This document shows, piece by piece, positions 1 to 64,000 of a stretch of 64,000 bases of DNA (position 1 is the first letter of the stretch; each line of letters begins with the position of its first letter). The notes under the pieces were generated by a model, which ran no database searches, was not told the DNA's origin, and saw nothing but the letters and a program-made list of their open reading frames with translations. Source of the stretch: Pedobacter indicus (GTDB lineage Bacteria > Bacteroidota > Bacteroidia > Sphingobacteriales > Sphingobacteriaceae); assembly GCF_003449035.1 (NCBI RefSeq), contig NZ_QRGB01000001.1, positions 186,001 to 250,000 of the forward strand, in the 5' to 3' direction. The position numbers and the translations under genes are program-made.

Positions 1-9
1 CACAATCTT

Positions 10-660
10 ATGAAAGGATTCACCAAACCCCTTTTTCTAATTATAGGCACGCTATTACTTGACCAAATCCTTAAATTTTGGATCAAGTTGAATATGACTT
101 TAGGTCAGGAGTTTCATATCATTAAGGATCGGGTAATCATCCACTTTACTGAGAACAACGGCATGGCCTTCGGCTTAGAATTGGGTGGTGAAACCGGGAA
201 GCTGGCGTTATCATTGTTTAGGATCATTGCTATTATTGCCATAGCATATGGGCTCTATCACATGATACGCCACAAATACCACCGGGGATTAATAATGAAT
301 GTTTCATTGATCTTTGCTGGTGCAGTAGGGAACATTATCGATTCGGTGTTTTACGGCGTAATCTTCAGTGAGAGCACTTGGTATACAAAAGCTGCGCTCT
401 TTCCTGCGGAAGGCGGATACTCGAGTTTCCTTCATGGAAAGGTTGTGGATATGTTTTACTTTCCTATCATTAGCGGGAATTTCCCATCTTGGTTGCCGCT
501 TTGGGGTGGACAAGATTTTGTATTCTTCAGACCTGTTTTTAACTTGGCTGACACCGCCATTTCAGTTGGGGTAATCCTTATCTTACTCGGTCAAAAAAGA
601 TACTTCAAAGAAGATATTCCATCAACCACCAATTTCAACAATGAGATTGTAGAGGATTAA
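10..660 (+). CDS. lspA: Lipoprotein signal peptidase (signal peptidase II)
   Basis: Inner-membrane aspartyl protease that removes the signal peptide of diacylated prolipoproteins, upstream of Lnt, which is also encoded in this window. The 216-residue product has four hydrophobic segments and the family blocks: ENNGMAFG near residues 48-55, GNIID near 110, VVDM with catalytic Asp near 147 and FNLAD with catalytic Asp near 181. It is longer than the usual 160-170 residues; the extra sequence lies between GNIID and FNLAD, in an aromatic-rich periplasmic loop, which as far as I recall is usual in Bacteroidota. ATG at 10; the upstream gene is outside the window. Confidence 0.95.
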   Translation: MKGFTKPLFLIIGTLLLDQILKFWIKLNMTLGQEFHIIKDRVIIHFTENNGMAFGLELGGETGKLALSLFRIIAIIAIAYGLYHMIRHKYHRGLIMNVSLIFAGAVGNIIDSVFYGVIFSESTWYTKAALFPAEGGYSSFLHGKVVDMFYFPIISGNFPSWLPLWGGQDFVFFRPVFNLADTAISVGVILILLGQKRYFKEDIPSTTNFNNEIVED

Positions 661-766
661 ACCTGCACCTTCTTTTTATTTTAAATTCTTGTTTTCTTAA
701 AAATAGCTGTTTTGTAAACAAATTTCAGTAAATTGGATTATAACTAATAATATTAAATCCAAAACC

Positions 767-3502
767 ATGAAACAGAAAATAGCTTCTCTTAAAAAGCTTC
801 AAGAAGAAGGGAAAAACATCCACAGACTCCCTTTCTCAATTCGGATCTTGCTTGAAAATGTTTTAAGAAATCATGACGGCTTTGCTATTACAGACGACCA
901 TCTTGATACGCTCGTTCATTGGGATGCAAACGGCACGGATAAAGATATTCCATTTAAACCAGCCAGGGTTCTTATGCAAGACTTTACTGGGGTACCTGCG
1001 GTCGTTGACATCACATCCATACGGGCTGAGTTTATAAGAAAAGGCGGAAATGGGGCAAAAATAAATCCCGCAATTCCAGTCGATCTAGTTATTGACCATT
1101 CAGTTCAGGTAGATTATTTCGGAACCGATTATTCTTATCAAAAAAATGTTGAATTAGAATATGAAAGAAATGCCGAACGCTATCAACTGTTAAAATGGGC
1201 ACAGCAAGGACTTACCAACATGACAGTCGTGCCTCCGGGCATGGGAATCTGTCATCAGGTTAACCTCGAGTATTTAGCGAAGGGGGTCGTAGAACGTGAC
1301 GGCTGGGCCTTCCCTGATACTTTAGTTGGTACCGACTCTCACACGCCCATGGTCAATGGTATCGGTGTTCTCGGTTGGGGAGTTGGTGGCATCGAAGCGG
1401 AAGCAGCTATGCTAGACCAACCCGTGTATTTTACCTGCCCACAGGTAGTCGGATTGAAACTTACCGGGGAAATCCCCGCAGGTTGTACTGCGACGGACAT
1501 GGTTCTTTCAATAACTAAAATACTGAGAGATACGGGTGTGGTAGGAAAGTTCGTCGAAGTATTTGGTGACGGCCTCAACAAATTAACTGTAACGGATCGG
1601 GCCACTATCTCTAATATGTCACCTGAATTCGGATGTACGGTTACTTATTTCCCAATAGATGACCAGACACTCGACTATATGGAACGTACGAATCGATCGC
1701 AAGAGCAGATTGATTTAGTACGGGAGTATTGTCAGGAAAATATGCTTTGGCGCACCGGAAATGAAGAAATAGAATATTCCAAGGTTGTTGAACTTGATCT
1801 AAATACGCTAGAGCCAACGGTGGCAGGACCGAAACGTCCGCAAGATAAAATTCTCGTAAAGGAACTTGATAAAAGTTTCTCTTCCATACTTAAAAGTGAC
1901 TTCCAAAGAAACTATGTTCCCTTCGACGATCGCCGGGAACATGCTTGGCTAAACGAAGGAGGTTCGGGAACTCAGTACGTTCGTGACAAAAACGATCATC
2001 ACGAAAATACGTTGACGATCGAACCAAACAGCTTGCGATCGGTTAAAATCAAACTAAAAAATGGCGAATATCGACTGAGCGATGGCAGCATTGTGATTGC
2101 AGCCATTACCAGTTGTACAAATACATCGAACCCGAGTGTGATGGTCGGAGCAGGCCTGGTTGCGAGGAAAGCGGTAGAAAAAGGCTTGCGCACACGGTCG
2201 TGGGTAAAAACAAGTCTGGCACCGGGATCTAAAGTTGTTACGAAATACCTAGATCGATCGGGTCTATCGGCCGACTTAGAAGCGCTGCGCTTCCATACGG
2301 TAGGTTATGGATGTACATCCTGCATCGGCAATAGCGGACCCTTGCCACGCCATATAGCAGAAGCGGTTGATAATAGTGAGATGATTGTCGCATCCGTATT
2401 ATCCGGAAACAGAAATTTTGAAGCACGGGTTCACCCACAGGTTAAAATGAACTTCTTGATGTCACCTATGCTGGTTGTTGCTTATGCATTAATTGGTCGG
2501 GTCGATGTTAATCTCCTCGAACATCCATTATCGTATGACCCGAACGGCGACCCGGTATACTTAAAAGATATCTGGCCTACCCAAGACGAGATTAACAGAA
2601 CGATCAAAGAAGCAATGCGAAAGGAAGATTTCAAAGAAGTCTATGATGTGATTTTTGATGGTGAGGAAGAATGGCAGAAGCTTGCGGCTCCGGAAGGAAA
2701 AGAGTTTATATGGGATAATTCATCAACCTACATTCGCGAAGCACCGTTCTTCCAAAACATGTCACATGAACCTACACCATTAACAGATATCGAAAATGCA
2801 CGCGTCCTTCTCTTTCTTGGTGACTCAGTGACAACCGATCATATATCACCAGCTGGCTCTTTCAACGAAGAAAGTGCCGCGGGGAAATATCTTCTTAGCC
2901 AGGGTATCGAACGAAAAGATTTCAACTCGTATGGATCACGTCGTGGTAACCATGAAGTCATGATGCGCGGGACTTTTGCGAATGTCCGGATCAAAAATAA
3001 AATTACAGACAAAGAAGGCGGTTATTCCACGTATTTCCCGTCGGGTGAAACCCTGACCGTATTTGATACAGCCATGAAATACAAAGAGGACAATACGCCA
3101 TTGGTTGTTTTAGCTGGAAAAGATTATGGTAGTGGTTCATCAAGAGACTGGGCAGCTAAAGGCTCAAGCTTATTAGGAATCAGAGCGGTGATTGCCGAGA
3201 GTTTCGAACGGATTCATAGAAGTAACCTTGTGGGTATGGGTGTTCTACCGATCGAGTTTCCTCCAGGGGGAAGCGCAGAGTCTTTAGGATTATCCGGCAA
3301 AGAAGAATTTACGATCACCGGAATTGCGGAAGATCTGAAACCATTCAAAATGGTCAAAGTTTCGGCTAAAAAAGAATCCGGTGAAATCGTTGAATTTGAA
3401 GCAAAAGCGAGATTAGACTCTGACATCGACGTCGAATATTTCAAACACGGCGGAATTCTCCAATACGTTCTTCGAAGCTACCTGAAACAATCAGAAAATT
3501 AA
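767..3502 (+). CDS. acnA: Aconitate hydratase, AcnA/IRP type
   Basis: TCA-cycle enzyme interconverting citrate and isocitrate through cis-aconitate, using a [4Fe-4S] cluster in the cytoplasm. The 911 residues match the AcnA/IRP1 class in length. The three cluster cysteines are visible: Cys450 in the ITSCTNTSNP block and Cys516/Cys519 in CTSC. The C-terminal swivel domain carries GDSVTTDHISPAG and the GSGSSRDWAAKG active-site stretch. It is monocistronic, with a strong hairpin terminator directly after the stop, shared with convergent serS. Assignment is secure; a 2-methylcitrate role cannot be excluded from sequence alone. Confidence 0.97.
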   Translation: MKQKIASLKKLQEEGKNIHRLPFSIRILLENVLRNHDGFAITDDHLDTLVHWDANGTDKDIPFKPARVLMQDFTGVPAVVDITSIRAEFIRKGGNGAKINPAIPVDLVIDHSVQVDYFGTDYSYQKNVELEYERNAERYQLLKWAQQGLTNMTVVPPGMGICHQVNLEYLAKGVVERDGWAFPDTLVGTDSHTPMVNGIGVLGWGVGGIEAEAAMLDQPVYFTCPQVVGLKLTGEIPAGCTATDMVLSITKILRDTGVVGKFVEVFGDGLNKLTVTDRATISNMSPEFGCTVTYFPIDDQTLDYMERTNRSQEQIDLVREYCQENMLWRTGNEEIEYSKVVELDLNTLEPTVAGPKRPQDKILVKELDKSFSSILKSDFQRNYVPFDDRREHAWLNEGGSGTQYVRDKNDHHENTLTIEPNSLRSVKIKLKNGEYRLSDGSIVIAAITSCTNTSNPSVMVGAGLVARKAVEKGLRTRSWVKTSLAPGSKVVTKYLDRSGLSADLEALRFHTVGYGCTSCIGNSGPLPRHIAEAVDNSEMIVASVLSGNRNFEARVHPQVKMNFLMSPMLVVAYALIGRVDVNLLEHPLSYDPNGDPVYLKDIWPTQDEINRTIKEAMRKEDFKEVYDVIFDGEEEWQKLAAPEGKEFIWDNSSTYIREAPFFQNMSHEPTPLTDIENARVLLFLGDSVTTDHISPAGSFNEESAAGKYLLSQGIERKDFNSYGSRRGNHEVMMRGTFANVRIKNKITDKEGGYSTYFPSGETLTVFDTAMKYKEDNTPLVVLAGKDYGSGSSRDWAAKGSSLLGIRAVIAESFERIHRSNLVGMGVLPIEFPPGGSAESLGLSGKEEFTITGIAEDLKPFKMVKVSAKKESGEIVEFEAKARLDSDIDVEYFKHGGILQYVLRSYLKQSEN

Positions 3503-3513
3503 GCTTCATACAG

Positions 3514-3549
3514 AAAGAGCCGTGTAGTTACTAAACACGGCTCTTTTTT
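3514..3549. terminator. Bidirectional terminator between acnA and serS
   Basis: Perfect 12-bp stem AAAGAGCCGTGT / ACACGGCTCTTT with a 9-nt loop, followed by a T run on the plus strand and preceded by an A-rich stretch, so it can serve both convergent genes. Confidence 0.88.
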
Positions 3550-3568
3550 ATAAAATTTTGACAACTAT

Positions 3569-4840
3569 TTAGTCAATAAAATCAAAACGGGTGTAGGGTC
3601 TTAATACATCCGGAATAGCAACACCTTTATCTGTTTGAAAATTCTCAAGTATCGCAGCGACAATCCGTGGTAGAGCCAACGCGCTTCCATTTAACGTATG
3701 AGCTAATTGCATCTTACCGTTTTCCCCCTTAAAGCGTACCTTTAAACGGTTACTTTGATAAGTTTCAAAGTTAGAAACTGATGAGACTTCCAACCAACGT
3801 TTTTGTGCAGCGCTCCACACCTCCATATCATAGGTTAGCGCTGAAGTAAATCCCATATCCCCTCCACAAAGCCGTAAAACTCGGTATTTCAAACCCAGCT
3901 TTTGCAGCAGCGTCTGTACGTAGGAGCTCATCTCTTCAAGTGTATCATACGATCTGGCGGGATGAACGATCTGTACCAGTTCAACCTTATCAAACTGATG
4001 CAACCTGTTCAATCCACGCACATGCGCCCCGTAAGAACCTGCCTCCCTCCTAAAGCAGGGCGTATAAGCACAGTGTTTTATAGGAAAGCTTTCTTCTTGC
4101 ACGATTGTGTCCCGATAAATATTTGTCACCGGCACTTCCGCTGTTGGTATAAGGTATAGATTGTCCTCGCCAATATAGTACATCTGGCCTTCTTTATCGG
4201 GCAATTGCCCTGTTCCGAAACCGGAAGCTTCATTGATTACTATAGGGGGTTGTATCTCGTAATAACCCGCTTTATCTGCTTCATCCAGAAAGAAATTGAT
4301 CAAAGCCCGTTGAAGCTTCGCCCCTTTACCTTTGTAAAGTGGGAAACCTGCCCCTGAAATTTTCGTTCCAGTTTCAAAGTCAATAATACCATATTTAACA
4401 GCGAGTTCCCAATGCGGCAAAGCCTCCTGCTGCAAGTCGGGTTCATCGCCGTATTGCAAAACCACCTCGTTATCTTCCGCAGTCAGACCTGCAGGCACGG
4501 AATCATGTGGCAAGTTAGGTATCGTTACCAAGAGATCTTGGAAGTCCTCTTCCAGTTTGTTAAGTTGTTCCGCGAAACTTTTTATTTGTTCCTTAAAATT
4601 CACAGAGCTTTGTTTGACAACCTCTGCTTCATCACGCTTTCCCTGACGCATCAATTCGCCAATCTCTCGTGCTGCCGCGTTTGCCTGTGCCGCCAGATTA
4701 TCCGATTCCGATTGAAGAGATCGCTTTTGCTCATCCAAAGCAATTAATTCATCGATTTTACCAAGCTCCTTAAAGCCGCGCTTATTCAAAGCTTCGATAA
4801 CTTTTTCTTTGTTTTCTCGGATATAACTAATCTGCAACAT
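3569..4840 (-). CDS. serS: Seryl-tRNA synthetase
   Basis: Class II aminoacyl-tRNA synthetase charging tRNA-Ser. The 423-residue protein has the N-terminal long antiparallel coiled-coil arm (about residues 30-110, rich in E/K/Q/A), then the catalytic core with motif 2 (FRREAGSYG and following) and motif 3 (SNRLKVRF region plus NGSALALPR near the C-terminus). Length is normal. It is convergent with acnA and divergent from rsmI, with about 60 bp between the two starts. Confidence 0.97.
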   Translation of the reverse strand: MLQISYIRENKEKVIEALNKRGFKELGKIDELIALDEQKRSLQSESDNLAAQANAAAREIGELMRQGKRDEAEVVKQSSVNFKEQIKSFAEQLNKLEEDFQDLLVTIPNLPHDSVPAGLTAEDNEVVLQYGDEPDLQQEALPHWELAVKYGIIDFETGTKISGAGFPLYKGKGAKLQRALINFFLDEADKAGYYEIQPPIVINEASGFGTGQLPDKEGQMYYIGEDNLYLIPTAEVPVTNIYRDTIVQEESFPIKHCAYTPCFRREAGSYGAHVRGLNRLHQFDKVELVQIVHPARSYDTLEEMSSYVQTLLQKLGLKYRVLRLCGGDMGFTSALTYDMEVWSAAQKRWLEVSSVSNFETYQSNRLKVRFKGENGKMQLAHTLNGSALALPRIVAAILENFQTDKGVAIPDVLRPYTRFDFID

Positions 4841-4899
4841 ATATTTGTGTTTTATGGCAAAGATAATAGTTAATAAATAAATCTATTAAAAAAAACAAA

Positions 4900-5583
4900 A
4901 TGCTCTACCTTGTTCCAACACCTATCGGCAACTTAGAAGATATAACCCATCGTGCCATACGGATATTGAAAGAGGTGGATATTATTTTGGCCGAGGACAC
5001 ACGCACGAGTGCACCGTTACTAAAGCATTTTGGAATCGAGAAGAGAGTACTCTCTCACCACCAGCATAATGAACATAAAGCGGTAGCGGAAATTATAAAA
5101 TTCTTAAAAGAAGGCCAGGATGTCGCTTTAATTTCAGATGCAGGCACACCAGCCATCTCTGATCCAGGTTATCTGCTTGTACGGGAAGCGATAAAAAACA
5201 ATGTTGAAGTAATCTGCCTGCCGGGACCAACAGCTTTTGTTCCTGCATTGGTTAATTCTGGTCTGCCGAATGATCGCTTCGTATTTGAAGGTTTCTTACC
5301 GATTAAGAAAGGACGGCAAACCAGATTAAAGGCTTTAATCAACGAAGAGCGAACCTTGATATTCTATGAATCACCTCATCGAATCGTCAAAACGTTGAAC
5401 GATCTTGCTGAGTATTTCGGGGGAGAGCGACCGGCTTCTGTATCCCGGGAAATCAGCAAACTGTACGAAGAGACTGTCAGAGGTAGTATCGAAGAGTTGC
5501 TTCACCATTTCCAATCGACTAATATTAAGGGTGAATTTGTAATTTGTGTCCAGGGATCTATCAGTAGAAATAAAAAAGATTGA
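4900..5583 (+). CDS. rsmI: 16S rRNA (cytidine(1402)-2'-O)-methyltransferase
   Basis: SAM-dependent methyltransferase of the tetrapyrrole-methylase fold that 2'-O-methylates C1402 in the 16S rRNA decoding centre. Signature blocks are clear: VPTPIGNLEDIT at the N-terminus, AEDTRTSAPLLKHFGI, and SDAGTPAISDPGYLLV. At 227 residues it is slightly shorter than E. coli RsmI (286) because the C-terminal extension is missing, a common variant. It is followed after 40 bp by the PH/SHOCT gene and lnt on the same strand. Confidence 0.95.
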   Translation: MLYLVPTPIGNLEDITHRAIRILKEVDIILAEDTRTSAPLLKHFGIEKRVLSHHQHNEHKAVAEIIKFLKEGQDVALISDAGTPAISDPGYLLVREAIKNNVEVICLPGPTAFVPALVNSGLPNDRFVFEGFLPIKKGRQTRLKALINEERTLIFYESPHRIVKTLNDLAEYFGGERPASVSREISKLYEETVRGSIEELLHHFQSTNIKGEFVICVQGSISRNKKD

Positions 5584-5623
5584 GCCAAAATAGGTATATT
5601 AGTCACGCATTATTTATACGAAA

Positions 5624-6235
5624 ATGAATATAGATCGTTATATCAATGAAGAGCAAGACCCTAAAACGGTTGAAAAGATTCTGGGCAAGCTACAGGACAT
5701 ACTCGATTCAGGAGAACTGGTAACTTATATAGCTGTTCAAAAAAAACCTGCTGTAAACCTTCTTCCTGACTCGATCGTTTTAACCAATAAACGTATTTTC
5801 CTATGCGAAGCCACCAACCTCGGCCTGAGTACGAATTTTGAAATCTTTCATTGGAACGAGCTTAAAACCATTACCTTCAAAGAGGAGTTTTTTGGCGCGA
5901 AGTTTACCATTGTGCCAACCGACGATGAGAACTTAACGGTTGATTACATTCCGAAAGTACAAGCCAGGAAGCTTTATCAATTCGCAAAAGAAGCCATGGC
6001 AAAGCAACAAGAACAAGAACGTTTGCATGAGGATAAACATCCTGTCACTGACGATACCGACCGGGACACAGCCTACCAAAATTTCAAGTTAATGCCAGAA
6101 GAAGAGCCCCTACTTAAAGAGGAAGAAGACGAACTTACCATGAAATTAAAGAAGTTGAAAACTCTTTATGATAAACAGTTAATAACCCAAGAAGAATACA
6201 ATAGTAAGAAGCAAGACCTATTAAGCCAGCTATAA
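5624..6235 (+). CDS. PH-like and SHOCT domain protein
   Basis: A 203-residue soluble protein. Residues about 25-125 look like a bacterial pleckstrin-homology-like domain: a beta-rich stretch with an ILTNKRIFLCE-type strand and a conserved FHW. Residues about 130-165 are a charged linker. The last 30 residues (LKKLKTLYDKQLITQEEYNSKK) form a SHOCT motif, a short C-terminal helical pair typical of bacterial membrane- or oligomer-associated proteins. No catalytic residues are visible. The stop lies two bases before the GTG of lnt, so the two are probably co-translated. Function unknown. Confidence 0.85.
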   Translation: MNIDRYINEEQDPKTVEKILGKLQDILDSGELVTYIAVQKKPAVNLLPDSIVLTNKRIFLCEATNLGLSTNFEIFHWNELKTITFKEEFFGAKFTIVPTDDENLTVDYIPKVQARKLYQFAKEAMAKQQEQERLHEDKHPVTDDTDRDTAYQNFKLMPEEEPLLKEEEDELTMKLKKLKTLYDKQLITQEEYNSKKQDLLSQL

Positions 6236-6237
6236 TC

Positions 6238-7869
6238 GTGAAAAACAACTATCTACTAGCTTTACTAAGTGGCTTCTTGCTCTGGCTAGCCTGGCCACCA
6301 TTAAACTACACGACTCCGCTGTTATTTATTGCTTTTATTCCACTACTCTTCGCGTTGGAAGAGATTATGCGTGGCTCTTATCAAAAGAAGGGTAAAAAAA
6401 TATTTCTGACTGCGGGCATTACATGCCTTTTCTGGAACACAGCAAGTATCTATTGGGTGTTTAACGCCGTTAATGAAATCATGCCAACTGTAATTGCCGC
6501 ATTGATTTCCCTCATCCCTTTTGGCCTCGGGGCCATGCTCATGGCTATTGCGTTCCGCTTATATTATCAATTAAGAAAGAAATACAGCTACACCATCGCT
6601 GCGGCAGGGTTAATTTCTTTTTGGATTGCTTATGAGCTCCTGCATCAGAGCTGGGACCTTTCATTCCCGTGGATGAATTTAGGGAATGGTTTTGCGGGAT
6701 TCCATCAGCTAGTGCAATGGTATGAATATACGGGCGTGTATGGTGGCACTATATGGGTGTGGCTTAGCAATCTTATTCTCTTCCAAATTCTATATACCTA
6801 CCGGCTCAATAATAAGAGGAACAAAATTGCGCAAAAAGGCATTATTATGCCTCTCGTCTGGTTGGCTATTATTATTATCCCATCTGTATTGTCAATTACC
6901 CGGTATGTAGGCTACGAGGAACATACAAATCCGGCCGAAGTTGTTGTCGTTCAACCGAACGTCGAACCGTACAACAAATACACAACAATGACAGTTGAGG
7001 ATCAGATTAACAACCTTATCCGTTTGTCAGATTCTATAGCCCAACCTAACACAGAATTCTTTATCTGGCCCGAAACGGCCATTTCGGAATTGACCAACGA
7101 AGAAACAATACATACATCCCGAGTCTTTATCAGATTACAAGATTTCCTAAATCGTTACAAAAACGGCAACATCCTATCAGGCATCGAGAGTTACCTGATC
7201 TATGATTCAGCGAAAACAAGCTCGGCACGCCCGTTGGAAAACGGTATGTATTGGGATGCGTTCAATGCCGCCGTTTTATTAGAGAACACAGGCAAAGTTC
7301 AGTTTTATCACAAGTCGAAGTTAGTTCCTGGTGTTGAAAAAATGCCCTTCCGGGAATCTTTATCTTTTATGACTCCATTATTTTCAGCATTCGGAGGGGC
7401 AACAGGGGCTTATGGATCACAGGAAGAACCATCCGTTTTTTACGCTCAGAGCGGAATCGGGGCCGCCCCTGTCATCTGTTACGAATCGATTTGGGGTGAC
7501 TATGTCGGCGAATATATTCAGAAAGGGGCGCAATTTATCGCTATCGTTACTAATGATGGCTGGTGGGGCAATACCTCTGGTAAAGATCAACACGTAGTAT
7601 ATGCAAAGCTCCGAGCTATCGAAAACAGACGATGGGTAGCACGTTCAGCCAATACCGGCATTTCGGCATTTATTAACCAACGTGGAGACATTGTCCAACA
7701 TACCAATTGGTGGGAGCCTACCGCTTTAAAACAGGAAATCAACCTAAACGAAGAGCTTACATTCTATACCAAACATGGAGATTATCTTGCCTATATCGGT
7801 ATAGGAGCGAGTTTTATTTTTCTTGTTCTGATCCTTATCAAATTAAGAAAGACGCCTAGCCAAACTTAG
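6238..7869 (+). CDS. lnt: Apolipoprotein N-acyltransferase
   Basis: Inner-membrane enzyme that adds the third acyl chain to the N-terminal cysteine of lipoproteins. The 543-residue protein has about seven hydrophobic N-terminal segments, then a periplasmic nitrilase-like domain with the Glu-Lys-Cys triad: Glu279 in WPETA, a lysine in HKSKLVPG (residues 359-361) and Cys414 in VICYES. A final membrane segment closes the protein. Start is GTG at 6238, directly after the previous stop. The 3' end overlaps convergent nadE by 14 bp. Together with lspA the window holds two of the three classical lipoprotein-maturation steps. Confidence 0.95.
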   Translation: MKNNYLLALLSGFLLWLAWPPLNYTTPLLFIAFIPLLFALEEIMRGSYQKKGKKIFLTAGITCLFWNTASIYWVFNAVNEIMPTVIAALISLIPFGLGAMLMAIAFRLYYQLRKKYSYTIAAAGLISFWIAYELLHQSWDLSFPWMNLGNGFAGFHQLVQWYEYTGVYGGTIWVWLSNLILFQILYTYRLNNKRNKIAQKGIIMPLVWLAIIIIPSVLSITRYVGYEEHTNPAEVVVVQPNVEPYNKYTTMTVEDQINNLIRLSDSIAQPNTEFFIWPETAISELTNEETIHTSRVFIRLQDFLNRYKNGNILSGIESYLIYDSAKTSSARPLENGMYWDAFNAAVLLENTGKVQFYHKSKLVPGVEKMPFRESLSFMTPLFSAFGGATGAYGSQEEPSVFYAQSGIGAAPVICYESIWGDYVGEYIQKGAQFIAIVTNDGWWGNTSGKDQHVVYAKLRAIENRRWVARSANTGISAFINQRGDIVQHTNWWEPTALKQEINLNEELTFYTKHGDYLAYIGIGASFIFLVLILIKLRKTPSQT

Positions 7870-9454
7870 CTACCAACGGTAAGTTTAATCCGCTTCCGAA
7901 TGCGCGGGGCGATACCCGTAAGGCTGGAGGTGTCTGAAACAGCTTGAATCCGACGCGGCTCATCAAGCGAACGATCCTGTCAACTTCATCTTCGTCGTGT
8001 CCTAAAGCAACTATTTGAGAACGGGTAAGGTTTTTTTCAATTAATAGATATAAAATCGGATCCAATACGTCATATAAAGGCAAACTATCGCTATCTTTTT
8101 GTCCAGGTTTGAGCTCAGCGGAAGGAGGTTTACTAATTGCATGTTCAGGGATAAGCTCTCGGTCGCGATTAATGTAATGAGCTAGTTGAAAGACTTGGGT
8201 CTTGTAAACGTCTCCTAAAACGCTAAGCGACCCAATCAAATCGCCATATAAGGTTCCATACCCCATAGCGGCTTCGCTTTTGTTTGATGTATTTAAAACA
8301 ATGTAACCCTGCTTATTTGATATGGCCATCAAAATAACTGCGCGCACCCTCGCTTGTATATTCTGCTCAGTCAAGTCTACATCGGAATCATCTACATCCT
8401 GAAAAACGGGGTCTAACGTCGCCATAAAAGCATCAAATCCGCCCTTAATAGGGACGATTTCATATTCAAAGCCCAAATTATTAGCGAGGTCTTCGGCATC
8501 CTTTACAGAATGTCCGGTTGAGTACATAGAGGGCATCAGGATACCTTTAACGTTTTCCGGACCCAGAGCTTGGCATGCCAATGCGGCAACGATCGACGAA
8601 TCAATACCTCCTGACAGTCCGATTAGCGCCTTTTGCAAACCATTCTTTTGGAAATAGTCTTTTATTCCTAAGACCAAAGCCTCGTATATTAACTCGACTT
8701 CGGTAAAGTGACCTTCCCTGAGCGGTTGCAAAGATTTAATAGATTTTTCTTCCAGTCTAAAGAGTTTAAAATCTTCTTGAAAAGCATGGAGCTCATCTGC
8801 ATATTCTTCCTTAGAATGAACAATCAATGATCGCCCGTCAAATATTAACTGTCCTTGAGCGCCGATTTGATTGAGTTCAACAATGCCGACTCCTAACTGT
8901 TTAGATGTTTCTCTCAATCTTTCTTTCCGTTGTTCATGTTCAACGTATGAAAAAGGATAATTTTTTAACGAAATTATAAAATCAACTGCGTGACCATGCG
9001 GATTGTCTAACATATCCTCAAGAGTTAATAGAATCGTACTGCCTTTTACTTCGATGAGGTCCGCGCCGCTTCCTCGTGAGAAGTAAGGAGTTTCCATGAT
9101 CAAGCCCTGATCACGAAGTTTCTGTTTAGAAATTACCTTTTTAATCTCCCCTTTACTGATAAATAATGCTGCATTATAAAGGAGTCCTGAATCGTCTTCA
9201 CGATAGGGGGCGCCAATAATACAATCAATAGATGAACAAGCGTTCGCTATTTCGCCGATAGCTTCATCCACTTGGTCAAGGAATGTATCTGACTTCAGTA
9301 AATCCAGCGCTGGTGTTCCTCCAACAGCCAATTCCGAAAAGACAATCAGATCGGCACCCTGTGCATAGGCAATTTGGATGGATTCAATGATCTTCTTGGT
9401 GTTGACAACGAAATCCGCGATCTTAAAATTTAGCTGTGAAATAGCAAAGTTCAT
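7856..9454 (-). CDS. nadE: NAD+ synthetase, glutamine-type architecture with an altered glutaminase site
   Basis: Last step of NAD biosynthesis, amidating nicotinate adenine dinucleotide. The 532-residue protein starts at the ATG at 9454 (MNFAISQL); a longer in-frame reading would run into the preceding gene. Residues about 1-245 are a nitrilase-fold glutaminase domain, and the C-terminal half is the ATP-pyrophosphatase domain with SGGIDSS near residue 280. In the glutaminase domain the Glu (ELAVGG) and Lys (KQKL) are kept, but the nucleophile position, normally ICED, reads TLED with Leu145 (codon CTT). I infer it depends on ammonia or a partner. It lies 10 bp after the upstream barrel gene, so probably in one transcript. 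Confidence 0.93.
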   Translation of the reverse strand: MNFAISQLNFKIADFVVNTKKIIESIQIAYAQGADLIVFSELAVGGTPALDLLKSDTFLDQVDEAIGEIANACSSIDCIIGAPYREDDSGLLYNAALFISKGEIKKVISKQKLRDQGLIMETPYFSRGSGADLIEVKGSTILLTLEDMLDNPHGHAVDFIISLKNYPFSYVEHEQRKERLRETSKQLGVGIVELNQIGAQGQLIFDGRSLIVHSKEEYADELHAFQEDFKLFRLEEKSIKSLQPLREGHFTEVELIYEALVLGIKDYFQKNGLQKALIGLSGGIDSSIVAALACQALGPENVKGILMPSMYSTGHSVKDAEDLANNLGFEYEIVPIKGGFDAFMATLDPVFQDVDDSDVDLTEQNIQARVRAVILMAISNKQGYIVLNTSNKSEAAMGYGTLYGDLIGSLSVLGDVYKTQVFQLAHYINRDRELIPEHAISKPPSAELKPGQKDSDSLPLYDVLDPILYLLIEKNLTRSQIVALGHDEDEVDRIVRLMSRVGFKLFQTPPALRVSPRAFGSGLNLPLVAKFG

Positions 9455-9464
9455 ATGATGTATA

Positions 9465-10118
9465 TTAAAAGAAAATAGCAAAGTTAAAAGCCAGATAGGA
9501 ATCTTTAGGCTTTCCATAACCGTCATCCAGAATTTCCGTAAACCCATTATTGAATGTTAGCCCAGTTACCATACTTAATTTATGATCCAACTGCCATTCG
9601 ATACCCCCGCCAATTGCCAAACCTAGACGAAAAGTCTTAGCATCAAACTCTTCTCGTCCCATATCTTCAACCTCCTTATCACCTGCTATTTTCACTCCTC
9701 CCGTAAATCCGAATTGACCATAGTAACTTCGATAATAACGCTGTGTACTTTTTAATTTAACTCCGAATGGAACCTCTACATACTGCGTCTTATAGGTAGT
9801 CGACAATTGATCAGGACCAACGTCTACGGTCGATTTAATATTATTGATAAGAAAACCTGTAGCTAAGTAATAATTCTCCGAGAGACCAAAGTCAGCCAGT
9901 AGTCCATATCCATATCCAATCTCCCATTTTTTTTCTATATCAACCCCAGTTCCATATCGATGCCAACTCATATTCGGAGCAAAGGTAATCCCTAAACTTA
10001 CAGGCTTATAAGTATAGGTTGATCCATAATAATCTTGAGCATAGGACTCCCAATGGAAATTAACCAAAAAGAGAAAAACTAGAATAATTTTTGTCGAAAA
10101 TTTAAAATATGATTTCAT
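9465..10118 (-). CDS. PorT-like outer-membrane beta-barrel protein
   Basis: A 217-residue exported protein. A signal peptide of about 27 residues ends at SYAQ, and the mature part is made of alternating aromatic/hydrophobic strands (YYLATGFLI, YVEVPFGVKLK, FRLGLAIGGGIEW, LAFNFAIFF) ending in Phe, as expected for an eight-to-ten-strand outer-membrane barrel of the PorT / OMP_b-brl_2 type. The YVEVPFGVKLK strand is a recurring signature of this family. Substrate or role is unknown; it may be structural. It lies 10 bp upstream of nadE on the same strand. Confidence 0.85.
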   Translation of the reverse strand: MKSYFKFSTKIILVFLFLVNFHWESYAQDYYGSTYTYKPVSLGITFAPNMSWHRYGTGVDIEKKWEIGYGYGLLADFGLSENYYLATGFLINNIKSTVDVGPDQLSTTYKTQYVEVPFGVKLKSTQRYYRSYYGQFGFTGGVKIAGDKEVEDMGREEFDAKTFRLGLAIGGGIEWQLDHKLSMVTGLTFNNGFTEILDDGYGKPKDSYLAFNFAIFF

Positions 10119-10212
10119 TTAAGCCGATATCGATAAATAAAAAACGAATAACATAGTAATTTATATTACTCTCGAACCAAATCTACCAAAAAATCACACT
10201 AATATTCGATTA

Positions 10213-10866
10213 TTATTTAGAAAAATCGAAATTAGAAAGCTCATGGATATCGCTTTCCCCATCTATACCGGGAGATCCCGAGTAAACTTGTCCCTGTGGC
10301 AGCTGACCGAGCGGTCGTGAGCCCCCTCCGATGCGACTGTAAATATTATATAGATCGCTCCGTGCGTTAACTGAATACCCACCTGCTCTTGTGTCAATTC
10401 TCAGATATGTGTCTTGTTTTTCATCAGCTGACTGTGGTTTTACCCCGTCACTAAGATAATTAAATGTCACTGTCCCCCCATCTCCATTCGGATAAGTCCG
10501 ACTCCCATTGTTCGCATCTCGTCCTCCGGCGAGAACAATCAGTGACCCAAGTTCGTCGAAACGCATCGTTATCTCCATATCTGAGCCGTTATTTTTACCG
10601 TCCGTAGCTGAGATATACGCTTTTTTAGGTATAAAAGCGTGCTTTACTTCTAGTGTGACCTCTTTTTTTCCATAGAATTGCAGTGAAGATCGGTCATGCA
10701 TAATCAATGTGTCGATCACAACATGTTGTATCGAATCAGCTCCCGGTACTCGTTCACGCTTTTTCTTCTTAACCTCTATTTTCGAAATATGCGTTACAGG
10801 AACCGATTGCGCGACGACAGCTGTCGCAAGGAATATGTTTATGGTAAGAATAATCAAATATTTCAT
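10213..10866 (-). CDS. Exported glycine-rich protein of unknown function
   Basis: A 217-residue secreted protein with a clean signal peptide (about 19 residues, ending VVAQ). The mature part opens with a basic cluster (KKKKRER), continues with beta-rich sequence, and has Gly/Asn/Asp-rich loops at about residues 114-135 and in the C-terminal third, including a short collagen-like GSPGIDGE stretch. I do not recognise the family. The glycine-turn pattern suggests a surface or matrix protein, but this is inference. It is separated from nadE and its barrel gene by about 95 bp with no obvious hairpin. Confidence 0.7.
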   Translation of the reverse strand: MKYLIILTINIFLATAVVAQSVPVTHISKIEVKKKKRERVPGADSIQHVVIDTLIMHDRSSLQFYGKKEVTLEVKHAFIPKKAYISATDGKNNGSDMEITMRFDELGSLIVLAGGRDANNGSRTYPNGDGGTVTFNYLSDGVKPQSADEKQDTYLRIDTRAGGYSVNARSDLYNIYSRIGGGSRPLGQLPQGQVYSGSPGIDGESDIHELSNFDFSK

Positions 10867-10923
10867 ACATATTAAACACGCCTGAAAACAAAAGGTTTAA
10901 TCAATTCATTAACATTAAAAACA

Positions 10924-10966
10924 AAAGATCCTTTTAGAACTATCATTAGAATCTAAAAGGATCTTT
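10924..10966 (-). terminator. Rho-independent terminator after the 72-residue membrane protein gene
   Basis: Perfect 15-bp inverted repeat AAAGATCCTTTTAGA / TCTAAAAGGATCTTT with a 13-nt loop. Read on the minus strand it is followed by TTTTGTTTTTAA, so it terminates the gene ending at 11017. Confidence 0.85.
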
Positions 10967-11016
10967 GACTAACGGGACAGAGCACGTTATATAAGCCGTA
11001 TTTTATTGCAGTATCT

Positions 11017-11235
11017 CTATTTTAGGATACGGAGCACCGTTCTAATAGCAATTACGGATGCAATTATCAATAAAATGTTTGCGATCGATGTAAACAAGAA
11101 AGAATCCTGAATGAACCTTACGAATACGCCTGCCATACCAATGGCGATAGCGATAACAAGAGTAACATAATAATGTGTCTGATTAGCATTATTATCAGTT
11201 TTTACATGAGGTCTTGGTTCAATTTTCGTATTCAT
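11017..11235 (-). CDS. Small two-helix membrane protein
   Basis: A 72-residue protein with a short polar N-terminus (MNTKIEPRPHVKTDNN) and two hydrophobic segments at about residues 23-43 and 48-68, separated by a short loop. No cysteine or catalytic motif. It sits between two rho-independent terminators and downstream of atpG on the same strand, so it is probably expressed alone. Function unknown; small inner-membrane proteins of this kind are common in Bacteroidota. Confidence 0.75.
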   Translation of the reverse strand: MNTKIEPRPHVKTDNNANQTHYYVTLVIAIAIGMAGVFVRFIQDSFLFTSIANILLIIASVIAIRTVLRILK

Positions 11236-11296
11236 AGCGTTTTATTTGCAACAAAAATACAAAATATTTAAATGATTAGAAATCTTATTCACAACA

Positions 11297-11327
11297 AAAA
11301 AGCCCTCGCGATAAGCAAGGGCTTTTT
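11297..11327 (-). terminator. Terminator of the F1Fo ATP synthase operon
   Basis: Perfect 10-bp repeat AAAAAGCCCT / AGGGCTTTTT with an 11-nt loop, 20 bp after the atpG stop. It marks the end of the operon and confirms that atpD and atpC are not downstream. Confidence 0.88.
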
Positions 11328-11346
11328 AGAAATTTTATTACCCAGA

Positions 11347-12231
11347 CTAGCCTTCTGAAAGAGCTGCTGCACCGCTAACAATTTCCGTTAACTCGGTTGT
11401 AATAGCCGCCTGTCTTGCCTGGTTATAAGAAAGTTTCAGCGCTTTCAATAGTTCGCCAGCATTTTCTGTTGCTTTATCCATTGCCGTCATTCTCGCACCA
11501 TGTTCAGATGCATGAGAATCCAAAACAGCTTTATACAATTGTATCTTAATCGATTTTGGGATCAAGTCCTCAGTAATTTTTGCTTTTGAGGGTTCAAATA
11601 TATAATCCACCTCAGTCTGAGTCTCATCTTCTTCTCGTACAGCTGGTTCTAAAGGCAAGAGTTGTTCAGTCGTCAAAATTTGCACAGCAGCATTCTTAAA
11701 CTGATTATAGACAATCTCAACCCGATCATAATCACCTTCCACAAAACCCTTCATTACTTCTTCTGTAATAATTGAAGTATTCTCAAAGTTTAATTGCGAA
11801 AATAATTCGGTATGGTTGCCAATCATTGCATAGTTAGCCTTAGCGAAATGATCATGCCCACGTTTACCAATAGCAAGAATACTTACGTTTCCTTTTTTAT
11901 GCTGTTCGCTATACTTTTGAGATATCAACAAATTAGTTGCCTTGATTATTGACGAGTTAAATGCTCCTGCTAAGCCCCTATTTGAGGTAACTACAATAAG
12001 TAACACTTTCTCCGGACTCCGATTATCCAGATAAGGAGAAGCATTCCCTTCAATACTAGCTGAAAGGTTTGATAAAATCTCTTTTAATTTAGTGGCATAA
12101 GGCCGTAAGTCAACAATCGCATTGGTAGCCCTCTTCAACTTTGCAGCTGAAACCATTTTCATGGCATTTGTGATCTGCTGAGTAGAGGTTACCGATGAGA
12201 TTCTATTTCTTACTTCTTTTAAATTCGCCAT
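11347..12231 (-). CDS. atpG: ATP synthase F1 subunit gamma
   Basis: Central rotor shaft of F1. The 294-residue protein begins with the conserved MANLKEVRNRISSVTSTQQITNAM-type helix and ends with a second long helix (MDKATENAGELLKAL, NQARQAAITTELTEI), the two forming the coiled-coil axle. The ITTELTEIVSGAAAL C-terminus is diagnostic. It is the last gene of the operon, 25 bp after atpA. Confidence 0.97.
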   Translation of the reverse strand: MANLKEVRNRISSVTSTQQITNAMKMVSAAKLKRATNAIVDLRPYATKLKEILSNLSASIEGNASPYLDNRSPEKVLLIVVTSNRGLAGAFNSSIIKATNLLISQKYSEQHKKGNVSILAIGKRGHDHFAKANYAMIGNHTELFSQLNFENTSIITEEVMKGFVEGDYDRVEIVYNQFKNAAVQILTTEQLLPLEPAVREEDETQTEVDYIFEPSKAKITEDLIPKSIKIQLYKAVLDSHASEHGARMTAMDKATENAGELLKALKLSYNQARQAAITTELTEIVSGAAALSEG

Positions 12232-12256
12232 TTCTTAGTATCGATAAAAATCTATA

Positions 12257-13831
12257 TTAATATTTAGCAACAAGCTCTTTGGCAACCTTCTCTAATACAC
12301 CGGTTAAGTCATCATTGAACTTACCACTTTTCAACTCTCTAAGAACTTCCGGGTGGCGTAATTCCAACTGTTGTAAGTATTCTTTCTCGAACTCTTTAAC
12401 CTTCTCTACAGGTACAGTTCTAAACAGACCTTTTACCCCAGCGTAAACAATCGCAACTTGCTTCTCAACCGATACCGGTGAAAACTGTGGTTGCTTTAGT
12501 ATTTCTACGTTTCTAACGCCTTTATCCAATACTGCTTTGGTAGCCGCGTCTAAATCTGAACCAAACTTAGCGAAAGCTTCCAGCTCACGATACTGTGCCT
12601 GATCAAGCTTTAATGTACCCGCCACTTTCTTCATTGATTTAATCTGCGCGTTACCCCCAACACGAGACACCGAAATACCAACGTTAATCGCTGGACGTAC
12701 ACCCGCGTTAAACAGATTCGATTCAAGAAATATCTGTCCATCAGTAATCGAAATTACGTTTGTAGGAATATAGGCAGATACGTCCCCTGCCTGAGTTTCA
12801 ATGATAGGTAAAGCTGTCAAAGAACCTCCTCCTTTCACCTTGTCCTTCATCGATTCTGGCAGATCGTTCATCGTTTTTGCAATTTCATCATCCGATGTAA
12901 TCTTTGCAGCGCGCTCCAATAAGCGGCTATGTAAATAGAACACATCTCCAGGATAAGCTTCCCGACCCGGTGGACGACGAAGTAACAAAGATACTTCACG
13001 ATACGCAACTGCCTGTTTAGACAAATCATCATATACGATTAGTGCCGGACGTCCTGAGTCACGGAAATACTCACCAATCGCAGCACCAGCCATAGGAGCA
13101 TAGAACTGCATTGGAGCAGGTTCAGAAGCAGAAGCAGCAACTACAACTGTATAAGCCATTGCACCGTTTTCTTCCAATGTCCGAACAATGTTAGCCACTG
13201 TTGAATTCTTTTGCCCGATAGCAACATATATACAATAAACAGGCTCACCTGCTTCATAAAATTCTTTCTGATTGATAATCGTATCGATACAAACCGCTGT
13301 CTTTCCAGTTTGGCGGTCACCAATCACTAACTCACGTTGTCCACGACCAACCGGGATCATGGCATCAATCGCTTTAACACCTGTCTGTAGAGGTTCGGTT
13401 ACAGGCTCACGAAAAATTACTCCCGGCGCCTTACGCTCAATAGGCATATCAAAAGTTTCACCAGTAATCGGCCCTTTACCGTCTATTGGCTCACCTAGGG
13501 TATTAACAACACGCCCAAGCATGCCTTCGCCTACCTGAATCGATGCAATCTTATTGGTTCTTTTGATGGTATCACCTTCTTTGATTTCGTCAGAGGATCC
13601 AAGCAGCACCACACCCACGTTGTCTTCCTCTAAGTTCAAAACGATACCTTTCAGGCCATTTTCAAATTCAACTAATTCCCCAGATTGAACTTTCGTTAAA
13701 CCGTAGATACGAGCAATACCGTCACCGATTTGCAATACGGTACCTACTTCTTCAAGTTCGGCTTCTGATTTAAAGTTTGACAATTGCTCTCTGAGAATTG
13801 CTGATACTTCATCTGGTCTTACCTCTACCAT
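12257..13831 (-). CDS. atpA: ATP synthase F1 subunit alpha
   Basis: Non-catalytic nucleotide-binding subunit of the F1 hexamer. The 524-residue protein has the N-terminal beta-barrel (about 25-95), a nucleotide-binding domain with P-loop GDRQTGKTA near residue 170, the [12 protein letters not shown] segment, and the helical C-terminal domain. The [17 protein letters not shown]-terminal helix contacts the delta subunit. Length and motifs are normal. Confidence 0.98.
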
Positions 13832-13853
13832 AATTATTTATTAAATGTGTTAT

Positions 13854-14390
13854 TTATTCTGATAAATGCTGTTCTAATTTATTTAGTTGGCCAGCAATAC
13901 TTGTGTCAATTTGTTTGTCTCCAACGCGAAGAATAAACCCTCCGATCAAATCTGGATTCACCTCATTTGTAAGAATTACTTGATTACCGTAATCTTTCTT
14001 AATCAAAGCAATCATTTCTTCCTGATGTTCTTTTGACAAAGGAGCAGCGGAAACAACAGTTGCCTCCACAATTCCCTTTTCACGATTATATTCCGAAATA
14101 AACTCTTTTGCCGTTGCGTAAATCACCCCCGCTCTGCCTTTGTTAACTAACAGATCAAAAAAGGCAGCTACAGATTTGTGAGCCCTTTCTCCAAATATCT
14201 CTTTCAAAATGCTCGCTTTCTTATCCAATTTAATAATTGGATTTTTCAACACGGCGCGCAAATTAGAGTTTGATTTGATCACATCAATTACCTGTAGCAT
14301 ATCTCCATGAATAGCTTCCAAAGCGTTTTGCTCTTTTGCTAAGTCAATTAAAGATTTTGCATAACGCGAAGCAACTTTAAATTCTGACAT
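13854..14390 (-). CDS. atpH: ATP synthase F1 subunit delta (OSCP)
   Basis: Stator protein joining the alpha N-termini to the b-subunit stalk. The 178-residue protein begins with an A-S-R-Y-A-K-S-L helix typical of OSCP/delta and has the conserved C-terminal LIGGFILRVGDKQIDTSIAGQL block. It lies 6 bp after atpF, consistent with translational coupling. Confidence 0.95.
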   Translation of the reverse strand: MSEFKVASRYAKSLIDLAKEQNALEAIHGDMLQVIDVIKSNSNLRAVLKNPIIKLDKKASILKEIFGERAHKSVAAFFDLLVNKGRAGVIYATAKEFISEYNREKGIVEATVVSAAPLSKEHQEEMIALIKKDYGNQVILTNEVNPDLIGGFILRVGDKQIDTSIAGQLNKLEQHLSE

Positions 14391-14396
14391 AGACCC

Positions 14397-14891
14397 TTAA
14401 TTTAACTTAATGTCTTTCAATAGTTCATCAACCAATTTCTGTTGATTGGCCTGATCTTCAAAATTGTTTTTTAACACTTTACGTGCAATGTCCAGCGCTA
14501 AACCAGACACTTCTGTTTTAACTTCCGCCAGGGCTAAGGTTTTCTGATGCTCAATTTCCAATCGAGCCTTTTCCAACATTTTAGCCCCTTCTTCTTCAGC
14601 AGAAGTTTTAGCATCTAAAACAATCTGATCTTTTAACTCTTTTGCCTCTTTTAAAATCTGATCACGCTCTGCTCGCGCCTGAATCAATAACTGCTCATTT
14701 TCGTTTGTCAAGCGAGCCATCTCCTCTTTTGCTTTTTCGGCTGAATCCAACGCTTCCTCAATTGAGCGTTCACGATCGCTAATTGACTTCATTACGGGTT
14801 TCCAAGCAAATTTTGTCAAAAGGAATAACAAAACCAGGAATCCTAAAGTCTGCCAAAATATTAAACCAACCGCTGGGGTAACTAAATCCAT
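14397..14891 (-). CDS. atpF: ATP synthase Fo subunit b
   Basis: Peripheral stalk subunit. The 164-residue protein has one N-terminal membrane segment (about residues 8-27, LIFWQTLGFLVLLFLL) followed by FAWKPVMKSISDRERSIEEAL and a long, highly charged helical coiled coil to the C-terminus. It is separated from atpE by about 85 bp, the largest gap in the operon, which contains no clear terminator. Confidence 0.95.
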   Translation of the reverse strand: MDLVTPAVGLIFWQTLGFLVLLFLLTKFAWKPVMKSISDRERSIEEALDSAEKAKEEMARLTNENEQLLIQARAERDQILKEAKELKDQIVLDAKTSAEEEGAKMLEKARLEIEHQKTLALAEVKTEVSGLALDIARKVLKNNFEDQANQQKLVDELLKDIKLN

Positions 14892-14977
14892 TGTATATCG
14901 TATTAATTAACTATCATTATCACTAAATAGAAAGAATTAATTGGCGGCAATCCCACCAATCAATTCTTCTTTTACTC

Positions 14978-15190
<213 letters not shown>

Positions 15191-15225
15191 TTAATTTATA
15201 TATTTAGTTTAACAATAATGTTCTA

Positions 15226-16365
15226 TTAATGATGCTCTTCAATCGCCATACCTATAAACAGCGCCGATAAAATTGTAAAGATGAAAGCCTGAATAAAAGC
15301 TACCAACAATTCGATCAATGAAATAAACAAAACAAAGAGTAAAGATGCGGGAGCAACTGCTACCGACTTAAAAACAAAAATCAGTGAAATCAGCGCCAAT
15401 ACGAGAATATGACCAGCCGTAATATTTGCAAACAAACGGATCATCAAAGCAATCGGTTTAGTAAACATACCGATGATTTCAACTGGGATCATTAACGGAT
15501 ATAACCACCAAGGCACATGTGGTTTAAATATATGTGCCCAATAATACTTATTACCATTTACTGTTGTAATAATAAAGGTAATAGCCGCCAATACCATCGT
15601 AACTGCAATATTCCCGGTCACATTTGCGCTACCTGGAAAGAAGGGAACCAAACCCAACATATTATTAAACCAGATAAAAAAGAATACAGTTAACAAATAG
15701 GGCATAAAACGCTCATACTTATATCCCAAGTTCGGGCGGGCGATATCGTCGCGTACAAAAATAATAATCGGTTCTACCAGCGACTGGAATCCTTTCGGAG
15801 CCTTGCCTTCACGCTTCTTATATGAATTAGCGACACCAATAAACAGAATACACAATACAATAATTGAGAAAAATATCGTAAATACATTTTTTGTAATCGA
15901 GAAATCCCATGGTTTCGCGTTCAATACTTCGTGATGACCATCCGCAGCTGTCTCCATTTCCAGATAAGAACCATGTGATTCTACATCTGAAGCATAATAG
16001 ATTTTATTATGATAACGGGTAAAGCGTTGCCCGTTGCTTTCGACAATTACTTTCCCTTCATTATCCAACTGGAATCTTTTGGAAGAAAATACCGTCAGCC
16101 CTTTGTCCGTCCACAAGATAATCGGAAGATGTAAACCTTTCCAATTCTCCCCTTCACCGAAAAAATGAAACTCGTGGGCATCAGCGATATGATGTAAAAT
16201 AAAACCGTTGATATCAACTTCTTCCCCATCCTCGGTAATCTCTTCATGAGTAGTTTCCTGAGATTGAGCGTCAGCTTGGGCATTTGCAGTGAAAAAAGCG
16301 AAAAAAAGTGCGAAAAACGCAATAAACCTTGTACTCCTCAAATTAAAAATAGGGCTGAATTCCAT
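15226..16365 (-). CDS. atpB: ATP synthase Fo subunit a with exported N-terminal extension
   Basis: Proton-channel subunit. The 379-residue protein is much longer than the about 270 of E. coli because it has a signal-peptide-like N-terminus (FFALFFAFFTANAQA) followed by about 110 hydrophilic residues, before the first channel helix near residue 145. The channel helices include the conserved Arg in MIRLFANITAGH and the C-terminal VAFIQAFIFTILSALFIGMAIE. A long N-terminal domain on AtpB is, as I recall, characteristic of Bacteroidota. Presumably this part is periplasmic. Confidence 0.95.
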   Translation of the reverse strand: MEFSPIFNLRSTRFIAFFALFFAFFTANAQADAQSQETTHEEITEDGEEVDINGFILHHIADAHEFHFFGEGENWKGLHLPIILWTDKGLTVFSSKRFQLDNEGKVIVESNGQRFTRYHNKIYYASDVESHGSYLEMETAADGHHEVLNAKPWDFSITKNVFTIFFSIIVLCILFIGVANSYKKREGKAPKGFQSLVEPIIIFVRDDIARPNLGYKYERFMPYLLTVFFFIWFNNMLGLVPFFPGSANVTGNIAVTMVLAAITFIITTVNGNKYYWAHIFKPHVPWWLYPLMIPVEIIGMFTKPIALMIRLFANITAGHILVLALISLIFVFKSVAVAPASLLFVLFISLIELLVAFIQAFIFTILSALFIGMAIEEHH

Positions 16366-16378
16366 CTATTCCGTGTTT

Positions 16379-16765
16379 TTACATTTTATTTTGGTCGCGC
16401 AAGTTACGCAACAAACAGATAACTTCAAAGAGTGTAAATAAGAAATATATATAAAAAAAATTTCCAGCTAAAACCTTTTGATTATCAGTACTTTTTAAAA
16501 GTAACACGAAAACCATCGCTAAGCTGAATATCATCTTCAAAGTAAGCCCTCCCAGTATAGTCAAAACGGAGGTTTGCCCCCCCTTTTTAATACCCAAAAA
16601 AGACATTATATAGACAATCGTTGTCAGCACAAAAAGAAAAACAAATAACGGTATATAATATTCAGAAATCAGATCAGCTGCTAAGAAATATTGCAGCGCA
16701 TATGGACCTACGAAAACGCCAATCGCAAATAGAAAAAAACACACTATAAACTTAGGTATGGTCAT
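16379..16765 (-). CDS. Four-helix membrane protein of the ATP synthase operon
   Basis: A 128-residue hydrophobic protein with four predicted membrane segments (about residues 6-28, 37-57, 68-88, 96-115) and few polar loops. It sits between the AtpZ/AtpI-like gene and atpB, in the place where many bacteria have atpI (subunit I, thought to help c-ring assembly or Mg2+ supply). It could be a divergent subunit I, but I see no diagnostic motif. It is 2 bp from the upstream gene, so certainly part of the operon. Confidence 0.75.
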   Translation of the reverse strand: MTIPKFIVCFFLFAIGVFVGPYALQYFLAADLISEYYIPLFVFLFVLTTIVYIMSFLGIKKGGQTSVLTILGGLTLKMIFSLAMVFVLLLKSTDNQKVLAGNFFYIYFLFTLFEVICLLRNLRDQNKM

Positions 16766-16767
16766 TC

Positions 16768-17013
16768 TTAGGGTTTTTTCTTATTAACAGACTTTATCAC
16801 CGAATAAAGACTTGAACAAACGCCAACTAAACTCAAGACAGCCGTAAATATGGGTTTCTCATTTCCCTGCCATGCATCGATCTTATATCCAATAAAAGTA
16901 AACACACCAATAATGGCAATCATCTGAAAGCCCAGACCGGAATAGTAGGCATATCTACTTAGTTGATTTCCTTTGCCTTCCTGTTCAGTCGATCGTCTAT
17001 CCTTATTAACCAT
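16768..17013 (-). CDS. AtpZ/AtpI family protein
   Basis: An 81-residue protein with a basic, polar N-terminus and two membrane segments (about residues 25-45 and 55-75) containing the family pattern YYSGLGFQMIAIIGVFTFIGYKIDAW. This matches the small AtpZ/AtpI proteins encoded at the head of F1Fo operons and thought to help assembly or form a Ca2+/Mg2+ channel. It follows the M23 gene by 11 bp. Confidence 0.82.
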   Translation of the reverse strand: MVNKDRRSTEQEGKGNQLSRYAYYSGLGFQMIAIIGVFTFIGYKIDAWQGNEKPIFTAVLSLVGVCSSLYSVIKSVNKKKP

Positions 17014-17024
17014 TTCAGTTTAAA

Positions 17025-17951
17025 TTAAAATGTTATGTAGTTTTCTGCATTGACCGGATTCCCATGATGCCACAACTCAAAATGCAAATGGGGTCCGGTT
17101 GTCAACTCCCCTGTATTACCAACCATCGCAATCACTTCGCCGCCCCTCACAAAGCTTCCAGCTTTCTTTAATAGAACTGCACAATGCTTATATACGGATA
17201 TCAAGTTGTCAATATGTTGGACAATAATTACATAACCCGTTGCGGGAGTAAAAGAAGCAAAGATCACATGACCATCTAATGTTGTTTTTATCGGTTCATT
17301 CAGCTTCGTAGCGATGTCTGTAGCGAAATGCTGCGTATCTTCATCGTAATGAGCACTCACAATTCCCCTAACCGGACTATAAAATGTATACGACGAGATC
17401 CCTCTCTCGTCTACGATAGCATCCAAATTTCGTGTGCTCGTTCCCGACAGCAACAAGTCTCTTAACACTTGTTCATCCTCAGAAAGCTCTGTAGTCCGAG
17501 CACTTTCCACGGGTTTTTCAGCTTCTTTGTTCTCACGTGCAACAGCTTGGTCCATAGTTTCACCAACTTCCCCGGTCAATACACCCTGTATATTCTGTAA
17601 ATAGAGATCATTCGCGTCGACCAAACGACTTAAGGAATCGATACGACTGTAAGCATCCACCAGATTTCGGCGACTCTCATTATAGTCAGTCATAAAATAT
17701 TCCTTCAATGGGCTATGGCGGGCAAGAAGCAATACAATAAAAAGAACAATCATCATAAAAGCAACCAAGGAGCTTATGAGAATCCATAAGGGGGCTTTGA
17801 TCGATAGTTTTTCCTTAAAACTCGCGTCCTGCAACAACTTAATCTGATACCTTCGTTTCAGTGCTTCAACGAGTGCTTTTACTTTTCTTTTCAATGAATG
17901 CTTTTTCGATTGTTTGAATTTCCTGCAAATATAAGGAAATGCTTTAACCAT
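17025..17951 (-). CDS. Membrane-anchored M23 family peptidase
   Basis: A 308-residue type II membrane protein: a basic cytoplasmic N-terminus of about 50 residues, one membrane segment (about 54-78), a coiled linker and a C-terminal LytM domain. The zinc-site motifs are present: HFATD (HxxxD form) and HLHFE. It is therefore likely an active peptidoglycan endopeptidase or amidase activator. It is first in the minus-strand run containing the ATP synthase operon, only 11 bp from the next gene, so its transcript probably continues into atp genes. The ATG at 17951 is the only reasonable start. Confidence 0.92.
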   Translation of the reverse strand: MVKAFPYICRKFKQSKKHSLKRKVKALVEALKRRYQIKLLQDASFKEKLSIKAPLWILISSLVAFMMIVLFIVLLLARHSPLKEYFMTDYNESRRNLVDAYSRIDSLSRLVDANDLYLQNIQGVLTGEVGETMDQAVARENKEAEKPVESARTTELSEDEQVLRDLLLSGTSTRNLDAIVDERGISSYTFYSPVRGIVSAHYDEDTQHFATDIATKLNEPIKTTLDGHVIFASFTPATGYVIIVQHIDNLISVYKHCAVLLKKAGSFVRGGEVIAMVGNTGELTTGPHLHFELWHHGNPVNAENYITF

Positions 17952-18010
17952 TTAACGCTCAATATACTCAGTGAATCACGATCATTACAATAAGGCACCG
18001 ATATCCTATT

Positions 18011-18039
18011 TTGTAAAAAAATAAAAGACCGTATCTTTG
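18011..18039 (+). promoter_or_regulatory. Bacteroidota-type promoter of the class A PBP gene
   Basis: A TTG at 18011-18013, then 18 bp, then TATCTTTG at 18032-18039, which fits the TAnnTTTG -7 consensus exactly. The spacing is one short of the usual 19-21. The inferred start of transcription would be about 18045, 100 bp before the ATG. Confidence 0.6.
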
Positions 18040-18057
18040 ACGCATAAATAATAGCGC

Positions 18058-18123
18058 ATGGCAATTTCGATTAAAATAGGCACGAAATTAGCTATTACCG
18101 ATATGTCCAATAAGTGGATTTGA
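18058..18123 (+). CDS. Possible 21-codon leader ORF upstream of the class A PBP gene
   Basis: A short frame (ATG at 18058, TGA at 18121) lies just after the predicted promoter and 21 bp before the PBP start. It encodes a mixed peptide (MAISIKIGTKLAITDMSNKW). No Shine-Dalgarno is seen, and the length is compatible with chance. Its position inside the 5' leader makes it worth noting as a potential regulatory or simply untranslated leader ORF. Confidence 0.2.
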   Translation: MAISIKIGTKLAITDMSNKWI

Positions 18124-18144
18124 TAAATAACGTCCATAGTTTCA

Positions 18145-20382
18145 ATGCAGCGAAAAACAAAAAACGATCAATTATCCAAAGAGGATAGCAAACGCTATAC
18201 TCGCAATTTTTGGAAAATAATAATAGGGGCTGTCGCACTTGGCTTCCTTTTTATCTTATCTGTTAGATTGGGACTGTTCGGCCCGCTCCCCTCATTCAAA
18301 GAACTAGAGAACCCAAAAAACAACCTCGCCAGTGAAGTTATTTCAGCAGACGGAAAGGTTTTGGGGAGTTATTACGCACAAAACAGATCAAACGTCACCT
18401 ACGAAGAACTATCACCCAATCTGATCAATGCGCTGATTTCGACAGAAGATATCCGATTCTACACACATTCAGGTATTGATTTCAAACGTACTTTTACCAT
18501 TATTTTTTACAATTTAGTTGGTAAACGCCAAGGGGCAAGCACGATTACACAACAATTGGCTCTTAATCTTTTTTCTGAAGGTCGTTCCCGAAATACCTTT
18601 AAACGAATTATACAGAAATTCCAGGAATGGATAACCGCCGTTCGTTTAGAACGGAACTATACCAAAGAAGAGATTATCACTATGTATTTTAATACCGTAG
18701 ACTTCGGTGCTTATAATACCTACGGCATCAAATCTGCGGCTCGTACTTATTTCAGTACAACACCGGCTGAACTGACTGCCGAACAAGCTGCGGTTCTAGT
18801 CGGGATGCTTAAAGGAACAACACTGTACTCCCCAATAAAAAACCCCAAGAACTCTTTTGCACGCCGAAATACAGTTCTCGAAAATATGCGCAAAGCTGGT
18901 TTTGTTTCACGACAGGAAGCGGACGAGCTTAAAGCGAAACCGTTGGTCTTAGCCTTCAATCCGGTTAGCTACGGCGAGGGTTTAGCACCTTATTTCCGGG
19001 CTACCCTAAAAGAGGAACTTAAAAAAATATTTGAAGAAACTTCAAGGACAAAAGCAGATGGCACGCCTTATGACTTGGATCGAGATGGTCTGAAGATTTA
19101 TACCACGATCGACTCGCGCATGCAACGCTACGCGGAAGAGGCACAAAGAGAATGGCTACAAAAACTCCAAGAACAATTTAACCGGGAATACCGTAACCGT
19201 GACCCATTTGCTAAATATCAGGTTCTGCTTGATCAAGGTGTCAAGCAATCAGGGCGGTATTGGTGGTTGAAGCAGAACGACGCATCAGAAGATGAAATCA
19301 CGGAAAGCTTTAATACGCCTACTGAAATGAGCATTTTCAGCTGGAAAGGTGAGATTGATACCCTGATGACACCGATGGATTCTATTCGCTATCACAAACT
19401 GATTCTTCGCAACTCGGTGATGTCCATGGAACCGCAAACAGGTCATGTAAAAGCCTGGGTGGGTGGGATCGACTTTGAACATTTTAAATACGATCAAGTA
19501 AAGGTAGGTACTCGCCAAGTCGGCTCAACGGCAAAACCGTTTACTTATGCTGTTGCGATAGACAACGGTTATTCTCCTTGTTATAATGTGCCGAACCAAC
19601 CCATTACGATTGGCAACTGGACACCACGCGGAGAATCTATCGGAGGGCCAATAAACCTTCGAAAAGCTTTAGCTCACTCTCAAAACTTTGCGACGGTAGA
19701 TATTATGCAACAGGTTGGCCCCGTTCCTGTTGCCAATCTTATCAAGAATATGGGAATTACCAGCCCCGATCTAAAGCCTGTACCATCCATTAGCTTGGGT
19801 TCGTTTGATGCATCACTCTATGATATGGTGGGTGCTTATTCTACCTTCGTGAATCACGGAGTATGGACGGAACCGACTTATGTTTTGAGAGTGGAGGACC
19901 GGAACGGGGCGGTCATTTACGAACATAATCCGAAAATATCAGTGGTTCTTAACGAGCAAACTGCCTATGTCATGGTAGATATGCTCCGAAGTGTTGTGGA
20001 TGAGGGAAGTGGCCGCCGTATCCGTTGGATGTTCAACTTCACAAACCCGCAAGGCGGAAAAACAGGTACGACCAATAACAATTCGGACGCCTGGTATATC
20101 GGTATAACGCCAGACTTGGTAACCGGCGTGTGGACTGGCGCTGAAAACCGGGCGATCAGTTTCAGCTCAACAGCCATCGGTCAGGGTGCCAATGCAGCCT
20201 TGCCGGTGTACGCACTTTATCTCCAGAAAGTATATGCCGATAAGGTACTACAATATACACAAGGCGACTTTGAACTGCCAAAAAATGGATTGCAGGTTGA
20301 ATTAGACTGTAGCCAGTATCATAATCAGTATTATCAAGGGGAAGAAGAGCCAGAAAGCATTGAAGACCGCTTAGGCTTCTAA
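18145..20382 (+). CDS. mrcA: Class A penicillin-binding protein (PBP1A type)
   Basis: Bifunctional peptidoglycan glycosyltransferase/transpeptidase in the inner membrane. The 745-residue protein has one N-terminal membrane segment (about residues 24-46), a GT51 domain with EDIRFYTHSGID and QGASTITQQLALN, and a transpeptidase domain with SxxK in GSTAKPF, SxN in SQNFATV and KTGTTNN. Length is normal. It is monocistronic, with a perfect 18-bp terminator stem after the stop. Confidence 0.95.
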   Translation: MQRKTKNDQLSKEDSKRYTRNFWKIIIGAVALGFLFILSVRLGLFGPLPSFKELENPKNNLASEVISADGKVLGSYYAQNRSNVTYEELSPNLINALISTEDIRFYTHSGIDFKRTFTIIFYNLVGKRQGASTITQQLALNLFSEGRSRNTFKRIIQKFQEWITAVRLERNYTKEEIITMYFNTVDFGAYNTYGIKSAARTYFSTTPAELTAEQAAVLVGMLKGTTLYSPIKNPKNSFARRNTVLENMRKAGFVSRQEADELKAKPLVLAFNPVSYGEGLAPYFRATLKEELKKIFEETSRTKADGTPYDLDRDGLKIYTTIDSRMQRYAEEAQREWLQKLQEQFNREYRNRDPFAKYQVLLDQGVKQSGRYWWLKQNDASEDEITESFNTPTEMSIFSWKGEIDTLMTPMDSIRYHKLILRNSVMSMEPQTGHVKAWVGGIDFEHFKYDQVKVGTRQVGSTAKPFTYAVAIDNGYSPCYNVPNQPITIGNWTPRGESIGGPINLRKALAHSQNFATVDIMQQVGPVPVANLIKNMGITSPDLKPVPSISLGSFDASLYDMVGAYSTFVNHGVWTEPTYVLRVEDRNGAVIYEHNPKISVVLNEQTAYVMVDMLRSVVDEGSGRRIRWMFNFTNPQGGKTGTTNNNSDAWYIGITPDLVTGVWTGAENRAISFSSTAIGQGANAALPVYALYLQKVYADKVLQYTQGDFELPKNGLQVELDCSQYHNQYYQGEEEPESIEDRLGF

Positions 20383-20411
20383 TCATCGGTCCCCGGCAAA
20401 AATTATCTTTC

Positions 20412-20453
20412 AAACAATAAAGGCTAGAATTTCAGTTCTAGCCTTTATTGTTT
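20412..20453. terminator. Bidirectional terminator between the PBP gene and hemL
   Basis: Perfect 18-bp stem (20412-20429 with 20436-20453) around a 6-nt loop; the arms carry AAACAATAAAGG and CCTTTATTGTTT. It serves two convergent genes. Confidence 0.9.
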
Positions 20454-20474
20454 GATCAGCATATTAACCGAATG

Positions 20475-21836
20475 TTATCTAAACACGACTTCTAAACTTT
20501 CAAAGATAGCCCGCTTGGTTTTTTCCAAATCTGTTTTCGTATGTGCGTGAGAAACAAAGCCTACCTCATAACCCGATGGACCAAAGTACACACCACGGTT
20601 CAACAGCTCACGATGCATTACTTTATATTTTTCCATACTTGCCGGATCGATATCTGACGCAGCCCGAATTGCTTCCTGATCCGTAAAGGCAATCCAAAAA
20701 ATAGAACCTACCGAGAATATCTTTACCTTATAGTTCTTTGCAAGTACAAAACGACGAAGCGCCTCTACGAACTCCTTCGTCTTATTATTTAATGATTTAT
20801 AGACACCACTCTTTAAGACACTCAGCTGCGCGATACCCGCCGCCATAGCAATCGGATTACCGGACAAAGTTCCCGCCTGATAAACACCGCCATCCGGAGA
20901 GATATAGCTCATAATTTCACTAGAAGCACCATAAGCGCCCACCGGCATTCCACCCCCAATAATTTTTCCATACGTTACAATATCCGGTTGAATATCATAA
21001 TATGCGGCAGCACCCTCAAAACCCAAACGAAATCCCGTAATAACTTCGTCGAAGATCAGCAGAGCCTTATTTTCCGTAGTAATCGCGCGGAGATATTCAA
21101 CATACTCCTTCTCCTGAATCAACAATCCATTATTGGCTGGGATACCCTCTATAATAATGGCCGCCACTTGATCTTTAAACTGTTCAAAAGCCGTCTTTAC
21201 CGCTTCTTTATCATTCAGTGGAATAACAATGGTTTCGTCAGCAAAGCTTTTAGGAACACCCGCCGAAGAGGTTTCTCCAAACGTAACCAAGCCCGAACCA
21301 GCTTTAACCAACAACGAATCAGAATGACCGTGATAACAGCCTTCAAACTTAATAATCTTGTCTTTTCCAGTATAGCCCCTCGCCAACCGAATAGCAGACA
21401 TCACGGCCTCTGTCCCTGAACTAACGAACCTGATCTTCTCGAGATAGCGATTGTTTTGCAAAATCAATTCTGCCAACTCATTTTCCAAAACTGTTGGCGC
21501 TCCAAAGCTCAACCCGTTCTGCAAAGCAGCCGTTACGCTCTCCCGTACTTTTTCATTGTTATGACCCAAAATCAGTGGCCCCCAGGAACAACAGAAATCA
21601 ATAAACTCATTGCCATCTGCATCCCAGATATGGCAACCATCTCCTTTTTCTATAAACAAAGGAACACCGTGAACTGACTTAAAGGCACGCACAGGCGAGT
21701 TTACTCCGCCCGGAAAATACTGTTTAGCCTTTTCATATAGCTGTGCTGATTTCTCCCTGGAAATATCAGGTTTAGATCCGTCATGAAAACCGCCCGACTC
21801 ACTCGAGGAAAACATCTTTTTAATAGAATCAATCAT
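20475..21836 (-). CDS. hemL: Glutamate-1-semialdehyde 2,1-aminomutase
   Basis: PLP enzyme forming 5-aminolevulinate in the C5 route. The 453-residue protein has the N-terminal FPGGVNSPVRAF block, SSGTEAVMSAIRLARG, and the Schiff-base lysine in TYGKIIGGGMPVGAYG. The first about 22 residues (KKMFSSSESGG) extend past the usual N-terminus of about 430 residues. It is last in the hemA-hemCD-hemB-hemL operon, 11 bp after hemB. Confidence 0.95.
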   Translation of the reverse strand: MIDSIKKMFSSSESGGFHDGSKPDISREKSAQLYEKAKQYFPGGVNSPVRAFKSVHGVPLFIEKGDGCHIWDADGNEFIDFCCSWGPLILGHNNEKVRESVTAALQNGLSFGAPTVLENELAELILQNNRYLEKIRFVSSGTEAVMSAIRLARGYTGKDKIIKFEGCYHGHSDSLLVKAGSGLVTFGETSSAGVPKSFADETIVIPLNDKEAVKTAFEQFKDQVAAIIIEGIPANNGLLIQEKEYVEYLRAITTENKALLIFDEVITGFRLGFEGAAAYYDIQPDIVTYGKIIGGGMPVGAYGASSEIMSYISPDGGVYQAGTLSGNPIAMAAGIAQLSVLKSGVYKSLNNKTKEFVEALRRFVLAKNYKVKIFSVGSIFWIAFTDQEAIRAASDIDPASMEKYKVMHRELLNRGVYFGPSGYEVGFVSHAHTKTDLEKTKRAIFESLEVVFR

Positions 21837-21847
21837 TGTTTATTTAT

Positions 21848-22819
21848 TTATTCCAACCAACCTTTTTCAACCAAGTCACGTGCATGGTAGGTAATAATAA
21901 TATCTGCTCCAGCTCTGGCAAAAGCATACATATTCTCTAAAACCAACGACTTTTCGTCGATCAAGCCTTCACGCGCACCAATTTTCACGATCGAATATTC
22001 ACCTGAAACATTGTATGCTGCCAACGGTAAAGACGTACTTTCTTTCACCTCTCTGATTACGTCCAGATAAGCCAATGCGGGCTTCACCATTAAGATATCT
22101 GCCCCTTCATCTTCATCCAGTAAAGCTTCGCGAATGGATTCCCGAGAGTTGCGGTAGTCCATTTGATAGGCTTTCCGATCGCCCGACGACGGAGATGAAT
22201 CCGCCGCCTCCCGGAAGGGTCCGTAATAAGCAGATGCAAACTTCACACTATAGCTCATAATTCCAACTTGCTCAAATCCATTTTCATCAAGCAAATTCCG
22301 GATACCGGCTACTCGACCGTCCATCATGTCTGACGGAGCCACCATATCGGCACCTGCCCTTGCATGAGAAAGCGCCATCTTCGCCAACACTTCGACGGTT
22401 TCATCGTTTTGTACATAACCGTCTTTCAGAACCCCACAATGTCCGTGTGTTGTATAAGCACATGCACATACATCCGTAATGATATAAATGCTATCTTGAA
22501 ACTCTTTTTTCAAAGCCTCAATTGCTTTCACCACAATTGAATTATTATGATAGCACGATGATGCGTCCTCAGTTTTCTCTTCCCCAACACCAAATAACAG
22601 AACCTTCTCAATTCCCAGATCCAGACCCTTTCTCACATCTTCAATCAACGTATCAATCGAAAAATGGTAGATGCCGGGCATAGCCTCTATTTCGTGTTTA
22701 ATGCCTTCACCGGGCATAACAAAATAAGGATATACTAACATATCTTTTATCAATCTTGTCTCGGCTACCATATTCCTGATAATGGCATTGCGCCGCAATC
22801 GTCGTGGTCTTATAATCAT
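21848..22819 (-). CDS. hemB: Delta-aminolevulinic acid dehydratase (porphobilinogen synthase)
   Basis: Condenses two 5-aminolevulinates to porphobilinogen. The 323-residue protein shows the cysteine-type zinc site (VCACAYTTHGHCG), the two active-site lysines in KFASAYYGPFR and MVKPALAYLD, and the C-terminal AREGLIDE block. It lies 44 bp after hemCD. The start ATG at 22819 gives the expected MIIRPRRLRRNA N-terminus. Confidence 0.97.
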   Translation of the reverse strand: MIIRPRRLRRNAIIRNMVAETRLIKDMLVYPYFVMPGEGIKHEIEAMPGIYHFSIDTLIEDVRKGLDLGIEKVLLFGVGEEKTEDASSCYHNNSIVVKAIEALKKEFQDSIYIITDVCACAYTTHGHCGVLKDGYVQNDETVEVLAKMALSHARAGADMVAPSDMMDGRVAGIRNLLDENGFEQVGIMSYSVKFASAYYGPFREAADSSPSSGDRKAYQMDYRNSRESIREALLDEDEGADILMVKPALAYLDVIREVKESTSLPLAAYNVSGEYSIVKIGAREGLIDEKSLVLENMYAFARAGADIIITYHARDLVEKGWLE

Positions 22820-22863
22820 GATCGTAATTTTTTAAATTTTCAAAACTGCCTTATGAAGACACC

Positions 22864-24453
22864 CTATAACGACAGGGCAAATACAGCTTCAGCCAAACCA
22901 ATTTCATCCGGTGAATAAGGCAAGGTATAGGAAACACCATATTCTTCCAATTTCTTTCCCGTTGAATAGCCAATACTGATTACCTTCTGTCCCGGGTCGA
23001 TTAAGTTATTTGCAAAATACGCATCCACATTGCTCGGGCTTGTAAAAATTAGAACATCAGCATTTGTCTTAGAAACATCGTCTGCCAGAACCGTTTCATA
23101 TACAGGCAGGTCGATAACTTTTATATCTTCGGTCATCTGGCTTTGGATAGTCCGGTATGAACCCTTCGCACATGGAAATAATACTGTTGTATTTGGATTC
23201 ATAGCTGCAAATGCCCTACCAATCTCTTCCGTGTCAATTCCTTCATCCTGTCCAGTATAAGATACTTCGCGCCCATACTGTTTTAACATGGCTTCAGACC
23301 CTCTACCCACAACAGCAAATTTCGTTTTCTTACTTAATCGTGGTTCCAAACTAAAGAAATTTTCAATGCCATTCTTACTATTAAAGAATATCCAGTCTAC
23401 ATGCTTCAATATAAACGGATCAAGACGGTTGATTATCGGGTAAATCCGAATAAGCGACTCACCTTCTAAGGTAATATTATGCTTCTTTAACGCTTTAGAC
23501 AGATAGCTATTTTCATCGATATCACGACTGATAAAAACACTGCCCGGTAGTTTCCGTTCCTTGTTGGTGTAGATATCAAATATTTTCTCAGCCAGCCCTT
23601 CGGTGCTTTTTGCAGACATAAAAACCCGATCAGGGAAATGATTGCTCGTCTGTGCCATGGCCGTCCACACTTCAAACTGACCATTCTCAAAACGGCAATA
23701 ACAGCCTAAAGGTAAGTGACATCCTCCATCAAAAAGATTTAAAACCTTACGCTCCACAGCGATCGCTTCCTGAACCGCCTCCACATTAATCTTCTTTAAA
23801 ATCTCCTTAAGCTCCTCATTATTTTCGTTGATCTGTACCGCCAATACCCCCTGTGCGGGCGCCGGCACAATCTCTGTTGGATTAATTACTTCAATATGGA
23901 ACTCACTGAGATCGATCTGAATCCTCTCAACCCCTGCCTTGGCTATCATAATCGCATCGTAATTCTCGTCACGAAGTTTTTGAATTCGGGTATTAATATT
24001 TCCTCTCAGATCCTCAATCTCCAAATCTGGCCGTAAAGCCAACAATTGTGATTTCCGTCGGTTCGAAGAAGTACCAACAATAGCATTATGCTTTAATGCT
24101 AGTTTCTTTTTTGTATCAACGCAATCTTTTAAAATCAGTAGCAACTCAGAAGGATCCTCCCGTTCAGAAACAGCTGCAATGATAAGTCCCGGAGGGTTCG
24201 TCGTTGGCAGGTCTTTATGGGAGTGAACGGCAATATCTATTGAACCGGAAAGAAGTTCTTCTTCAAGCTCTTTGGTAAAGAAGCCCTTCCCCTCTAACTT
24301 GTCTAAGCGCAGATGTTGAATATGGTCGCCCTGGGTTTTTATGACTTTAAGTTCAGCTTGATATCCAAACTCCGCTAACCGATCTTTTATATGATTGGCT
24401 TGCCAAAGCGCCAGTTCACTGCCCCTAGTTCCAATAGTAAAAGTTTTCTCCAC
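22864..24453 (-). CDS. hemC: Hydroxymethylbilane synthase / uroporphyrinogen-III synthase fusion
   Basis: One 529-residue frame covers two consecutive steps. Residues 1-~295 are HemC, with the N-terminal IGTRGSELALWQA and the dipyrromethane-cofactor Cys245 in GGCHLPLG. Residues ~300-529 match HemD: three repeated Rossmann-like pieces with VDWIFFNSKNGI, FAVVGRGS, and the C-terminal DVLIFTSPSNVDAYF. No stop or restart separates the halves. Such HemCD fusions are known in Bacteroidota. The arrangement implies direct hand-off of unstable hydroxymethylbilane. Confidence 0.93.
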   Translation of the reverse strand: MEKTFTIGTRGSELALWQANHIKDRLAEFGYQAELKVIKTQGDHIQHLRLDKLEGKGFFTKELEEELLSGSIDIAVHSHKDLPTTNPPGLIIAAVSEREDPSELLLILKDCVDTKKKLALKHNAIVGTSSNRRKSQLLALRPDLEIEDLRGNINTRIQKLRDENYDAIMIAKAGVERIQIDLSEFHIEVINPTEIVPAPAQGVLAVQINENNEELKEILKKINVEAVQEAIAVERKVLNLFDGGCHLPLGCYCRFENGQFEVWTAMAQTSNHFPDRVFMSAKSTEGLAEKIFDIYTNKERKLPGSVFISRDIDENSYLSKALKKHNITLEGESLIRIYPIINRLDPFILKHVDWIFFNSKNGIENFFSLEPRLSKKTKFAVVGRGSEAMLKQYGREVSYTGQDEGIDTEEIGRAFAAMNPNTTVLFPCAKGSYRTIQSQMTEDIKVIDLPVYETVLADDVSKTNADVLIFTSPSNVDAYFANNLIDPGQKVISIGYSTGKKLEEYGVSYTLPYSPDEIGLAEAVFALSL

Positions 24454-24501
24454 AGTAATCTCCTTAAATAATAAAGTAAACAGACGCTAAAATAACAGAA
24501 A

Positions 24502-25737
24502 TTATTCTATCTCGCTATTCTTTACCAAGATCTCTTTCGCCATAACCATGGGGACGCTAATATATTTCTTCTCAAGATAATTTACTACCTTTTCTAACAC
24601 CGCTCTTGAATTTTCATCTAACGAACCTACTTCACGGGCAAAAACGGTATTCAGCGCAAAAGAGTTGATCTCTTTAACTTTTTGCGGCACTTCGCGCATG
24701 GCGAGTTCTACTTTGCGCTGTTTTAATAACGGCAGAAACTCTTGTATATTCTCGTCGATGATCCGCTCAGCATGCACCAGCTCTTCGTACCGATCCTGAA
24801 GGTTTTTATTAGCGATTGATTGTAGGCTGCTCACTTCGATGTAATTTATCGCATTGTTCTTGAGCACATCTTCCGAGATATCATTTGGAACAGCTAAATC
24901 AATGATCGTTTTCTTACTATGATCGTCACCAATCAATTTTTGGTAAATCTCATTGGTGATAATCGCTTCCGTAGAACCGGTACAAGTGATCAGTACATCA
25001 AAACCTCCCCTATAGTTTTCCAACTCAGATAATGGATATGCTTTACCATTTAGCTCTTTCGCTAAAGCCTCGGCCTTTTCTACAGTGCGATTAAAAACAA
25101 TAAATTCCGAGTCTTTATGTTTCTGGATGTACTTAGCGATGTTTTGATTGGTTTCTCCTGCCCCCACAATTAGGAAGCGCGGATTTTCTACCAGACCTAA
25201 ATCACGCAGGCTACGATAAGCTAAAGACACAACAGAAATTGGCTTCCGCGAAATATCTGTTCTTGTGTATACCTCTTTGGCGGTTTTCACCAGTTGATTC
25301 ATCAGCATACGCATAAAATCGCCCGTAAAACCAGCCGCCCTGGAACGTTCATATGCTTTTCTTACCTGTGCCAATATTTCTTTCTCACCTACAACCAGGC
25401 TTTCCAAAGAACAAGAAATACGAAACAGATGGTTAATGGCCTCTAAGCCCTCATATGATTCCAGTTGCGATAAAACCGGACTAAACTTGCACTCGGGAAC
25501 GGAAATACTAAGAGCTTCAAAGAAACGTTCTTTGAATTCATCGTCAAGTTTATTCTCATCGTAAAAAACAAATTCCACCCGATTACATGTTCCGATATAA
25601 AAAAGTTCACTTGTTTTTAAGATGTTTTTTAATTGCAACAACTTCGGATCCAACTCCTCATCACAGATCACTAGGTTACCCAGATCCTTCAGATCCACAT
25701 TTTTATGCGTATATGCAATTACTTTAAGATTTTTCAA
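24502..25737 (-). CDS. hemA: Glutamyl-tRNA reductase
   Basis: First committed enzyme of the C5 tetrapyrrole route, reducing glutamyl-tRNA to glutamate-1-semialdehyde. Key blocks: GTCNRVEF with the catalytic Cys, SLESLVVGEKEILAQVRKAY, and the NADPH fold LIVGAGETNQNIAKY; a helical dimerisation domain closes the protein. No ATG precedes the conserved N-terminus (KNLKVIAYTHKNVDLKDLG), so I place the start at TTG 25737; another TTG at 25779 lies upstream of a -7-like box. It leads the hem operon. Confidence 0.9.
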   Translation of the reverse strand: MKNLKVIAYTHKNVDLKDLGNLVICDEELDPKLLQLKNILKTSELFYIGTCNRVEFVFYDENKLDDEFKERFFEALSISVPECKFSPVLSQLESYEGLEAINHLFRISCSLESLVVGEKEILAQVRKAYERSRAAGFTGDFMRMLMNQLVKTAKEVYTRTDISRKPISVVSLAYRSLRDLGLVENPRFLIVGAGETNQNIAKYIQKHKDSEFIVFNRTVEKAEALAKELNGKAYPLSELENYRGGFDVLITCTGSTEAIITNEIYQKLIGDDHSKKTIIDLAVPNDISEDVLKNNAINYIEVSSLQSIANKNLQDRYEELVHAERIIDENIQEFLPLLKQRKVELAMREVPQKVKEINSFALNTVFAREVGSLDENSRAVLEKVVNYLEKKYISVPMVMAKEILVKNSEIE

Positions 25738-25766
25738 GGTATTGTATAGTGCTTTTAAAACAGCTA

Positions 25767-25801
25767 CAAAAATAAACAATAAGGCACATGCCCATTGTCA
25801 A
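25767..25801 (-). promoter_or_regulatory. Candidate promoter of the hem operon
   Basis: On the minus strand, TATTTTTG at 25774-25767 fits TAnnTTTG exactly, with a TTG (TTGAC) at 25801-25799; the spacer of 24 bp is longer than ideal. If used, transcription starts near 25760, downstream of the TTG at 25779, which supports the TTG at 25737 as the hemA start. Confidence 0.45.
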
Positions 25802-25846
25802 TTGTTTGTAAAACAGCTATATTTAGAACGTTTATAAATAGAACAA

Positions 25847-27862
25847 CTACTTAACATCCTCAGTGTCAACCCACTTACCATCCTCCCTGATGATCTCGAT
25901 CAATTCATCCAACGCGGCACTTGTATCAACATTCTTCTTTACTACCTGTTTACCTCTGTATAAGGTTATTTTACCAGGGCCGGCCCCGACATAGCCATAA
26001 TCAGCATCTGCCATTTCTCCTGGCCCATTGACAATACAACCCATGATGCCAATTTTCAGCCCTTTTAAATGATTGGTCCGGCTTCGGATCAATTGGGTTG
26101 TTTCTTGTAGGTCGAAGAGCGTCCGACCGCAGCTCGGGCAAGAAATATATTCTGTTTTTGATATTCTAGAGCGGGTTGCCTGCAAAATCCCGAAAGAAAT
26201 CGACGCAACATGGTTCAGTGCTGTTGACGGGGAATCGATCCAAATCCCATCCCCATAACCTTCAGTCAGCAAACCGCCAAAATCGGTGCCGGCATAAATC
26301 TGCAACTTAGATACCGGCTCTTCAGGGCTCTCCAACTCACCAACAGGCCCATTAAACTCGTCGGGGTTATAACTTCTTTTAATAATAACCGGAACATCGA
26401 TCCCCAGCTCTACCAGCTTACAGAAAAACCAACGCTGATCTGCCATTCCATGCTCATGATCGGTCTCCAATACCAATACCAACGATTTATCAAACTCCAG
26501 TTCCCCAAACAGATCTCCATCAATATCATCTGTATTGATAGCAACAAGGTTCATCTGCGGATCACGTTCTTTGGCCGATACATACTCCGCTAAGCTAAAT
26601 AATGGATGGATATTCGCTCGATTCACAATATCCTTCCATACCTGAAAATCATAAACCTGTTTTAGGTTGGCAGGCATCGTAAATGAAGGCAACTGATCAG
26701 CAAGATAAACAAAATCGACTGACTGCTCGCCCATATGGTATTTGTCCAGTAAAACATCGTAACGATAGCCTACTGCCTTCAGAATAAAAGGATCTTTTAG
26801 GTTTTCTCTCGAAATATCCGCTACTACCCTCGGAACCTGACTGCTGCCGATAAAATTGTTCACATCCGCCGTCTCACGTCGCAAAGAATCTCGCGCCGGC
26901 AAGCACATCTCCTTAAACGAAGTGAATGCTTCTGGAGAAACTTCATTACGTCTACGCTGCTCATAGCGGTTGACCATCGCGATCGCCACCGGTGCTTCCA
27001 ACTCCGGCTCTTCTGTTAATGAAACCCGTACCGTATCTCCCAAACCGTCTTCTAGTAGCGTTCCGATACCGACGGCCGATTTAATCCGGCCATCTTCACC
27101 GTCTCCCGCTTCCGTCACCCCCAAATGCAGCGGATAGTTCATCCCCTCTCCGGTCATCTTCTCAACCAACTGCCGGTAAGCCTGGATCATCACTTGTGGA
27201 TTACTCGACTTCATCGAAATGACCAAATTATAAAACTTCAGATCCTCACACATACGAATGAACTCCATAGCCGACTCAACCATTCCCTCTGGTGTGTCGC
27301 CATAGTGACTCATGATGCGGTCCGACAAAGAACCATGGTTCGTACCGATCCGCATGGCCGTACCGTACTCCTTACAAACTTTTACCAGCGGAGCAAATTT
27401 CTTATAAATACGCTCCAGCTCGTTTTGATATTCAGCCTCCGTATAGCTTAACTCATTAAATTTCTTTTTATCTGCATAATTACCCGGATTAATCCGCACT
27501 TTCTCAACAATCCGGGCAGCCACTTCCGCAGCGTTCGGTGTAAAATGGATATCAGCAATTAAAGGAACCTTGCAACCCTGTAGTCGCAATTGTTTTTTTA
27601 TCTCAGCAAGATTATTCGCTTCTTTAATGCTCGGGGCGGTAATACGCACATACTCACAGCCAGCATCCACCATTTTCAACGTTTGCTCAATGGAGCCTTG
27701 CGTATCCATGGTGTCAACCGTTGTCATGCTTTGAATACGAATGGGATTATTAGCTCCCATCGGCACATCACCAATATGAACTTCGCGAGTCTGGAACCGC
27801 GAATAGTGTATCAGGGAATTACAATAAACCCCGGGAAGCTTTTTACCAACTGTCGTATCCAT
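25847..27862 (-). CDS. ispG: (E)-4-hydroxy-3-methylbut-2-enyl-diphosphate synthase, large three-domain type
   Basis: Penultimate MEP-pathway enzyme, reducing MEcPP with a [4Fe-4S] cluster. The 671-residue protein has an N-terminal TIM barrel (PIRIQSMTTVDT, LIADIHFTP, VRINPGN), a large inserted domain at about residues 290-540, and the cluster domain with SCPSCGRT and MGCIVNGPGE. The inserted domain is the plant/Chlamydia/Bacteroidota form, against about 370 residues in E. coli. ispH, the next pathway gene, is about 14 kb away in this window. Confidence 0.96.
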   Translation of the reverse strand: MDTTVGKKLPGVYCNSLIHYSRFQTREVHIGDVPMGANNPIRIQSMTTVDTMDTQGSIEQTLKMVDAGCEYVRITAPSIKEANNLAEIKKQLRLQGCKVPLIADIHFTPNAAEVAARIVEKVRINPGNYADKKKFNELSYTEAEYQNELERIYKKFAPLVKVCKEYGTAMRIGTNHGSLSDRIMSHYGDTPEGMVESAMEFIRMCEDLKFYNLVISMKSSNPQVMIQAYRQLVEKMTGEGMNYPLHLGVTEAGDGEDGRIKSAVGIGTLLEDGLGDTVRVSLTEEPELEAPVAIAMVNRYEQRRRNEVSPEAFTSFKEMCLPARDSLRRETADVNNFIGSSQVPRVVADISRENLKDPFILKAVGYRYDVLLDKYHMGEQSVDFVYLADQLPSFTMPANLKQVYDFQVWKDIVNRANIHPLFSLAEYVSAKERDPQMNLVAINTDDIDGDLFGELEFDKSLVLVLETDHEHGMADQRWFFCKLVELGIDVPVIIKRSYNPDEFNGPVGELESPEEPVSKLQIYAGTDFGGLLTEGYGDGIWIDSPSTALNHVASISFGILQATRSRISKTEYISCPSCGRTLFDLQETTQLIRSRTNHLKGLKIGIMGCIVNGPGEMADADYGYVGAGPGKITLYRGKQVVKKNVDTSAALDELIEIIREDGKWVDTEDVK

Positions 27863-27883
27863 ATCCGTTATTATCCTACAAAG

Positions 27884-28609
27884 TTAGGAAATTCCCTTGA
27901 AGTGTCGCATACGATAACTATTCATCGCTACCTTCCCCAATTGTTTTACTAACTGATAGTTAGCAACCGCACCAACGGCCGCTCCAATGATTGGAATTAA
28001 TTGTGCCAGTTTAGCCAAATCGATATAATCTCGATATTCCTGCTGAAAGGTTCTCCAGTCAAAACTCTCCACATCTTCCGGCAGATTTTCACTGTAATGC
28101 TCCCAGTCAGCTACAATCTTATAAACCTCATTGCGTCCTTGCTGACTTGAGAATGTCAACTGAAATATGTACAGGATAAATAAACGCTCTTTAAAGTCTT
28201 TTACGTTATAGCCATAAAGCGCAGCAACTTCAAAAAGCATCTTCATCTTAATCGCCAGAAAGGCAGGAAAATCAACAAAGCCCATCACCAAACCACCTGC
28301 GCCGGTCACCGCACCTTCTACGGAAGCTGTCTTTTGGTAAAACTTGATTTGCTTCTTTACATACGCCTCCTGTAATTGAAAAGACGCATCCACTTTCGGT
28401 TTCGGCGTGATGTATTTCGTCCCAAACAAAACTCCGTTCACCATCTTTTCAATAGCATACGTAATTCCCTGGTGAACTTTTTCAGGAATCATGCTATTCA
28501 ATTTTACTTGCACTTTCTTAGTCAGCCGATTCGTAATGGAGGCTTTTTTCTGCATCTTCATTTGCCAATAAGACAATTCGGGCCAGATGCGTTCTTCATA
28601 GGGAGTCAT
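27884..28609 (-). CDS. EcsC family protein
   Basis: About 241 residues from ATG 28609 (a TTG two codons upstream is also open). Features fitting EcsC: an amphipathic N-terminal half with a basic helix (KKASITNRLTKKVQ), a glycine-rich hydrophobic stretch GAVTGAGGLVMGFVDFPAFLAIKMKML near the centre, and a second one, LIPIIGAAVGAVANY, near the C-terminus. The family, named for the third gene of Bacillus ecsABC, has no established biochemical function. It lies 22 bp upstream of ispG on the same strand and probably shares its transcript. Confidence 0.82.
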   Translation of the reverse strand: MTPYEERIWPELSYWQMKMQKKASITNRLTKKVQVKLNSMIPEKVHQGITYAIEKMVNGVLFGTKYITPKPKVDASFQLQEAYVKKQIKFYQKTASVEGAVTGAGGLVMGFVDFPAFLAIKMKMLFEVAALYGYNVKDFKERLFILYIFQLTFSSQQGRNEVYKIVADWEHYSENLPEDVESFDWRTFQQEYRDYIDLAKLAQLIPIIGAAVGAVANYQLVKQLGKVAMNSYRMRHFKGIS

Positions 28610-28687
28610 ATACAAATAAACATAATTTTTACCAAGACTATCCTACAAATACCGTGCTTTTTCCTATCTTACCCCTGAGGAGCAGAT

Positions 28688-29353
28688 ATGAATTTTTTGT
28701 CGCATTTCTACTATACACAATCTACAGCAAACCCCTACTATACCATGGGGGCTGTACTACCTGACCTCTTCAGAAATCATCACCACGATTGGAAATTTCA
28801 TGAAATAGACGTAGTTCCGGATGGCGACGATATGAGTTGGCTTATCAAGGGCTGGTTGCTGCATATTGAAGTTGACCGTATCTTCCATAGCTCTGCGCCA
28901 TTTTCAGCACATACCTCTCATCTGCGGAAGAAACTTGTCCATGTTTTCACGGAGCCTCCCAAGCGTCCTTTTTTTCTCGCCCACATCGGCTACGAGCTTA
29001 TTCTGGATGCGCTGTTAATCCAAAATAAAAAAGTGATTGCCGCAGAGTTTTACCAACAACTAGAAAGCTGTGACCCTTCCGTCTTAGATCGATTTATGGT
29101 TCAACTCGGCGTTCAGGATACGGGAGGCTTTCATAAATTTTTAAAAAATTTTATTGAAAGCCGTTACTTAGGAAATTATGACCGCCCGAAGAGCCTGGTC
29201 CACGCCCTCGATCAAATCGGCCGCAGAGTCTGGGTCGAAAAATTCACTGACTTTGAAACTAAGAATACAATCGAAGCGATCGATTCGACAATGAAAGAAC
29301 TGAACCCAGCTTTTATCGATGTATTTCATTGGGTTGAAAAACGTCTACTCTGA
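28688..29353 (+). CDS. Hypothetical protein with acyl-carrier-protein phosphodiesterase-like N-terminus
   Basis: A 221-residue soluble protein rich in His, Asp and aromatics. It begins MNFLSHFYYTQ, and continues with AVLPDLFRNHHHDW, an opening reminiscent of AcpH (MNFLAHL then GNxxxDF), followed by all-alpha sequence with HIEVDRIFHSS and HIGYELILDALL. The spaced His/Asp residues could form a metal site like that of HD-fold enzymes, but I cannot assign a function. It starts divergently from the EcsC-like gene, about 80 bp away. Confidence 0.78.
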   Translation: MNFLSHFYYTQSTANPYYTMGAVLPDLFRNHHHDWKFHEIDVVPDGDDMSWLIKGWLLHIEVDRIFHSSAPFSAHTSHLRKKLVHVFTEPPKRPFFLAHIGYELILDALLIQNKKVIAAEFYQQLESCDPSVLDRFMVQLGVQDTGGFHKFLKNFIESRYLGNYDRPKSLVHALDQIGRRVWVEKFTDFETKNTIEAIDSTMKELNPAFIDVFHWVEKRLL

Positions 29354-29665
29354 ATAAGTTCGCTTATCGAAGCGCTGAACTATAGAACGGAAGAAACAAA
29401 AATCACTTTCAAGTATCTTGGTGAAAACTTGTAAAGGGTATTTAACGATTAATTGCCTAATGATTCCCTATTACTCCCGTATAAATCGACGAAAATAGGG
29501 ATATATCAGCAAATAACTCGGCAATAATTCGCCTATGGATCCGAACAAGGTCTTAAGAGGATTTAAATAAAACGCATTATGCATATTGAATGATTGTTAT
29601 TTTTTTATATCTTCAAACCCGATTAATCGAGGCCGTATTTTGCAACGACCTATAACGAGCAACTC
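29354..29665. other. 312-bp intergenic region before the DASS transporter gene
   Basis: No open frame of note and no RNA gene recognised. An AT-rich stretch with TTGTTATTTTTTTATATCTTC (about 29593-29613) resembles a degraded Bacteroidota promoter (the -7 box would be TATCTTCA, one mismatch). A short palindrome GATTAATC lies just after it. No terminator-like stem was found for the gene ending at 29353. Confidence 0.4.
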
Positions 29666-31057
29666 ATGATTAAGAAAAATTTGAAGACGATCAACTTCAT
29701 TGTTGGTCCTTTGCTCTTTTTGCTTGTTAACTTTGTTCCTTTCGAGGGTCTATCCCCACAAGGAAGAGCCGTCTTAGCCTGTACAATATGGGTCGCTTTC
29801 TGGTGGATTACCGAAGCAGTTGAACTTCCTGTTACGTCGATCCTTCCAATTATTATTTTCCCGCTGTCGGGTGCGTTAACAGTCTCGGAAACGACCAGCT
29901 CCTACGGGAATCCTTATATCTTTTTGTTTATGGGCGGCTTTGTAATCGGATTGGCAATAGAACGTTCAGGTCTGCATAAGCGTATCGCTTTTAATCTTAT
30001 CAAGATTGTTGGAACCAGCGAGAAAAAAGTAATCTTAGGCTTTATGGTGGCTACGGGGTTCCTATCCATGTGGATATCCAATACGGCAACGGCAATCATG
30101 ATGTTACCAATCGGTATTTCTGTTGCCAGCCATTTCGGCGATCGGCAACCTTTTTCTAAAAACCTGATGTTGGGTATCGCTTACGCTGCTTCCATTGGCG
30201 GAATAGGCACGTTAATCGGCACACCGCCCAATATTATTTTAGCCGGAATTGTAAAAGAATCACTAGGCTACGAGATTTCTTTCTTAAACTGGATGTTGTT
30301 TGCGACGCCGTTTGCTGCTATTCTCTTGCTGGCCACTTGGTTTACCTTAACAAGGTATACAACCGAAAAAGATACCGAGCCGGCAAACTATGGACTAGAC
30401 AGTCTGGGTAAAATGTCGCTTGTCGAAAAACGGGTGGCTGTTGTGTTTGTATTGGTGGCCTTCCTGTGGATCAGTCGGTCATTTCTTTGGAATGGTATTT
30501 TACCGATGTTGGACGATACCATCATCGCGATCGTCGGAGCGATGATGATGTTCACCGTCCCGGCAGGCGATGGCAAAGGTCCGCTTATGAATTGGGAGGC
30601 AGCCAAGAAAATACCTTGGGATGTTCTCCTTCTCTTTGGAGCCGGCTTGGTCATTGCCCATGGCTTCTCGAGCACGGATCTGACCGTCTGGCTCGGAGAG
30701 CATTTTGCTTATCTTGATTTCCTACCGGTGGCCGTCTTTACAATTCTGATTATTGCAGGCATCAACTTTTTAACCGAAATCACATCCAATACAGCAACGG
30801 CCAGCATGATCTTGCCGGTGCTGATTACCATCGGCATTTCGTTGAATATGGATGTACTGCCGCTGCTAGCGGGAGCGGCTATTGCGGCCTCTTGCGCATT
30901 TATGATGCCGGTTGCCACACCACCGAACGCCATTGTCTTTAGTTCGGGAAAAGTGACAATCCCTGAGATGATCCGAGCCGGATTTGCCTTAAATATTGCA
31001 GCAATTATTTTGGTATTTGTTTTCGTTCAATTTATATGGGGATTGATTTTTAAGTAA
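29666..31057 (+). CDS. DASS family (SLC13) anion/dicarboxylate transporter
   Basis: A 463-residue inner-membrane protein with about eleven hydrophobic segments. The two family-defining SNT motifs are present in symmetrical halves: SNTATAIMMLP near residue 138 and SNTATASMILPVL near residue 373, which form the Na+ and substrate sites. IGGIGTLIGTPPN and MMPVATPPNAIVF also match. The likely substrate is a C4-dicarboxylate or citrate, but sulfate/phosphate relatives exist. MATE transporter follows 22 bp later. Confidence 0.92.
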   Translation: MIKKNLKTINFIVGPLLFLLVNFVPFEGLSPQGRAVLACTIWVAFWWITEAVELPVTSILPIIIFPLSGALTVSETTSSYGNPYIFLFMGGFVIGLAIERSGLHKRIAFNLIKIVGTSEKKVILGFMVATGFLSMWISNTATAIMMLPIGISVASHFGDRQPFSKNLMLGIAYAASIGGIGTLIGTPPNIILAGIVKESLGYEISFLNWMLFATPFAAILLLATWFTLTRYTTEKDTEPANYGLDSLGKMSLVEKRVAVVFVLVAFLWISRSFLWNGILPMLDDTIIAIVGAMMMFTVPAGDGKGPLMNWEAAKKIPWDVLLLFGAGLVIAHGFSSTDLTVWLGEHFAYLDFLPVAVFTILIIAGINFLTEITSNTATASMILPVLITIGISLNMDVLPLLAGAAIAASCAFMMPVATPPNAIVFSSGKVTIPEMIRAGFALNIAAIILVFVFVQFIWGLIFK

Positions 31058-31079
31058 AATCCTTAGATTTGGCCGCAAG

Positions 31080-32396
31080 ATGAAAAATCACTTGGCGATT
31101 GCCAAAAAAGCCTTTCCCATCATATTGGCCAATGCAAGTGTACCTCTGTTGGGACTTGTGGACACAGCTGCTATCGGCCATACCGGCGGCGCACAAGAGA
31201 TCGGCGCTATTGCTTTAGGTGCGCTCGTGTTCAGCTTCCTATATTGGGGATTCGGTTTTCTGAGAATGGGCACGACAGGTTATGTTTCTCAGGCTTTTGG
31301 GGCAGGGAAACATGATGAAATACGCAATATTGGGCTGCGTTATGCGGTGATAGCATTGGGGATTGGCATTCTCTTTATTTGTTTACAGCAACTCATCCTA
31401 CCCGTCGCCTTACATCTTTTGGATACAAGTGTTTCCATTAAACAATTGGTGGGCGACTATTTCTATGTGCGAATTTGGGGTGCACCTGCAACCTTATGCA
31501 CCTATGCCCTGCTGGGTATTCTTATCGGTTTAGGTGAAACCAAAAAGCTTCTCGTCTTGCAATTGGTGCTGAATGGACTAAACATTATCCTGAATGTAAT
31601 TTTCGTTGTTTTCTTAGGGTTCGGTGTTAAAGGCATCGCCTTGGGAACCGTATTAGCTGAATGGACTTCCCTCTTTTTCGGAATATGGATGGTGTGGCAG
31701 ATTCTCAACCGCTTATCGCCGACCCTTCAGAATATTCATTGGAAAACACTGTTTAATAGGCAGGAATTCGGTCAAATGATGCAAACCAACGGCAATATTA
31801 TGATCCGTACACTGGCTCTTTTATTCGGATTTGCATGGTTTACCAACCGCGGAGCTGGTTTTGGAGATGGCATTTTAGCAGCTAATCACATCCTATTACA
31901 ATTTGTATCACTGTCGGCTTTTTTTCTCGACGGTTATGCTTATGTTGTCGAAATGATGGTAGGTCGAAACCTGGGCGCGCGAGATGAACGTGCTTTCCAA
32001 ACTGAGTTAAAGCTTGCAAATGAACTCGCTGGTGCTACGGCGCTGGTTTTAGCTTTGCTGTTCTTCTTTGGAGGCAACCTGGCTATCAATGGTTTAACGA
32101 CGGATGTCACCGTCCGAGGTTTCGCCTATAGCTACCTGCCGCTAGCATGTCTTTATATTTTTACTTCCTTTTATGCATTCCAATTGGACGGCGTGTTCAT
32201 TGGTGCCACGTTGAGCAAAGAAATGCGAAATGCGAGTATCGTCTCCGTTATTGTGTTTTTGGCTAGCAGTCTATTGTTAAGCCACTATCTGGGAAACAAA
32301 GGGCTGTGGATTGCTTTTATCATATACGTATCTGTCAGGGGTATAAGTCTGCATTATTATATGCCGAGGGTGAGGAAGTTATTTCACTCCCAATAA
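31080..32396 (+). CDS. MATE family efflux transporter (DinF-like)
   Basis: A 438-residue inner-membrane protein with twelve hydrophobic segments in two bundles. The N-terminus (ASVPLLGLVDTAAIGHTGG) and VSQAFGAGKHDEIRNIG are typical of the DinF branch of MATE exporters; the second half repeats the pattern with GRNLGARDERAFQTEL. Substrate cannot be read from sequence. It is followed after 28 bp by hemW on the same strand. Confidence 0.93.
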   Translation: MKNHLAIAKKAFPIILANASVPLLGLVDTAAIGHTGGAQEIGAIALGALVFSFLYWGFGFLRMGTTGYVSQAFGAGKHDEIRNIGLRYAVIALGIGILFICLQQLILPVALHLLDTSVSIKQLVGDYFYVRIWGAPATLCTYALLGILIGLGETKKLLVLQLVLNGLNIILNVIFVVFLGFGVKGIALGTVLAEWTSLFFGIWMVWQILNRLSPTLQNIHWKTLFNRQEFGQMMQTNGNIMIRTLALLFGFAWFTNRGAGFGDGILAANHILLQFVSLSAFFLDGYAYVVEMMVGRNLGARDERAFQTELKLANELAGATALVLALLFFFGGNLAINGLTTDVTVRGFAYSYLPLACLYIFTSFYAFQLDGVFIGATLSKEMRNASIVSVIVFLASSLLLSHYLGNKGLWIAFIIYVSVRGISLHYYMPRVRKLFHSQ

Positions 32397-32424
32397 CTCA
32401 TATTTTCATCTTACCTTTGTTTCT

Positions 32425-33555
32425 ATGGCCGGCATTTATATCCACATCCCTTTCTGTAAACAAGCATGTCATTATTGTGATTTTCATTTTTCGACGTCCA
32501 TGAGGCATAAAGATGATATGGTTAGCGCTATTTTACAGGAAATTGAATTGAGGAAGAATTACTTAGAAAATACGCCAATAAAGAGCATCTATTTTGGCGG
32601 CGGTACGCCCTCTCTCTTGTCGTCGCAGGAAATCAATCGTATAATTGATATGATTTATCATACCCAACAGGTTGAGAATACTATCGAAATTACCCTCGAA
32701 GCCAATCCGGACGACCTGACTGCGGAAAAAGTTAAAGATCTCCGCGGCACTCCCGTTAACCGCTTCAGCATCGGTGTCCAATCCTTTTATGAGGAGGACT
32801 TGAGGTGGATGAACCGTGCTCATAATGCACAGGAAGCTGAAAGCTCGATTAAACGTGCTCAGGATGCGGGCTTTACAAACATTACGTGTGATCTGATCTA
32901 TGGTTATCCGCTATTGTCAGATACCAAATGGATCAATAATATCGACCGGATGGCTGAATTTGAAGTTCCCCATCTTTCTGCTTATAGCATGACAGTGGAA
33001 CCTCAGACCGCTCTTGGCGCCTTCATCCGGAAAGGAACACAACAGCCGATGAACGAAGGACAAAGCGCCGATCAGTTTATTCTTTTGATGCAGAAAATGG
33101 GGGAAAATGGATACGAACAATATGAAATTTCGAACTTCGCTCGAAACCAACAGTACTCAAAACATAATACCAGTTATTGGCAAGGGGTACCTTATATAGG
33201 CATAGGCCCTTCTGCCCATTCGTTCAATGGAAGGGAGCGACAATGGAACGTAGCTAACAACATGAAGTACCTGCAAGCTTTGGCAGACAAACAAATACCT
33301 GCTGAAAAAGAAATCCTAAGAGAATCAGATAAGTTCAATGAATATATCATGACCTCGCTCCGAACCAAATGGGGGGTCGATTATGCGTATCTGGAGAAAA
33401 CCTTTGATTCTGATTTTCTCTTAGAAATGCGCAAGCCTTTAGATATGTACATCGACAAAGGAAAAATTGAAAATAAAGAAGGTCACTATGTCTTAACAGA
33501 ACAAGGCAAATTAATCGCAGATCAAATCGCCTCTGATCTTTTTATCACATTCTAG
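32425..33555 (+). CDS. hemW: Radical SAM heme chaperone
   Basis: A 376-residue radical SAM protein with the CxxxCxxC cluster motif in FCKQACHYCDF near the N-terminus, the YFGGGTPSLL SAM-binding block, and the C-terminal HemN_C domain. It lacks the extended N-terminus of true HemN coproporphyrinogen dehydrogenases, so the heme-chaperone role is the better assignment. The stop codon directly abuts the stop of convergent waaA (no base between). Confidence 0.93.
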   Translation: MAGIYIHIPFCKQACHYCDFHFSTSMRHKDDMVSAILQEIELRKNYLENTPIKSIYFGGGTPSLLSSQEINRIIDMIYHTQQVENTIEITLEANPDDLTAEKVKDLRGTPVNRFSIGVQSFYEEDLRWMNRAHNAQEAESSIKRAQDAGFTNITCDLIYGYPLLSDTKWINNIDRMAEFEVPHLSAYSMTVEPQTALGAFIRKGTQQPMNEGQSADQFILLMQKMGENGYEQYEISNFARNQQYSKHNTSYWQGVPYIGIGPSAHSFNGRERQWNVANNMKYLQALADKQIPAEKEILRESDKFNEYIMTSLRTKWGVDYAYLEKTFDSDFLLEMRKPLDMYIDKGKIENKEGHYVLTEQGKLIADQIASDLFITF

Positions 33556-34881
33556 TTAAGGAAGCCTATCTTCGATAAAGTTCACGATTCGTTCCGTTGC
33601 CCCGGCTTGCTGCTGAACATAGCCGACTGCACGGTTCCCCGCTTCGATGCGCACTTTATAATCCATCAATTCATCCATCACAAGTATCAGCTCCCGTTCA
33701 TTACTGATTGAGTAAGCCGCTTTAGCCTGAATTAAATCTTTCGCTTCCTGAAATTTATGGTAATTAGGACCGAAAATAACGGGCATGCCATAGGCTGCTG
33801 CTTCAAGCGTATTGTGAATACCCGCACCAAATCCGCCACCGATATAGGCAATATCGCCATATCCGTAGAGTGAAGAAAGCATACCCACATTGTCAATAAT
33901 CAAAATCGGGGCTTTATGCTCTGGGATCGTGTCAGCTTCTGTGTCCGTATCGTGGTAAATTAAATCCATGTCTATTTCCCGTTGCCTCGATTGATCCATC
34001 TTTAGCTGCTCTTTATGCATATGATCACTCAGCTCAGAAAATAAAACAGCCATAGAAAACAACTTACGAGTGTAGTCGACACTCTCTTTGCTTACTTCAT
34101 GCGGCGCAATGATCAACTTCCAATCAGGAAATACCTGATGAAATGCTAATAGCCTTTCCAAATCTTGTGGCCAGGTACTGCCCGCGACCATTACCCGATG
34201 CCCCGTTGCAAAATAGGAAATGACCGGCAACTCACGAACATTCTTCGAAACAGCAACCACACGATCGAACCGTGTATCTCCGCTCAACGTAGCATTTTCC
34301 AGACCAATCCGATTTAATAAGCTGATACTCTCTTGGTTTTGTACAAAAAAATGAGAAACATAGCTTAGAATCTGTCTGAAAATTCCGCCATACCATTTGA
34401 AGAACACCTGATCTGGGCGATAAATCGCTGAAACCATATACAACGGTATATTCTCTCGTTTTAGTTCACGGAAATAAAACAACCAATAGTCATATTTCGT
34501 AAAAAAGACCATTTCCGGGTTAATCAACTCGACAAAACGCTTGGCGTTTGAGGCTGAATCAGCAGGCAAATAAAAGACGTGTTCGGCCAAAGAATAGTTT
34601 TTGCGAATCTCATAGCCAGAAGGCGAGAAAAACGTAATAATGATAAGTTTATCCGGAAAACGTTTTTTAAACTCTTCGAGTACTGATCGCCCTTGTTCAA
34701 ACTCGCCAAGGGATGCAAAATGGAACCAAATATGTTTTTTTGACGAATCTACATCGCTTTCAATCTTCTCCAGCAAACCCTTCCGTCCGTCCACCCACTT
34801 CCTTGCCTTTTTACCAAAAATAGCACCGATTCGAATCAGGAAATGAAAAAAAGAAATACCAATGCTATATAATAGAGTCAT
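33556..34881 (-). CDS. waaA: 3-deoxy-D-manno-octulosonic acid transferase
   Basis: Transfers Kdo from CMP-Kdo to lipid A precursors on the cytoplasmic face of the inner membrane. The 441-residue protein has an N-terminal hydrophobic anchor, the conserved HFASLGEFEQ (acceptor-side glutamate) and a GT-B C-terminal domain with YGDIAYIGGGFGAGIHNTLEAAAYG. ATG at 34881 chosen over a TTG four codons upstream. This shows a Kdo-containing LPS or lipooligosaccharide. Confidence 0.93.
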   Translation of the reverse strand: MTLLYSIGISFFHFLIRIGAIFGKKARKWVDGRKGLLEKIESDVDSSKKHIWFHFASLGEFEQGRSVLEEFKKRFPDKLIIITFFSPSGYEIRKNYSLAEHVFYLPADSASNAKRFVELINPEMVFFTKYDYWLFYFRELKRENIPLYMVSAIYRPDQVFFKWYGGIFRQILSYVSHFFVQNQESISLLNRIGLENATLSGDTRFDRVVAVSKNVRELPVISYFATGHRVMVAGSTWPQDLERLLAFHQVFPDWKLIIAPHEVSKESVDYTRKLFSMAVLFSELSDHMHKEQLKMDQSRQREIDMDLIYHDTDTEADTIPEHKAPILIIDNVGMLSSLYGYGDIAYIGGGFGAGIHNTLEAAAYGMPVIFGPNYHKFQEAKDLIQAKAAYSISNERELILVMDELMDYKVRIEAGNRAVGYVQQQAGATERIVNFIEDRLP

Positions 34882-34969
34882 AAAAAGAACCAATTATTAT
34901 TTTTATTGAAAGAACAGTTAAAAATACAAATGTTTGTAATAAATTTAATATTTTGTTTTTGCCAAATTA

Positions 34970-34990
34970 ATTACCTTCGCCAAAGGTAAT
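34970..34990 (+). promoter_or_regulatory. 8-bp inverted repeat in the leader of the nucleotide-sugar operon
   Basis: Perfect ATTACCTT / AAGGTAAT with a 5-nt loop, ending 20 bp before the UXS ATG. There is no T run. It could be a protein-binding operator or an mRNA hairpin near the start. Confidence 0.35.
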
Positions 34991-35010
34991 CATTATAATA
35001 AATCTTCATT

Positions 35011-35991
35011 ATGGATAAAAAACGGATACTAATAACAGGCGCAGCGGGCTTTTTAGGCTCACACCTTTGCGATCGCTTCATTGCGGAAGGCTTCCATGTC
35101 ATTGGCATGGATAATTTAATCACCGGCGACCTCCGGAATATCGAACATTTGTTCCCGCTGGAAAATTTTGAGTTCTATCGGCACGACGTTTCTACCTTTG
35201 TTCACGTTCCTGGAAAACTCGACTATATCCTGCATTTCGCCTCGCCTGCCAGCCCGATCGATTACCTAAAGATTCCGATCCAGACCTTGAAGGTAGGCTC
35301 CCTCGGAACGCATAATCTGCTGGGTCTTGCCCGGGCAAAAGGTGCACGAATTTTAGTTGCATCTACATCAGAGGTTTATGGGGACCCGACAATCAGTCCG
35401 CAAACGGAAGATTACTGGGGTAATGTCAATCCTGTTGGCCCGAGAGGTGTATACGATGAAGCCAAACGCTTTCAAGAAGCCATTACCATGGCTTACCATA
35501 CTTTCCATAATCTAGAAACACGAATTGTCCGTATATTTAACACCTACGGACCAAGAATGCGGTTGAACGATGGTCGCGTATTACCCGCTTTTATCGGCCA
35601 GGCTCTTCGCGGTGAAGATTTGACCGTGTTTGGCGATGGGACACAAACTCGTTCATTTTGCTATGTAGACGATCAGGTAGAGGGAATATTCCGGCTCTTG
35701 ATGAGTGATTATGCACAGCCCGTCAATATCGGCAACCCTGATGAGATCACCATTAATCAGTTTGCTGAAGAAATTATCAAATTAACTGGCACAAAACAAC
35801 GCGTGGTTTATCATGCCCTGCCGGTAGACGACCCCAAACAACGCCGCCCTGATATCACCAAGGCAAAAGAGTTACTTGATTGGACACCAAAAGTTGGCCG
35901 AAAAGAAGGGTTGAAAATCACCTATGAATACTTTAAATCCTTACCGGAAAAAGAAATCAATCATAAGGACTTTTCATATTACAATAAATAA
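35011..35991 (+). CDS. UDP-glucuronate decarboxylase (UDP-xylose synthase)-like SDR
   Basis: Extended short-chain dehydrogenase, 326 residues. Nucleotide site GAAGFLGSH at the N-terminus, the [11 protein letters not shown] stretch typical of UXS, the STSEVYGDP block, and the catalytic YDEAK (YxxxK). The [15 protein letters not shown] segment is also diagnostic of UXS, which makes UDP-xylose from UDP-glucuronate. It begins a plus-strand trio with galE and rfbB, 12 and 6 bp apart, so sugar-nucleotide supply for surface polysaccharide is likely. Confidence 0.9.
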
Positions 35992-36002
35992 AAACAGATA
36001 AA

Positions 36003-37040
36003 ATGAAGAAAATTTTGGTAACCGGCGGAACCGGATATATTGGATCACATACAGTTGTTGAACTCTACGAAGCTGGTTATACTCCAATTATCGTGGACAA
36101 TCTTTCTAATTCCAATATTGGTGTTCTAGGACAAATTGAAAAGATTACGGGTAAGAGACCGGCTTTCCACAACTTTGATTTATGTGACGAACAAAAAGTA
36201 AAAAAGTTCGTCAGCGACAATCCTGATATTGAAGGGGTCATCCACTTCGCAGCCTACAAAGCTGTCGGGGAGTCGGTAGAAAAACCGTTGAAATACTACT
36301 ACAATAATTTCTTTTCGTTGATCAACCTGCTCAATGCATTTTCGGGCAAACGCACGAACTTTGTCTTTTCATCCAGCTGTACGGTATATGGTCAACCAGA
36401 TGAACTGCCCGTTACGGAAGCGGCTGAAGTTAAGAAGGCCGAGTCTCCATACGGAAATACCAAGCAGATTGCTGAAGAGATCTTAAGTGAAACTGCAGCT
36501 AGCAATCCGAATTTCCGTATCCTTTCGCTCCGTTATTTCAATCCGGTCGGCGCACACAAAAGCGCCCTGATTGGCGAGCTACCACTTGGTGTTCCTCAAA
36601 ACCTAGTCCCTTTTATAACGCAGACGGCAATTGGCAAACGTGAAAAGATTACGGTATATGGAGATGACTACAACACAGCAGATGGTTCAGCTATCCGCGA
36701 CTACATCCACGTAGTCGATCTGGCAAAAGCACACGTGGCTGCTATTCAACTACTAGAAAAAGACTCAACCGGTAAAAATTACGATGTATTCAATATCGGA
36801 ACGGGGAACGGGACGTCGGTGCTCGAAGTAATCCATGCCTTTGAAAAAGCAACCGGAGAAAAATTAAACTACCAGATCGGCGCTCGCCGAAGTGGTGACG
36901 TGGAGCAAGTATGGGGAGACGTAACCAAATCGACAGAGGAGCTGGGATGGAAGGCAGAACTCGATATCGAGGAGATGATGCGCTCTGCCTGGGCTTGGGA
37001 AGTATATCTAAAAAATGAAAATCCATTTGATACGGAGTAA
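36003..37040 (+). CDS. galE: UDP-glucose 4-epimerase
   Basis: Extended SDR of 345 residues interconverting UDP-glucose and UDP-galactose. NAD site GGTGYIGSH at the N-terminus, HFAAYKAVGESVEKP, FSSSCTVYG with the catalytic Ser/Thr, and YGNTK (YxxxK). The RYFNPVGAH and DYIHVVDLA blocks are GalE-specific. Middle gene of the nucleotide-sugar trio. Confidence 0.94.
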   Translation: MKKILVTGGTGYIGSHTVVELYEAGYTPIIVDNLSNSNIGVLGQIEKITGKRPAFHNFDLCDEQKVKKFVSDNPDIEGVIHFAAYKAVGESVEKPLKYYYNNFFSLINLLNAFSGKRTNFVFSSSCTVYGQPDELPVTEAAEVKKAESPYGNTKQIAEEILSETAASNPNFRILSLRYFNPVGAHKSALIGELPLGVPQNLVPFITQTAIGKREKITVYGDDYNTADGSAIRDYIHVVDLAKAHVAAIQLLEKDSTGKNYDVFNIGTGNGTSVLEVIHAFEKATGEKLNYQIGARRSGDVEQVWGDVTKSTEELGWKAELDIEEMMRSAWAWEVYLKNENPFDTE

Positions 37041-37045
37041 TAATC

Positions 37046-38095
37046 ATGAAGAAAATTATTGTGACGGGTGGAGCAGGGTTTATCGGCTCTCATGTGGTTC
37101 GCCGAATGGTGAACACCTATCTAGATTATGAGATCATCAATCTGGACAAGCTCACCTATGCAGGAAACCTCGAAAACCTAAAAGATATTGAAGGCAGACC
37201 CAACTACCGCTTTGTGAAAGGTGACATTGTGGATGCTGAATTTATCAACAAGCTCTTTGAGGAAGAGAGACCAGATGGGATTATCCATCTGGCTGCGGAA
37301 TCGCATGTTGACCGCTCCATTAGCGACCCTTCTGCTTTTGTGATGACCAACGTAATTGGCACCGTGAACCTGCTTAATGCAGCCCGCAGCACTTGGGAGG
37401 GTGCTTATGATCAGCATCGTTTCTATCATGTATCGACCGACGAGGTTTACGGGGCACTAGGGGCAGAAGGCTTCTTTACAGAAGAAACGAGCTATGACCC
37501 CCATTCACCCTATTCGGCATCCAAAGCAAGTTCCGATCATTTCGTGCGTGCTTATGGTGACACCTATGGACTCGATATTGTCATCTCGAACTGCTCCAAT
37601 AATTATGGTTCTCATCATTTCCCGGAAAAGCTGATACCGCTGGCAATCAATAATATCAAACACAGAAGACCTATTCCGATCTATGGAAAGGGGGAAAATG
37701 TACGTGACTGGCTTTGGGTAGAAGACCATGCCAGGGCAATTGACCTGATTTATCATCAGGCGACGTCCGGAGCGACCTATAATATCGGTGGACATAATGA
37801 ATGGACGAACATTGATCTAATCCAACTACTTTGCCGGGTGATGGATCAAAAACTAGGACGCTCCGAAGGTGAGTCTGCTAAACTTATTACCTATGTCACC
37901 GATCGCGCAGGGCATGACCTTCGCTATGCTATCGACTCCAGCAAATTGCAAAAGGACCTGGGATGGAAACCCAGCATTACCTTTGAAGAAGGTTTGGAGA
38001 AAACAGTCGACTGGTTCCTGGAAAATGAAGAATGGTTGGAAAGAGTGACCAGTGGACAATACCTTGATTATTACAAACAACAATACAAAGGTTAA
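37046..38095 (+). CDS. rfbB: dTDP-glucose 4,6-dehydratase
   Basis: Extended SDR of 349 residues making dTDP-4-keto-6-deoxyglucose, the entry to rhamnose and other deoxysugars. NAD site GGAGFIGSHV, HLAAESHVDRSI, the dehydratase HVSTDEVYG triad (Thr-Asp-Glu), and YSASK. The SNNYG block is typical. The usual partners rfbA, rfbC and rfbD are not in the window, so the pathway is completed elsewhere. It is followed by a bidirectional terminator. Confidence 0.94.
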   Translation: MKKIIVTGGAGFIGSHVVRRMVNTYLDYEIINLDKLTYAGNLENLKDIEGRPNYRFVKGDIVDAEFINKLFEEERPDGIIHLAAESHVDRSISDPSAFVMTNVIGTVNLLNAARSTWEGAYDQHRFYHVSTDEVYGALGAEGFFTEETSYDPHSPYSASKASSDHFVRAYGDTYGLDIVISNCSNNYGSHHFPEKLIPLAINNIKHRRPIPIYGKGENVRDWLWVEDHARAIDLIYHQATSGATYNIGGHNEWTNIDLIQLLCRVMDQKLGRSEGESAKLITYVTDRAGHDLRYAIDSSKLQKDLGWKPSITFEEGLEKTVDWFLENEEWLERVTSGQYLDYYKQQYKG

Positions 38096-38119
38096 GCAGA
38101 AAATATAATGGAACCGTGA

Positions 38120-38151
38120 AATAAGGGATCGCTGGTATGCGATCCCTTATT
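38120..38151. terminator. Bidirectional terminator between rfbB and the ABC permease gene
   Basis: Perfect 13-bp stem AATAAGGGATCGC / GCGATCCCTTATT with a 6-nt loop. The 3' arm includes the stop codon of the minus-strand permease gene (38147-38149). Confidence 0.85.
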
Positions 38152-39394
38152 CATATCGGAGAGCCTCTACGGGATCCAATTTAGAGGCTTTTGAGGCTGG
38201 ATAAAAGCCGGAAATTATTCCTACGATAACACAAACACCAATTCCAACAACGATCCATATCCACGGTATCAGGAAGCTAGCCTCTAGGACAAGAGCGACA
38301 GCATTGCCAATAATTAAACCTAAAAGAATTCCAGCTATTCCCCCCAAAATACAGATCACAATTGCTTCCGTCAGAAATTGGCGACGGATTAGCTGAGGTG
38401 TAGCCCCTACTGCTTTACGCAACCCAATTTCCCTTGTCCTTTCGGTTACTGATACCAGCATGATATTCATTAAGCCGATCGACGCCCCAACCAGTGTGAT
38501 CAGCGCTATAACGATTGCCCCCATGGTTACATAAGCTAAATTGCTCATTAAAGCCTGAACAATTGCGTCGCTCTTCGTAATCTCAAAATTATTTTCCTGT
38601 TTCACCGCCAGGCCGCGTATGTTTCTGAACAAAGCAGTAGCCTCTCCAATCCCGGCATCCATCATTTCCGGACGGCTCATCATGACCGTAATCGTATAAG
38701 ATGGTCGCGTCGCCGGCATGATGGCTCTGGCACGGGCAAGCGGGATAATCGTCGTATTATCGCCTCCCATACCCGCACTGGAACCTTTCTCTTCCAATAC
38801 GCCAATAATGGTAAAGCGCATATTCCCAACGGTTATAACTTTATTGAGCGGATCTTCATTCTGTTTAAACAGGCTGCTTTTTATCTTGGTGCCGATAATC
38901 ACGACATTGCTTCCCAACTCCAATTCCCTCGGTGTAAAATTTCGCCCCAAAGCCAATTTATATCCACCTGTTTGGAGAAAGTTAACATCTCCCCCTTGTA
39001 CGGAAATATTGGGATTGGTCTTTTCACTTTTGTACTTTACGGTAGACCCGCCAGTTACAAAGACTTTGACAGAAACGGTGGATGGGAAACTGAATTCATC
39101 TCTGAACCCCACTGCATCTTCGTACGTGATATTCGGATAATTTTTCGGTCGTTCGCCCTGCCCTCCAATACGGATATTGAGCCCTCTATTCTGAATATTA
39201 AAGGCACTGGAACCCATGGCAGAGAACGATTCGGTCATGGATTTCTCCATTGCGTCGATCGAAGTCAGGATACCGACGAGGGCGGTGATACCGATCGCAA
39301 TAATCAGCGCAGTTAAAAATGTACGCAGGCGATTGCTGCTGATGGATTGCAGCGAGATCTTAACCGTTTCACGTAAGGACATTTTTACTGCCAT
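38147..39394 (-). CDS. MacB/FtsX-type ABC transporter permease
   Basis: A 415-residue membrane protein: one N-terminal membrane helix (about residues 22-42), a periplasmic MacB-type core domain (about 45-280) and three C-terminal helices with the FtsX signature VTERTREIGLRKAVGATPQLIRRQFLTEA. It resembles the permeases of macrolide or lipoprotein exporters. No ATPase gene is adjacent; the neighbour is the metallophosphoesterase 58 bp upstream. It therefore probably pairs with a remotely encoded ATPase. Confidence 0.9.
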   Translation of the reverse strand: MAVKMSLRETVKISLQSISSNRLRTFLTALIIAIGITALVGILTSIDAMEKSMTESFSAMGSSAFNIQNRGLNIRIGGQGERPKNYPNITYEDAVGFRDEFSFPSTVSVKVFVTGGSTVKYKSEKTNPNISVQGGDVNFLQTGGYKLALGRNFTPRELELGSNVVIIGTKIKSSLFKQNEDPLNKVITVGNMRFTIIGVLEEKGSSAGMGGDNTTIIPLARARAIMPATRPSYTITVMMSRPEMMDAGIGEATALFRNIRGLAVKQENNFEITKSDAIVQALMSNLAYVTMGAIVIALITLVGASIGLMNIMLVSVTERTREIGLRKAVGATPQLIRRQFLTEAIVICILGGIAGILLGLIIGNAVALVLEASFLIPWIWIVVGIGVCVIVGIISGFYPASKASKLDPVEALRYE

Positions 39395-39452
39395 AAAAAT
39401 ATTGTTTTACGTTAGACAGTCCTCGTATAAGAATGTTACAGGAAGAGAACGA

Positions 39453-40751
39453 TTAGGCTGGTTTTTCTCCGCTTTGAAGTTCAAACACGGTAATTTCTGG
39501 TAAGATACCCACTCGACCTGGGTAACCCAAGAAGCCAAAACCGGTGTTGACATAAAGCTGCTGTTGACCCTCCTGATACAGTCCGGCCCATTCCTTATAG
39601 ATATATTGCACAGGACTCCACTGGAAGCTCTTCGTTCGCACACCAAACTGCATTCCATGGGTATGGCCACTGAAGGTAGCATCCACATCTGGATGATCCA
39701 GTACTTGTGCACGCCAATGCGAAGGATCGTGAGACAGTAGCAACTTAACTGGCATATCCTCGCTCCCTTCCAAAGCCTTTTTCAGATCACCGTACTTCGG
39801 AAACCTACCACCCGCACCCCAGTTTTCAACTCCAATAATTCCAATTTCCTCATTGCCGACTTTCAACTTTCGGTTTTCATCCAACAGCAGGTCCCATCCC
39901 ATTTCGCGTTGTGTATTCTTTATCAGTTCCAGGTTTCTAGCTTTCGCCGGCGAGGGCTCATGACCGAAATGATACTCACCATAATCATGATTCCCCAAAA
40001 TGGAATAAATACCTAAAGGTGCTTTCAGTTTACTAAAGATATCTTTATAGTCTTTCAATTCAGAAGCCAGGTTATTGACTAAGTCGCCCGTAAAAAAAAT
40101 AACATCGGGCTTCTCGCCCAAAACCTTTTCAATACCGCCTTTTACTGCTTTTTGATTGTAAAAACTTCCTGAGTGAATATCCGACAGTTGCACAATTTTC
40201 ATCCCATGAAAAGCTTTTGGCAAATTCGGCAAGTGCAGCGTTTGTCGTCGGATCCGATAATCATAAGCTCCGGAAACAATTCCCCAGCTCAACGTTGTAA
40301 AAGGCACTGCAGCCAGAACGATCCCTGTCTTAGCAAGAAAATCCGAACGGGAAATACCTTTCTTTTTTTCATTCAATAACGCCCCTTCTTCCGGTAACCG
40401 ATCACTTGCTGCTTTAGTTAGTGGTTCTCCTGAATCTTTCTCTTTGTTAAAAAGCCTTCTAGTTAACCATAAACCACCGCGACGGACATCATCGACCAAG
40501 AAAACCAGACCGAAAACCAATTTGGAAACAAAGGTTATAAAAAAAGCGACGAGGACGATTGACCGGATTGTCAAACGTAGATCTAGATACACAGTCGCTA
40601 TAATTCCCAAAAATAAGAGAACAGAGTAAACCCACCATAGAATAGAAAAGAGCTTGGTTTTCGCCCACTTGATATTGGTAGCACGCAGAGCTTTATAGAT
40701 GTAGATATCTAAAAAAAGGAGGATAAAGGAGTTTAAAACGATAAATCTCAT
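39453..40751 (-). CDS. Membrane-anchored metallophosphoesterase
   Basis: A 432-residue protein with about four hydrophobic segments in the first 165 residues, then a calcineurin-like phosphoesterase domain. All metal motifs are present in order: LSDIHSG, GDLVNN, GNHDYGEY, LLSHDPSHW and SGHTHGMQ. This class includes UDP-diacylglucosamine and nucleotide hydrolases; the substrate here is unknown. It lies 9 bp after hemH, so it is probably in the same transcript. Confidence 0.92.
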   Translation of the reverse strand: MRFIVLNSFILLFLDIYIYKALRATNIKWAKTKLFSILWWVYSVLLFLGIIATVYLDLRLTIRSIVLVAFFITFVSKLVFGLVFLVDDVRRGGLWLTRRLFNKEKDSGEPLTKAASDRLPEEGALLNEKKKGISRSDFLAKTGIVLAAVPFTTLSWGIVSGAYDYRIRRQTLHLPNLPKAFHGMKIVQLSDIHSGSFYNQKAVKGGIEKVLGEKPDVIFFTGDLVNNLASELKDYKDIFSKLKAPLGIYSILGNHDYGEYHFGHEPSPAKARNLELIKNTQREMGWDLLLDENRKLKVGNEEIGIIGVENWGAGGRFPKYGDLKKALEGSEDMPVKLLLSHDPSHWRAQVLDHPDVDATFSGHTHGMQFGVRTKSFQWSPVQYIYKEWAGLYQEGQQQLYVNTGFGFLGYPGRVGILPEITVFELQSGEKPA

Positions 40752-40760
40752 GAATGTTTC

Positions 40761-41795
40761 TTAGTCAAGGATTTGCTTTTCCTCTTTCAATACAAAATTT
40801 TTTAAGATATCGACCCAACGCGGATCGTCATTCAGGCTTTCTACCAATTGCACTTTTTCACCTCCCGCTTCCACAAATTCTTCTTGGTATTCTACTGCTA
40901 TTTCGTAAAGAGTCTCTAGGCAATCAGCAACGAAAGCCGGGCAAAACACCAGTAAACGCTTTTTACCTTGTTTAGCCAGCTCGTGAATCCGTTGACTGGT
41001 AAATGGTTCTATCCATGGTTCTTTTCCCAAACGCGACTGGAAACTAACCGTATATTGATCTTTATTCAGACCTAGGTTTTCAGCAATCAGTCGTGCCGTA
41101 TCGTGGCACTGTGCAGAATAGCAAAAAAAGTTTTGATCAGTTAACGTTTGGCAACAGGTCCCGTTTTTCAGACAATGTTGCTTCGTATGGTCTGCTTTCA
41201 GCAATTGACGTTGAGGCAAACCATGAAAGCTAAAAATTACATGATCATAATTTTCAATACCGTGTTTACGACCATTGTCTGCGAAAATATCAATCATCTC
41301 AGGCAGGTCGTGATAGGAGTTCATAAAGCTTATTTCTGGAATCACCAGCCATTTGCTGACAATCTCCATGATCTTCTGATGAACGGAGCCCGTTGTTGCC
41401 GAGGCATATTGAGGGAACAAAGGAATTACCTGGATTGACTTTACATTTTGGGCTTTTAGCTCGTTTAATGCTGACTCAATAGACGGTTTCTGATAGCGCA
41501 TCCCCAATGCAACAGCATATTCATCACCCAGCAATTCTTGCAACCTCTCTTTATTTTGCATACCATAAATCAATAAAGGAGAACCTTCATCAGTCCAGAT
41601 AGCCTTATAAATCTTAGCTGACTGCGGGGCGCGGAAAGGAATAATTGCACCGCGAACCAATAGGTTTCTGGGAATTGGCTTAATATCGATTACTCGTCCA
41701 TCCATTAAGAACTCATCCAGATACCTGCGAACATCCGGCACCGAGGGGCTATCCGGCGTACCCAGATTTACTAACAATATTCCTTTTTTCATCAT
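40761..41795 (-). CDS. hemH: Ferrochelatase
   Basis: Inserts Fe2+ into protoporphyrin IX, the final step of protoheme synthesis. The 344-residue protein has LLVNLGTPDSP at the N-terminus, the metal-ligand His in SFHGLPQR, the YTVSFQSRLGKEPWIEP block, and the C-terminal FVADCLETLYEI with the conserved Glu. A Cys cluster (CCQT and CYSAQC) may be an iron-sulfur site or metal sensor, but this is not certain. Adjacent to ispH and the phosphoesterase gene. Confidence 0.95.
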   Translation of the reverse strand: MMKKGILLVNLGTPDSPSVPDVRRYLDEFLMDGRVIDIKPIPRNLLVRGAIIPFRAPQSAKIYKAIWTDEGSPLLIYGMQNKERLQELLGDEYAVALGMRYQKPSIESALNELKAQNVKSIQVIPLFPQYASATTGSVHQKIMEIVSKWLVIPEISFMNSYHDLPEMIDIFADNGRKHGIENYDHVIFSFHGLPQRQLLKADHTKQHCLKNGTCCQTLTDQNFFCYSAQCHDTARLIAENLGLNKDQYTVSFQSRLGKEPWIEPFTSQRIHELAKQGKKRLLVFCPAFVADCLETLYEIAVEYQEEFVEAGGEKVQLVESLNDDPRWVDILKNFVLKEEKQILD

Positions 41796-41866
41796 GGCAC
41801 AAAGTTACTAAAACCAAGAAATTAAGATGTAAACTTTAGACAATCAGCGATAAATATGACCTAAAA

Positions 41867-42715
41867 TCAATATTTCTCGAGCACATCGCGAACACTTTCC
41901 ATCAACCACATGGGCGTTGATGTCGCGCCACAGATGCCTACACGATCATTCTCCTCAAACCGAGAGGGATCCAATTCGCTCGGATCGGATATAAAATAGG
42001 TATTAGGATTACTTTTCAAACACACGTCATAAAGAACCTTTCCATTAGAGGATTTCTTACCTGCTACAAAAACAACCTTATCGAACGCCTCAGCAAAGCT
42101 CCCCAGGTCTTCATACCGCGTAGAAACTTGTCGGCAGATCGTATCATTAGCACGAACATCATAACCTCTCCGCAAAAGCTCGTCTTTAATCTCGTAGAAC
42201 TTATCGGTACTCTTGGTAGTTTGGCTGTAGAGCGTGAATTTCTTTGGAAGATCCACGTGATCCAGCTCAGCAATATCCTGAAAAACGATCGCTTCTCCAT
42301 TCGTTTGCCCCTGAAGACCTATCACCTCTGCATGTCCATGTTTCCCAAAGATCAATACCTTTTCTTTCTCATCAAAAGTGGTTTTGATGCGATTCTGAAG
42401 TTTCAATACTACAGGGCAAGAAGCGTCAATCAGCGTGATGTTATTTTCCAGTGCTATTTTATACGTTTCAGGAGCTTCACCGTGGGCACGGATCAGCACC
42501 TTCTCGTTTTTCAGGTTGGGCAGATCGTCGTGACTGATAATCCGTAGACCTTTATCCTTTAGCCGAACTACTTCCTTATCATTATGCACGATATCGCCCA
42601 GACAGTACAAATAACCGTCCTCTTCCAAAATCTCTTCGGCCATATCAATAGCGTAAACTACGCCAAAACAGAAGCCTGAATCTTTATCGATTGATACTGA
42701 TAGATTTAATCCCAT
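41867..42715 (-). CDS. ispH: 4-hydroxy-3-methylbut-2-enyl diphosphate reductase
   Basis: Last MEP-pathway enzyme, giving IPP and DMAPP. The 282-residue protein carries the three cluster cysteines in GFCFGV, DASCPVV and RVGICGATSTP, plus the IRAHGEAP and FGKHGHAEV substrate histidines. The start is ATG 42715; an upstream TTG at 42724 is less likely. It lies 43 bp after dacB on the same strand. Confidence 0.95.
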   Translation of the reverse strand: MGLNLSVSIDKDSGFCFGVVYAIDMAEEILEEDGYLYCLGDIVHNDKEVVRLKDKGLRIISHDDLPNLKNEKVLIRAHGEAPETYKIALENNITLIDASCPVVLKLQNRIKTTFDEKEKVLIFGKHGHAEVIGLQGQTNGEAIVFQDIAELDHVDLPKKFTLYSQTTKSTDKFYEIKDELLRRGYDVRANDTICRQVSTRYEDLGSFAEAFDKVVFVAGKKSSNGKVLYDVCLKSNPNTYFISDPSELDPSRFEENDRVGICGATSTPMWLMESVRDVLEKY

Positions 42716-42758
42716 GACATACAAAGGTAAACAATTGTGCTCATATATCGTTGGTGCA

Positions 42759-44177
42759 CTATTTTAAGGCATCCAACATTTTAAACATTTTCAGACGCAT
42801 CGGCTGCGAGCCCCCCATATGGTTATTGATTAAGAACGAAAACACGAGTGGCGTTCCGTCTGGAGCGGTGTGATAGCCTGTATAACCTAAAACCCCGCCA
42901 ATTGTACCGCTCTTCATTTTCATGTTATTGTAGGTTGGCATATTCTCATAGTAGCTGCCAAACCAATTTTGTTTTTTTGCATGCAGTAAGATTTTCGCCA
43001 TTGCCATGGTTGTCACCCGACTTTCCGGCGACAAGCCGCTACCATCTTTGATCTTTAATGCTCCTTCCCCTTCACCAATCAGCTCACTCCAAAACTCCTT
43101 TTCCCAATCCGTCGCCTCGCTGGTTTCCGGCTCCGAGCCTTCTTGCAGAGCCGCCGTTTTCAGCAGAGCCTCACCGTAAAGGTTGATGCTGCGTTTCATA
43201 AACCAATAGCAAATCTGGCTGAGGGTCGGCGAGAAATACCGATCTAACAAAGTTGTTTCCAATGGAATAGTTTCTCCTTCTGATTTCATCAGGAAGGCTG
43301 TATTTGCAGGCTCTTCTACAGAAACACCTTCTTTCTCTAAAGCCGCCTGCAATGACCAGGCAGCATCCAGCGCACCGTCCGGAACGGATATCTCAATCTG
43401 TTTATTAAGATCCGATGCATATGTACCCCTTAAAACAATGAACGAAGAATACGGCGCTGAAAATGCATAGACACGATCACCCGTACCCGGTTTGCCGATC
43501 GTCACCTCGTTTATAATTTTCAAATAAGGCTTATCCGGGTCTGTACGCTGTAATGGAGCTGGGTCACCTACCCTCCCTTTTCCCGATAAGATAATCTTAA
43601 ACTTGTTCTCGCGCCAATTCAACGATGAAACACCCGAGCCATAATACTGCCCCATATCGATCCAAGTCCACCCACTAGGTGCCATATGGCCATTAAATAA
43701 AATATCATCCCCGATAACCGATCCGTTAATTTTCTTTATACCTGCACGCTTAATAGCAGCCACCCACTGTGCAAGAATATCTTCCGGTTTGGTTTCATCA
43801 AAATTCTCACTACCCAATGACGGGTCGCCCGTACCTTGGATGATCACATTGCCGTTCAGCACGCCCGCCCCATCAATCGTTCCGCTGTAGCGTAAACTGG
43901 TTTCGTATTTATAATTACTCCCCATTATCGAATAGGCTGTCGCAGTTGTTATCGCTTTCATGGTTGAGGCCGTCGCCAAGCCTGTCCCTTCGTTCTTCGC
44001 ATACATCACCTCGCCCGTATTGCCATTCAATACCGTAATGGAGGCTATCCCATACTTCATATTCGGCTCCCGTTCAAAAGCTTCAAACGCATTTTCGATC
44101 TTTTGTGCCAAGCCTTGAGCCAAAGCAGCATGGGTGAATAATAGGAGACCAAAAACTAAGGTAGTAAGGTATTTCAT
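42759..44177 (-). CDS. dacB: D-alanyl-D-alanine carboxypeptidase/endopeptidase (PBP4 type)
   Basis: Class C penicillin-binding protein of the periplasm. The 472-residue precursor has a signal peptide ending near residue 20 (THAALAQ) and an S13 serine-peptidase domain with SxxK in STMKAITT, SxN in KRSINLYGEALLK and a KSG triad (KSGTIGG). It probably trims or cleaves peptide crosslinks. Length is normal for PBP4. Confidence 0.93.
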   Translation of the reverse strand: MKYLTTLVFGLLLFTHAALAQGLAQKIENAFEAFEREPNMKYGIASITVLNGNTGEVMYAKNEGTGLATASTMKAITTATAYSIMGSNYKYETSLRYSGTIDGAGVLNGNVIIQGTGDPSLGSENFDETKPEDILAQWVAAIKRAGIKKINGSVIGDDILFNGHMAPSGWTWIDMGQYYGSGVSSLNWRENKFKIILSGKGRVGDPAPLQRTDPDKPYLKIINEVTIGKPGTGDRVYAFSAPYSSFIVLRGTYASDLNKQIEISVPDGALDAAWSLQAALEKEGVSVEEPANTAFLMKSEGETIPLETTLLDRYFSPTLSQICYWFMKRSINLYGEALLKTAALQEGSEPETSEATDWEKEFWSELIGEGEGALKIKDGSGLSPESRVTTMAMAKILLHAKKQNWFGSYYENMPTYNNMKMKSGTIGGVLGYTGYHTAPDGTPLVFSFLINNHMGGSQPMRLKMFKMLDALK

Positions 44178-44293
44178 ATATTAATTATTAGGAATTTCAG
44201 TAAAAATACAAATTAGCGTCCGTCTAAGATACATTTTTCTTTTAGGCATAAAAATTGCCTTTGGCTGTATAATAAATCTTTAATCATCACGCT

Positions 44294-44479
44294 ATGAATG
44301 TAAAAAGAACATTTGGAACCATTCTGACGATACTCGGAATTATCGGGCTCATATATGTAGGTGTACAATTTGTACAACGCAGTGAAGCCTATCGAGAACT
44401 ACTCGTGGTCGGGATTATCGGCATCATCTTCTTTTTCTCGGGAATCGGATTGGTTCGCAATACCAAAGACGAAGCCTAA
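44294..44479 (+). CDS. Small two-helix membrane protein (DUF3185-like)
   Basis: A 61-residue protein with two membrane segments (about residues 5-27 and 36-54) and a short polar C-terminus. The NVKRTFGTILTILG opening resembles the DUF3185 family, as I recall it. No known function. The stop overlaps the stop of the convergent RDD gene by 4 bp. Confidence 0.7.
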   Translation: MNVKRTFGTILTILGIIGLIYVGVQFVQRSEAYRELLVVGIIGIIFFFSGIGLVRNTKDEA

Positions 44480-45093
44480 ATCAATCGATCCTTGATCACC
44501 AATGTATTGGCTAATTTATCGTGCCAACACTGTTGTTTGCGATTAAAGAATCCGAGCAGGAAACCCAAGCCCAAACTAAGAAAACCCAATAGTTTCCCGA
44601 TATTACGTAACAGCGATTTCGGGAAACTAATCGGACTACCTTTAACATCACATACCTTAATTCGTAAAACCATCTTCCCCGGACCGCCTTGATACTTTGA
44701 GCATTCCATGAACAAGGAAATGAAAAACTGAATAGGGATAATAGAAATCAAGCCCAGCAAAGCCAGCGTCATTCGCTGTTCCGGTGGCGCAAAACCGAGA
44801 ATGGGTACTAAAACCAAAATACAATAGACAGCGAAAGCCAAAAAGAAATCAATCGCCCAAGCCAGCAAGCGCACATCCAAAGTCGCAAAATACTGCGGCT
44901 CCGCAGCCTGGTACTCTACCTCCAGCAGCCTGCTTAATTCTGGCAGCTCCCGTAATTCTTTAAAATCTGCGGTTCCTTCCTCTTTGATAAAATCACTGGC
45001 TCTTAAATGCAGTAAACGCAATTCAGCCAGACTATAAGGTTTACTCGGCTTCCCCTGCTGAACAATCAAATAACGCTTCTCTTCCACAAACAC
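44476..45093 (-). CDS. GYF_2 and RDD domain membrane protein
   Basis: A 205-residue protein. Residues about 7-60 match the bacterial GYF_2 fold (YLIVQQGKPSKPYSLAEL, then IKEEGTADFKELRELPE), and the rest is an RDD domain: LDVRLLAWAIDFFLAF and a PGKMVLRIKV motif, with about four membrane helices. RDD proteins are transporters or insertion partners of unknown substrate. No ATG is available; GTG at 45093 or at 45087 is the start. It follows the LiaF-like gene by 10 bp. Confidence 0.85.
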   Translation of the reverse strand: MFVEEKRYLIVQQGKPSKPYSLAELRLLHLRASDFIKEEGTADFKELRELPELSRLLEVEYQAAEPQYFATLDVRLLAWAIDFFLAFAVYCILVLVPILGFAPPEQRMTLALLGLISIIPIQFFISLFMECSKYQGGPGKMVLRIKVCDVKGSPISFPKSLLRNIGKLLGFLSLGLGFLLGFFNRKQQCWHDKLANTLVIKDRLI

Positions 45094-45103
45094 CCTTCGT
45101 CAA

Positions 45104-46066
45104 TCAATATTGTTTCACTTTTACACTTGACAATCCACTTTCAATATTGATGATATAGCGTTTGTCGGCTGAATTATAATTACCCGAAACATAAGAACCA
45201 TCTTCCTGCTTACTAAAACCATCGAGGTTCTTTGAAGAAAGAGCAGCCTCCATGATAATCCGACAAGCCGCATCTTTCGGAACTTCCAGTTCGAAACTGG
45301 CCAGGCCGCCTTCAAAATTAATTTCTGAGTCTTTCTTTTGCGGCATCCCCACTTTCATTTTTACGCTGGCCACTCCACCCTCAATCGACAGGCTTTTCAA
45401 TTTATACGGACTCAAATCAAAACTTGCCGAGCCTGCACCAATTTCCAGGCTAATGTTCCAGATCGGGTTAGCATTCAAATGCATTGTAACAGAATTGGAG
45501 CCGTTATCCTTATCTGTACGCTTCCCATCTTCGTTTGACATTTTGAACTCCAGATCCGCGCGGTTCCCCGATCTCACTTCCTTTAATGAAAAGTTAGAAA
45601 AACTCGACTTGGCATCCGCGGAAAACAATTGATCCGTTGGCTCCCCGATTCGGTAACCCACTGCCCCTCCTTCAATAGAGAGATCAGCCTCTTCAATAGC
45701 CGGATCATAAGGTTGCTCAAAATGTTTACTTGCCGCCGCCGAGCCGTCTGCTTTGGAACTGGAGGAGTCCCATTCGAAATCATTGTTATGATCATTAAAG
45801 ACACGATCAAGAAAGCTCTTGTTTTTAGGAACGGTAAGTCCCTGATAGGTAAATAAAGCAAGTACTGCAAGCGTCACGAAAACCATAATATAGCGACTTT
45901 CATTCTTTTCAGGCAGCAAATAGCCCACTCCGATCAAAATAATCAACACTGGCCAAAGAGAAAATACGGCCGACCAATTAAAGTTAATATATCCCAAATT
46001 TGAGAACAGGAGAATAAACCCGACAAACAGGACCACCATTCCCCAACTTATTCGTTTAGCATTCAT
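45104..46066 (-). CDS. LiaF-like membrane protein with toast-rack domain
   Basis: A 320-residue protein with three hydrophobic segments in the first 75 residues (the LiaF/DUF5668 membrane unit, VLFVGFILLFSNLGYIN and LWPVLIILIGVGYLL), a charged linker and a C-terminal right-handed beta solenoid with repeated short strands such as LSIEGGA and SASFDLSP (toast-rack type). LiaF-type proteins sense cell-envelope stress. It is flanked by an SDR and the GYF/RDD gene on the same strand at 22 and 10 bp, likely one operon. Confidence 0.85.
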   Translation of the reverse strand: MNAKRISWGMVVLFVGFILLFSNLGYINFNWSAVFSLWPVLIILIGVGYLLPEKNESRYIMVFVTLAVLALFTYQGLTVPKNKSFLDRVFNDHNNDFEWDSSSSKADGSAAASKHFEQPYDPAIEEADLSIEGGAVGYRIGEPTDQLFSADAKSSFSNFSLKEVRSGNRADLEFKMSNEDGKRTDKDNGSNSVTMHLNANPIWNISLEIGAGSASFDLSPYKLKSLSIEGGVASVKMKVGMPQKKDSEINFEGGLASFELEVPKDAACRIIMEAALSSKNLDGFSKQEDGSYVSGNYNSADKRYIINIESGLSSVKVKQY

Positions 46067-46088
46067 AAAAATATTTTTAGGTTCGCTG

Positions 46089-46793
46089 CTAGATCTGGCC
46101 TTTTATCGGCCGAACTACTACTTCATCCACATTCGCGCCCTCGCTCATGGAAAGTACAGACATCACAGCTTTGGCTATATCTTCCGGCAAAACAAATTCC
46201 TTTGCCGGAACAGTTGTACCCTCCCACGACGAAGTTAAAGTTGACCCAGGGACAATCTCTGTTACTTTGACCCCATGCTTCTTCAACTCTTCACGTATGA
46301 TATTTGTTAGACCTGCCAAGGCAAATTTTGTTACAGAATAAGAAGCTGCCGTTGGCACTACCTCTCTGGAAGCCACCGAAGTAACGTTAAAAATATTTCC
46401 CGACCCATGTTTCTTCATCACCTTACCAATGGCTCGTGACAAAGCGTGCGGAGCGAATACATTGATCTGCATGTGTTGTTTCAAAGCACCCGGTTTTTCA
46501 TCAAAAAAGCGTCCCGGAACAAAGAGGCCTACATTATTTACCAGCACATCGATCTGGTCAAATTCTTTTTCTACCCAGTAAATTAAATTATTCACCTGTT
46601 CCTCATCAGAAAAGTCACATACTTGGGTATACACTTGCACCTCGGCATTCACTTTCGCTATTTCTTTTGCTATGCGATCCAGATCATCCTGATTTCGGGC
46701 GCAGATGATCAGATTATAACCGTCGTTGCCCAAGGCCAAGGAAATTGCCCTGCCCATTCCTTTTGTCCCACCGGTAATCAATGCTGTTTTCAT
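46089..46793 (-). CDS. Classical SDR family oxidoreductase (3-ketoacyl-ACP reductase-like)
   Basis: A 234-residue NAD(P)-dependent dehydrogenase. It has TGGTKGMGRAI (TGxxxGxG), NNVGLF, the catalytic SVASREVVPTAASYSVTK (Ser, then YxxxK) and PGSTLTSSW. It resembles FabG-like and sepiapterin-type reductases; the substrate is unknown. It leads the minus-strand run with the LiaF-like gene and the RDD gene. Confidence 0.9.
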   Translation of the reverse strand: MKTALITGGTKGMGRAISLALGNDGYNLIICARNQDDLDRIAKEIAKVNAEVQVYTQVCDFSDEEQVNNLIYWVEKEFDQIDVLVNNVGLFVPGRFFDEKPGALKQHMQINVFAPHALSRAIGKVMKKHGSGNIFNVTSVASREVVPTAASYSVTKFALAGLTNIIREELKKHGVKVTEIVPGSTLTSSWEGTTVPAKEFVLPEDIAKAVMSVLSMSEGANVDEVVVRPIKGQI

Positions 46794-46875
46794 ATTTTTA
46801 TGCTCAGTTCTCAGCTTTTAAAAATTAAAATTACAAATTTTAAAACATTATATTTATGCCAAGATATTGTTATTT

Positions 46876-47610
46876 ATGTTTTTTACTTACTTCGGCAAAT
46901 ACCTAATTCTTTTAAAAAAGGTTTTCAAGAAACCTGAAAAATGGAGCATTTATTGGAAAGAGATCATCCTGAACATGAATAACATCGGTGTTGGCTCGTT
47001 GAGTCTGGTCGGTATCATTTCAACTTTTATCGGAGCTGTAATGACCATGCAAATTGCCTTCCAGCTCGTGTCTGATCTGATCCCTTCTTCCATTATCGGG
47101 CAAATCAACCGTGACTCCAGTATTTTGGAGCTAAGCCCGACCATCACAGCGCTTGTCCTTGCCGGGAAAGTGGGTTCATCTATTTCCTCACAAATCGGCT
47201 CTATGCGCGTTTCAGAACAGATTGATGCGCTTGAAATTATGGGGATCAACGCCCCGGGTTACTTGATCTTACCAAAGATCATAGCGGGTATCACCATGGT
47301 TCCTTTATTGGTTATTGTATCTATTTTTCTGTCGCTCGCTGGCGGACTTATGGGAGGAGCCTTGTCCGGAGCTGTTACACCAGCGGAATACATCAACGGT
47401 ATTACGAGTGATTTTAATGGCTATACCGTTTCAGTGGCTCTCGTGAAAGCCTTTGTTTTCGGCTTTATCATCACCTCGGTTTCCGCTTTTCAAGGATTCT
47501 ATGTAGAAGGTGGCTCCCTGGAAGTAGGCTATGCAAGTACAAAGAGTGTGGTGGTGAGTTGTATTACCATCTTAGCTTGTGATTATATTATTACGGCTGT
47601 AATGTTATAA
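46876..47610 (+). CDS. mlaE: MlaE family ABC permease
   Basis: Membrane component of the phospholipid/lipid transport complex between inner and outer membranes. The 244-residue protein begins with an amphipathic helix and has about five hydrophobic segments, with the family blocks GAVMTMQIAFQL, LAGKVGSSISSQIGSMRVSEQIDALEIMG and the C-terminal SVVVSCITILACDYIITAVM. ATG 46876 is preferred to TTG 46867. mlaF follows 22 bp later; the MCE-domain partner is not in the window. Confidence 0.92.
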   Translation: MFFTYFGKYLILLKKVFKKPEKWSIYWKEIILNMNNIGVGSLSLVGIISTFIGAVMTMQIAFQLVSDLIPSSIIGQINRDSSILELSPTITALVLAGKVGSSISSQIGSMRVSEQIDALEIMGINAPGYLILPKIIAGITMVPLLVIVSIFLSLAGGLMGGALSGAVTPAEYINGITSDFNGYTVSVALVKAFVFGFIITSVSAFQGFYVEGGSLEVGYASTKSVVVSCITILACDYIITAVML

Positions 47611-47632
47611 AGAATTAATATCCAATAGATAC

Positions 47633-48385
47633 ATGATTGAGATCGTAGATATTTATAAATCCTTTGGTGACAATGAAGTTTTAAAAGGCATATCCGCTAC
47701 CTTTGAACCCGGCAAAATCAGCCTGATTATTGGTGGATCGGGTTCTGGGAAAAGTACACTATTGAAGTGCATGGTAGGCCTACATAAGCCCAATGCGGGC
47801 AGGGTCTTATATAACAAAGCCGATTTTACCCGTATGTCTTTTGATGACCGCATCCCCATCCGAAAAGAAATTGGTATGCTCTTCCAAAATTCAGCACTCT
47901 TTGACTCGATGACAGTTGAGCAAAATATCATGTTCTCCCTGGATATGTTTACTGACATGAGCCGGAGTGAGAAAGTCGATCGCGCCAACTTCTGTTTGGA
48001 GAGAGTGAACCTAAAGGGAACCAACGACCTATATCCAGCAGAACTATCCGGTGGTATGAAAAAAAGAGTAGGTATTGCTCGAGCCATTTCTATGACCCCG
48101 AAATACCTGTTTTGTGATGAACCCAATTCAGGTCTGGATCCACAGACATCGATCCTGATCGATGAGCTGATCCAAGATCTAACTGAAGAATTCAACACCA
48201 CAACAATCGTTGTAACCCACGATATGAACTCCGTTATGGGTATTGGTGATTACATCTTGTTCCTCTATAAAGGCCAGAAGAAATGGGAAGGCTCCAACAA
48301 AGAAATTGCACATACCGATATCAAGGAGCTAAACGATTTTGTATTTGCCAGCCCTTTTATGAAAGTTGCTAAAAATAGTTTTTAA
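47633..48385 (+). CDS. mlaF: MlaF-type ABC transporter ATP-binding protein
   Basis: ATPase of the same lipid transporter, 250 residues. Walker A GGSGSGKSTLL near residue 35, Q-loop LFQNSALF, ABC signature LSGGMKKRVGIARA and Walker B LFCDEPNSGLD, then the H-loop VVTHDM. Motifs and length are normal. It is followed after 12 bp by a methyltransferase gene. Confidence 0.94.
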   Translation: MIEIVDIYKSFGDNEVLKGISATFEPGKISLIIGGSGSGKSTLLKCMVGLHKPNAGRVLYNKADFTRMSFDDRIPIRKEIGMLFQNSALFDSMTVEQNIMFSLDMFTDMSRSEKVDRANFCLERVNLKGTNDLYPAELSGGMKKRVGIARAISMTPKYLFCDEPNSGLDPQTSILIDELIQDLTEEFNTTTIVVTHDMNSVMGIGDYILFLYKGQKKWEGSNKEIAHTDIKELNDFVFASPFMKVAKNSF

Positions 48386-48397
48386 TTAGCTTATCAC

Positions 48398-49312
48398 ATG
48401 GCCGGGACATCCAACTCTTTACTGACCACACCTAGTGAGTGGATCGACTATCAACTCATTGACAGTGGTAATGGCGAAAAACTAGAGCGTTTTGGCTCCA
48501 TCACGCTTATCCGCCCTGAGCCGAACGCCAATTGGCCCAAATCGCTGTCCGGTGAAGAGTGGCACCAAAGGCATCATGCACGTTTTGTTGCTCGCTCCAG
48601 CACCCAAGGCGAATGGGTTAAAAAATCCAAGACCAACCCATCCGACTGGCAGATTACTTATCAAGTCGGACCCATTGACATCAAATTCAGACTAGCGCTT
48701 ACCAAGTTTAAACATGTCGGCATTTTCCCAGAACAAGCGGCCAACTGGCAATATATAGCAGCTTCTCTGCGTAAGATGAAAAGTCAAACACCCAAAGTGT
48801 TGAACCTCTTCGCCTACACCGGAGGCGCTTCCCTAGTTGCCAGGGCCTGTGGGGCAGATGTGACCCATGTCGACTCCATCAAGCAAGTAGTTAGCTGGGC
48901 TAATCAGAACCAGGAATTATCCGGGCTTAAGGATATCCGCTGGGTTGTTGAGGATGCTTTTAAATTCGTGAAGCGTGAAACCAAGCGCGGAAATGGCTAT
49001 CATGGGATCATCCTTGACCCTCCGGCATACGGTCATGGGCCCAAGGGTGAACGATGGAAACTGGAGGATCAGATCGAAGAAATGATTGAACAGGTTATCA
49101 CGCTATTGGATCCCAAAGAACATTTTTTTATTCTAAACACATACACGTCCGGGTTCTCATCGGAGAATATTGAAAAATTAATTAAAACACATTATCCTCA
49201 GGTCCGCAACCTGGAAACCGGGGATCTATACCTACGGCCATCCGGTAAACATTCAACTGGCAAAGAAAAACTGATCATGAGCAATTATGGTCGTTTTAGA
49301 AAAATCCTATAA
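48398..49312 (+). CDS. Class I SAM-dependent methyltransferase (RlmI/RlmK-like)
   Basis: A 304-residue protein. An N-terminal part with a beta-rich substrate region precedes a Rossmann methyltransferase domain: NLFAYTGGASLVARACGA (motif I), VDSIKQVVSWANQN, and the DPPAYGHGPKGERW block, in which the Asp-Pro-Pro is the catalytic motif of m5C/rRNA methyltransferases. It resembles the large-subunit rRNA methyltransferases of the PF10672 group, but the target base cannot be given. It sits in the mla run. Confidence 0.85.
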   Translation: MAGTSNSLLTTPSEWIDYQLIDSGNGEKLERFGSITLIRPEPNANWPKSLSGEEWHQRHHARFVARSSTQGEWVKKSKTNPSDWQITYQVGPIDIKFRLALTKFKHVGIFPEQAANWQYIAASLRKMKSQTPKVLNLFAYTGGASLVARACGADVTHVDSIKQVVSWANQNQELSGLKDIRWVVEDAFKFVKRETKRGNGYHGIILDPPAYGHGPKGERWKLEDQIEEMIEQVITLLDPKEHFFILNTYTSGFSSENIEKLIKTHYPQVRNLETGDLYLRPSGKHSTGKEKLIMSNYGRFRKIL

Positions 49313-49320
49313 TCAACTCT

Positions 49321-50379
49321 ATGAAAAGAAAAACATACGTATCACTCGCCAGCCTAACGACTGCGTTAGCTATATTCACTTTGTCTTGTACGCAAAATAT
49401 ACAGGGCGCTAAACATCAAGAGTCATCTGCGGACACATTGGCTGTTGATACGATCCCGAGCATTGTAGAAGACAAAGTAAGCTCTGCCTATCCGCTTATT
49501 GACTCTGTCAAGTTCCGCGAGGATATGCTCGCCCTTGTCAACGGTGACACCACAGGAACTTGGCCCGTCGATGATCAACCAATACCTCTACCCGGGGCTA
49601 TTCTACCACAAAAGCGGATCATAGCTTATTATGGCAATCTGTATTCTACCAAAATGGGCATTCTAGGAGAATACGAACCCGAAAAGATGCTTGCTCGCCT
49701 CGACGAAGAAATTGAGAAATGGAACCGGGTAGATTCAGCACGTGAAGCCATCCCTGCTTTACACTATATTGCCGTGGTTGCACAAGGCAGCGCAGGCAAG
49801 GATGGCAAATATCGCTCACGAATGCCCGATCACCAAATCGACTCTGTCCTGGCAATTGCTGAAATGCGCGATGCCTTGGTTTTTTTGGACATTCAGGTAG
49901 CTTTGAGCACTATTCAGGATGAGCTACCACATCTTGAAAAATACCTTAAACTGCCCCATGTGCACCTGGGTATCGATCCTGAATTCTCAATGAAAGACGG
50001 CACCAGGCCCGGAAAGAAAATAGGTCACTTCACGGCAGCCGATATCAATTATGCAAGCGAGTACCTTTCCAAAATTGTACAGGAAAACAATCTTCCTCCC
50101 AAGGTATTCGTTGTCCACCGCTTCACACAGGGTATGGTTAGAAATTATAATGATATCCAGTTAAGACCCGAGGTACAGACCGTCATCCATATGGACGGGT
50201 GGGGGCCAACAACATTGAAGAAAGACACCTATCGAAGATATATCTACAAAGAGCCTGTCGAATTCACCGGATTTAAAATATTCTATAAAAACGATATCAA
50301 ACAAGCACCCAATCGTCTGATTACGCCTGAAGAACTGATGGAACTCAAGCCCATCCCTGTATACATACAGTACCAGTAA
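49321..50379 (+). CDS. Lipoprotein of unknown function
   Basis: A 352-residue lipoprotein: a signal peptide with lipobox ending FTLSC near residue 23, an acidic Ser/Asp linker (about 28-55), and then a long alpha/beta domain. It has an RIIAYYGNLYST strand, ALHYIAVVAQGS, LFLDIQVALS, HVHLGIDPEFSM and KVFVVHRFTQGM, in the order expected of a TIM barrel with acidic residues at strand ends, as in some glycoside hydrolases. I do not recognise the family. It lies 8 bp after the methyltransferase gene. Confidence 0.75.
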   Translation: MKRKTYVSLASLTTALAIFTLSCTQNIQGAKHQESSADTLAVDTIPSIVEDKVSSAYPLIDSVKFREDMLALVNGDTTGTWPVDDQPIPLPGAILPQKRIIAYYGNLYSTKMGILGEYEPEKMLARLDEEIEKWNRVDSAREAIPALHYIAVVAQGSAGKDGKYRSRMPDHQIDSVLAIAEMRDALVFLDIQVALSTIQDELPHLEKYLKLPHVHLGIDPEFSMKDGTRPGKKIGHFTAADINYASEYLSKIVQENNLPPKVFVVHRFTQGMVRNYNDIQLRPEVQTVIHMDGWGPTTLKKDTYRRYIYKEPVEFTGFKIFYKNDIKQAPNRLITPEELMELKPIPVYIQYQ

Positions 50380-50436
50380 AATAATTATGCGTAAATTTGA
50401 TATCTATTAATTCAGATAAATAAAAGATCAGAACAG

Positions 50437-50955
50437 ATGAAAGCAACTTTAGGAGGCGGATGTTTTTGGTGTACCGAAGCAGTATTCCAGAAGCTCGAAG
50501 GTCTTAATGAAATCATACCAGGCTATATGGGTGGAACCAAAGAAAACCCTACCTACGAGGAAGTCTGCACCGGCACAACCGGGCATGCAGAAGTTATTCA
50601 AGTTGATTATGATGAGAACGTATTGAATTATCAGGATATCTTAGGAGTTTTCTTCAAGACCCATGACCCAACAACGCTAAACCGTCAGGGCAATGATATC
50701 GGAACACAGTACCGTTCAGAAATCTTCTACCATAATGAAGAGCAAAAAGAACAGGCAGAAGGCTTTATTAAAGGGCTGACTGAACAGCAAGTATTTGACC
50801 GGCCTATTGTGACCAAGGTATCTCCTGCGGACACCTTTTACGAAGCCGAAGACTACCATGTCAACTATTTCAATCGAAACCCCAATCAACCCTATTGTGC
50901 TGCGGTAATACGCCCGAAGGTTGATAGATTCGTTCAAAGCCTGGCGCAGGGGTAA
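50437..50955 (+). CDS. msrA: Peptide-methionine (S)-S-oxide reductase
   Basis: Reduces methionine-S-sulfoxide in proteins. The 172-residue protein has the catalytic Cys in GGCFWCTEA, followed by the YMGGTKENPTYEEVCTGTTGHAEVIQVDYD block and the Glu/Asp and Tyr substrate residues. A C-terminal Cys (NQPYCAAVIRP) is a possible resolving residue. No fused MsrB is present. It ends before the ParC terminator hairpin. Confidence 0.95.
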   Translation: MKATLGGGCFWCTEAVFQKLEGLNEIIPGYMGGTKENPTYEEVCTGTTGHAEVIQVDYDENVLNYQDILGVFFKTHDPTTLNRQGNDIGTQYRSEIFYHNEEQKEQAEGFIKGLTEQQVFDRPIVTKVSPADTFYEAEDYHVNYFNRNPNQPYCAAVIRPKVDRFVQSLAQG

Positions 50956-50991
50956 CGGAATATTTTCTCTAGCAAATTAAACGAAAAAACT

Positions 50992-51030
50992 AAAGGACAA
51001 ATGGACTTAAAATAAGCCCATTTGTCCTTT
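50992..51030. terminator. Terminator between msrA and parC overlapping the parC coding end
   Basis: Perfect 13-bp stem AAAGGACAAATGG / CCATTTGTCCTTT. The right arm lies in the last codons of parC (Lys-Gly-Gln-Met-Gly), so coding and terminator functions overlap. Confidence 0.8.
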
Positions 51031-53769
51031 ATCATCCATATCTATATCATCCGGATTGGTAATCTCCAGGTCGATTTTCCTGGTAGCTTTCTTTTCTGGT
51101 TCTTCCTTTGTATTAGCATCCTCCGTATTACCGGGCTTCTCGGTAGCAGCCTCCGAATTACCGGACTTCTCTTCAGCTACGACTTCTTCGCCACCCGGCT
51201 TTTTCTCCTCGGTTCCCTTGTCTTCTGCACCACGCTCGTCTGCCGTCTTCTCTGCTGACAGCAGACTAAGTTTCTTAACCGTATGCGGCGTCAGTCGATT
51301 CCCCTGAGCCTTCATCCCTTTCACGTCAATAAATTCAGCCAAGTCTTGTTCATAGCTTTCCTGAGTTTTTGACTTCCCCTTTTCGATATCCACTTTTACG
51401 ATCGGGTGATCCGCATTACTAATAATTATCAGTCGCGACCCCGTCTCTTCATTAATCAGGCTCGTTCTTTTCCCAATCGGCATATTTTCAATCAGGAAGC
51501 GCTTCACATAGTAATTTCCCGACTTTCCGTCCTTGTGTATAACCGAGTACACACGTTCCGGGTCATATTTTTCCAGTTTCAAATATTCATGATCGAAATG
51601 CGTACTTAAGTCGAAAGAACGCAACTCATAGCTACCATCTTTCAGCACCACCAAAATCTTATCGTCACCATCAAATTCACCCAGGTACAAACCGCGACCA
51701 TCGACATTCAAACGGCTCAGTGTTTCGTCAAACCAGATCTTACGCCCCGCCAAGGTAGATACACCTTTACTTTTCAACACGATTTTCTTGATCGGATACT
51801 TGGTAACAATATTCCCTTTAGAGCCCCGGCCCTTAATGGCAATCTCAGTAAAATCAATATCCAGCTGCAGCTTTCTCAATTTCGAGTGCGCCCTCAACTG
51901 CACATTCACCACTTCTGCTTCACCATTCGGGTTCGCCGTAAAATACAGCACCTTACAGCCTTTGTTACCGGTTGTCAAATTATACTCCTTATCGCGCGTT
52001 ACTCCTAAAATAGAAAAGCGCTTAACGTAGGAAACCCCCGTTTTACCATCCCGGTAAATCATATTGTAGACCGTTCGGTCGTCTCCTTTCTTAAACACCG
52101 CTACATGGATGATCCCTTTGCCGACAAACACCTTATCCTGAATCTTCGTCACCACCATCTGTCCATCTTCCCGGAACACAATGATATCGTCCAAGTCCGA
52201 ACAGTCACCTACATACTCATCCTTCCGCAGTCCTGTACCGATGAACCCATCCGCACGGTTCACGTAAAATTTAATATTCGCTAGCGCCACATCCGCTGCT
52301 GTCACCTTCTCAAAAGTCCGCAGCTCCGTTTTCCTCTCCCTTCCTTCACCATATTTCTCCTTCAGCCTTTCAAACCATGCCACCGCATAATCCGTCAGGT
52401 GCCTCAAATGATGCTTCACCTTCTTAATCTCATCCTCATAAGCCTTCATCTGCTCGTCCGCCTTTTTCACATCAAAGCGTGTAATGCTGCTCATCGGCTT
52501 ATCGATCAAGCGTTTATAATCTTCCGGCAAAATTTCCCGGTAAAACTGAGGAAAGAAAGGTTCAAACAGCCTGTTCAGCACCTCAACCACTGTCTCAAAG
52601 TTACCTGCATTTTCATAATCAGGATGTTTGTACATCCCTTCCTGAATAAAGATCTTCAGTAGTGAACTAAAGAAAATCTTCTCAAGCAAATCATTTAACC
52701 TAATCTCTAACTCCTGTTTCAACAAACCCCGTGTAAACTTCGCATTTTCGATCAGCACATCGTTCACACTCATAAACTGGGGCTTGTCATTCTTAATGAC
52801 ACAGGTATTCGGCGAAATTGAGATTTCACAATCCGTAAAAGCATATAAAGCATCGATGGTCACATCCGGAGAAACCCCCGAAGCCAGATGCACGATAATC
52901 TCTACGTTCTGTGCCGTGTTATCTTCAATCTTTTTGATCTTGATCTTACCCTTATCGTTTGCAGAGATCACACTATCAATCAAACTGCCTGTTGTGACCC
53001 CAAACGGCACTTCCGTAATCGCCAATGTTTTCCTATCGCGTTCCTCAATCTTCGCTCGCACTTTAATCCGCCCACCACGCATCCCCTCATTATAGGCAGA
53101 ACAGTCAGCCAGCCCCCCGGTTGGAAAATCAGGCAAGATATTCGGCCGTTCGCCCCTTAATGCCAAGATACAGCCATCGAGCAATTCGATAAAGTTATGC
53201 GGCATGATCTTGGTCGCCAGCCCCACAGCAATCCCTTCAGCCCCTTGCGCCAAAAGCAATGGAAACTTCACCGGCAAAGTCACCGGTTCTCTATTCCGGC
53301 CGTCATAGCTTAACTGCCATACCGTCGTATCCGGATTGAAAACCACATCGTTGGCAAACTTCGACAGGCGCCCCTCAATATACCTCGGTGCCGCAGCCGA
53401 ATCACCCGTAATCGGATCCCCCCAGTTACCCTGCGTGTCAATCAATAGGTTTTTCTGCCCCAATTGCACCATCGCGTCGCCAATCGAAGCATCCCCATGC
53501 GGATGATACTTCATCGTATTACCGATCACATTCGCCGCTTTGTTATACCGGCCATCATCCAGTTCCTTCAAAGAGTGCAGAATACGCCTCTGTACTGGCT
53601 TTAAACCATCGTTGATATAAGGGACCGCCCTATCAAGAATCACATAGGACGCATAATCTAGAAACCACCGCTCATATAAACCCGAAAGAGGAATTACCCG
53701 ACTACCCGACAACTCCCCATTTCCTTCTTCTTCCGGCAATTCATTATTTTGATTTATTTCTTCACTCAT
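51007..53769 (-). CDS. parC: DNA topoisomerase IV subunit A
   Basis: Breakage-reunion subunit of the chromosome-decatenating type IIA topoisomerase. The 920-residue protein has the winged-helix domain with the catalytic Tyr in AAPRYIEGRL, the tower and coiled coil, and then a C-terminal beta-propeller. The last about 80 residues are a low-complexity Glu/Lys/Ala-rich linker ending in a conserved-looking tip, DIDMDDKGQMGLF. It is about 7 kb from its partner parE on the same strand. Motifs support ParC rather than GyrA, because of the pairing with ParE here and the lack of a GyrA-box. Confidence 0.93.
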   Translation of the reverse strand: MSEEINQNNELPEEEGNGELSGSRVIPLSGLYERWFLDYASYVILDRAVPYINDGLKPVQRRILHSLKELDDGRYNKAANVIGNTMKYHPHGDASIGDAMVQLGQKNLLIDTQGNWGDPITGDSAAAPRYIEGRLSKFANDVVFNPDTTVWQLSYDGRNREPVTLPVKFPLLLAQGAEGIAVGLATKIMPHNFIELLDGCILALRGERPNILPDFPTGGLADCSAYNEGMRGGRIKVRAKIEERDRKTLAITEVPFGVTTGSLIDSVISANDKGKIKIKKIEDNTAQNVEIIVHLASGVSPDVTIDALYAFTDCEISISPNTCVIKNDKPQFMSVNDVLIENAKFTRGLLKQELEIRLNDLLEKIFFSSLLKIFIQEGMYKHPDYENAGNFETVVEVLNRLFEPFFPQFYREILPEDYKRLIDKPMSSITRFDVKKADEQMKAYEDEIKKVKHHLRHLTDYAVAWFERLKEKYGEGRERKTELRTFEKVTAADVALANIKFYVNRADGFIGTGLRKDEYVGDCSDLDDIIVFREDGQMVVTKIQDKVFVGKGIIHVAVFKKGDDRTVYNMIYRDGKTGVSYVKRFSILGVTRDKEYNLTTGNKGCKVLYFTANPNGEAEVVNVQLRAHSKLRKLQLDIDFTEIAIKGRGSKGNIVTKYPIKKIVLKSKGVSTLAGRKIWFDETLSRLNVDGRGLYLGEFDGDDKILVVLKDGSYELRSFDLSTHFDHEYLKLEKYDPERVYSVIHKDGKSGNYYVKRFLIENMPIGKRTSLINEETGSRLIIISNADHPIVKVDIEKGKSKTQESYEQDLAEFIDVKGMKAQGNRLTPHTVKKLSLLSAEKTADERGAEDKGTEEKKPGGEEVVAEEKSGNSEAATEKPGNTEDANTKEEPEKKATRKIDLEITNPDDIDMDDKGQMGLF

Positions 53770-53876
53770 AACAATATTCTATGCAATTAAAATTAGCATT
53801 TGCTGTAAAAATACGAATTCAAGTAAATTATACTATTTTTATTTTTTATTTCAAACGAACGAACACATTATCACCG

Positions 53877-55520
53877 ATGAAACAAACACTCACTTGTCTA
53901 TTCCTTGCCAGTGCCACGCTCGTAGCCTGCAACAATAATGAAACTTCAGAGGCACCCGCGGTTGACTCCGTTGCCATGAATGCCATCAGCGAAGAAAACT
54001 TTGTCAATACCGTTAAAACGCTCTCTTCTGATGAGTTCCTGGGCCGCATGCCCTTCACCGAAGGCGAAACCAAAACCATCAACTACCTCAAAGAGCAATT
54101 TGAAAGCCTGGGCCTGCAACCAGGTAATGGCGACAGCTATTTTCAGGAGGTGCCTTTGGTTGAGATCACTTCGCATCCAAGTGAAACGCTGACCCTCAGC
54201 GGCGAGAACGGCAGCATCAACCTAAGCCTGCTGGATGATTTTGTCATGGGCAGCCGTCATTTAGAAGAAACCATTCAGGTAGATGACAGCGAATTGATCT
54301 TTGCCGGCTTTGGAATTGTTGCCCCTGAATACGACTGGAATGATTATGAAGGACTGGACGTCAAAGGCAAAACCGTTGTGGTGATGGTGAACGACCCCGG
54401 TTATTACGATAAAAAACTATTCAAAGGTGAAACCATGACCTATTATGGCCGGTGGACCTACAAATTTGAGGAAGCTGCACGCCAAGGCGCTACCGGCATC
54501 CTGATCATCCACGATACCGGCGCAGCCAGCTATGGGTGGAACGTAGTCCGCTCTGGCTGGAGCGGCCCGCAGATGGCTTTAGAGTCAGCCGACAACGGAG
54601 CCTCCCTCGCCCAATTTGAAGGATGGATCAGTGCTGAATCAGCCAAGCAGATGTTTGCCCTGGCCGGTGTTGATGCCGATGTGATAGAACAAGCCAAAAA
54701 GCCAGGCTTCAAAGCAGTCGACTTAGGGCTCAGCACCAGCGTCACGATCAAAAATGAAGTAGAGCGTTCCACTTCAAACAACGTCATCGCCAAACTCGAA
54801 GGCAGCAAAAGACCTGATGAGGTTATTATCTACGCCGGCCACTGGGATCACCTGGGTGTTGGCGAACCCTTGGAAGGCGATTCCATTTACAATGGGGCGA
54901 TTGACAATGCTACCGGCATAGCCGCCATCCTTGAGATTGCCAAAGCCTTCACCCAAGCCAGTGTTCCACCAGAACGAACTATTCTATTTATGGGTCTAAC
55001 CGCCGAAGAGCAAGGCCTGCTGGGTTCAGAATACTATGCCACCAACCCCATCTACCCTTTAGCCAAAACAGTTGCTAACATCAACATCGATGCGATGGGC
55101 GCCATGGGCGAAACCAACGATATTACCGTAATCGGTCTCGGCCAATCTGAAATGGATGAATATATCGGGAATGCTGCCAAACTGCAAGATCGGAAGGTAG
55201 AGGGCGACCGCAACCCATCCGCCGGATCCTTTTTCCGTTCCGACCATTTCAACTTTGCCAAAGTAGGCGTTCCAGCCATCTACGCTGGTGGAGGAAGCGA
55301 CTACGTTGACAAAAGCGAAGAAGCCCAAGCCAAGCGTGAAATGTTTGCCGGCCGTTACCATACTCAAAAAGATGAGTACGACGAATCTTACTGGCAGATG
55401 GACGGTATTATGAATGATATCCGGCTCTTCTTTCAGGTGGGTTATACCCTAAGCATGGAAACAACCTTCCCGAAATGGAAAGAAGGGTCTGAGTTTAAAG
55501 AAGCGGGAGAGAAAAGGTAA
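53877..55520 (+). CDS. M28 family metallopeptidase lipoprotein
   Basis: A 547-residue exported peptidase. The start is ATG 53877, which gives a lipoprotein signal peptide with lipobox ATLVAC; an upstream in-frame ATG at 53781 would put a long tail before it. A protease-associated (PA) domain lies in the middle, and the zinc sites are clear: YAGHWDHLG, NGAIDNATG, TAEEQGLLGSEYY and FRSDHFNF. Likely an aminopeptidase acting in the periplasm or on the outer membrane. Confidence 0.92.
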   Translation: MKQTLTCLFLASATLVACNNNETSEAPAVDSVAMNAISEENFVNTVKTLSSDEFLGRMPFTEGETKTINYLKEQFESLGLQPGNGDSYFQEVPLVEITSHPSETLTLSGENGSINLSLLDDFVMGSRHLEETIQVDDSELIFAGFGIVAPEYDWNDYEGLDVKGKTVVVMVNDPGYYDKKLFKGETMTYYGRWTYKFEEAARQGATGILIIHDTGAASYGWNVVRSGWSGPQMALESADNGASLAQFEGWISAESAKQMFALAGVDADVIEQAKKPGFKAVDLGLSTSVTIKNEVERSTSNNVIAKLEGSKRPDEVIIYAGHWDHLGVGEPLEGDSIYNGAIDNATGIAAILEIAKAFTQASVPPERTILFMGLTAEEQGLLGSEYYATNPIYPLAKTVANINIDAMGAMGETNDITVIGLGQSEMDEYIGNAAKLQDRKVEGDRNPSAGSFFRSDHFNFAKVGVPAIYAGGGSDYVDKSEEAQAKREMFAGRYHTQKDEYDESYWQMDGIMNDIRLFFQVGYTLSMETTFPKWKEGSEFKEAGEKR

Positions 55521-55542
55521 AACCTTCCTTCTATAGATTATT

Positions 55543-55597
55543 AAACGTCTGTTATTTCAGTCAAAATTGACTTTTCTGCTTGAAATAACAGACGTTT
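55543..55597. terminator. Bidirectional terminator after the M28 peptidase gene
   Basis: Perfect 16-bp stem AAACGTCTGTTATTTC / GAAATAACAGACGTTT separated by a 23-nt loop, with T run on the plus strand. Confidence 0.82.
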
Positions 55598-55611
55598 TTG
55601 GTTTTGCTCCT

Positions 55612-55654
55612 AAAAGTCGTACAGAAAAATGTAAGATTTAACAAAAAGTCGTAC
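55612..55654. repeat. Imperfect tandem repeat, two copies of a 32-bp unit
   Basis: AAAAGTCGTAC occurs exactly at 55612-55622 and 55644-55654, with similar flanking sequence (ATTTAAC and TAAACCTAAC). The second unit runs into the 3' end of the lipoprotein gene. Meaning unknown; it lies at the left boundary of the accessory region. Confidence 0.55.
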
Positions 55655-55669
55655 GTAAAAGTGTTAAAC

Positions 55670-56278
55670 CTAACAATCCGGCACCATACCCATTGTCATA
55701 CCATTAGGCCCCCAGATAGGGACCATCCGCATTTGGCAACCCTCACCGTTATCATCATCCTCACTAACCTCCCTGCTCGTCTTAAATGTCAGGTTTAAAG
55801 AAGACCCCTTCGGGAAAGCACCAGTTGTTTCTTTAAAATAAACCTGCACCGTCAAGTTAGCTTGCTCTTCCCTAAGTGTCCCCTCAAAATTCATTTCCTG
55901 GGCATCATTACTAATATCGCCAGTTATCTTTTCGTTAACTATCCGAAAGAAACTAGCTGAATCTTCTGATTCCATAAGAAAATTAGAACCTTCAACCTTC
56001 CCTCTCATTTTCAAATTAATATCGCCCTCCTCTCCAAAGTCAGCCATAAACACGATTGACACCGAATCTCCCAAAGCTTCGATCACTGCCACCCGTCCTT
56101 CACCATTCCACGTATAATTGTCATCCCCTTCATTAATCCGAACGCCCTCAGCAGTTCCTTTAAAAGGTTTTCCGCCAAACAGATCATTAAAGTTCTCCTT
56201 CGGAGCGATCTCATCGCCATCTTTTGAACATCCTACTAATACGAGACTCAACACCAATATTTTAATAAGCACCTTCAT
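55670..56278 (-). CDS. Exported lipoprotein of unknown function
   Basis: A 202-residue lipoprotein with lipobox ending VLVGC at about residue 17, followed by a polar, beta-rich region (repeated strands such as KGTAEGVRI, VSIVFMADFG, EMNFEGTLR). The C-terminal 22 residues are unusual: two Cys frame a Met/Pro/Gly-rich tail (CQMRMVP to GMVPDC). I do not recognise the family. A promoter is predicted upstream, and a shared terminator lies downstream. Confidence 0.72.
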   Translation of the reverse strand: MKVLIKILVLSLVLVGCSKDGDEIAPKENFNDLFGGKPFKGTAEGVRINEGDDNYTWNGEGRVAVIEALGDSVSIVFMADFGEEGDINLKMRGKVEGSNFLMESEDSASFFRIVNEKITGDISNDAQEMNFEGTLREEQANLTVQVYFKETTGAFPKGSSLNLTFKTSREVSEDDDNGEGCQMRMVPIWGPNGMTMGMVPDC

Positions 56279-56304
56279 AGCTCATTCTTTAAATTATTTA
56301 CTAT

Positions 56305-56335
56305 CAAAGTTAAAAGGCAAGATAGGTGCAATCAA
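56305..56335 (-). promoter_or_regulatory. Bacteroidota-type promoter of the lipoprotein gene
   Basis: On the minus strand, TTG at 56335-56333, 20 bp, then TAACTTTG at 56312-56305. Both boxes match, and the implied start of transcription is about 20 bp before the ATG at 56278. Confidence 0.68.
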
Positions 56336-56428
56336 TCCCCGAAAACTAGGGATTTTTTAGTTTCCTATATTTCATACTGCATTCTGGTATCGTCTGAAGC
56401 ACAAAGGCTCATAAATTGAATTTTTTTC

Positions 56429-57286
56429 TCATTTTTCCTTCACTTTCAAGTGACCCACCAGTTCATGGAAATATTCCGGACTCCATATGTCAAGACTACT
56501 TTGATCGCGAATGAAGCGCTTAATATCTTCTTTAACATATCGCATGTTTACCGTATCGATTTTTTTAGTCAACAGCTCCCTAAATTCATTTTCGGTAATC
56601 GTATCCTTATCCCAATCACCGCTATCTTGAGCTCGCAAAGCAAAATGTCGCAGATTAAGGACGGTTCCTTTTTTAATGTACCATTCCATATCATACCAAT
56701 CCCGTCCCTTTACATTTTGTCCCCATTTACGAAAGAGAAGCGCATGCATCTTACCTGCAAATAAATCAGGAAGGATGAGGCACTTTACATAAAATGAAAA
56801 CGGCCGCAGGAGTAGCTTCTCTTCCGTTTCGAAACCTAAAGGAGGTTCAGTATCTACTTCAATCTTGATTTTAATGTTGGCGATCCGATCGATTCCCTGC
56901 TGGGGGATAACACCTTCCAAAACCAGTTCTCTCCAAAGGGTTTCGGACTTTAGAAATGCCGAATTAATATTGCTTTTGACAGCTTTCTTCTTCTCTGCTA
57001 TAGACACTTCCATCCCCAACGATTGAAATTCATGGACAATGGTTTCCTGATATTTACCCAGATCAAATTCCGGATCGACCTCAAGTAGTGAAAAGTCTAG
57101 ATCCTCCGAAAACCGATCCAATCCATAAAATATCCTCAACGCCGTTCCGCCATAAAAAGCGGCCCTTTCAAAAAAACCCGCTCTGTAAAGACCAGCAAGC
57201 GCAATTTCCTGCATGATTTCCCTCAGCGCATCTTTAGCGTCTTGTTCATTTCTAGGCTTATAGCTGTCCAACCACTCCCTTATCAT
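56429..57286 (-). CDS. abiEii: AbiEii-type nucleotidyltransferase toxin
   Basis: A 285-residue protein with a DNA polymerase beta-type nucleotidyltransferase core: FYGGTALRIFYGLDRF followed by SEDLDFSLL, which is the G-S/G pattern and DxD of AbiEii toxins. Later Lys residues (LFAGKMHALLFRKWGQNVKGRDWYD) fit motif III/IV. In the AbiE system the toxin is thought to modify tRNA or GTP-dependent targets. Its ATG overlaps the antitoxin stop by 4 bp (ATGA), so the pair is translationally coupled. It looks intact. Confidence 0.9.
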   Translation of the reverse strand: MIREWLDSYKPRNEQDAKDALREIMQEIALAGLYRAGFFERAAFYGGTALRIFYGLDRFSEDLDFSLLEVDPEFDLGKYQETIVHEFQSLGMEVSIAEKKKAVKSNINSAFLKSETLWRELVLEGVIPQQGIDRIANIKIKIEVDTEPPLGFETEEKLLLRPFSFYVKCLILPDLFAGKMHALLFRKWGQNVKGRDWYDMEWYIKKGTVLNLRHFALRAQDSGDWDKDTITENEFRELLTKKIDTVNMRYVKEDIKRFIRDQSSLDIWSPEYFHELVGHLKVKEK

Positions 57287-57921
57287 AATTGTTCAATCAT
57301 TTTAGTCATCATCCATAAACTTTCTCTTTTGGGTGCGTCAGGAAGCCATCCCTTTATCATATCCGTATCTAGGTCATTTAATGCCGATTCATCTATCCGC
57401 ATATCATCAACAATATAGGCATAGGCATTGCGGGTACTTCTTAATGTCAGTCCAGATGTCGTTACTATTTTATCGCACAATGCTTTTTCCGGTGATGCCA
57501 CTATAGCATACTGATCAGAAGGGAGGTGAAGCATCTTTAAACCAAAGGAATAATAGGGCAATGGTAGGCGCGTATATGTGAACATACCCAATACCGTATT
57601 GAAAGAACGGGACACCTTTGTCGTCATGGATGATATTTCATATACCCGTTCTGGTATTAAACCATAGTAAGACAAAGCCGTTTCCACCGACACATAGCTT
57701 GGTCCCAGTAAATGGTTCGCGACCAGCAACACGTCAGGCCTTTTATCGGTTACCGAAGGTCCAGCGATGTACAGACCCTTTTTCAATGGCTCTAGAATAC
57801 CCTGGGCTTTCAGCGCCAAAATTTTATCATTTGGCCGCTTATAGGCCTTCAACCACGACATCAATAAATGATGTGGCAAGAGGTTGTCTGCATGGAGACC
57901 TATCGTCCGGGTAATATCCAT
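57283..57921 (-). CDS. abiEi: AbiEi-type antitoxin / transcriptional regulator
   Basis: A 212-residue protein starting at ATG 57921 (an upstream TTG is less likely). The N-terminal winged-helix region (about residues 5-70, with KGILEPLKKGLYIAG) is followed by the AbiEi antitoxin C-terminal domain, with YVSVETALSYYGLIPERV and SPEKALCDK as recognisable blocks. In characterised AbiE systems this protein binds inverted repeats in its own promoter and neutralises AbiEii. A perfect 11-bp inverted repeat upstream is a probable operator. Confidence 0.88.
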   Translation of the reverse strand: MDITRTIGLHADNLLPHHLLMSWLKAYKRPNDKILALKAQGILEPLKKGLYIAGPSVTDKRPDVLLVANHLLGPSYVSVETALSYYGLIPERVYEISSMTTKVSRSFNTVLGMFTYTRLPLPYYSFGLKMLHLPSDQYAIVASPEKALCDKIVTTSGLTLRSTRNAYAYIVDDMRIDESALNDLDTDMIKGWLPDAPKRESLWMMTKMIEQL

Positions 57922-57941
57922 AATCAAATGTAATAAATTAA

Positions 57942-57972
57942 CAAGATAAACGGAAATTAGTCGTTTATCTTG
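57942..57972 (-). promoter_or_regulatory. Putative AbiEi operator, 11-bp inverted repeat
   Basis: Perfect CAAGATAAACG / CGTTTATCTTG with a 9-nt spacer, 21 bp before the abiEi start. Its position and dyad symmetry fit a dimeric repressor site of an autoregulated AbiE operon. Confidence 0.65.
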
Positions 57973-58039
57973 CTTTAAAACTACAACACTTACAGCTATT
58001 CCAAAATTAAGGCTCGGATTATTTCCGCTAACGAGTCCA

Positions 58040-58477
58040 CCGACAGAGGACGGTCAAACAGCCATTGACGTCAAGCTCGAAGATGATATGATATGACTTT
58101 CGCTCAACCAATTGTCCAGGTTGTTCAGGAGAGACAAATCCGTTATCTCAAGGCACTTGAAAAACATTTTTAGGGAAGAAGAATTAGACCTTAATTCAGT
58201 TGGATATCGAGTGAACTCGAAGCGGGGTACACAGTTCTGCATCTGGGCCAATCAGGTGCTAAAAGAATATCTGATAAAAGGTTATGCGGTCAACGAGCAA
58301 CGATTAAGGGAACAGACAGAACAGTTCAAATCGTTAAAGCATACCGTGAACCTGTTGGGCAATGTATTAAAGAATAAAGAACTGACCTCTGACGAAGCCA
58401 CCGGCCTGTTAAAGGTGGTCACGGATTACAGCTATGCCCTTGACATGATCAACCTGATAAATCCACGAAACGAATAA
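58040..58477 (+). pseudogene. Degraded RhuM-like gene (virulence protein RhuM family)
   Basis: Translating from about 58040 gives a RhuM-like N-terminus, EDGQTAIDVKLEDDMI, then an in-frame TGA at 58094-58096 where the family has a Trp (TGG), then LSLNQLSRLFRRDKSVISRH. Residues for the stretch between NIFREEELDLNS and VGYRVNSKRG are missing compared with the family, about 30 residues, apparently joined at a shared Ser-Val. The C-terminus stops at residue DMINLINPRNE, well short of the about 330 residues expected. The ORF downstream of the stop (from TTG 58112) is a remnant, not a gene start. Confidence 0.72.
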
Positions 58478-58521
58478 AGTCGAAATATGAAAATAAAAAC
58501 CCTGTTTTTTTAATGTATGCC

Positions 58522-58665
58522 TTACCGGTTTGCAAGGTCAAAGTGGTAGTAGTCCGTCGAAAAGTTCGGCACCGTCACGTTTGTGCCTTGGGCGAAGCCC
58601 ACTCGGTTGTTGCCCATCTTATTATAGCCGTTGCGCCGTAAACCTATCAAGCTCGGCTTGATAGG
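58522..58665 (-). pseudogene. Orphan C-terminal coding fragment of unknown gene
   Basis: An open minus-strand frame of 47 codons ending in TAA at 58522-58524. It has protein-like composition, with GYNKMGNNRVGFAQGT and VPNFSTDYYHFDLANR as its later part. There is no start, and a TGA lies directly upstream. It looks like the tail of a longer gene whose 5' part is gone. I do not recognise the family. Confidence 0.4.
58643..58665 (-). terminator. Perfect 10-bp palindrome after the frameshifted secreted-protein gene
   Basis: CCTATCAAGC / GCTTGATAGG with a 3-nt loop. On the minus strand it begins 13 nt after the frame-restored stop at 58678 and is followed by only TTT, so termination is plausible but weak. 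It also overlaps the start of the orphan coding fragment. Confidence 0.4.
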
Positions 58666-58677
58666 TCATCCTAATGA

Positions 58678-59168
58678 TTATTTTTCACGCAACCTAATCA
58701 TCTGCCCACCCGGATAATCCAGTTCAAAAGTATAATTTCTACCCGGTACAGGTTTCAATTTACCCTTATACGTTTTTTTTCGGTATTAAATATGTGCAGT
58801 ATCATGTATGCCTGCTCCAGCCACCCCTTACCTATCTCAATTTCGTAGTTTAATACCTTCTGATTTCCCTGGGTCGTATATTCATTATACTCAAACCTCA
58901 AAAATAGTCTGATGCTATCAGCCAGCGACAGCAGATGATCCCTGTCAACTTTAGCCAACGACAAACTACCTGGATGATAGGATACCGGCACTGTTTTTAT
59001 GTCTGTATCCGATTCAAGTATCACAATCTCTGGACGGTAGATGGTTTTAACAATATCTCCGTCCATAGTAATTACAAAGTCACACACCTCATCCCTCTCT
59101 TTATCTTGGGCCAAGAGCGCTAAATGACTCAACACGATCAACATAAGCATAATTATCCTTCTTTTCAT
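58678..59168 (-). pseudogene. Frameshifted secreted-protein gene
   Basis: From ATG 59168: a 21-residue signal peptide (ending LALLAQ), then a beta-rich domain (VCDFVITMDGD, YRPEIVILES, FLRFEYNEYTTQ). The frame ends early at 58755, after NTEKKRIRVN. At a run of eight A on the minus strand (58773-58780) the alternative frame continues YKGKLKPVPGRNY and ends DYPGGQMIRLREK at 58678. The sequence there is A_AAA_AAA followed by C, a classical -1 slippery site, so slippage or a real mutation are both possible. No known family. Confidence 0.6.
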
Positions 59169-59206
59169 TCTCAGTTAGCGACTTTAAGACAGCTTCTAAT
59201 ATCGTT

Positions 59207-59741
59207 CTAAAACTTTCCGTAGCTAATATGTATTAGTTCTTTAGAACCTATATCTAAGAAATAAATATCAAGCCAACTCATTGTATTATAACCTTTTTCT
59301 CCAGGAATTGGATTTCGGTCTTTATGTGCATAGCCTTTTTCAAATGCTGGAGCTTTCTCATTATAGTTGAACATATAAGCTACGTAGTAACTTTCATCCA
59401 TAATGCTTTTTAAAACCTTTTTACTGATTTCTTCATCTATTGGTTCTTCTTGAAAAAAAAACCTCTAAATCTTTAATCTCTTGATTTGATGCTTTATGCC
59501 ATTTTTTTAGGGCTTTACCCTCAATTTTTTGAAGAGGATAATGAACTAAGCTATCTCGGTCTAATGTTCCCGAGACAGAAAAAACTTTAATTGTAGCCAT
59601 TTCATTATCATTATAAGAAATGGATTCTAATTTATTTTCTGTCGGTAATAAAAACCTCTGTTGTTTTTCCCAGTCTGTTTTACATCCTGATGCAAGTAAA
59701 ACTGAAATCGGCACTAATAATATTTTCATATAACTCATCAT
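59207..59741 (-). pseudogene. Frameshifted lipoprotein gene
   Basis: ATG 59741 (or 59729) gives a lipoprotein signal peptide, KILLVPISVLLASGC, followed by TDWEKQQRFLLPTENKL. The frame ends at 59433 just after VFFSRRTNR. A run of nine T on the minus strand (59453-59461 on the plus strand) separates it from the frame QEEPIDEEISKKVL that continues, in register, through YYVAYMFNYNEKAP to GSKELIHISYGKF at 59207. One base deleted from the run restores a single gene. It starts 5 nt after the end of another truncated frame, so these were probably in one operon. No known family. Confidence 0.65.
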
Positions 59742-59745
59742 AGTC

Positions 59746-59835
59746 TTAGAATTTAGGTCGTTCACTCATTACTTTGTTAATCTGCTCTCTCAATCCTTTA
59801 ACTTCCGTAGCTGTCCTTATTTTAGATTCGGGTAT
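59746..59835 (-). pseudogene. C-terminal fragment of a truncated gene upstream of the lipoprotein gene
   Basis: A minus-strand frame with IPESKIRTATEVKG and EQINKVMSERPKF, ending in TAA at 59746-59748. The 5' part is missing; upstream in frame is a stop, and the plus-strand ATPase remnant begins at the same place. Its helical, Lys-rich end is reminiscent of the tails of polymorphic toxins, but that is a guess. Confidence 0.45.
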
Positions 59836-59838
59836 TTG

Positions 59839-60870
59839 ATGGAATTATCCCAAACCAAAAATTTTACACTGGTTATTGATGAGTTCCAGGAATTTAACAC
59901 GGTCAACCCCTCTGTCTACAGCGAAATGCAAAACATTTGGGATCGTAATAAACGGACGAGCAAAATCAACCTGATCCTCTGTGGCTCCATATACTCATTG
60001 ATGAGTAAAATATTTGAGCATGCAAAAGAACCCCTTTTCGGGAGGGCGACCGCCAGAATACATGTTAAGGCCTTTACCATTTCAACACTCAAGGAAATTT
60101 TGGCAGATTACCGTCCTAACTATTCCAACGATGACCTGCTGGCCTTCTATCTGGTTACGGGGGGCGTCGCTAAATATGTCGAACTGCTCATCGAAGCAAA
60201 GGCATTGAGCTTTAAGTCCATCATCAATACCGTCCTTTCCGAAAATTCTCTTTTTTTAGATGAAGGGAAAAATGTTCTCATTGATGAATTTGGCAAGGAA
60301 TATGGCAACTACTTTTCTATTTTATCACTCATCGCTTCATCCAAAACGTCCAGAGTAGAAATCGAATCGATAATGGAGATGCCTGTCGGCGGATTTTTAG
60401 ACCGTCTGGAAAATGAGTTCAGTTTGATAACCAAGGTGCGTCCAATTTTTTCAAAGCCGGGCAGCCGATCTGTCAAATACCGGATCAATGACAACTTTTT
60501 AAATTTCTGGTTTCGTTTTATATACAAATACCGGAGTACCGTGGAAATCGGGAACTTAGACTATCTAAAGGAAATCATAAAACGAGATTATTCAACCTAC
60601 AGTGGGGCTATCCTTGAAAAGTACTTTATCGAAAAAATGGTTGAGGAGGGTATTTATTCTAATATCGGGACATATTGGGAAAAGGGCAATATTAATGAAA
60701 TTGATATTGTGGCGATAAACGACATCGAGAAGTCCGCCATTATTGCAAAAGTTAAACGAAAAAAAGAAAACATTAACCTCGAAAGCGTAAAATCGAAAGC
60801 AAAGAACCTACTAACCGGACTCCCTAACTATCACGTCGAGTTTCTTGACCTATCTGTTGAGGATATGTAG
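59839..60870 (+). pseudogene. 5'-truncated AAA ATPase with DUF234 C-terminal domain
   Basis: Begins MELSQTKNFTLVIDEFQEF, which is the Walker B strand of the archaeal-type ATPase family; the Walker A half (about 100-130 residues) is absent. The rest has IILCGS-like sensor (LILCGSIYSL), then YLVTGGVAKYVELL, a winged-helix part and the DUF234 domain. In DUF234 the family's AEVKR endonuclease-fold motif reads AKVKR here (codon AAA at 60748-60750). The missing P-loop makes it very likely non-functional; a product translated from the ATG at 59839 cannot bind ATP normally. Confidence 0.75.
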
Positions 60871-60918
60871 CCGTATAATTTTAGAGAAAAACGAGGTCTG
60901 GGACTCATGACTAACTCC

Positions 60919-62766
60919 CTACACCCCCAGCAGCTCTTCCTCTACATCTAACTCTACATGCAGGTTATTGACAATGTGTTTCTGCCGGTCGGGTGTATTT
61001 TTACCCATATAATAGCTTAGCAGCTCGCCTACTTTGTTTTCTTTCATCAGCATAACGGGGTCTAAGCGCATATCCGGACCGATAAAGAGGCCAAACTCTT
61101 CGGGGGAAATCTCACCCAGGCCTTTGAAACGGGTGATCTCTGGCTTGTTGCCAAGCTTGGCGATGGCGGCTACGCGCTCTTCATCGCTATAGCAATAGAT
61201 GGTTTCTTTTTTGTTCCGTACTCTGAACAGTGGGGTTTGTAAGATGGATACGTGCCCTGCTTTAACAAGATCGGGGAAGAACTGAAGAAAGAAGGTCATA
61301 AGCAAAAGACGGATGTGCATTCCGTCGACATCGGCATCGGTAGCGATGACGATGTTGTTGTAACGGAGGCCGTCAAGCCCATCTTCGATGTTGAGGGCGT
61401 GTTGCAATAGGTTGAATTCTTCGTTTTCATAAACCACTTTTTTGGTGAGGCCGAAGGCGTTGAGGGGTTTCCCCTTTAAGCTGAAGACGGCCTGGGTTTG
61501 TACATCGCGGGATTTGGTGATGGATCCGCTGGCGGAGTCACCCTCTGTGATGAACAAGGTGGTTTCTTGGTTGCGCTCGTGCTTATCGTCGTAATGGATC
61601 TTGCAGTCGCGAAGTTTCCGGTTATGTACGGAGGCTTTCTTTGCGCGTTCATTAGCGAGCTTTTTGATGCCTGCGATGTCTTTGCGCTCGCGCTCGGATT
61701 GTAAAATACGTTTTAAGAGGGCATCGGCGGCTTCCTGATTGCGGTGCAAATAGTCATCAAGGTATTTCTTGATGAAATCATTGATGAAGGTACGTACGGT
61801 TGGTCCGTCTGGGCCGATACTCTGGGAACCGAGTTTGGTTTTGGTCTGCGACTCGAATACGGGTTCCTGAACTTTGATGGCGATGGCGGCAATAATAGAT
61901 GCGCGGATGTCTGCCGCATCGAAGTCTTTTTTATAAAATTCGCGAACGGTTTTGACAATGGCCTCGCGAAAGGCTTGCTGGTGTGTGCCGCCTTGGGTGG
62001 TGTGCTGGCCGTTGACGAATGAATAGTATTCTTCTCCATAGGCTTGGCCATGGGTCAAGGCAACTTCGATATCGTCACCTTTGAGGTGGACAATAGGATA
62101 GCGCATGCCTTCGGGCTCTACGGTTCTTTCTAACAGGTCTTTAAGCCCATGTTCGGAATGGAATTTGGTGCCATTGAAATTGACGGTGAGGCCGGAGTTG
62201 AGGAATACGTAGTTCCAGATCATGTTCTCTACAAATTCCATGCGGTATTTGTAGTTTTTGAAGATGCTATCGTCGGGATGGAAGACGACGGCGGTACCAT
62301 TGCGCTGGGTGGTTTCCTTCTCATGGTCGTTTAACAACTCTCCTTTGCTGAATTCAGCAATACGGGTCTTGCCTGCACGATAGGATTGTACGGTAAAGGC
62401 ATTGGAAAGGGCATTGACGGCCTTGGTACCAACGCCATTGAGGCCGACCGACTTCTGGAAGGCTTTGCTGTCGTACTTACCGCCGGTGTTGATCTTGGAC
62501 ACGACATCGACAACGCTCCCCAAGGGGATGCCGCGACCATAATCGCGAACGGAGACTTTGGATTCGCTGACGGTGATGTCAATAGTTTTGCCAGCCCCCA
62601 TAACGAATTCATCAATGCTGTTGTCAACAACTTCTTTTAACAGAACGTAGATACCATCGTCATAAGCTGAACCGTCTCCTAATTTCCCTATATACATACC
62701 CGGGCGAAGCCTGATATGCTCTTTCCAGTCGAGTGACCGTATGCTGTCTTCGTTATAATTTGTCAT
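60919..62766 (-). CDS. parE: DNA topoisomerase IV subunit B
   Basis: GHKL-type ATPase subunit of topoisomerase IV. The 615-residue protein has the ATP-binding motifs ([35 protein letters not shown]), the transducer domain and the TOPRIM block [14 protein letters not shown] with [10 protein letters not shown]. Length is as expected for ParE. It lies on the same strand as parC but about 7 kb away. Only a short gap separates its end from the accessory ATPase remnant. Confidence 0.94.
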
Positions 62767-62856
62767 TTGTTTGCTGCTTATCCTCTATTTGATAAAACCT
62801 CTGTGAAAATCCGCTATGTGCACGTCTATTATATGAAAGTCGGCTGTTTGGATTGG

Positions 62857-63357
62857 CTATCTGCCAAAATCGTCTTGTACGCGCACGATGTCTTCTTCGT
62901 TTGAAGGGTTGGCAGGGTCTGTATGTTGCCAGATTTCTGCTAATACGGCCCATTCGTCCAAACCTACCAGACGGTGACGCTGGCCTTGCTCTAGCTTGAT
63001 TACATCGCCTTCGTTCAGTTTCTGAAGCTCGCCCTCTTCATCGGTCTGGCTGGTGATGACGCCTACTTCGCCCTGATAAACCTGCCAGATTTCTGCACGA
63101 CGATGGTGGTACTGCCAGGATAGTTTTTTATTGGGGGCAACGAACAATATCTTGGGACTTAATTTTCCTGCGATGCGCAAGTCTTTGACGTCGATACCGT
63201 CAAAAAATGCATCGGCAAACTGTTGTGCCTGCTCTTCGTCGATAACGAAGAAACCTCCCCACGGACGATTTTCATCTCGCTCTACAATGGTGAAACCGTG
63301 GTTAACGAGGGTTTGCTCTATATCGTTAAATAGTTTTTCTTTGGATTGAGTTGCCAT
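62857..63357 (-). CDS. Cupin-fold protein (mannose-6-phosphate isomerase-like)
   Basis: A 166-residue protein from ATG 63357 (MATQSKEKLFNDIEQTL). The cupin metal motifs are QYHHRRAEIWQVYQGE (H-x-H with Glu) and GQRHRLVG. Similar Bacteroidota proteins are commonly annotated as phosphoheptose or mannose-6-phosphate isomerase; the sugar-phosphate role is not proven. A longer upstream reading is not needed. It lies about 90 bp upstream of parE on the same strand. Confidence 0.8.
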   Translation of the reverse strand: MATQSKEKLFNDIEQTLVNHGFTIVERDENRPWGGFFVIDEEQAQQFADAFFDGIDVKDLRIAGKLSPKILFVAPNKKLSWQYHHRRAEIWQVYQGEVGVITSQTDEEGELQKLNEGDVIKLEQGQRHRLVGLDEWAVLAEIWQHTDPANPSNEEDIVRVQDDFGR

Positions 63358-63429
63358 TTTTTTGTTTTTTGTGCTAATATAATGAGATATTTTTTGTTCT
63401 GATAAAAAGGCAGTACTTTTAATCTGGAA

Positions 63430-64000
63430 ATGGAAGTGGAAACTAATGACATTTTTTCGAAAGCTGCATCCTTTGTTATTCATACGAACAAGCCCATTTT
63501 CCTGACAGGAAAGGCGGGTACGGGTAAGACTACTTTTCTGAAATACATCCTGAAGCATTGTGCTAAAAAGATGGTGGTGACGGCGCCAACGGGTGTGGCG
63601 GCTATCAACGCGGGAGGCACAACCTTGCACTCGTTGTTTCATTTGCCTTTTGGGACGTACATTCGTGACTATCAGTTGCGCTGGGATGAGCATGACAATC
63701 ATATTTATAATCGGCAGAGACTGATGAGTAAGATTCGGCTATCGGCTGAGCGCAGGAACCTGCTGCAGGAGCTGGAGCTGTTGATTATCGACGAGGTATC
63801 GATGTTGCGTGCGGATGTGCTGGATGCGGTCGATGATGTTTTGAAGTCGGTCCGCCGGGATATGAGGCCTTTTGGTGGTTTACAGCTATTGCTGATTGGT
63901 GACTTGTATCAGTTGCCTCCGGTGGTAAAAAATCAGGAGTGGACTTTTCTACGGGAACACTATGCTACGCCTTTTTTCTTTGATTCGATAGCGATACGGG
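63430..64000 (+). CDS. Pif1-like DNA helicase, N-terminal part (cut by window end)
   Basis: 190 codons of a superfamily 1 helicase. It starts at ATG 63430 (MEVETNDIFSKAASFV) with P-loop TGKAGTGKTTFLKY near residue 33, followed by APTGVAAINAGGTTLHSLF (motif Ia) and LLIIDEVSMLRADVLDAVD (Walker B). GDLYQLPPV follows as motif III. It matches Pif1/RecD-like helicases, probably with an HRDC or UvrD-like C-terminus, which lies beyond the window. Confidence 0.92.
   Translation, partial: MEVETNDIFSKAASFVIHTNKPIFLTGKAGTGKTTFLKYILKHCAKKMVVTAPTGVAAINAGGTTLHSLFHLPFGTYIRDYQLRWDEHDNHIYNRQRLMSKIRLSAERRNLLQELELLIIDEVSMLRADVLDAVDDVLKSVRRDMRPFGGLQLLLIGDLYQLPPVVKNQEWTFLREHYATPFFFDSIAIR

Follow-up and report, generated by a model that had tools for sequence, protein, structure and literature searches.

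The 64,000-nucleotide stretch of Pedobacter indicus DNA that we analysed (the window) encodes a two-domain NAD synthetase, NadE, whose N-terminal nitrilase-like domain lacks the nucleophile cysteine of its glutaminase site. From the comparisons described below, we consider it probable that this is a native, vertically inherited NadE that has retained a dead glutaminase domain beside a functional synthetase domain dependent on ammonia.

The gene (nadE; 7856..9454, minus strand) was assigned by alignment with relatives and by its match to the NCBIfam NAD+ synthase model NF010588, which the whole protein reaches with 529.3 bits (cut-off 479). The reading frame runs from 9454 to 7856 and encodes 532 residues, with no internal stop. 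An alternative in-frame ATG at 9547 would give 563 residues and an overlap with the upstream gene, and the start was set at 9454 because the relatives align from there. The nitrilase-like domain (residues 1-228; 8771..9454, minus strand), which is probably catalytically dead, is recognised by PF00795 with 38.3 bits (cut-off 23.2), the match covering residues 4-137 alone; the NadE of a congener gives 73.9 bits with the same model, over nearly its full length. The NAD synthetase domain (residues 250-532; 7859..8707, minus strand) matches PF02540 with 237.8 bits, contains the SGGIDSS motif and is intact at 109 of 122 conserved columns, defined as at least 98% identical among 111 relatives. The three models thus bear out a sequence-only reading of this DNA, in which a two-domain, glutamine-type NadE with a nitrilase-fold N-terminus had been recognised, and the motif and the intact columns agree with its description of a normal-looking synthetase half.

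Among the features of type F enzymes (NadE-Gln), the fusion of a nitrilase domain to the N-terminus of NAD synthetase is present, as are the Glu and Lys of the triad, while the Cys nucleophile and the YRE loop with its tunnel-entry Tyr and Phe are absent; the type N feature, a single domain without a glutaminase domain, is absent as well. The protein resembles the glutamine-dependent NAD synthetases (NF010588/PRK13981; PDB 4F4H and 5KHA) in its two domains, full-length homology and synthetase motifs, and differs from them in a Cys that was probably deleted and in the loss of most YRE-loop and glutamine-site residues. By descent it is a NadE-Gln, but one without the catalytic feature of the family, and judging from its sequence it should work like an ammonia-dependent NadE. 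Whole-length models would annotate it as an ordinary NAD+ synthase, given the NF010588 score above cut-off.

When the triad is mapped by motif from the residues given in an excerpt of PMC6946656, the counterpart of the glutamate is Glu41, in ELAVGG (9332..9334, minus strand), and that of the lysine is Lys110, in KQKL (9125..9127, minus strand); both can be read in the translation, as the sequence-only reading had stated. Further on the protein reads TLED, with Leu145 encoded by CTT (9020..9022, minus strand). We aligned it (MAFFT) with 111 full-length, distinct relatives, 80 of them from named records, after removal of identical rows and partial matches. The nucleophile Cys is present in 111/111 and the window row is gapped there: TILLTL-ED stands against TIALTICED in the relatives, and the one-residue gap, between Leu145 and Glu146, falls at the Cys column. 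The gap came to lie at the same column when 34 relatives, all from named records, were aligned separately. The residue pairing with Leu145 in the 111 relatives is Ile (104) or Val (7), just before the Cys. Since the Cys column is a gap and Leu145 stands opposite Ile or Val, the Cys codon was probably deleted rather than changed to Leu; the simplest path would be deletion of this codon followed by a change of Ile to Leu. The earlier proposal of a lost nucleophile, read from TLED and its CTT codon, is therefore confirmed by the alignment that it called for, whereas its placement of Leu145 at the nucleophile position gives way to a probable deletion.

The segment that follows is also shortened. 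Counted from Glu-Asp to the following Pro-Phe/Tyr, its length is 23 residues in the window protein and 36 (109/111) or 37 (2/111) in the relatives, so that 13 further residues are gone after the nucleophile; a conserved Trp is lost from this region too (8984..9010, minus strand), as judged from the alignment and structure models. In the models of the window protein and of a control relative, made with the same set of sequences (mean pLDDT 75.6 and 76.8), two post-nucleophile helices of the control have no counterpart in the window protein, which lends modest support to their being missing. The best PDB matches of the window model are 4F4H and 5KHA (TM 0.73-0.74), with a whole-chain rmsd of 17.5-17.7 Å, and the domain placement in this model is therefore untrustworthy. 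Low model confidence at residues 116-122 and 501-532 was considered as a sign of decay and rejected, as the control relative is equally weak there.

The damage is concentrated in the glutaminase domain: the window protein departs from the relatives at 34 of the 77 conserved columns there and at 13 of the 122 of the synthetase domain (Fisher p 1e-7). When each row was left out in turn, the runner-up for the glutaminase domain had 5/77 changed columns and the median was 0; the median over all rows is likewise 0 for the synthetase domain. Within the glutaminase domain, 22 of 33 conserved columns are changed in the Lys/YRE and nucleophile segments, the limits of which were set after the alignment had been inspected, versus 12 of 44 elsewhere (p 0.001). 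The counterpart of the YRE loop (residues 116-121; 9092..9109, minus strand) reads QGLIME where the relatives have Y-D-x-F-D-E, the last Glu (Glu121) alone being kept, and the changes include Y116Q, F119I and, outside the loop, Y47T. With the M. tuberculosis and human NadE residues described in part of PMC6946656 transferred to the window protein by motif, the Tyr and Phe of the YRE loop, the Tyr of the constriction and the Trp of the gate all turn out to be lost. The C-terminal segment (residues 498-532; 7859..7963, minus strand) is present, with changes at 4 of its 17 conserved columns (E502G, R505L, K517R and R523L; p 0.08 versus the rest of the synthetase domain); the extended C-terminal segment of type F NadE is said to contact the glutaminase domain (PMC3376133, in an excerpt). 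In trees of 30 rows, the terminal branch of the window protein is 3.5 for the N-domain (median 0.32) and 1.56 for the C-domain (median 0.22).

The glutaminase domain of NadE normally frees ammonia from glutamine, and a nitrilase-type glutaminase needs a Cys nucleophile. In a domain where this Cys is absent, hydrolysis of glutamine is consequently very unlikely. The sequence gives good support for a loss of glutaminase chemistry, since the nucleophile is missing, the conserved residues of the YRE loop and nucleophile elbow are mostly changed and no relocated Cys is seen, and the earlier prediction that the domain could not hydrolyse glutamine holds on these grounds. We propose that the nitrilase-like domain lost its nucleophile, plus most of the residues of the glutamine pocket and of the coupling between domains, and would be unable to free ammonia from glutamine. 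Deamido-NAD would be activated with ATP by the synthetase domain, which would draw free ammonia from solution, and the dead domain would be retained as a structural part, as in carbamoyl-phosphate synthetase 1. The order of the losses, the ammonia dependence and the scaffold role are what we infer from these comparisons.

Carbamoyl-phosphate synthetase 1 is unrelated to the window NadE and has the same arrangement of an inactive, ancestral glutaminase-like domain on an ammonia-using synthetase; an excerpt of PMC4655335 gives Ser at the position of the catalytic Cys in the inactive domain of the human enzyme. Carbamoyl-phosphate synthetase 1 differs in requiring an allosteric activator. The window enzyme would share the use of free ammonia as nitrogen donor with the single-domain type N NadE, and differs from it in retaining the nitrilase-like domain and the C-terminal segment; its identity to two short NadEs from related genomes is 26 and 29%. 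Two-domain NadE also accepts free ammonia, with values for the human enzyme given in part of PMC6946656, and the fused NadEs characterised previously use glutamine in addition to ammonia, according to an excerpt of PMC3376133. Ammonia use is favoured, too, by five genomes of group g17 with a short NadE, in which no two-domain NadE was found. Other observations count against a dead domain on a working synthetase: evolution is fast in the synthetase domain as well (13 changed columns), which could mean that the enzyme is weakening as a whole, and Glu41, Lys110 and Glu121 remain in place, although a purely dead domain would not need them.

Ammonia could instead be fed to the window NadE in trans by a separate glutaminase or nitrilase, which we think unlikely. 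Such a division exists in Thermus thermophilus, whose NADS is encoded by two genes, for separate S and G subunits (PMC3376133, in an excerpt), and the window's genome contains five CN_hydrolase genes, including nadE and lnt. Two of the four others match NF010588 weakly, a 268-aa nitrilase with 40.6 bits and a protein in which a GNAT-type domain is fused to a nitrilase domain with 27.1 bits (cut-off 479), in both cases through the shared nitrilase part. Both fit other nitrilase models better, however, at scores below the respective cut-offs: for the 268-aa protein the best of these is an amidohydrolase model (233.6 bits, cut-off 249), and the fusion protein reaches 72.5 bits with its best other nitrilase model. 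Similar-sized ORFs of both also occur in relatives with intact NadE. The product of lnt (6238..7869, plus strand), the convergent neighbour on the far side of the nadE slot, is a clear equivalog (TIGR00546, 242.2 bits, cut-off 132.9), and the remaining candidate, a 340-aa nitrilase (L162, 6012-7034; C1 near 734350), has a signal-peptide-like start by eye, sits among catabolic-looking genes and gives no NF010588 match. The congener has four CN_hydrolase matches, none of the size of this 340-aa nitrilase.

The nitrilase-type search of the genome revealed no stand-alone NadE-type glutaminase subunit among the five genes, and the search for a second nadE that the sequence-only reading had suggested found none in this genome, which is 99.99% complete; one further gene that matches PF02540 was identified as guaA (778.5 bits, cut-off 400). 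Of the nitrogen sources considered in that reading, free ammonia with the domain as a structural leftover fits best.

Decay of the whole enzyme, in a cell that gets NAD another way, is similarly improbable. The acceleration of the synthetase domain, the changes in the C-terminal segment (4/17, p 0.08) and a nadE slot that is empty in the congener would fit such a process, but the frame is open and 109/122 synthetase columns are intact. The genome has nadA, pncB and amtB and no other nadE was found in it; because nadA and pncB are present, and a search of this genome for the NAPRTase family found pncB alone, both precursor routes seen in it end at NadE. There is even less to recommend the idea that the domain hydrolyses glutamine by means of another nucleophile or a relocated cysteine. 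The retention of Glu41, Lys110 and Glu121 would be in line with residual hydrolysis, but the Tyr and Phe of the YRE loop, the Tyr of the constriction and the Trp of the gate have no counterparts, and the sole cysteines of the N-domain recur in 106 (Cys73) and 105 (Cys78) of the 111 relatives. As these relatives also keep the catalytic Cys, neither is a relocated nucleophile, and a Cys acting as nucleophile elsewhere in the domain, which the sequence-only reading had named as a finding that would overturn it, is not seen. An assembly or sequencing artefact is scarcely credible, for although the exact letters of the gene rest on one genome, the reading frame survives the change, and an intact frame with 34 conserved columns altered is unlike read errors.

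The genomic position agrees with a native gene. The window nadE lies near ATP synthase genes, between lnt and an outer-membrane beta-barrel gene (PF13568; 9465..10118, minus strand), the conserved upstream neighbour that marks the slot. The corresponding slot holds nadE in groups g16 and g19, the Cys being present in the NadE of g19. In domain trees that leave out the NadE of L296 (g16) and L168 (g18), the window synthetase domain groups with g17, g19, g4 and Parapedobacter (support 100; trees overall 99-100). Given the shared slot and this placement, a horizontal origin is the weaker reading and was rejected, native and vertical inheritance of the window nadE being the best one.

The congener is close to the window's genome, with AtpA 93% identical and the two joined with support 99 in an AtpA tree (26 of 29 loci gave a row, 3 being left out). 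Its block (G001, C2; L295, 10850-10853) is kept and nadE is missing from it, so that the outer-membrane gene abuts lnt. The only nadE found in the congener (L164, 9224-10864) is on another contig, beside the ammonium transporter gene amtB and a probable glutamine synthetase gene. The encoded protein has its best match in g14, with 81% identity; among named records its best matches are from Pedobacter (76-79%), and with the window NadE it shares 46% identity. A grouping of the congener copy with g17/g4/g19, the window row being left out, was rejected (p-AU 0.013 and 0.017), for a group that was named after tree inspection. A clade of the window and congener NadEs was not rejected (p-AU 0.209), so this test alone leaves the foreignness of the congener copy unshown; the non-rejection may be explained by long branches. 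Gene order and best matches agree with a position of the congener copy outside g17/g4/g19.

The loss of the Cys appears to be rare. We scanned 301 family genomes for the motif T-x-C-E-D-x-W, counting matches per genome and without tying each one to nadE, and found it in 293. The eight genomes without a match are the window's genome, G039, G078 and five of group g17; the NadE of G039 reads SICEDLW, with the Cys kept, and G078 is 60% complete and has no nadE match. No second two-domain NadE without the Cys was found among the 301 family genomes, and the lack of another genome with the same loss counts against the explanation we prefer, a dead domain kept on an ammonia-dependent synthetase. Cys-Glu-Asp is present in 89/89 NadE loci read, comprising three family loci and 86 from a sample of 392 genomes of the phylum; the 86, which include eight of the same family and one genome twice, are the best-scoring matches listed and lean towards intact proteins. 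Searches of the open-access literature, judged by titles and abstract openings, brought up no naturally occurring two-domain NadE that lacks the Cys or has a dead glutaminase, and the kinds described in excerpts of PMC3376133, PMC6946656 and PMC7196632 are single-domain ammonia users and two-domain glutamine users.

The five g17 genomes without the motif (G052, G121, G162, G168 and G189) belong to a neighbouring genus, and each has one short NadE-sized ORF and weaker PP-loop matches; no two-domain NadE was found in them. In G052, the one of the five in which the context was examined, the short nadE (L301, 7567-8391) occupies the place of the two-domain nadE in related g17 genomes, with flanking genes that are 58-65% (upstream, other strand) and 63-64% (downstream) identical to theirs. 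The outer-membrane gene just before it is 42-49% identical to the gene beside nadE in g16, g19 and the window, and the g17 place does not adjoin lnt.

A wider interpretation, which we offer as a possibility that is more doubtful than likely, is that this part of the family has given up the use of glutamine for NAD synthesis at least twice, by different routes and to different stages: death of the domain within the native fused enzyme in the lineage of the window; loss of the native gene in the sister species, whose Pedobacter-type glutamine enzyme is encoded beside an ammonium transporter; and replacement of the fused enzyme in part of the neighbouring genus by a short one of the ammonia type. 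The dead domain may then serve as an ammonia entry path or as a regulator. An enzyme of this kind would be a natural separation-of-function case for the role of the nitrilase domain besides ammonia production, and it raises the questions of how the tunnel behaves without an ammonia source and why a cell abandons glutamine for an essential cofactor.

Two further g17 genomes, G131 (L122, 448-2262) and G201, have both a two-domain NadE and a second, short one, and in G131 the short NadE is adjoined by a 320-aa ORF that looks nicotinamidase-like by eye. PDB entry 3n05, a 590-residue NadE that aligns over both domains, is deposited as an NH(3)-dependent NAD(+) synthetase.
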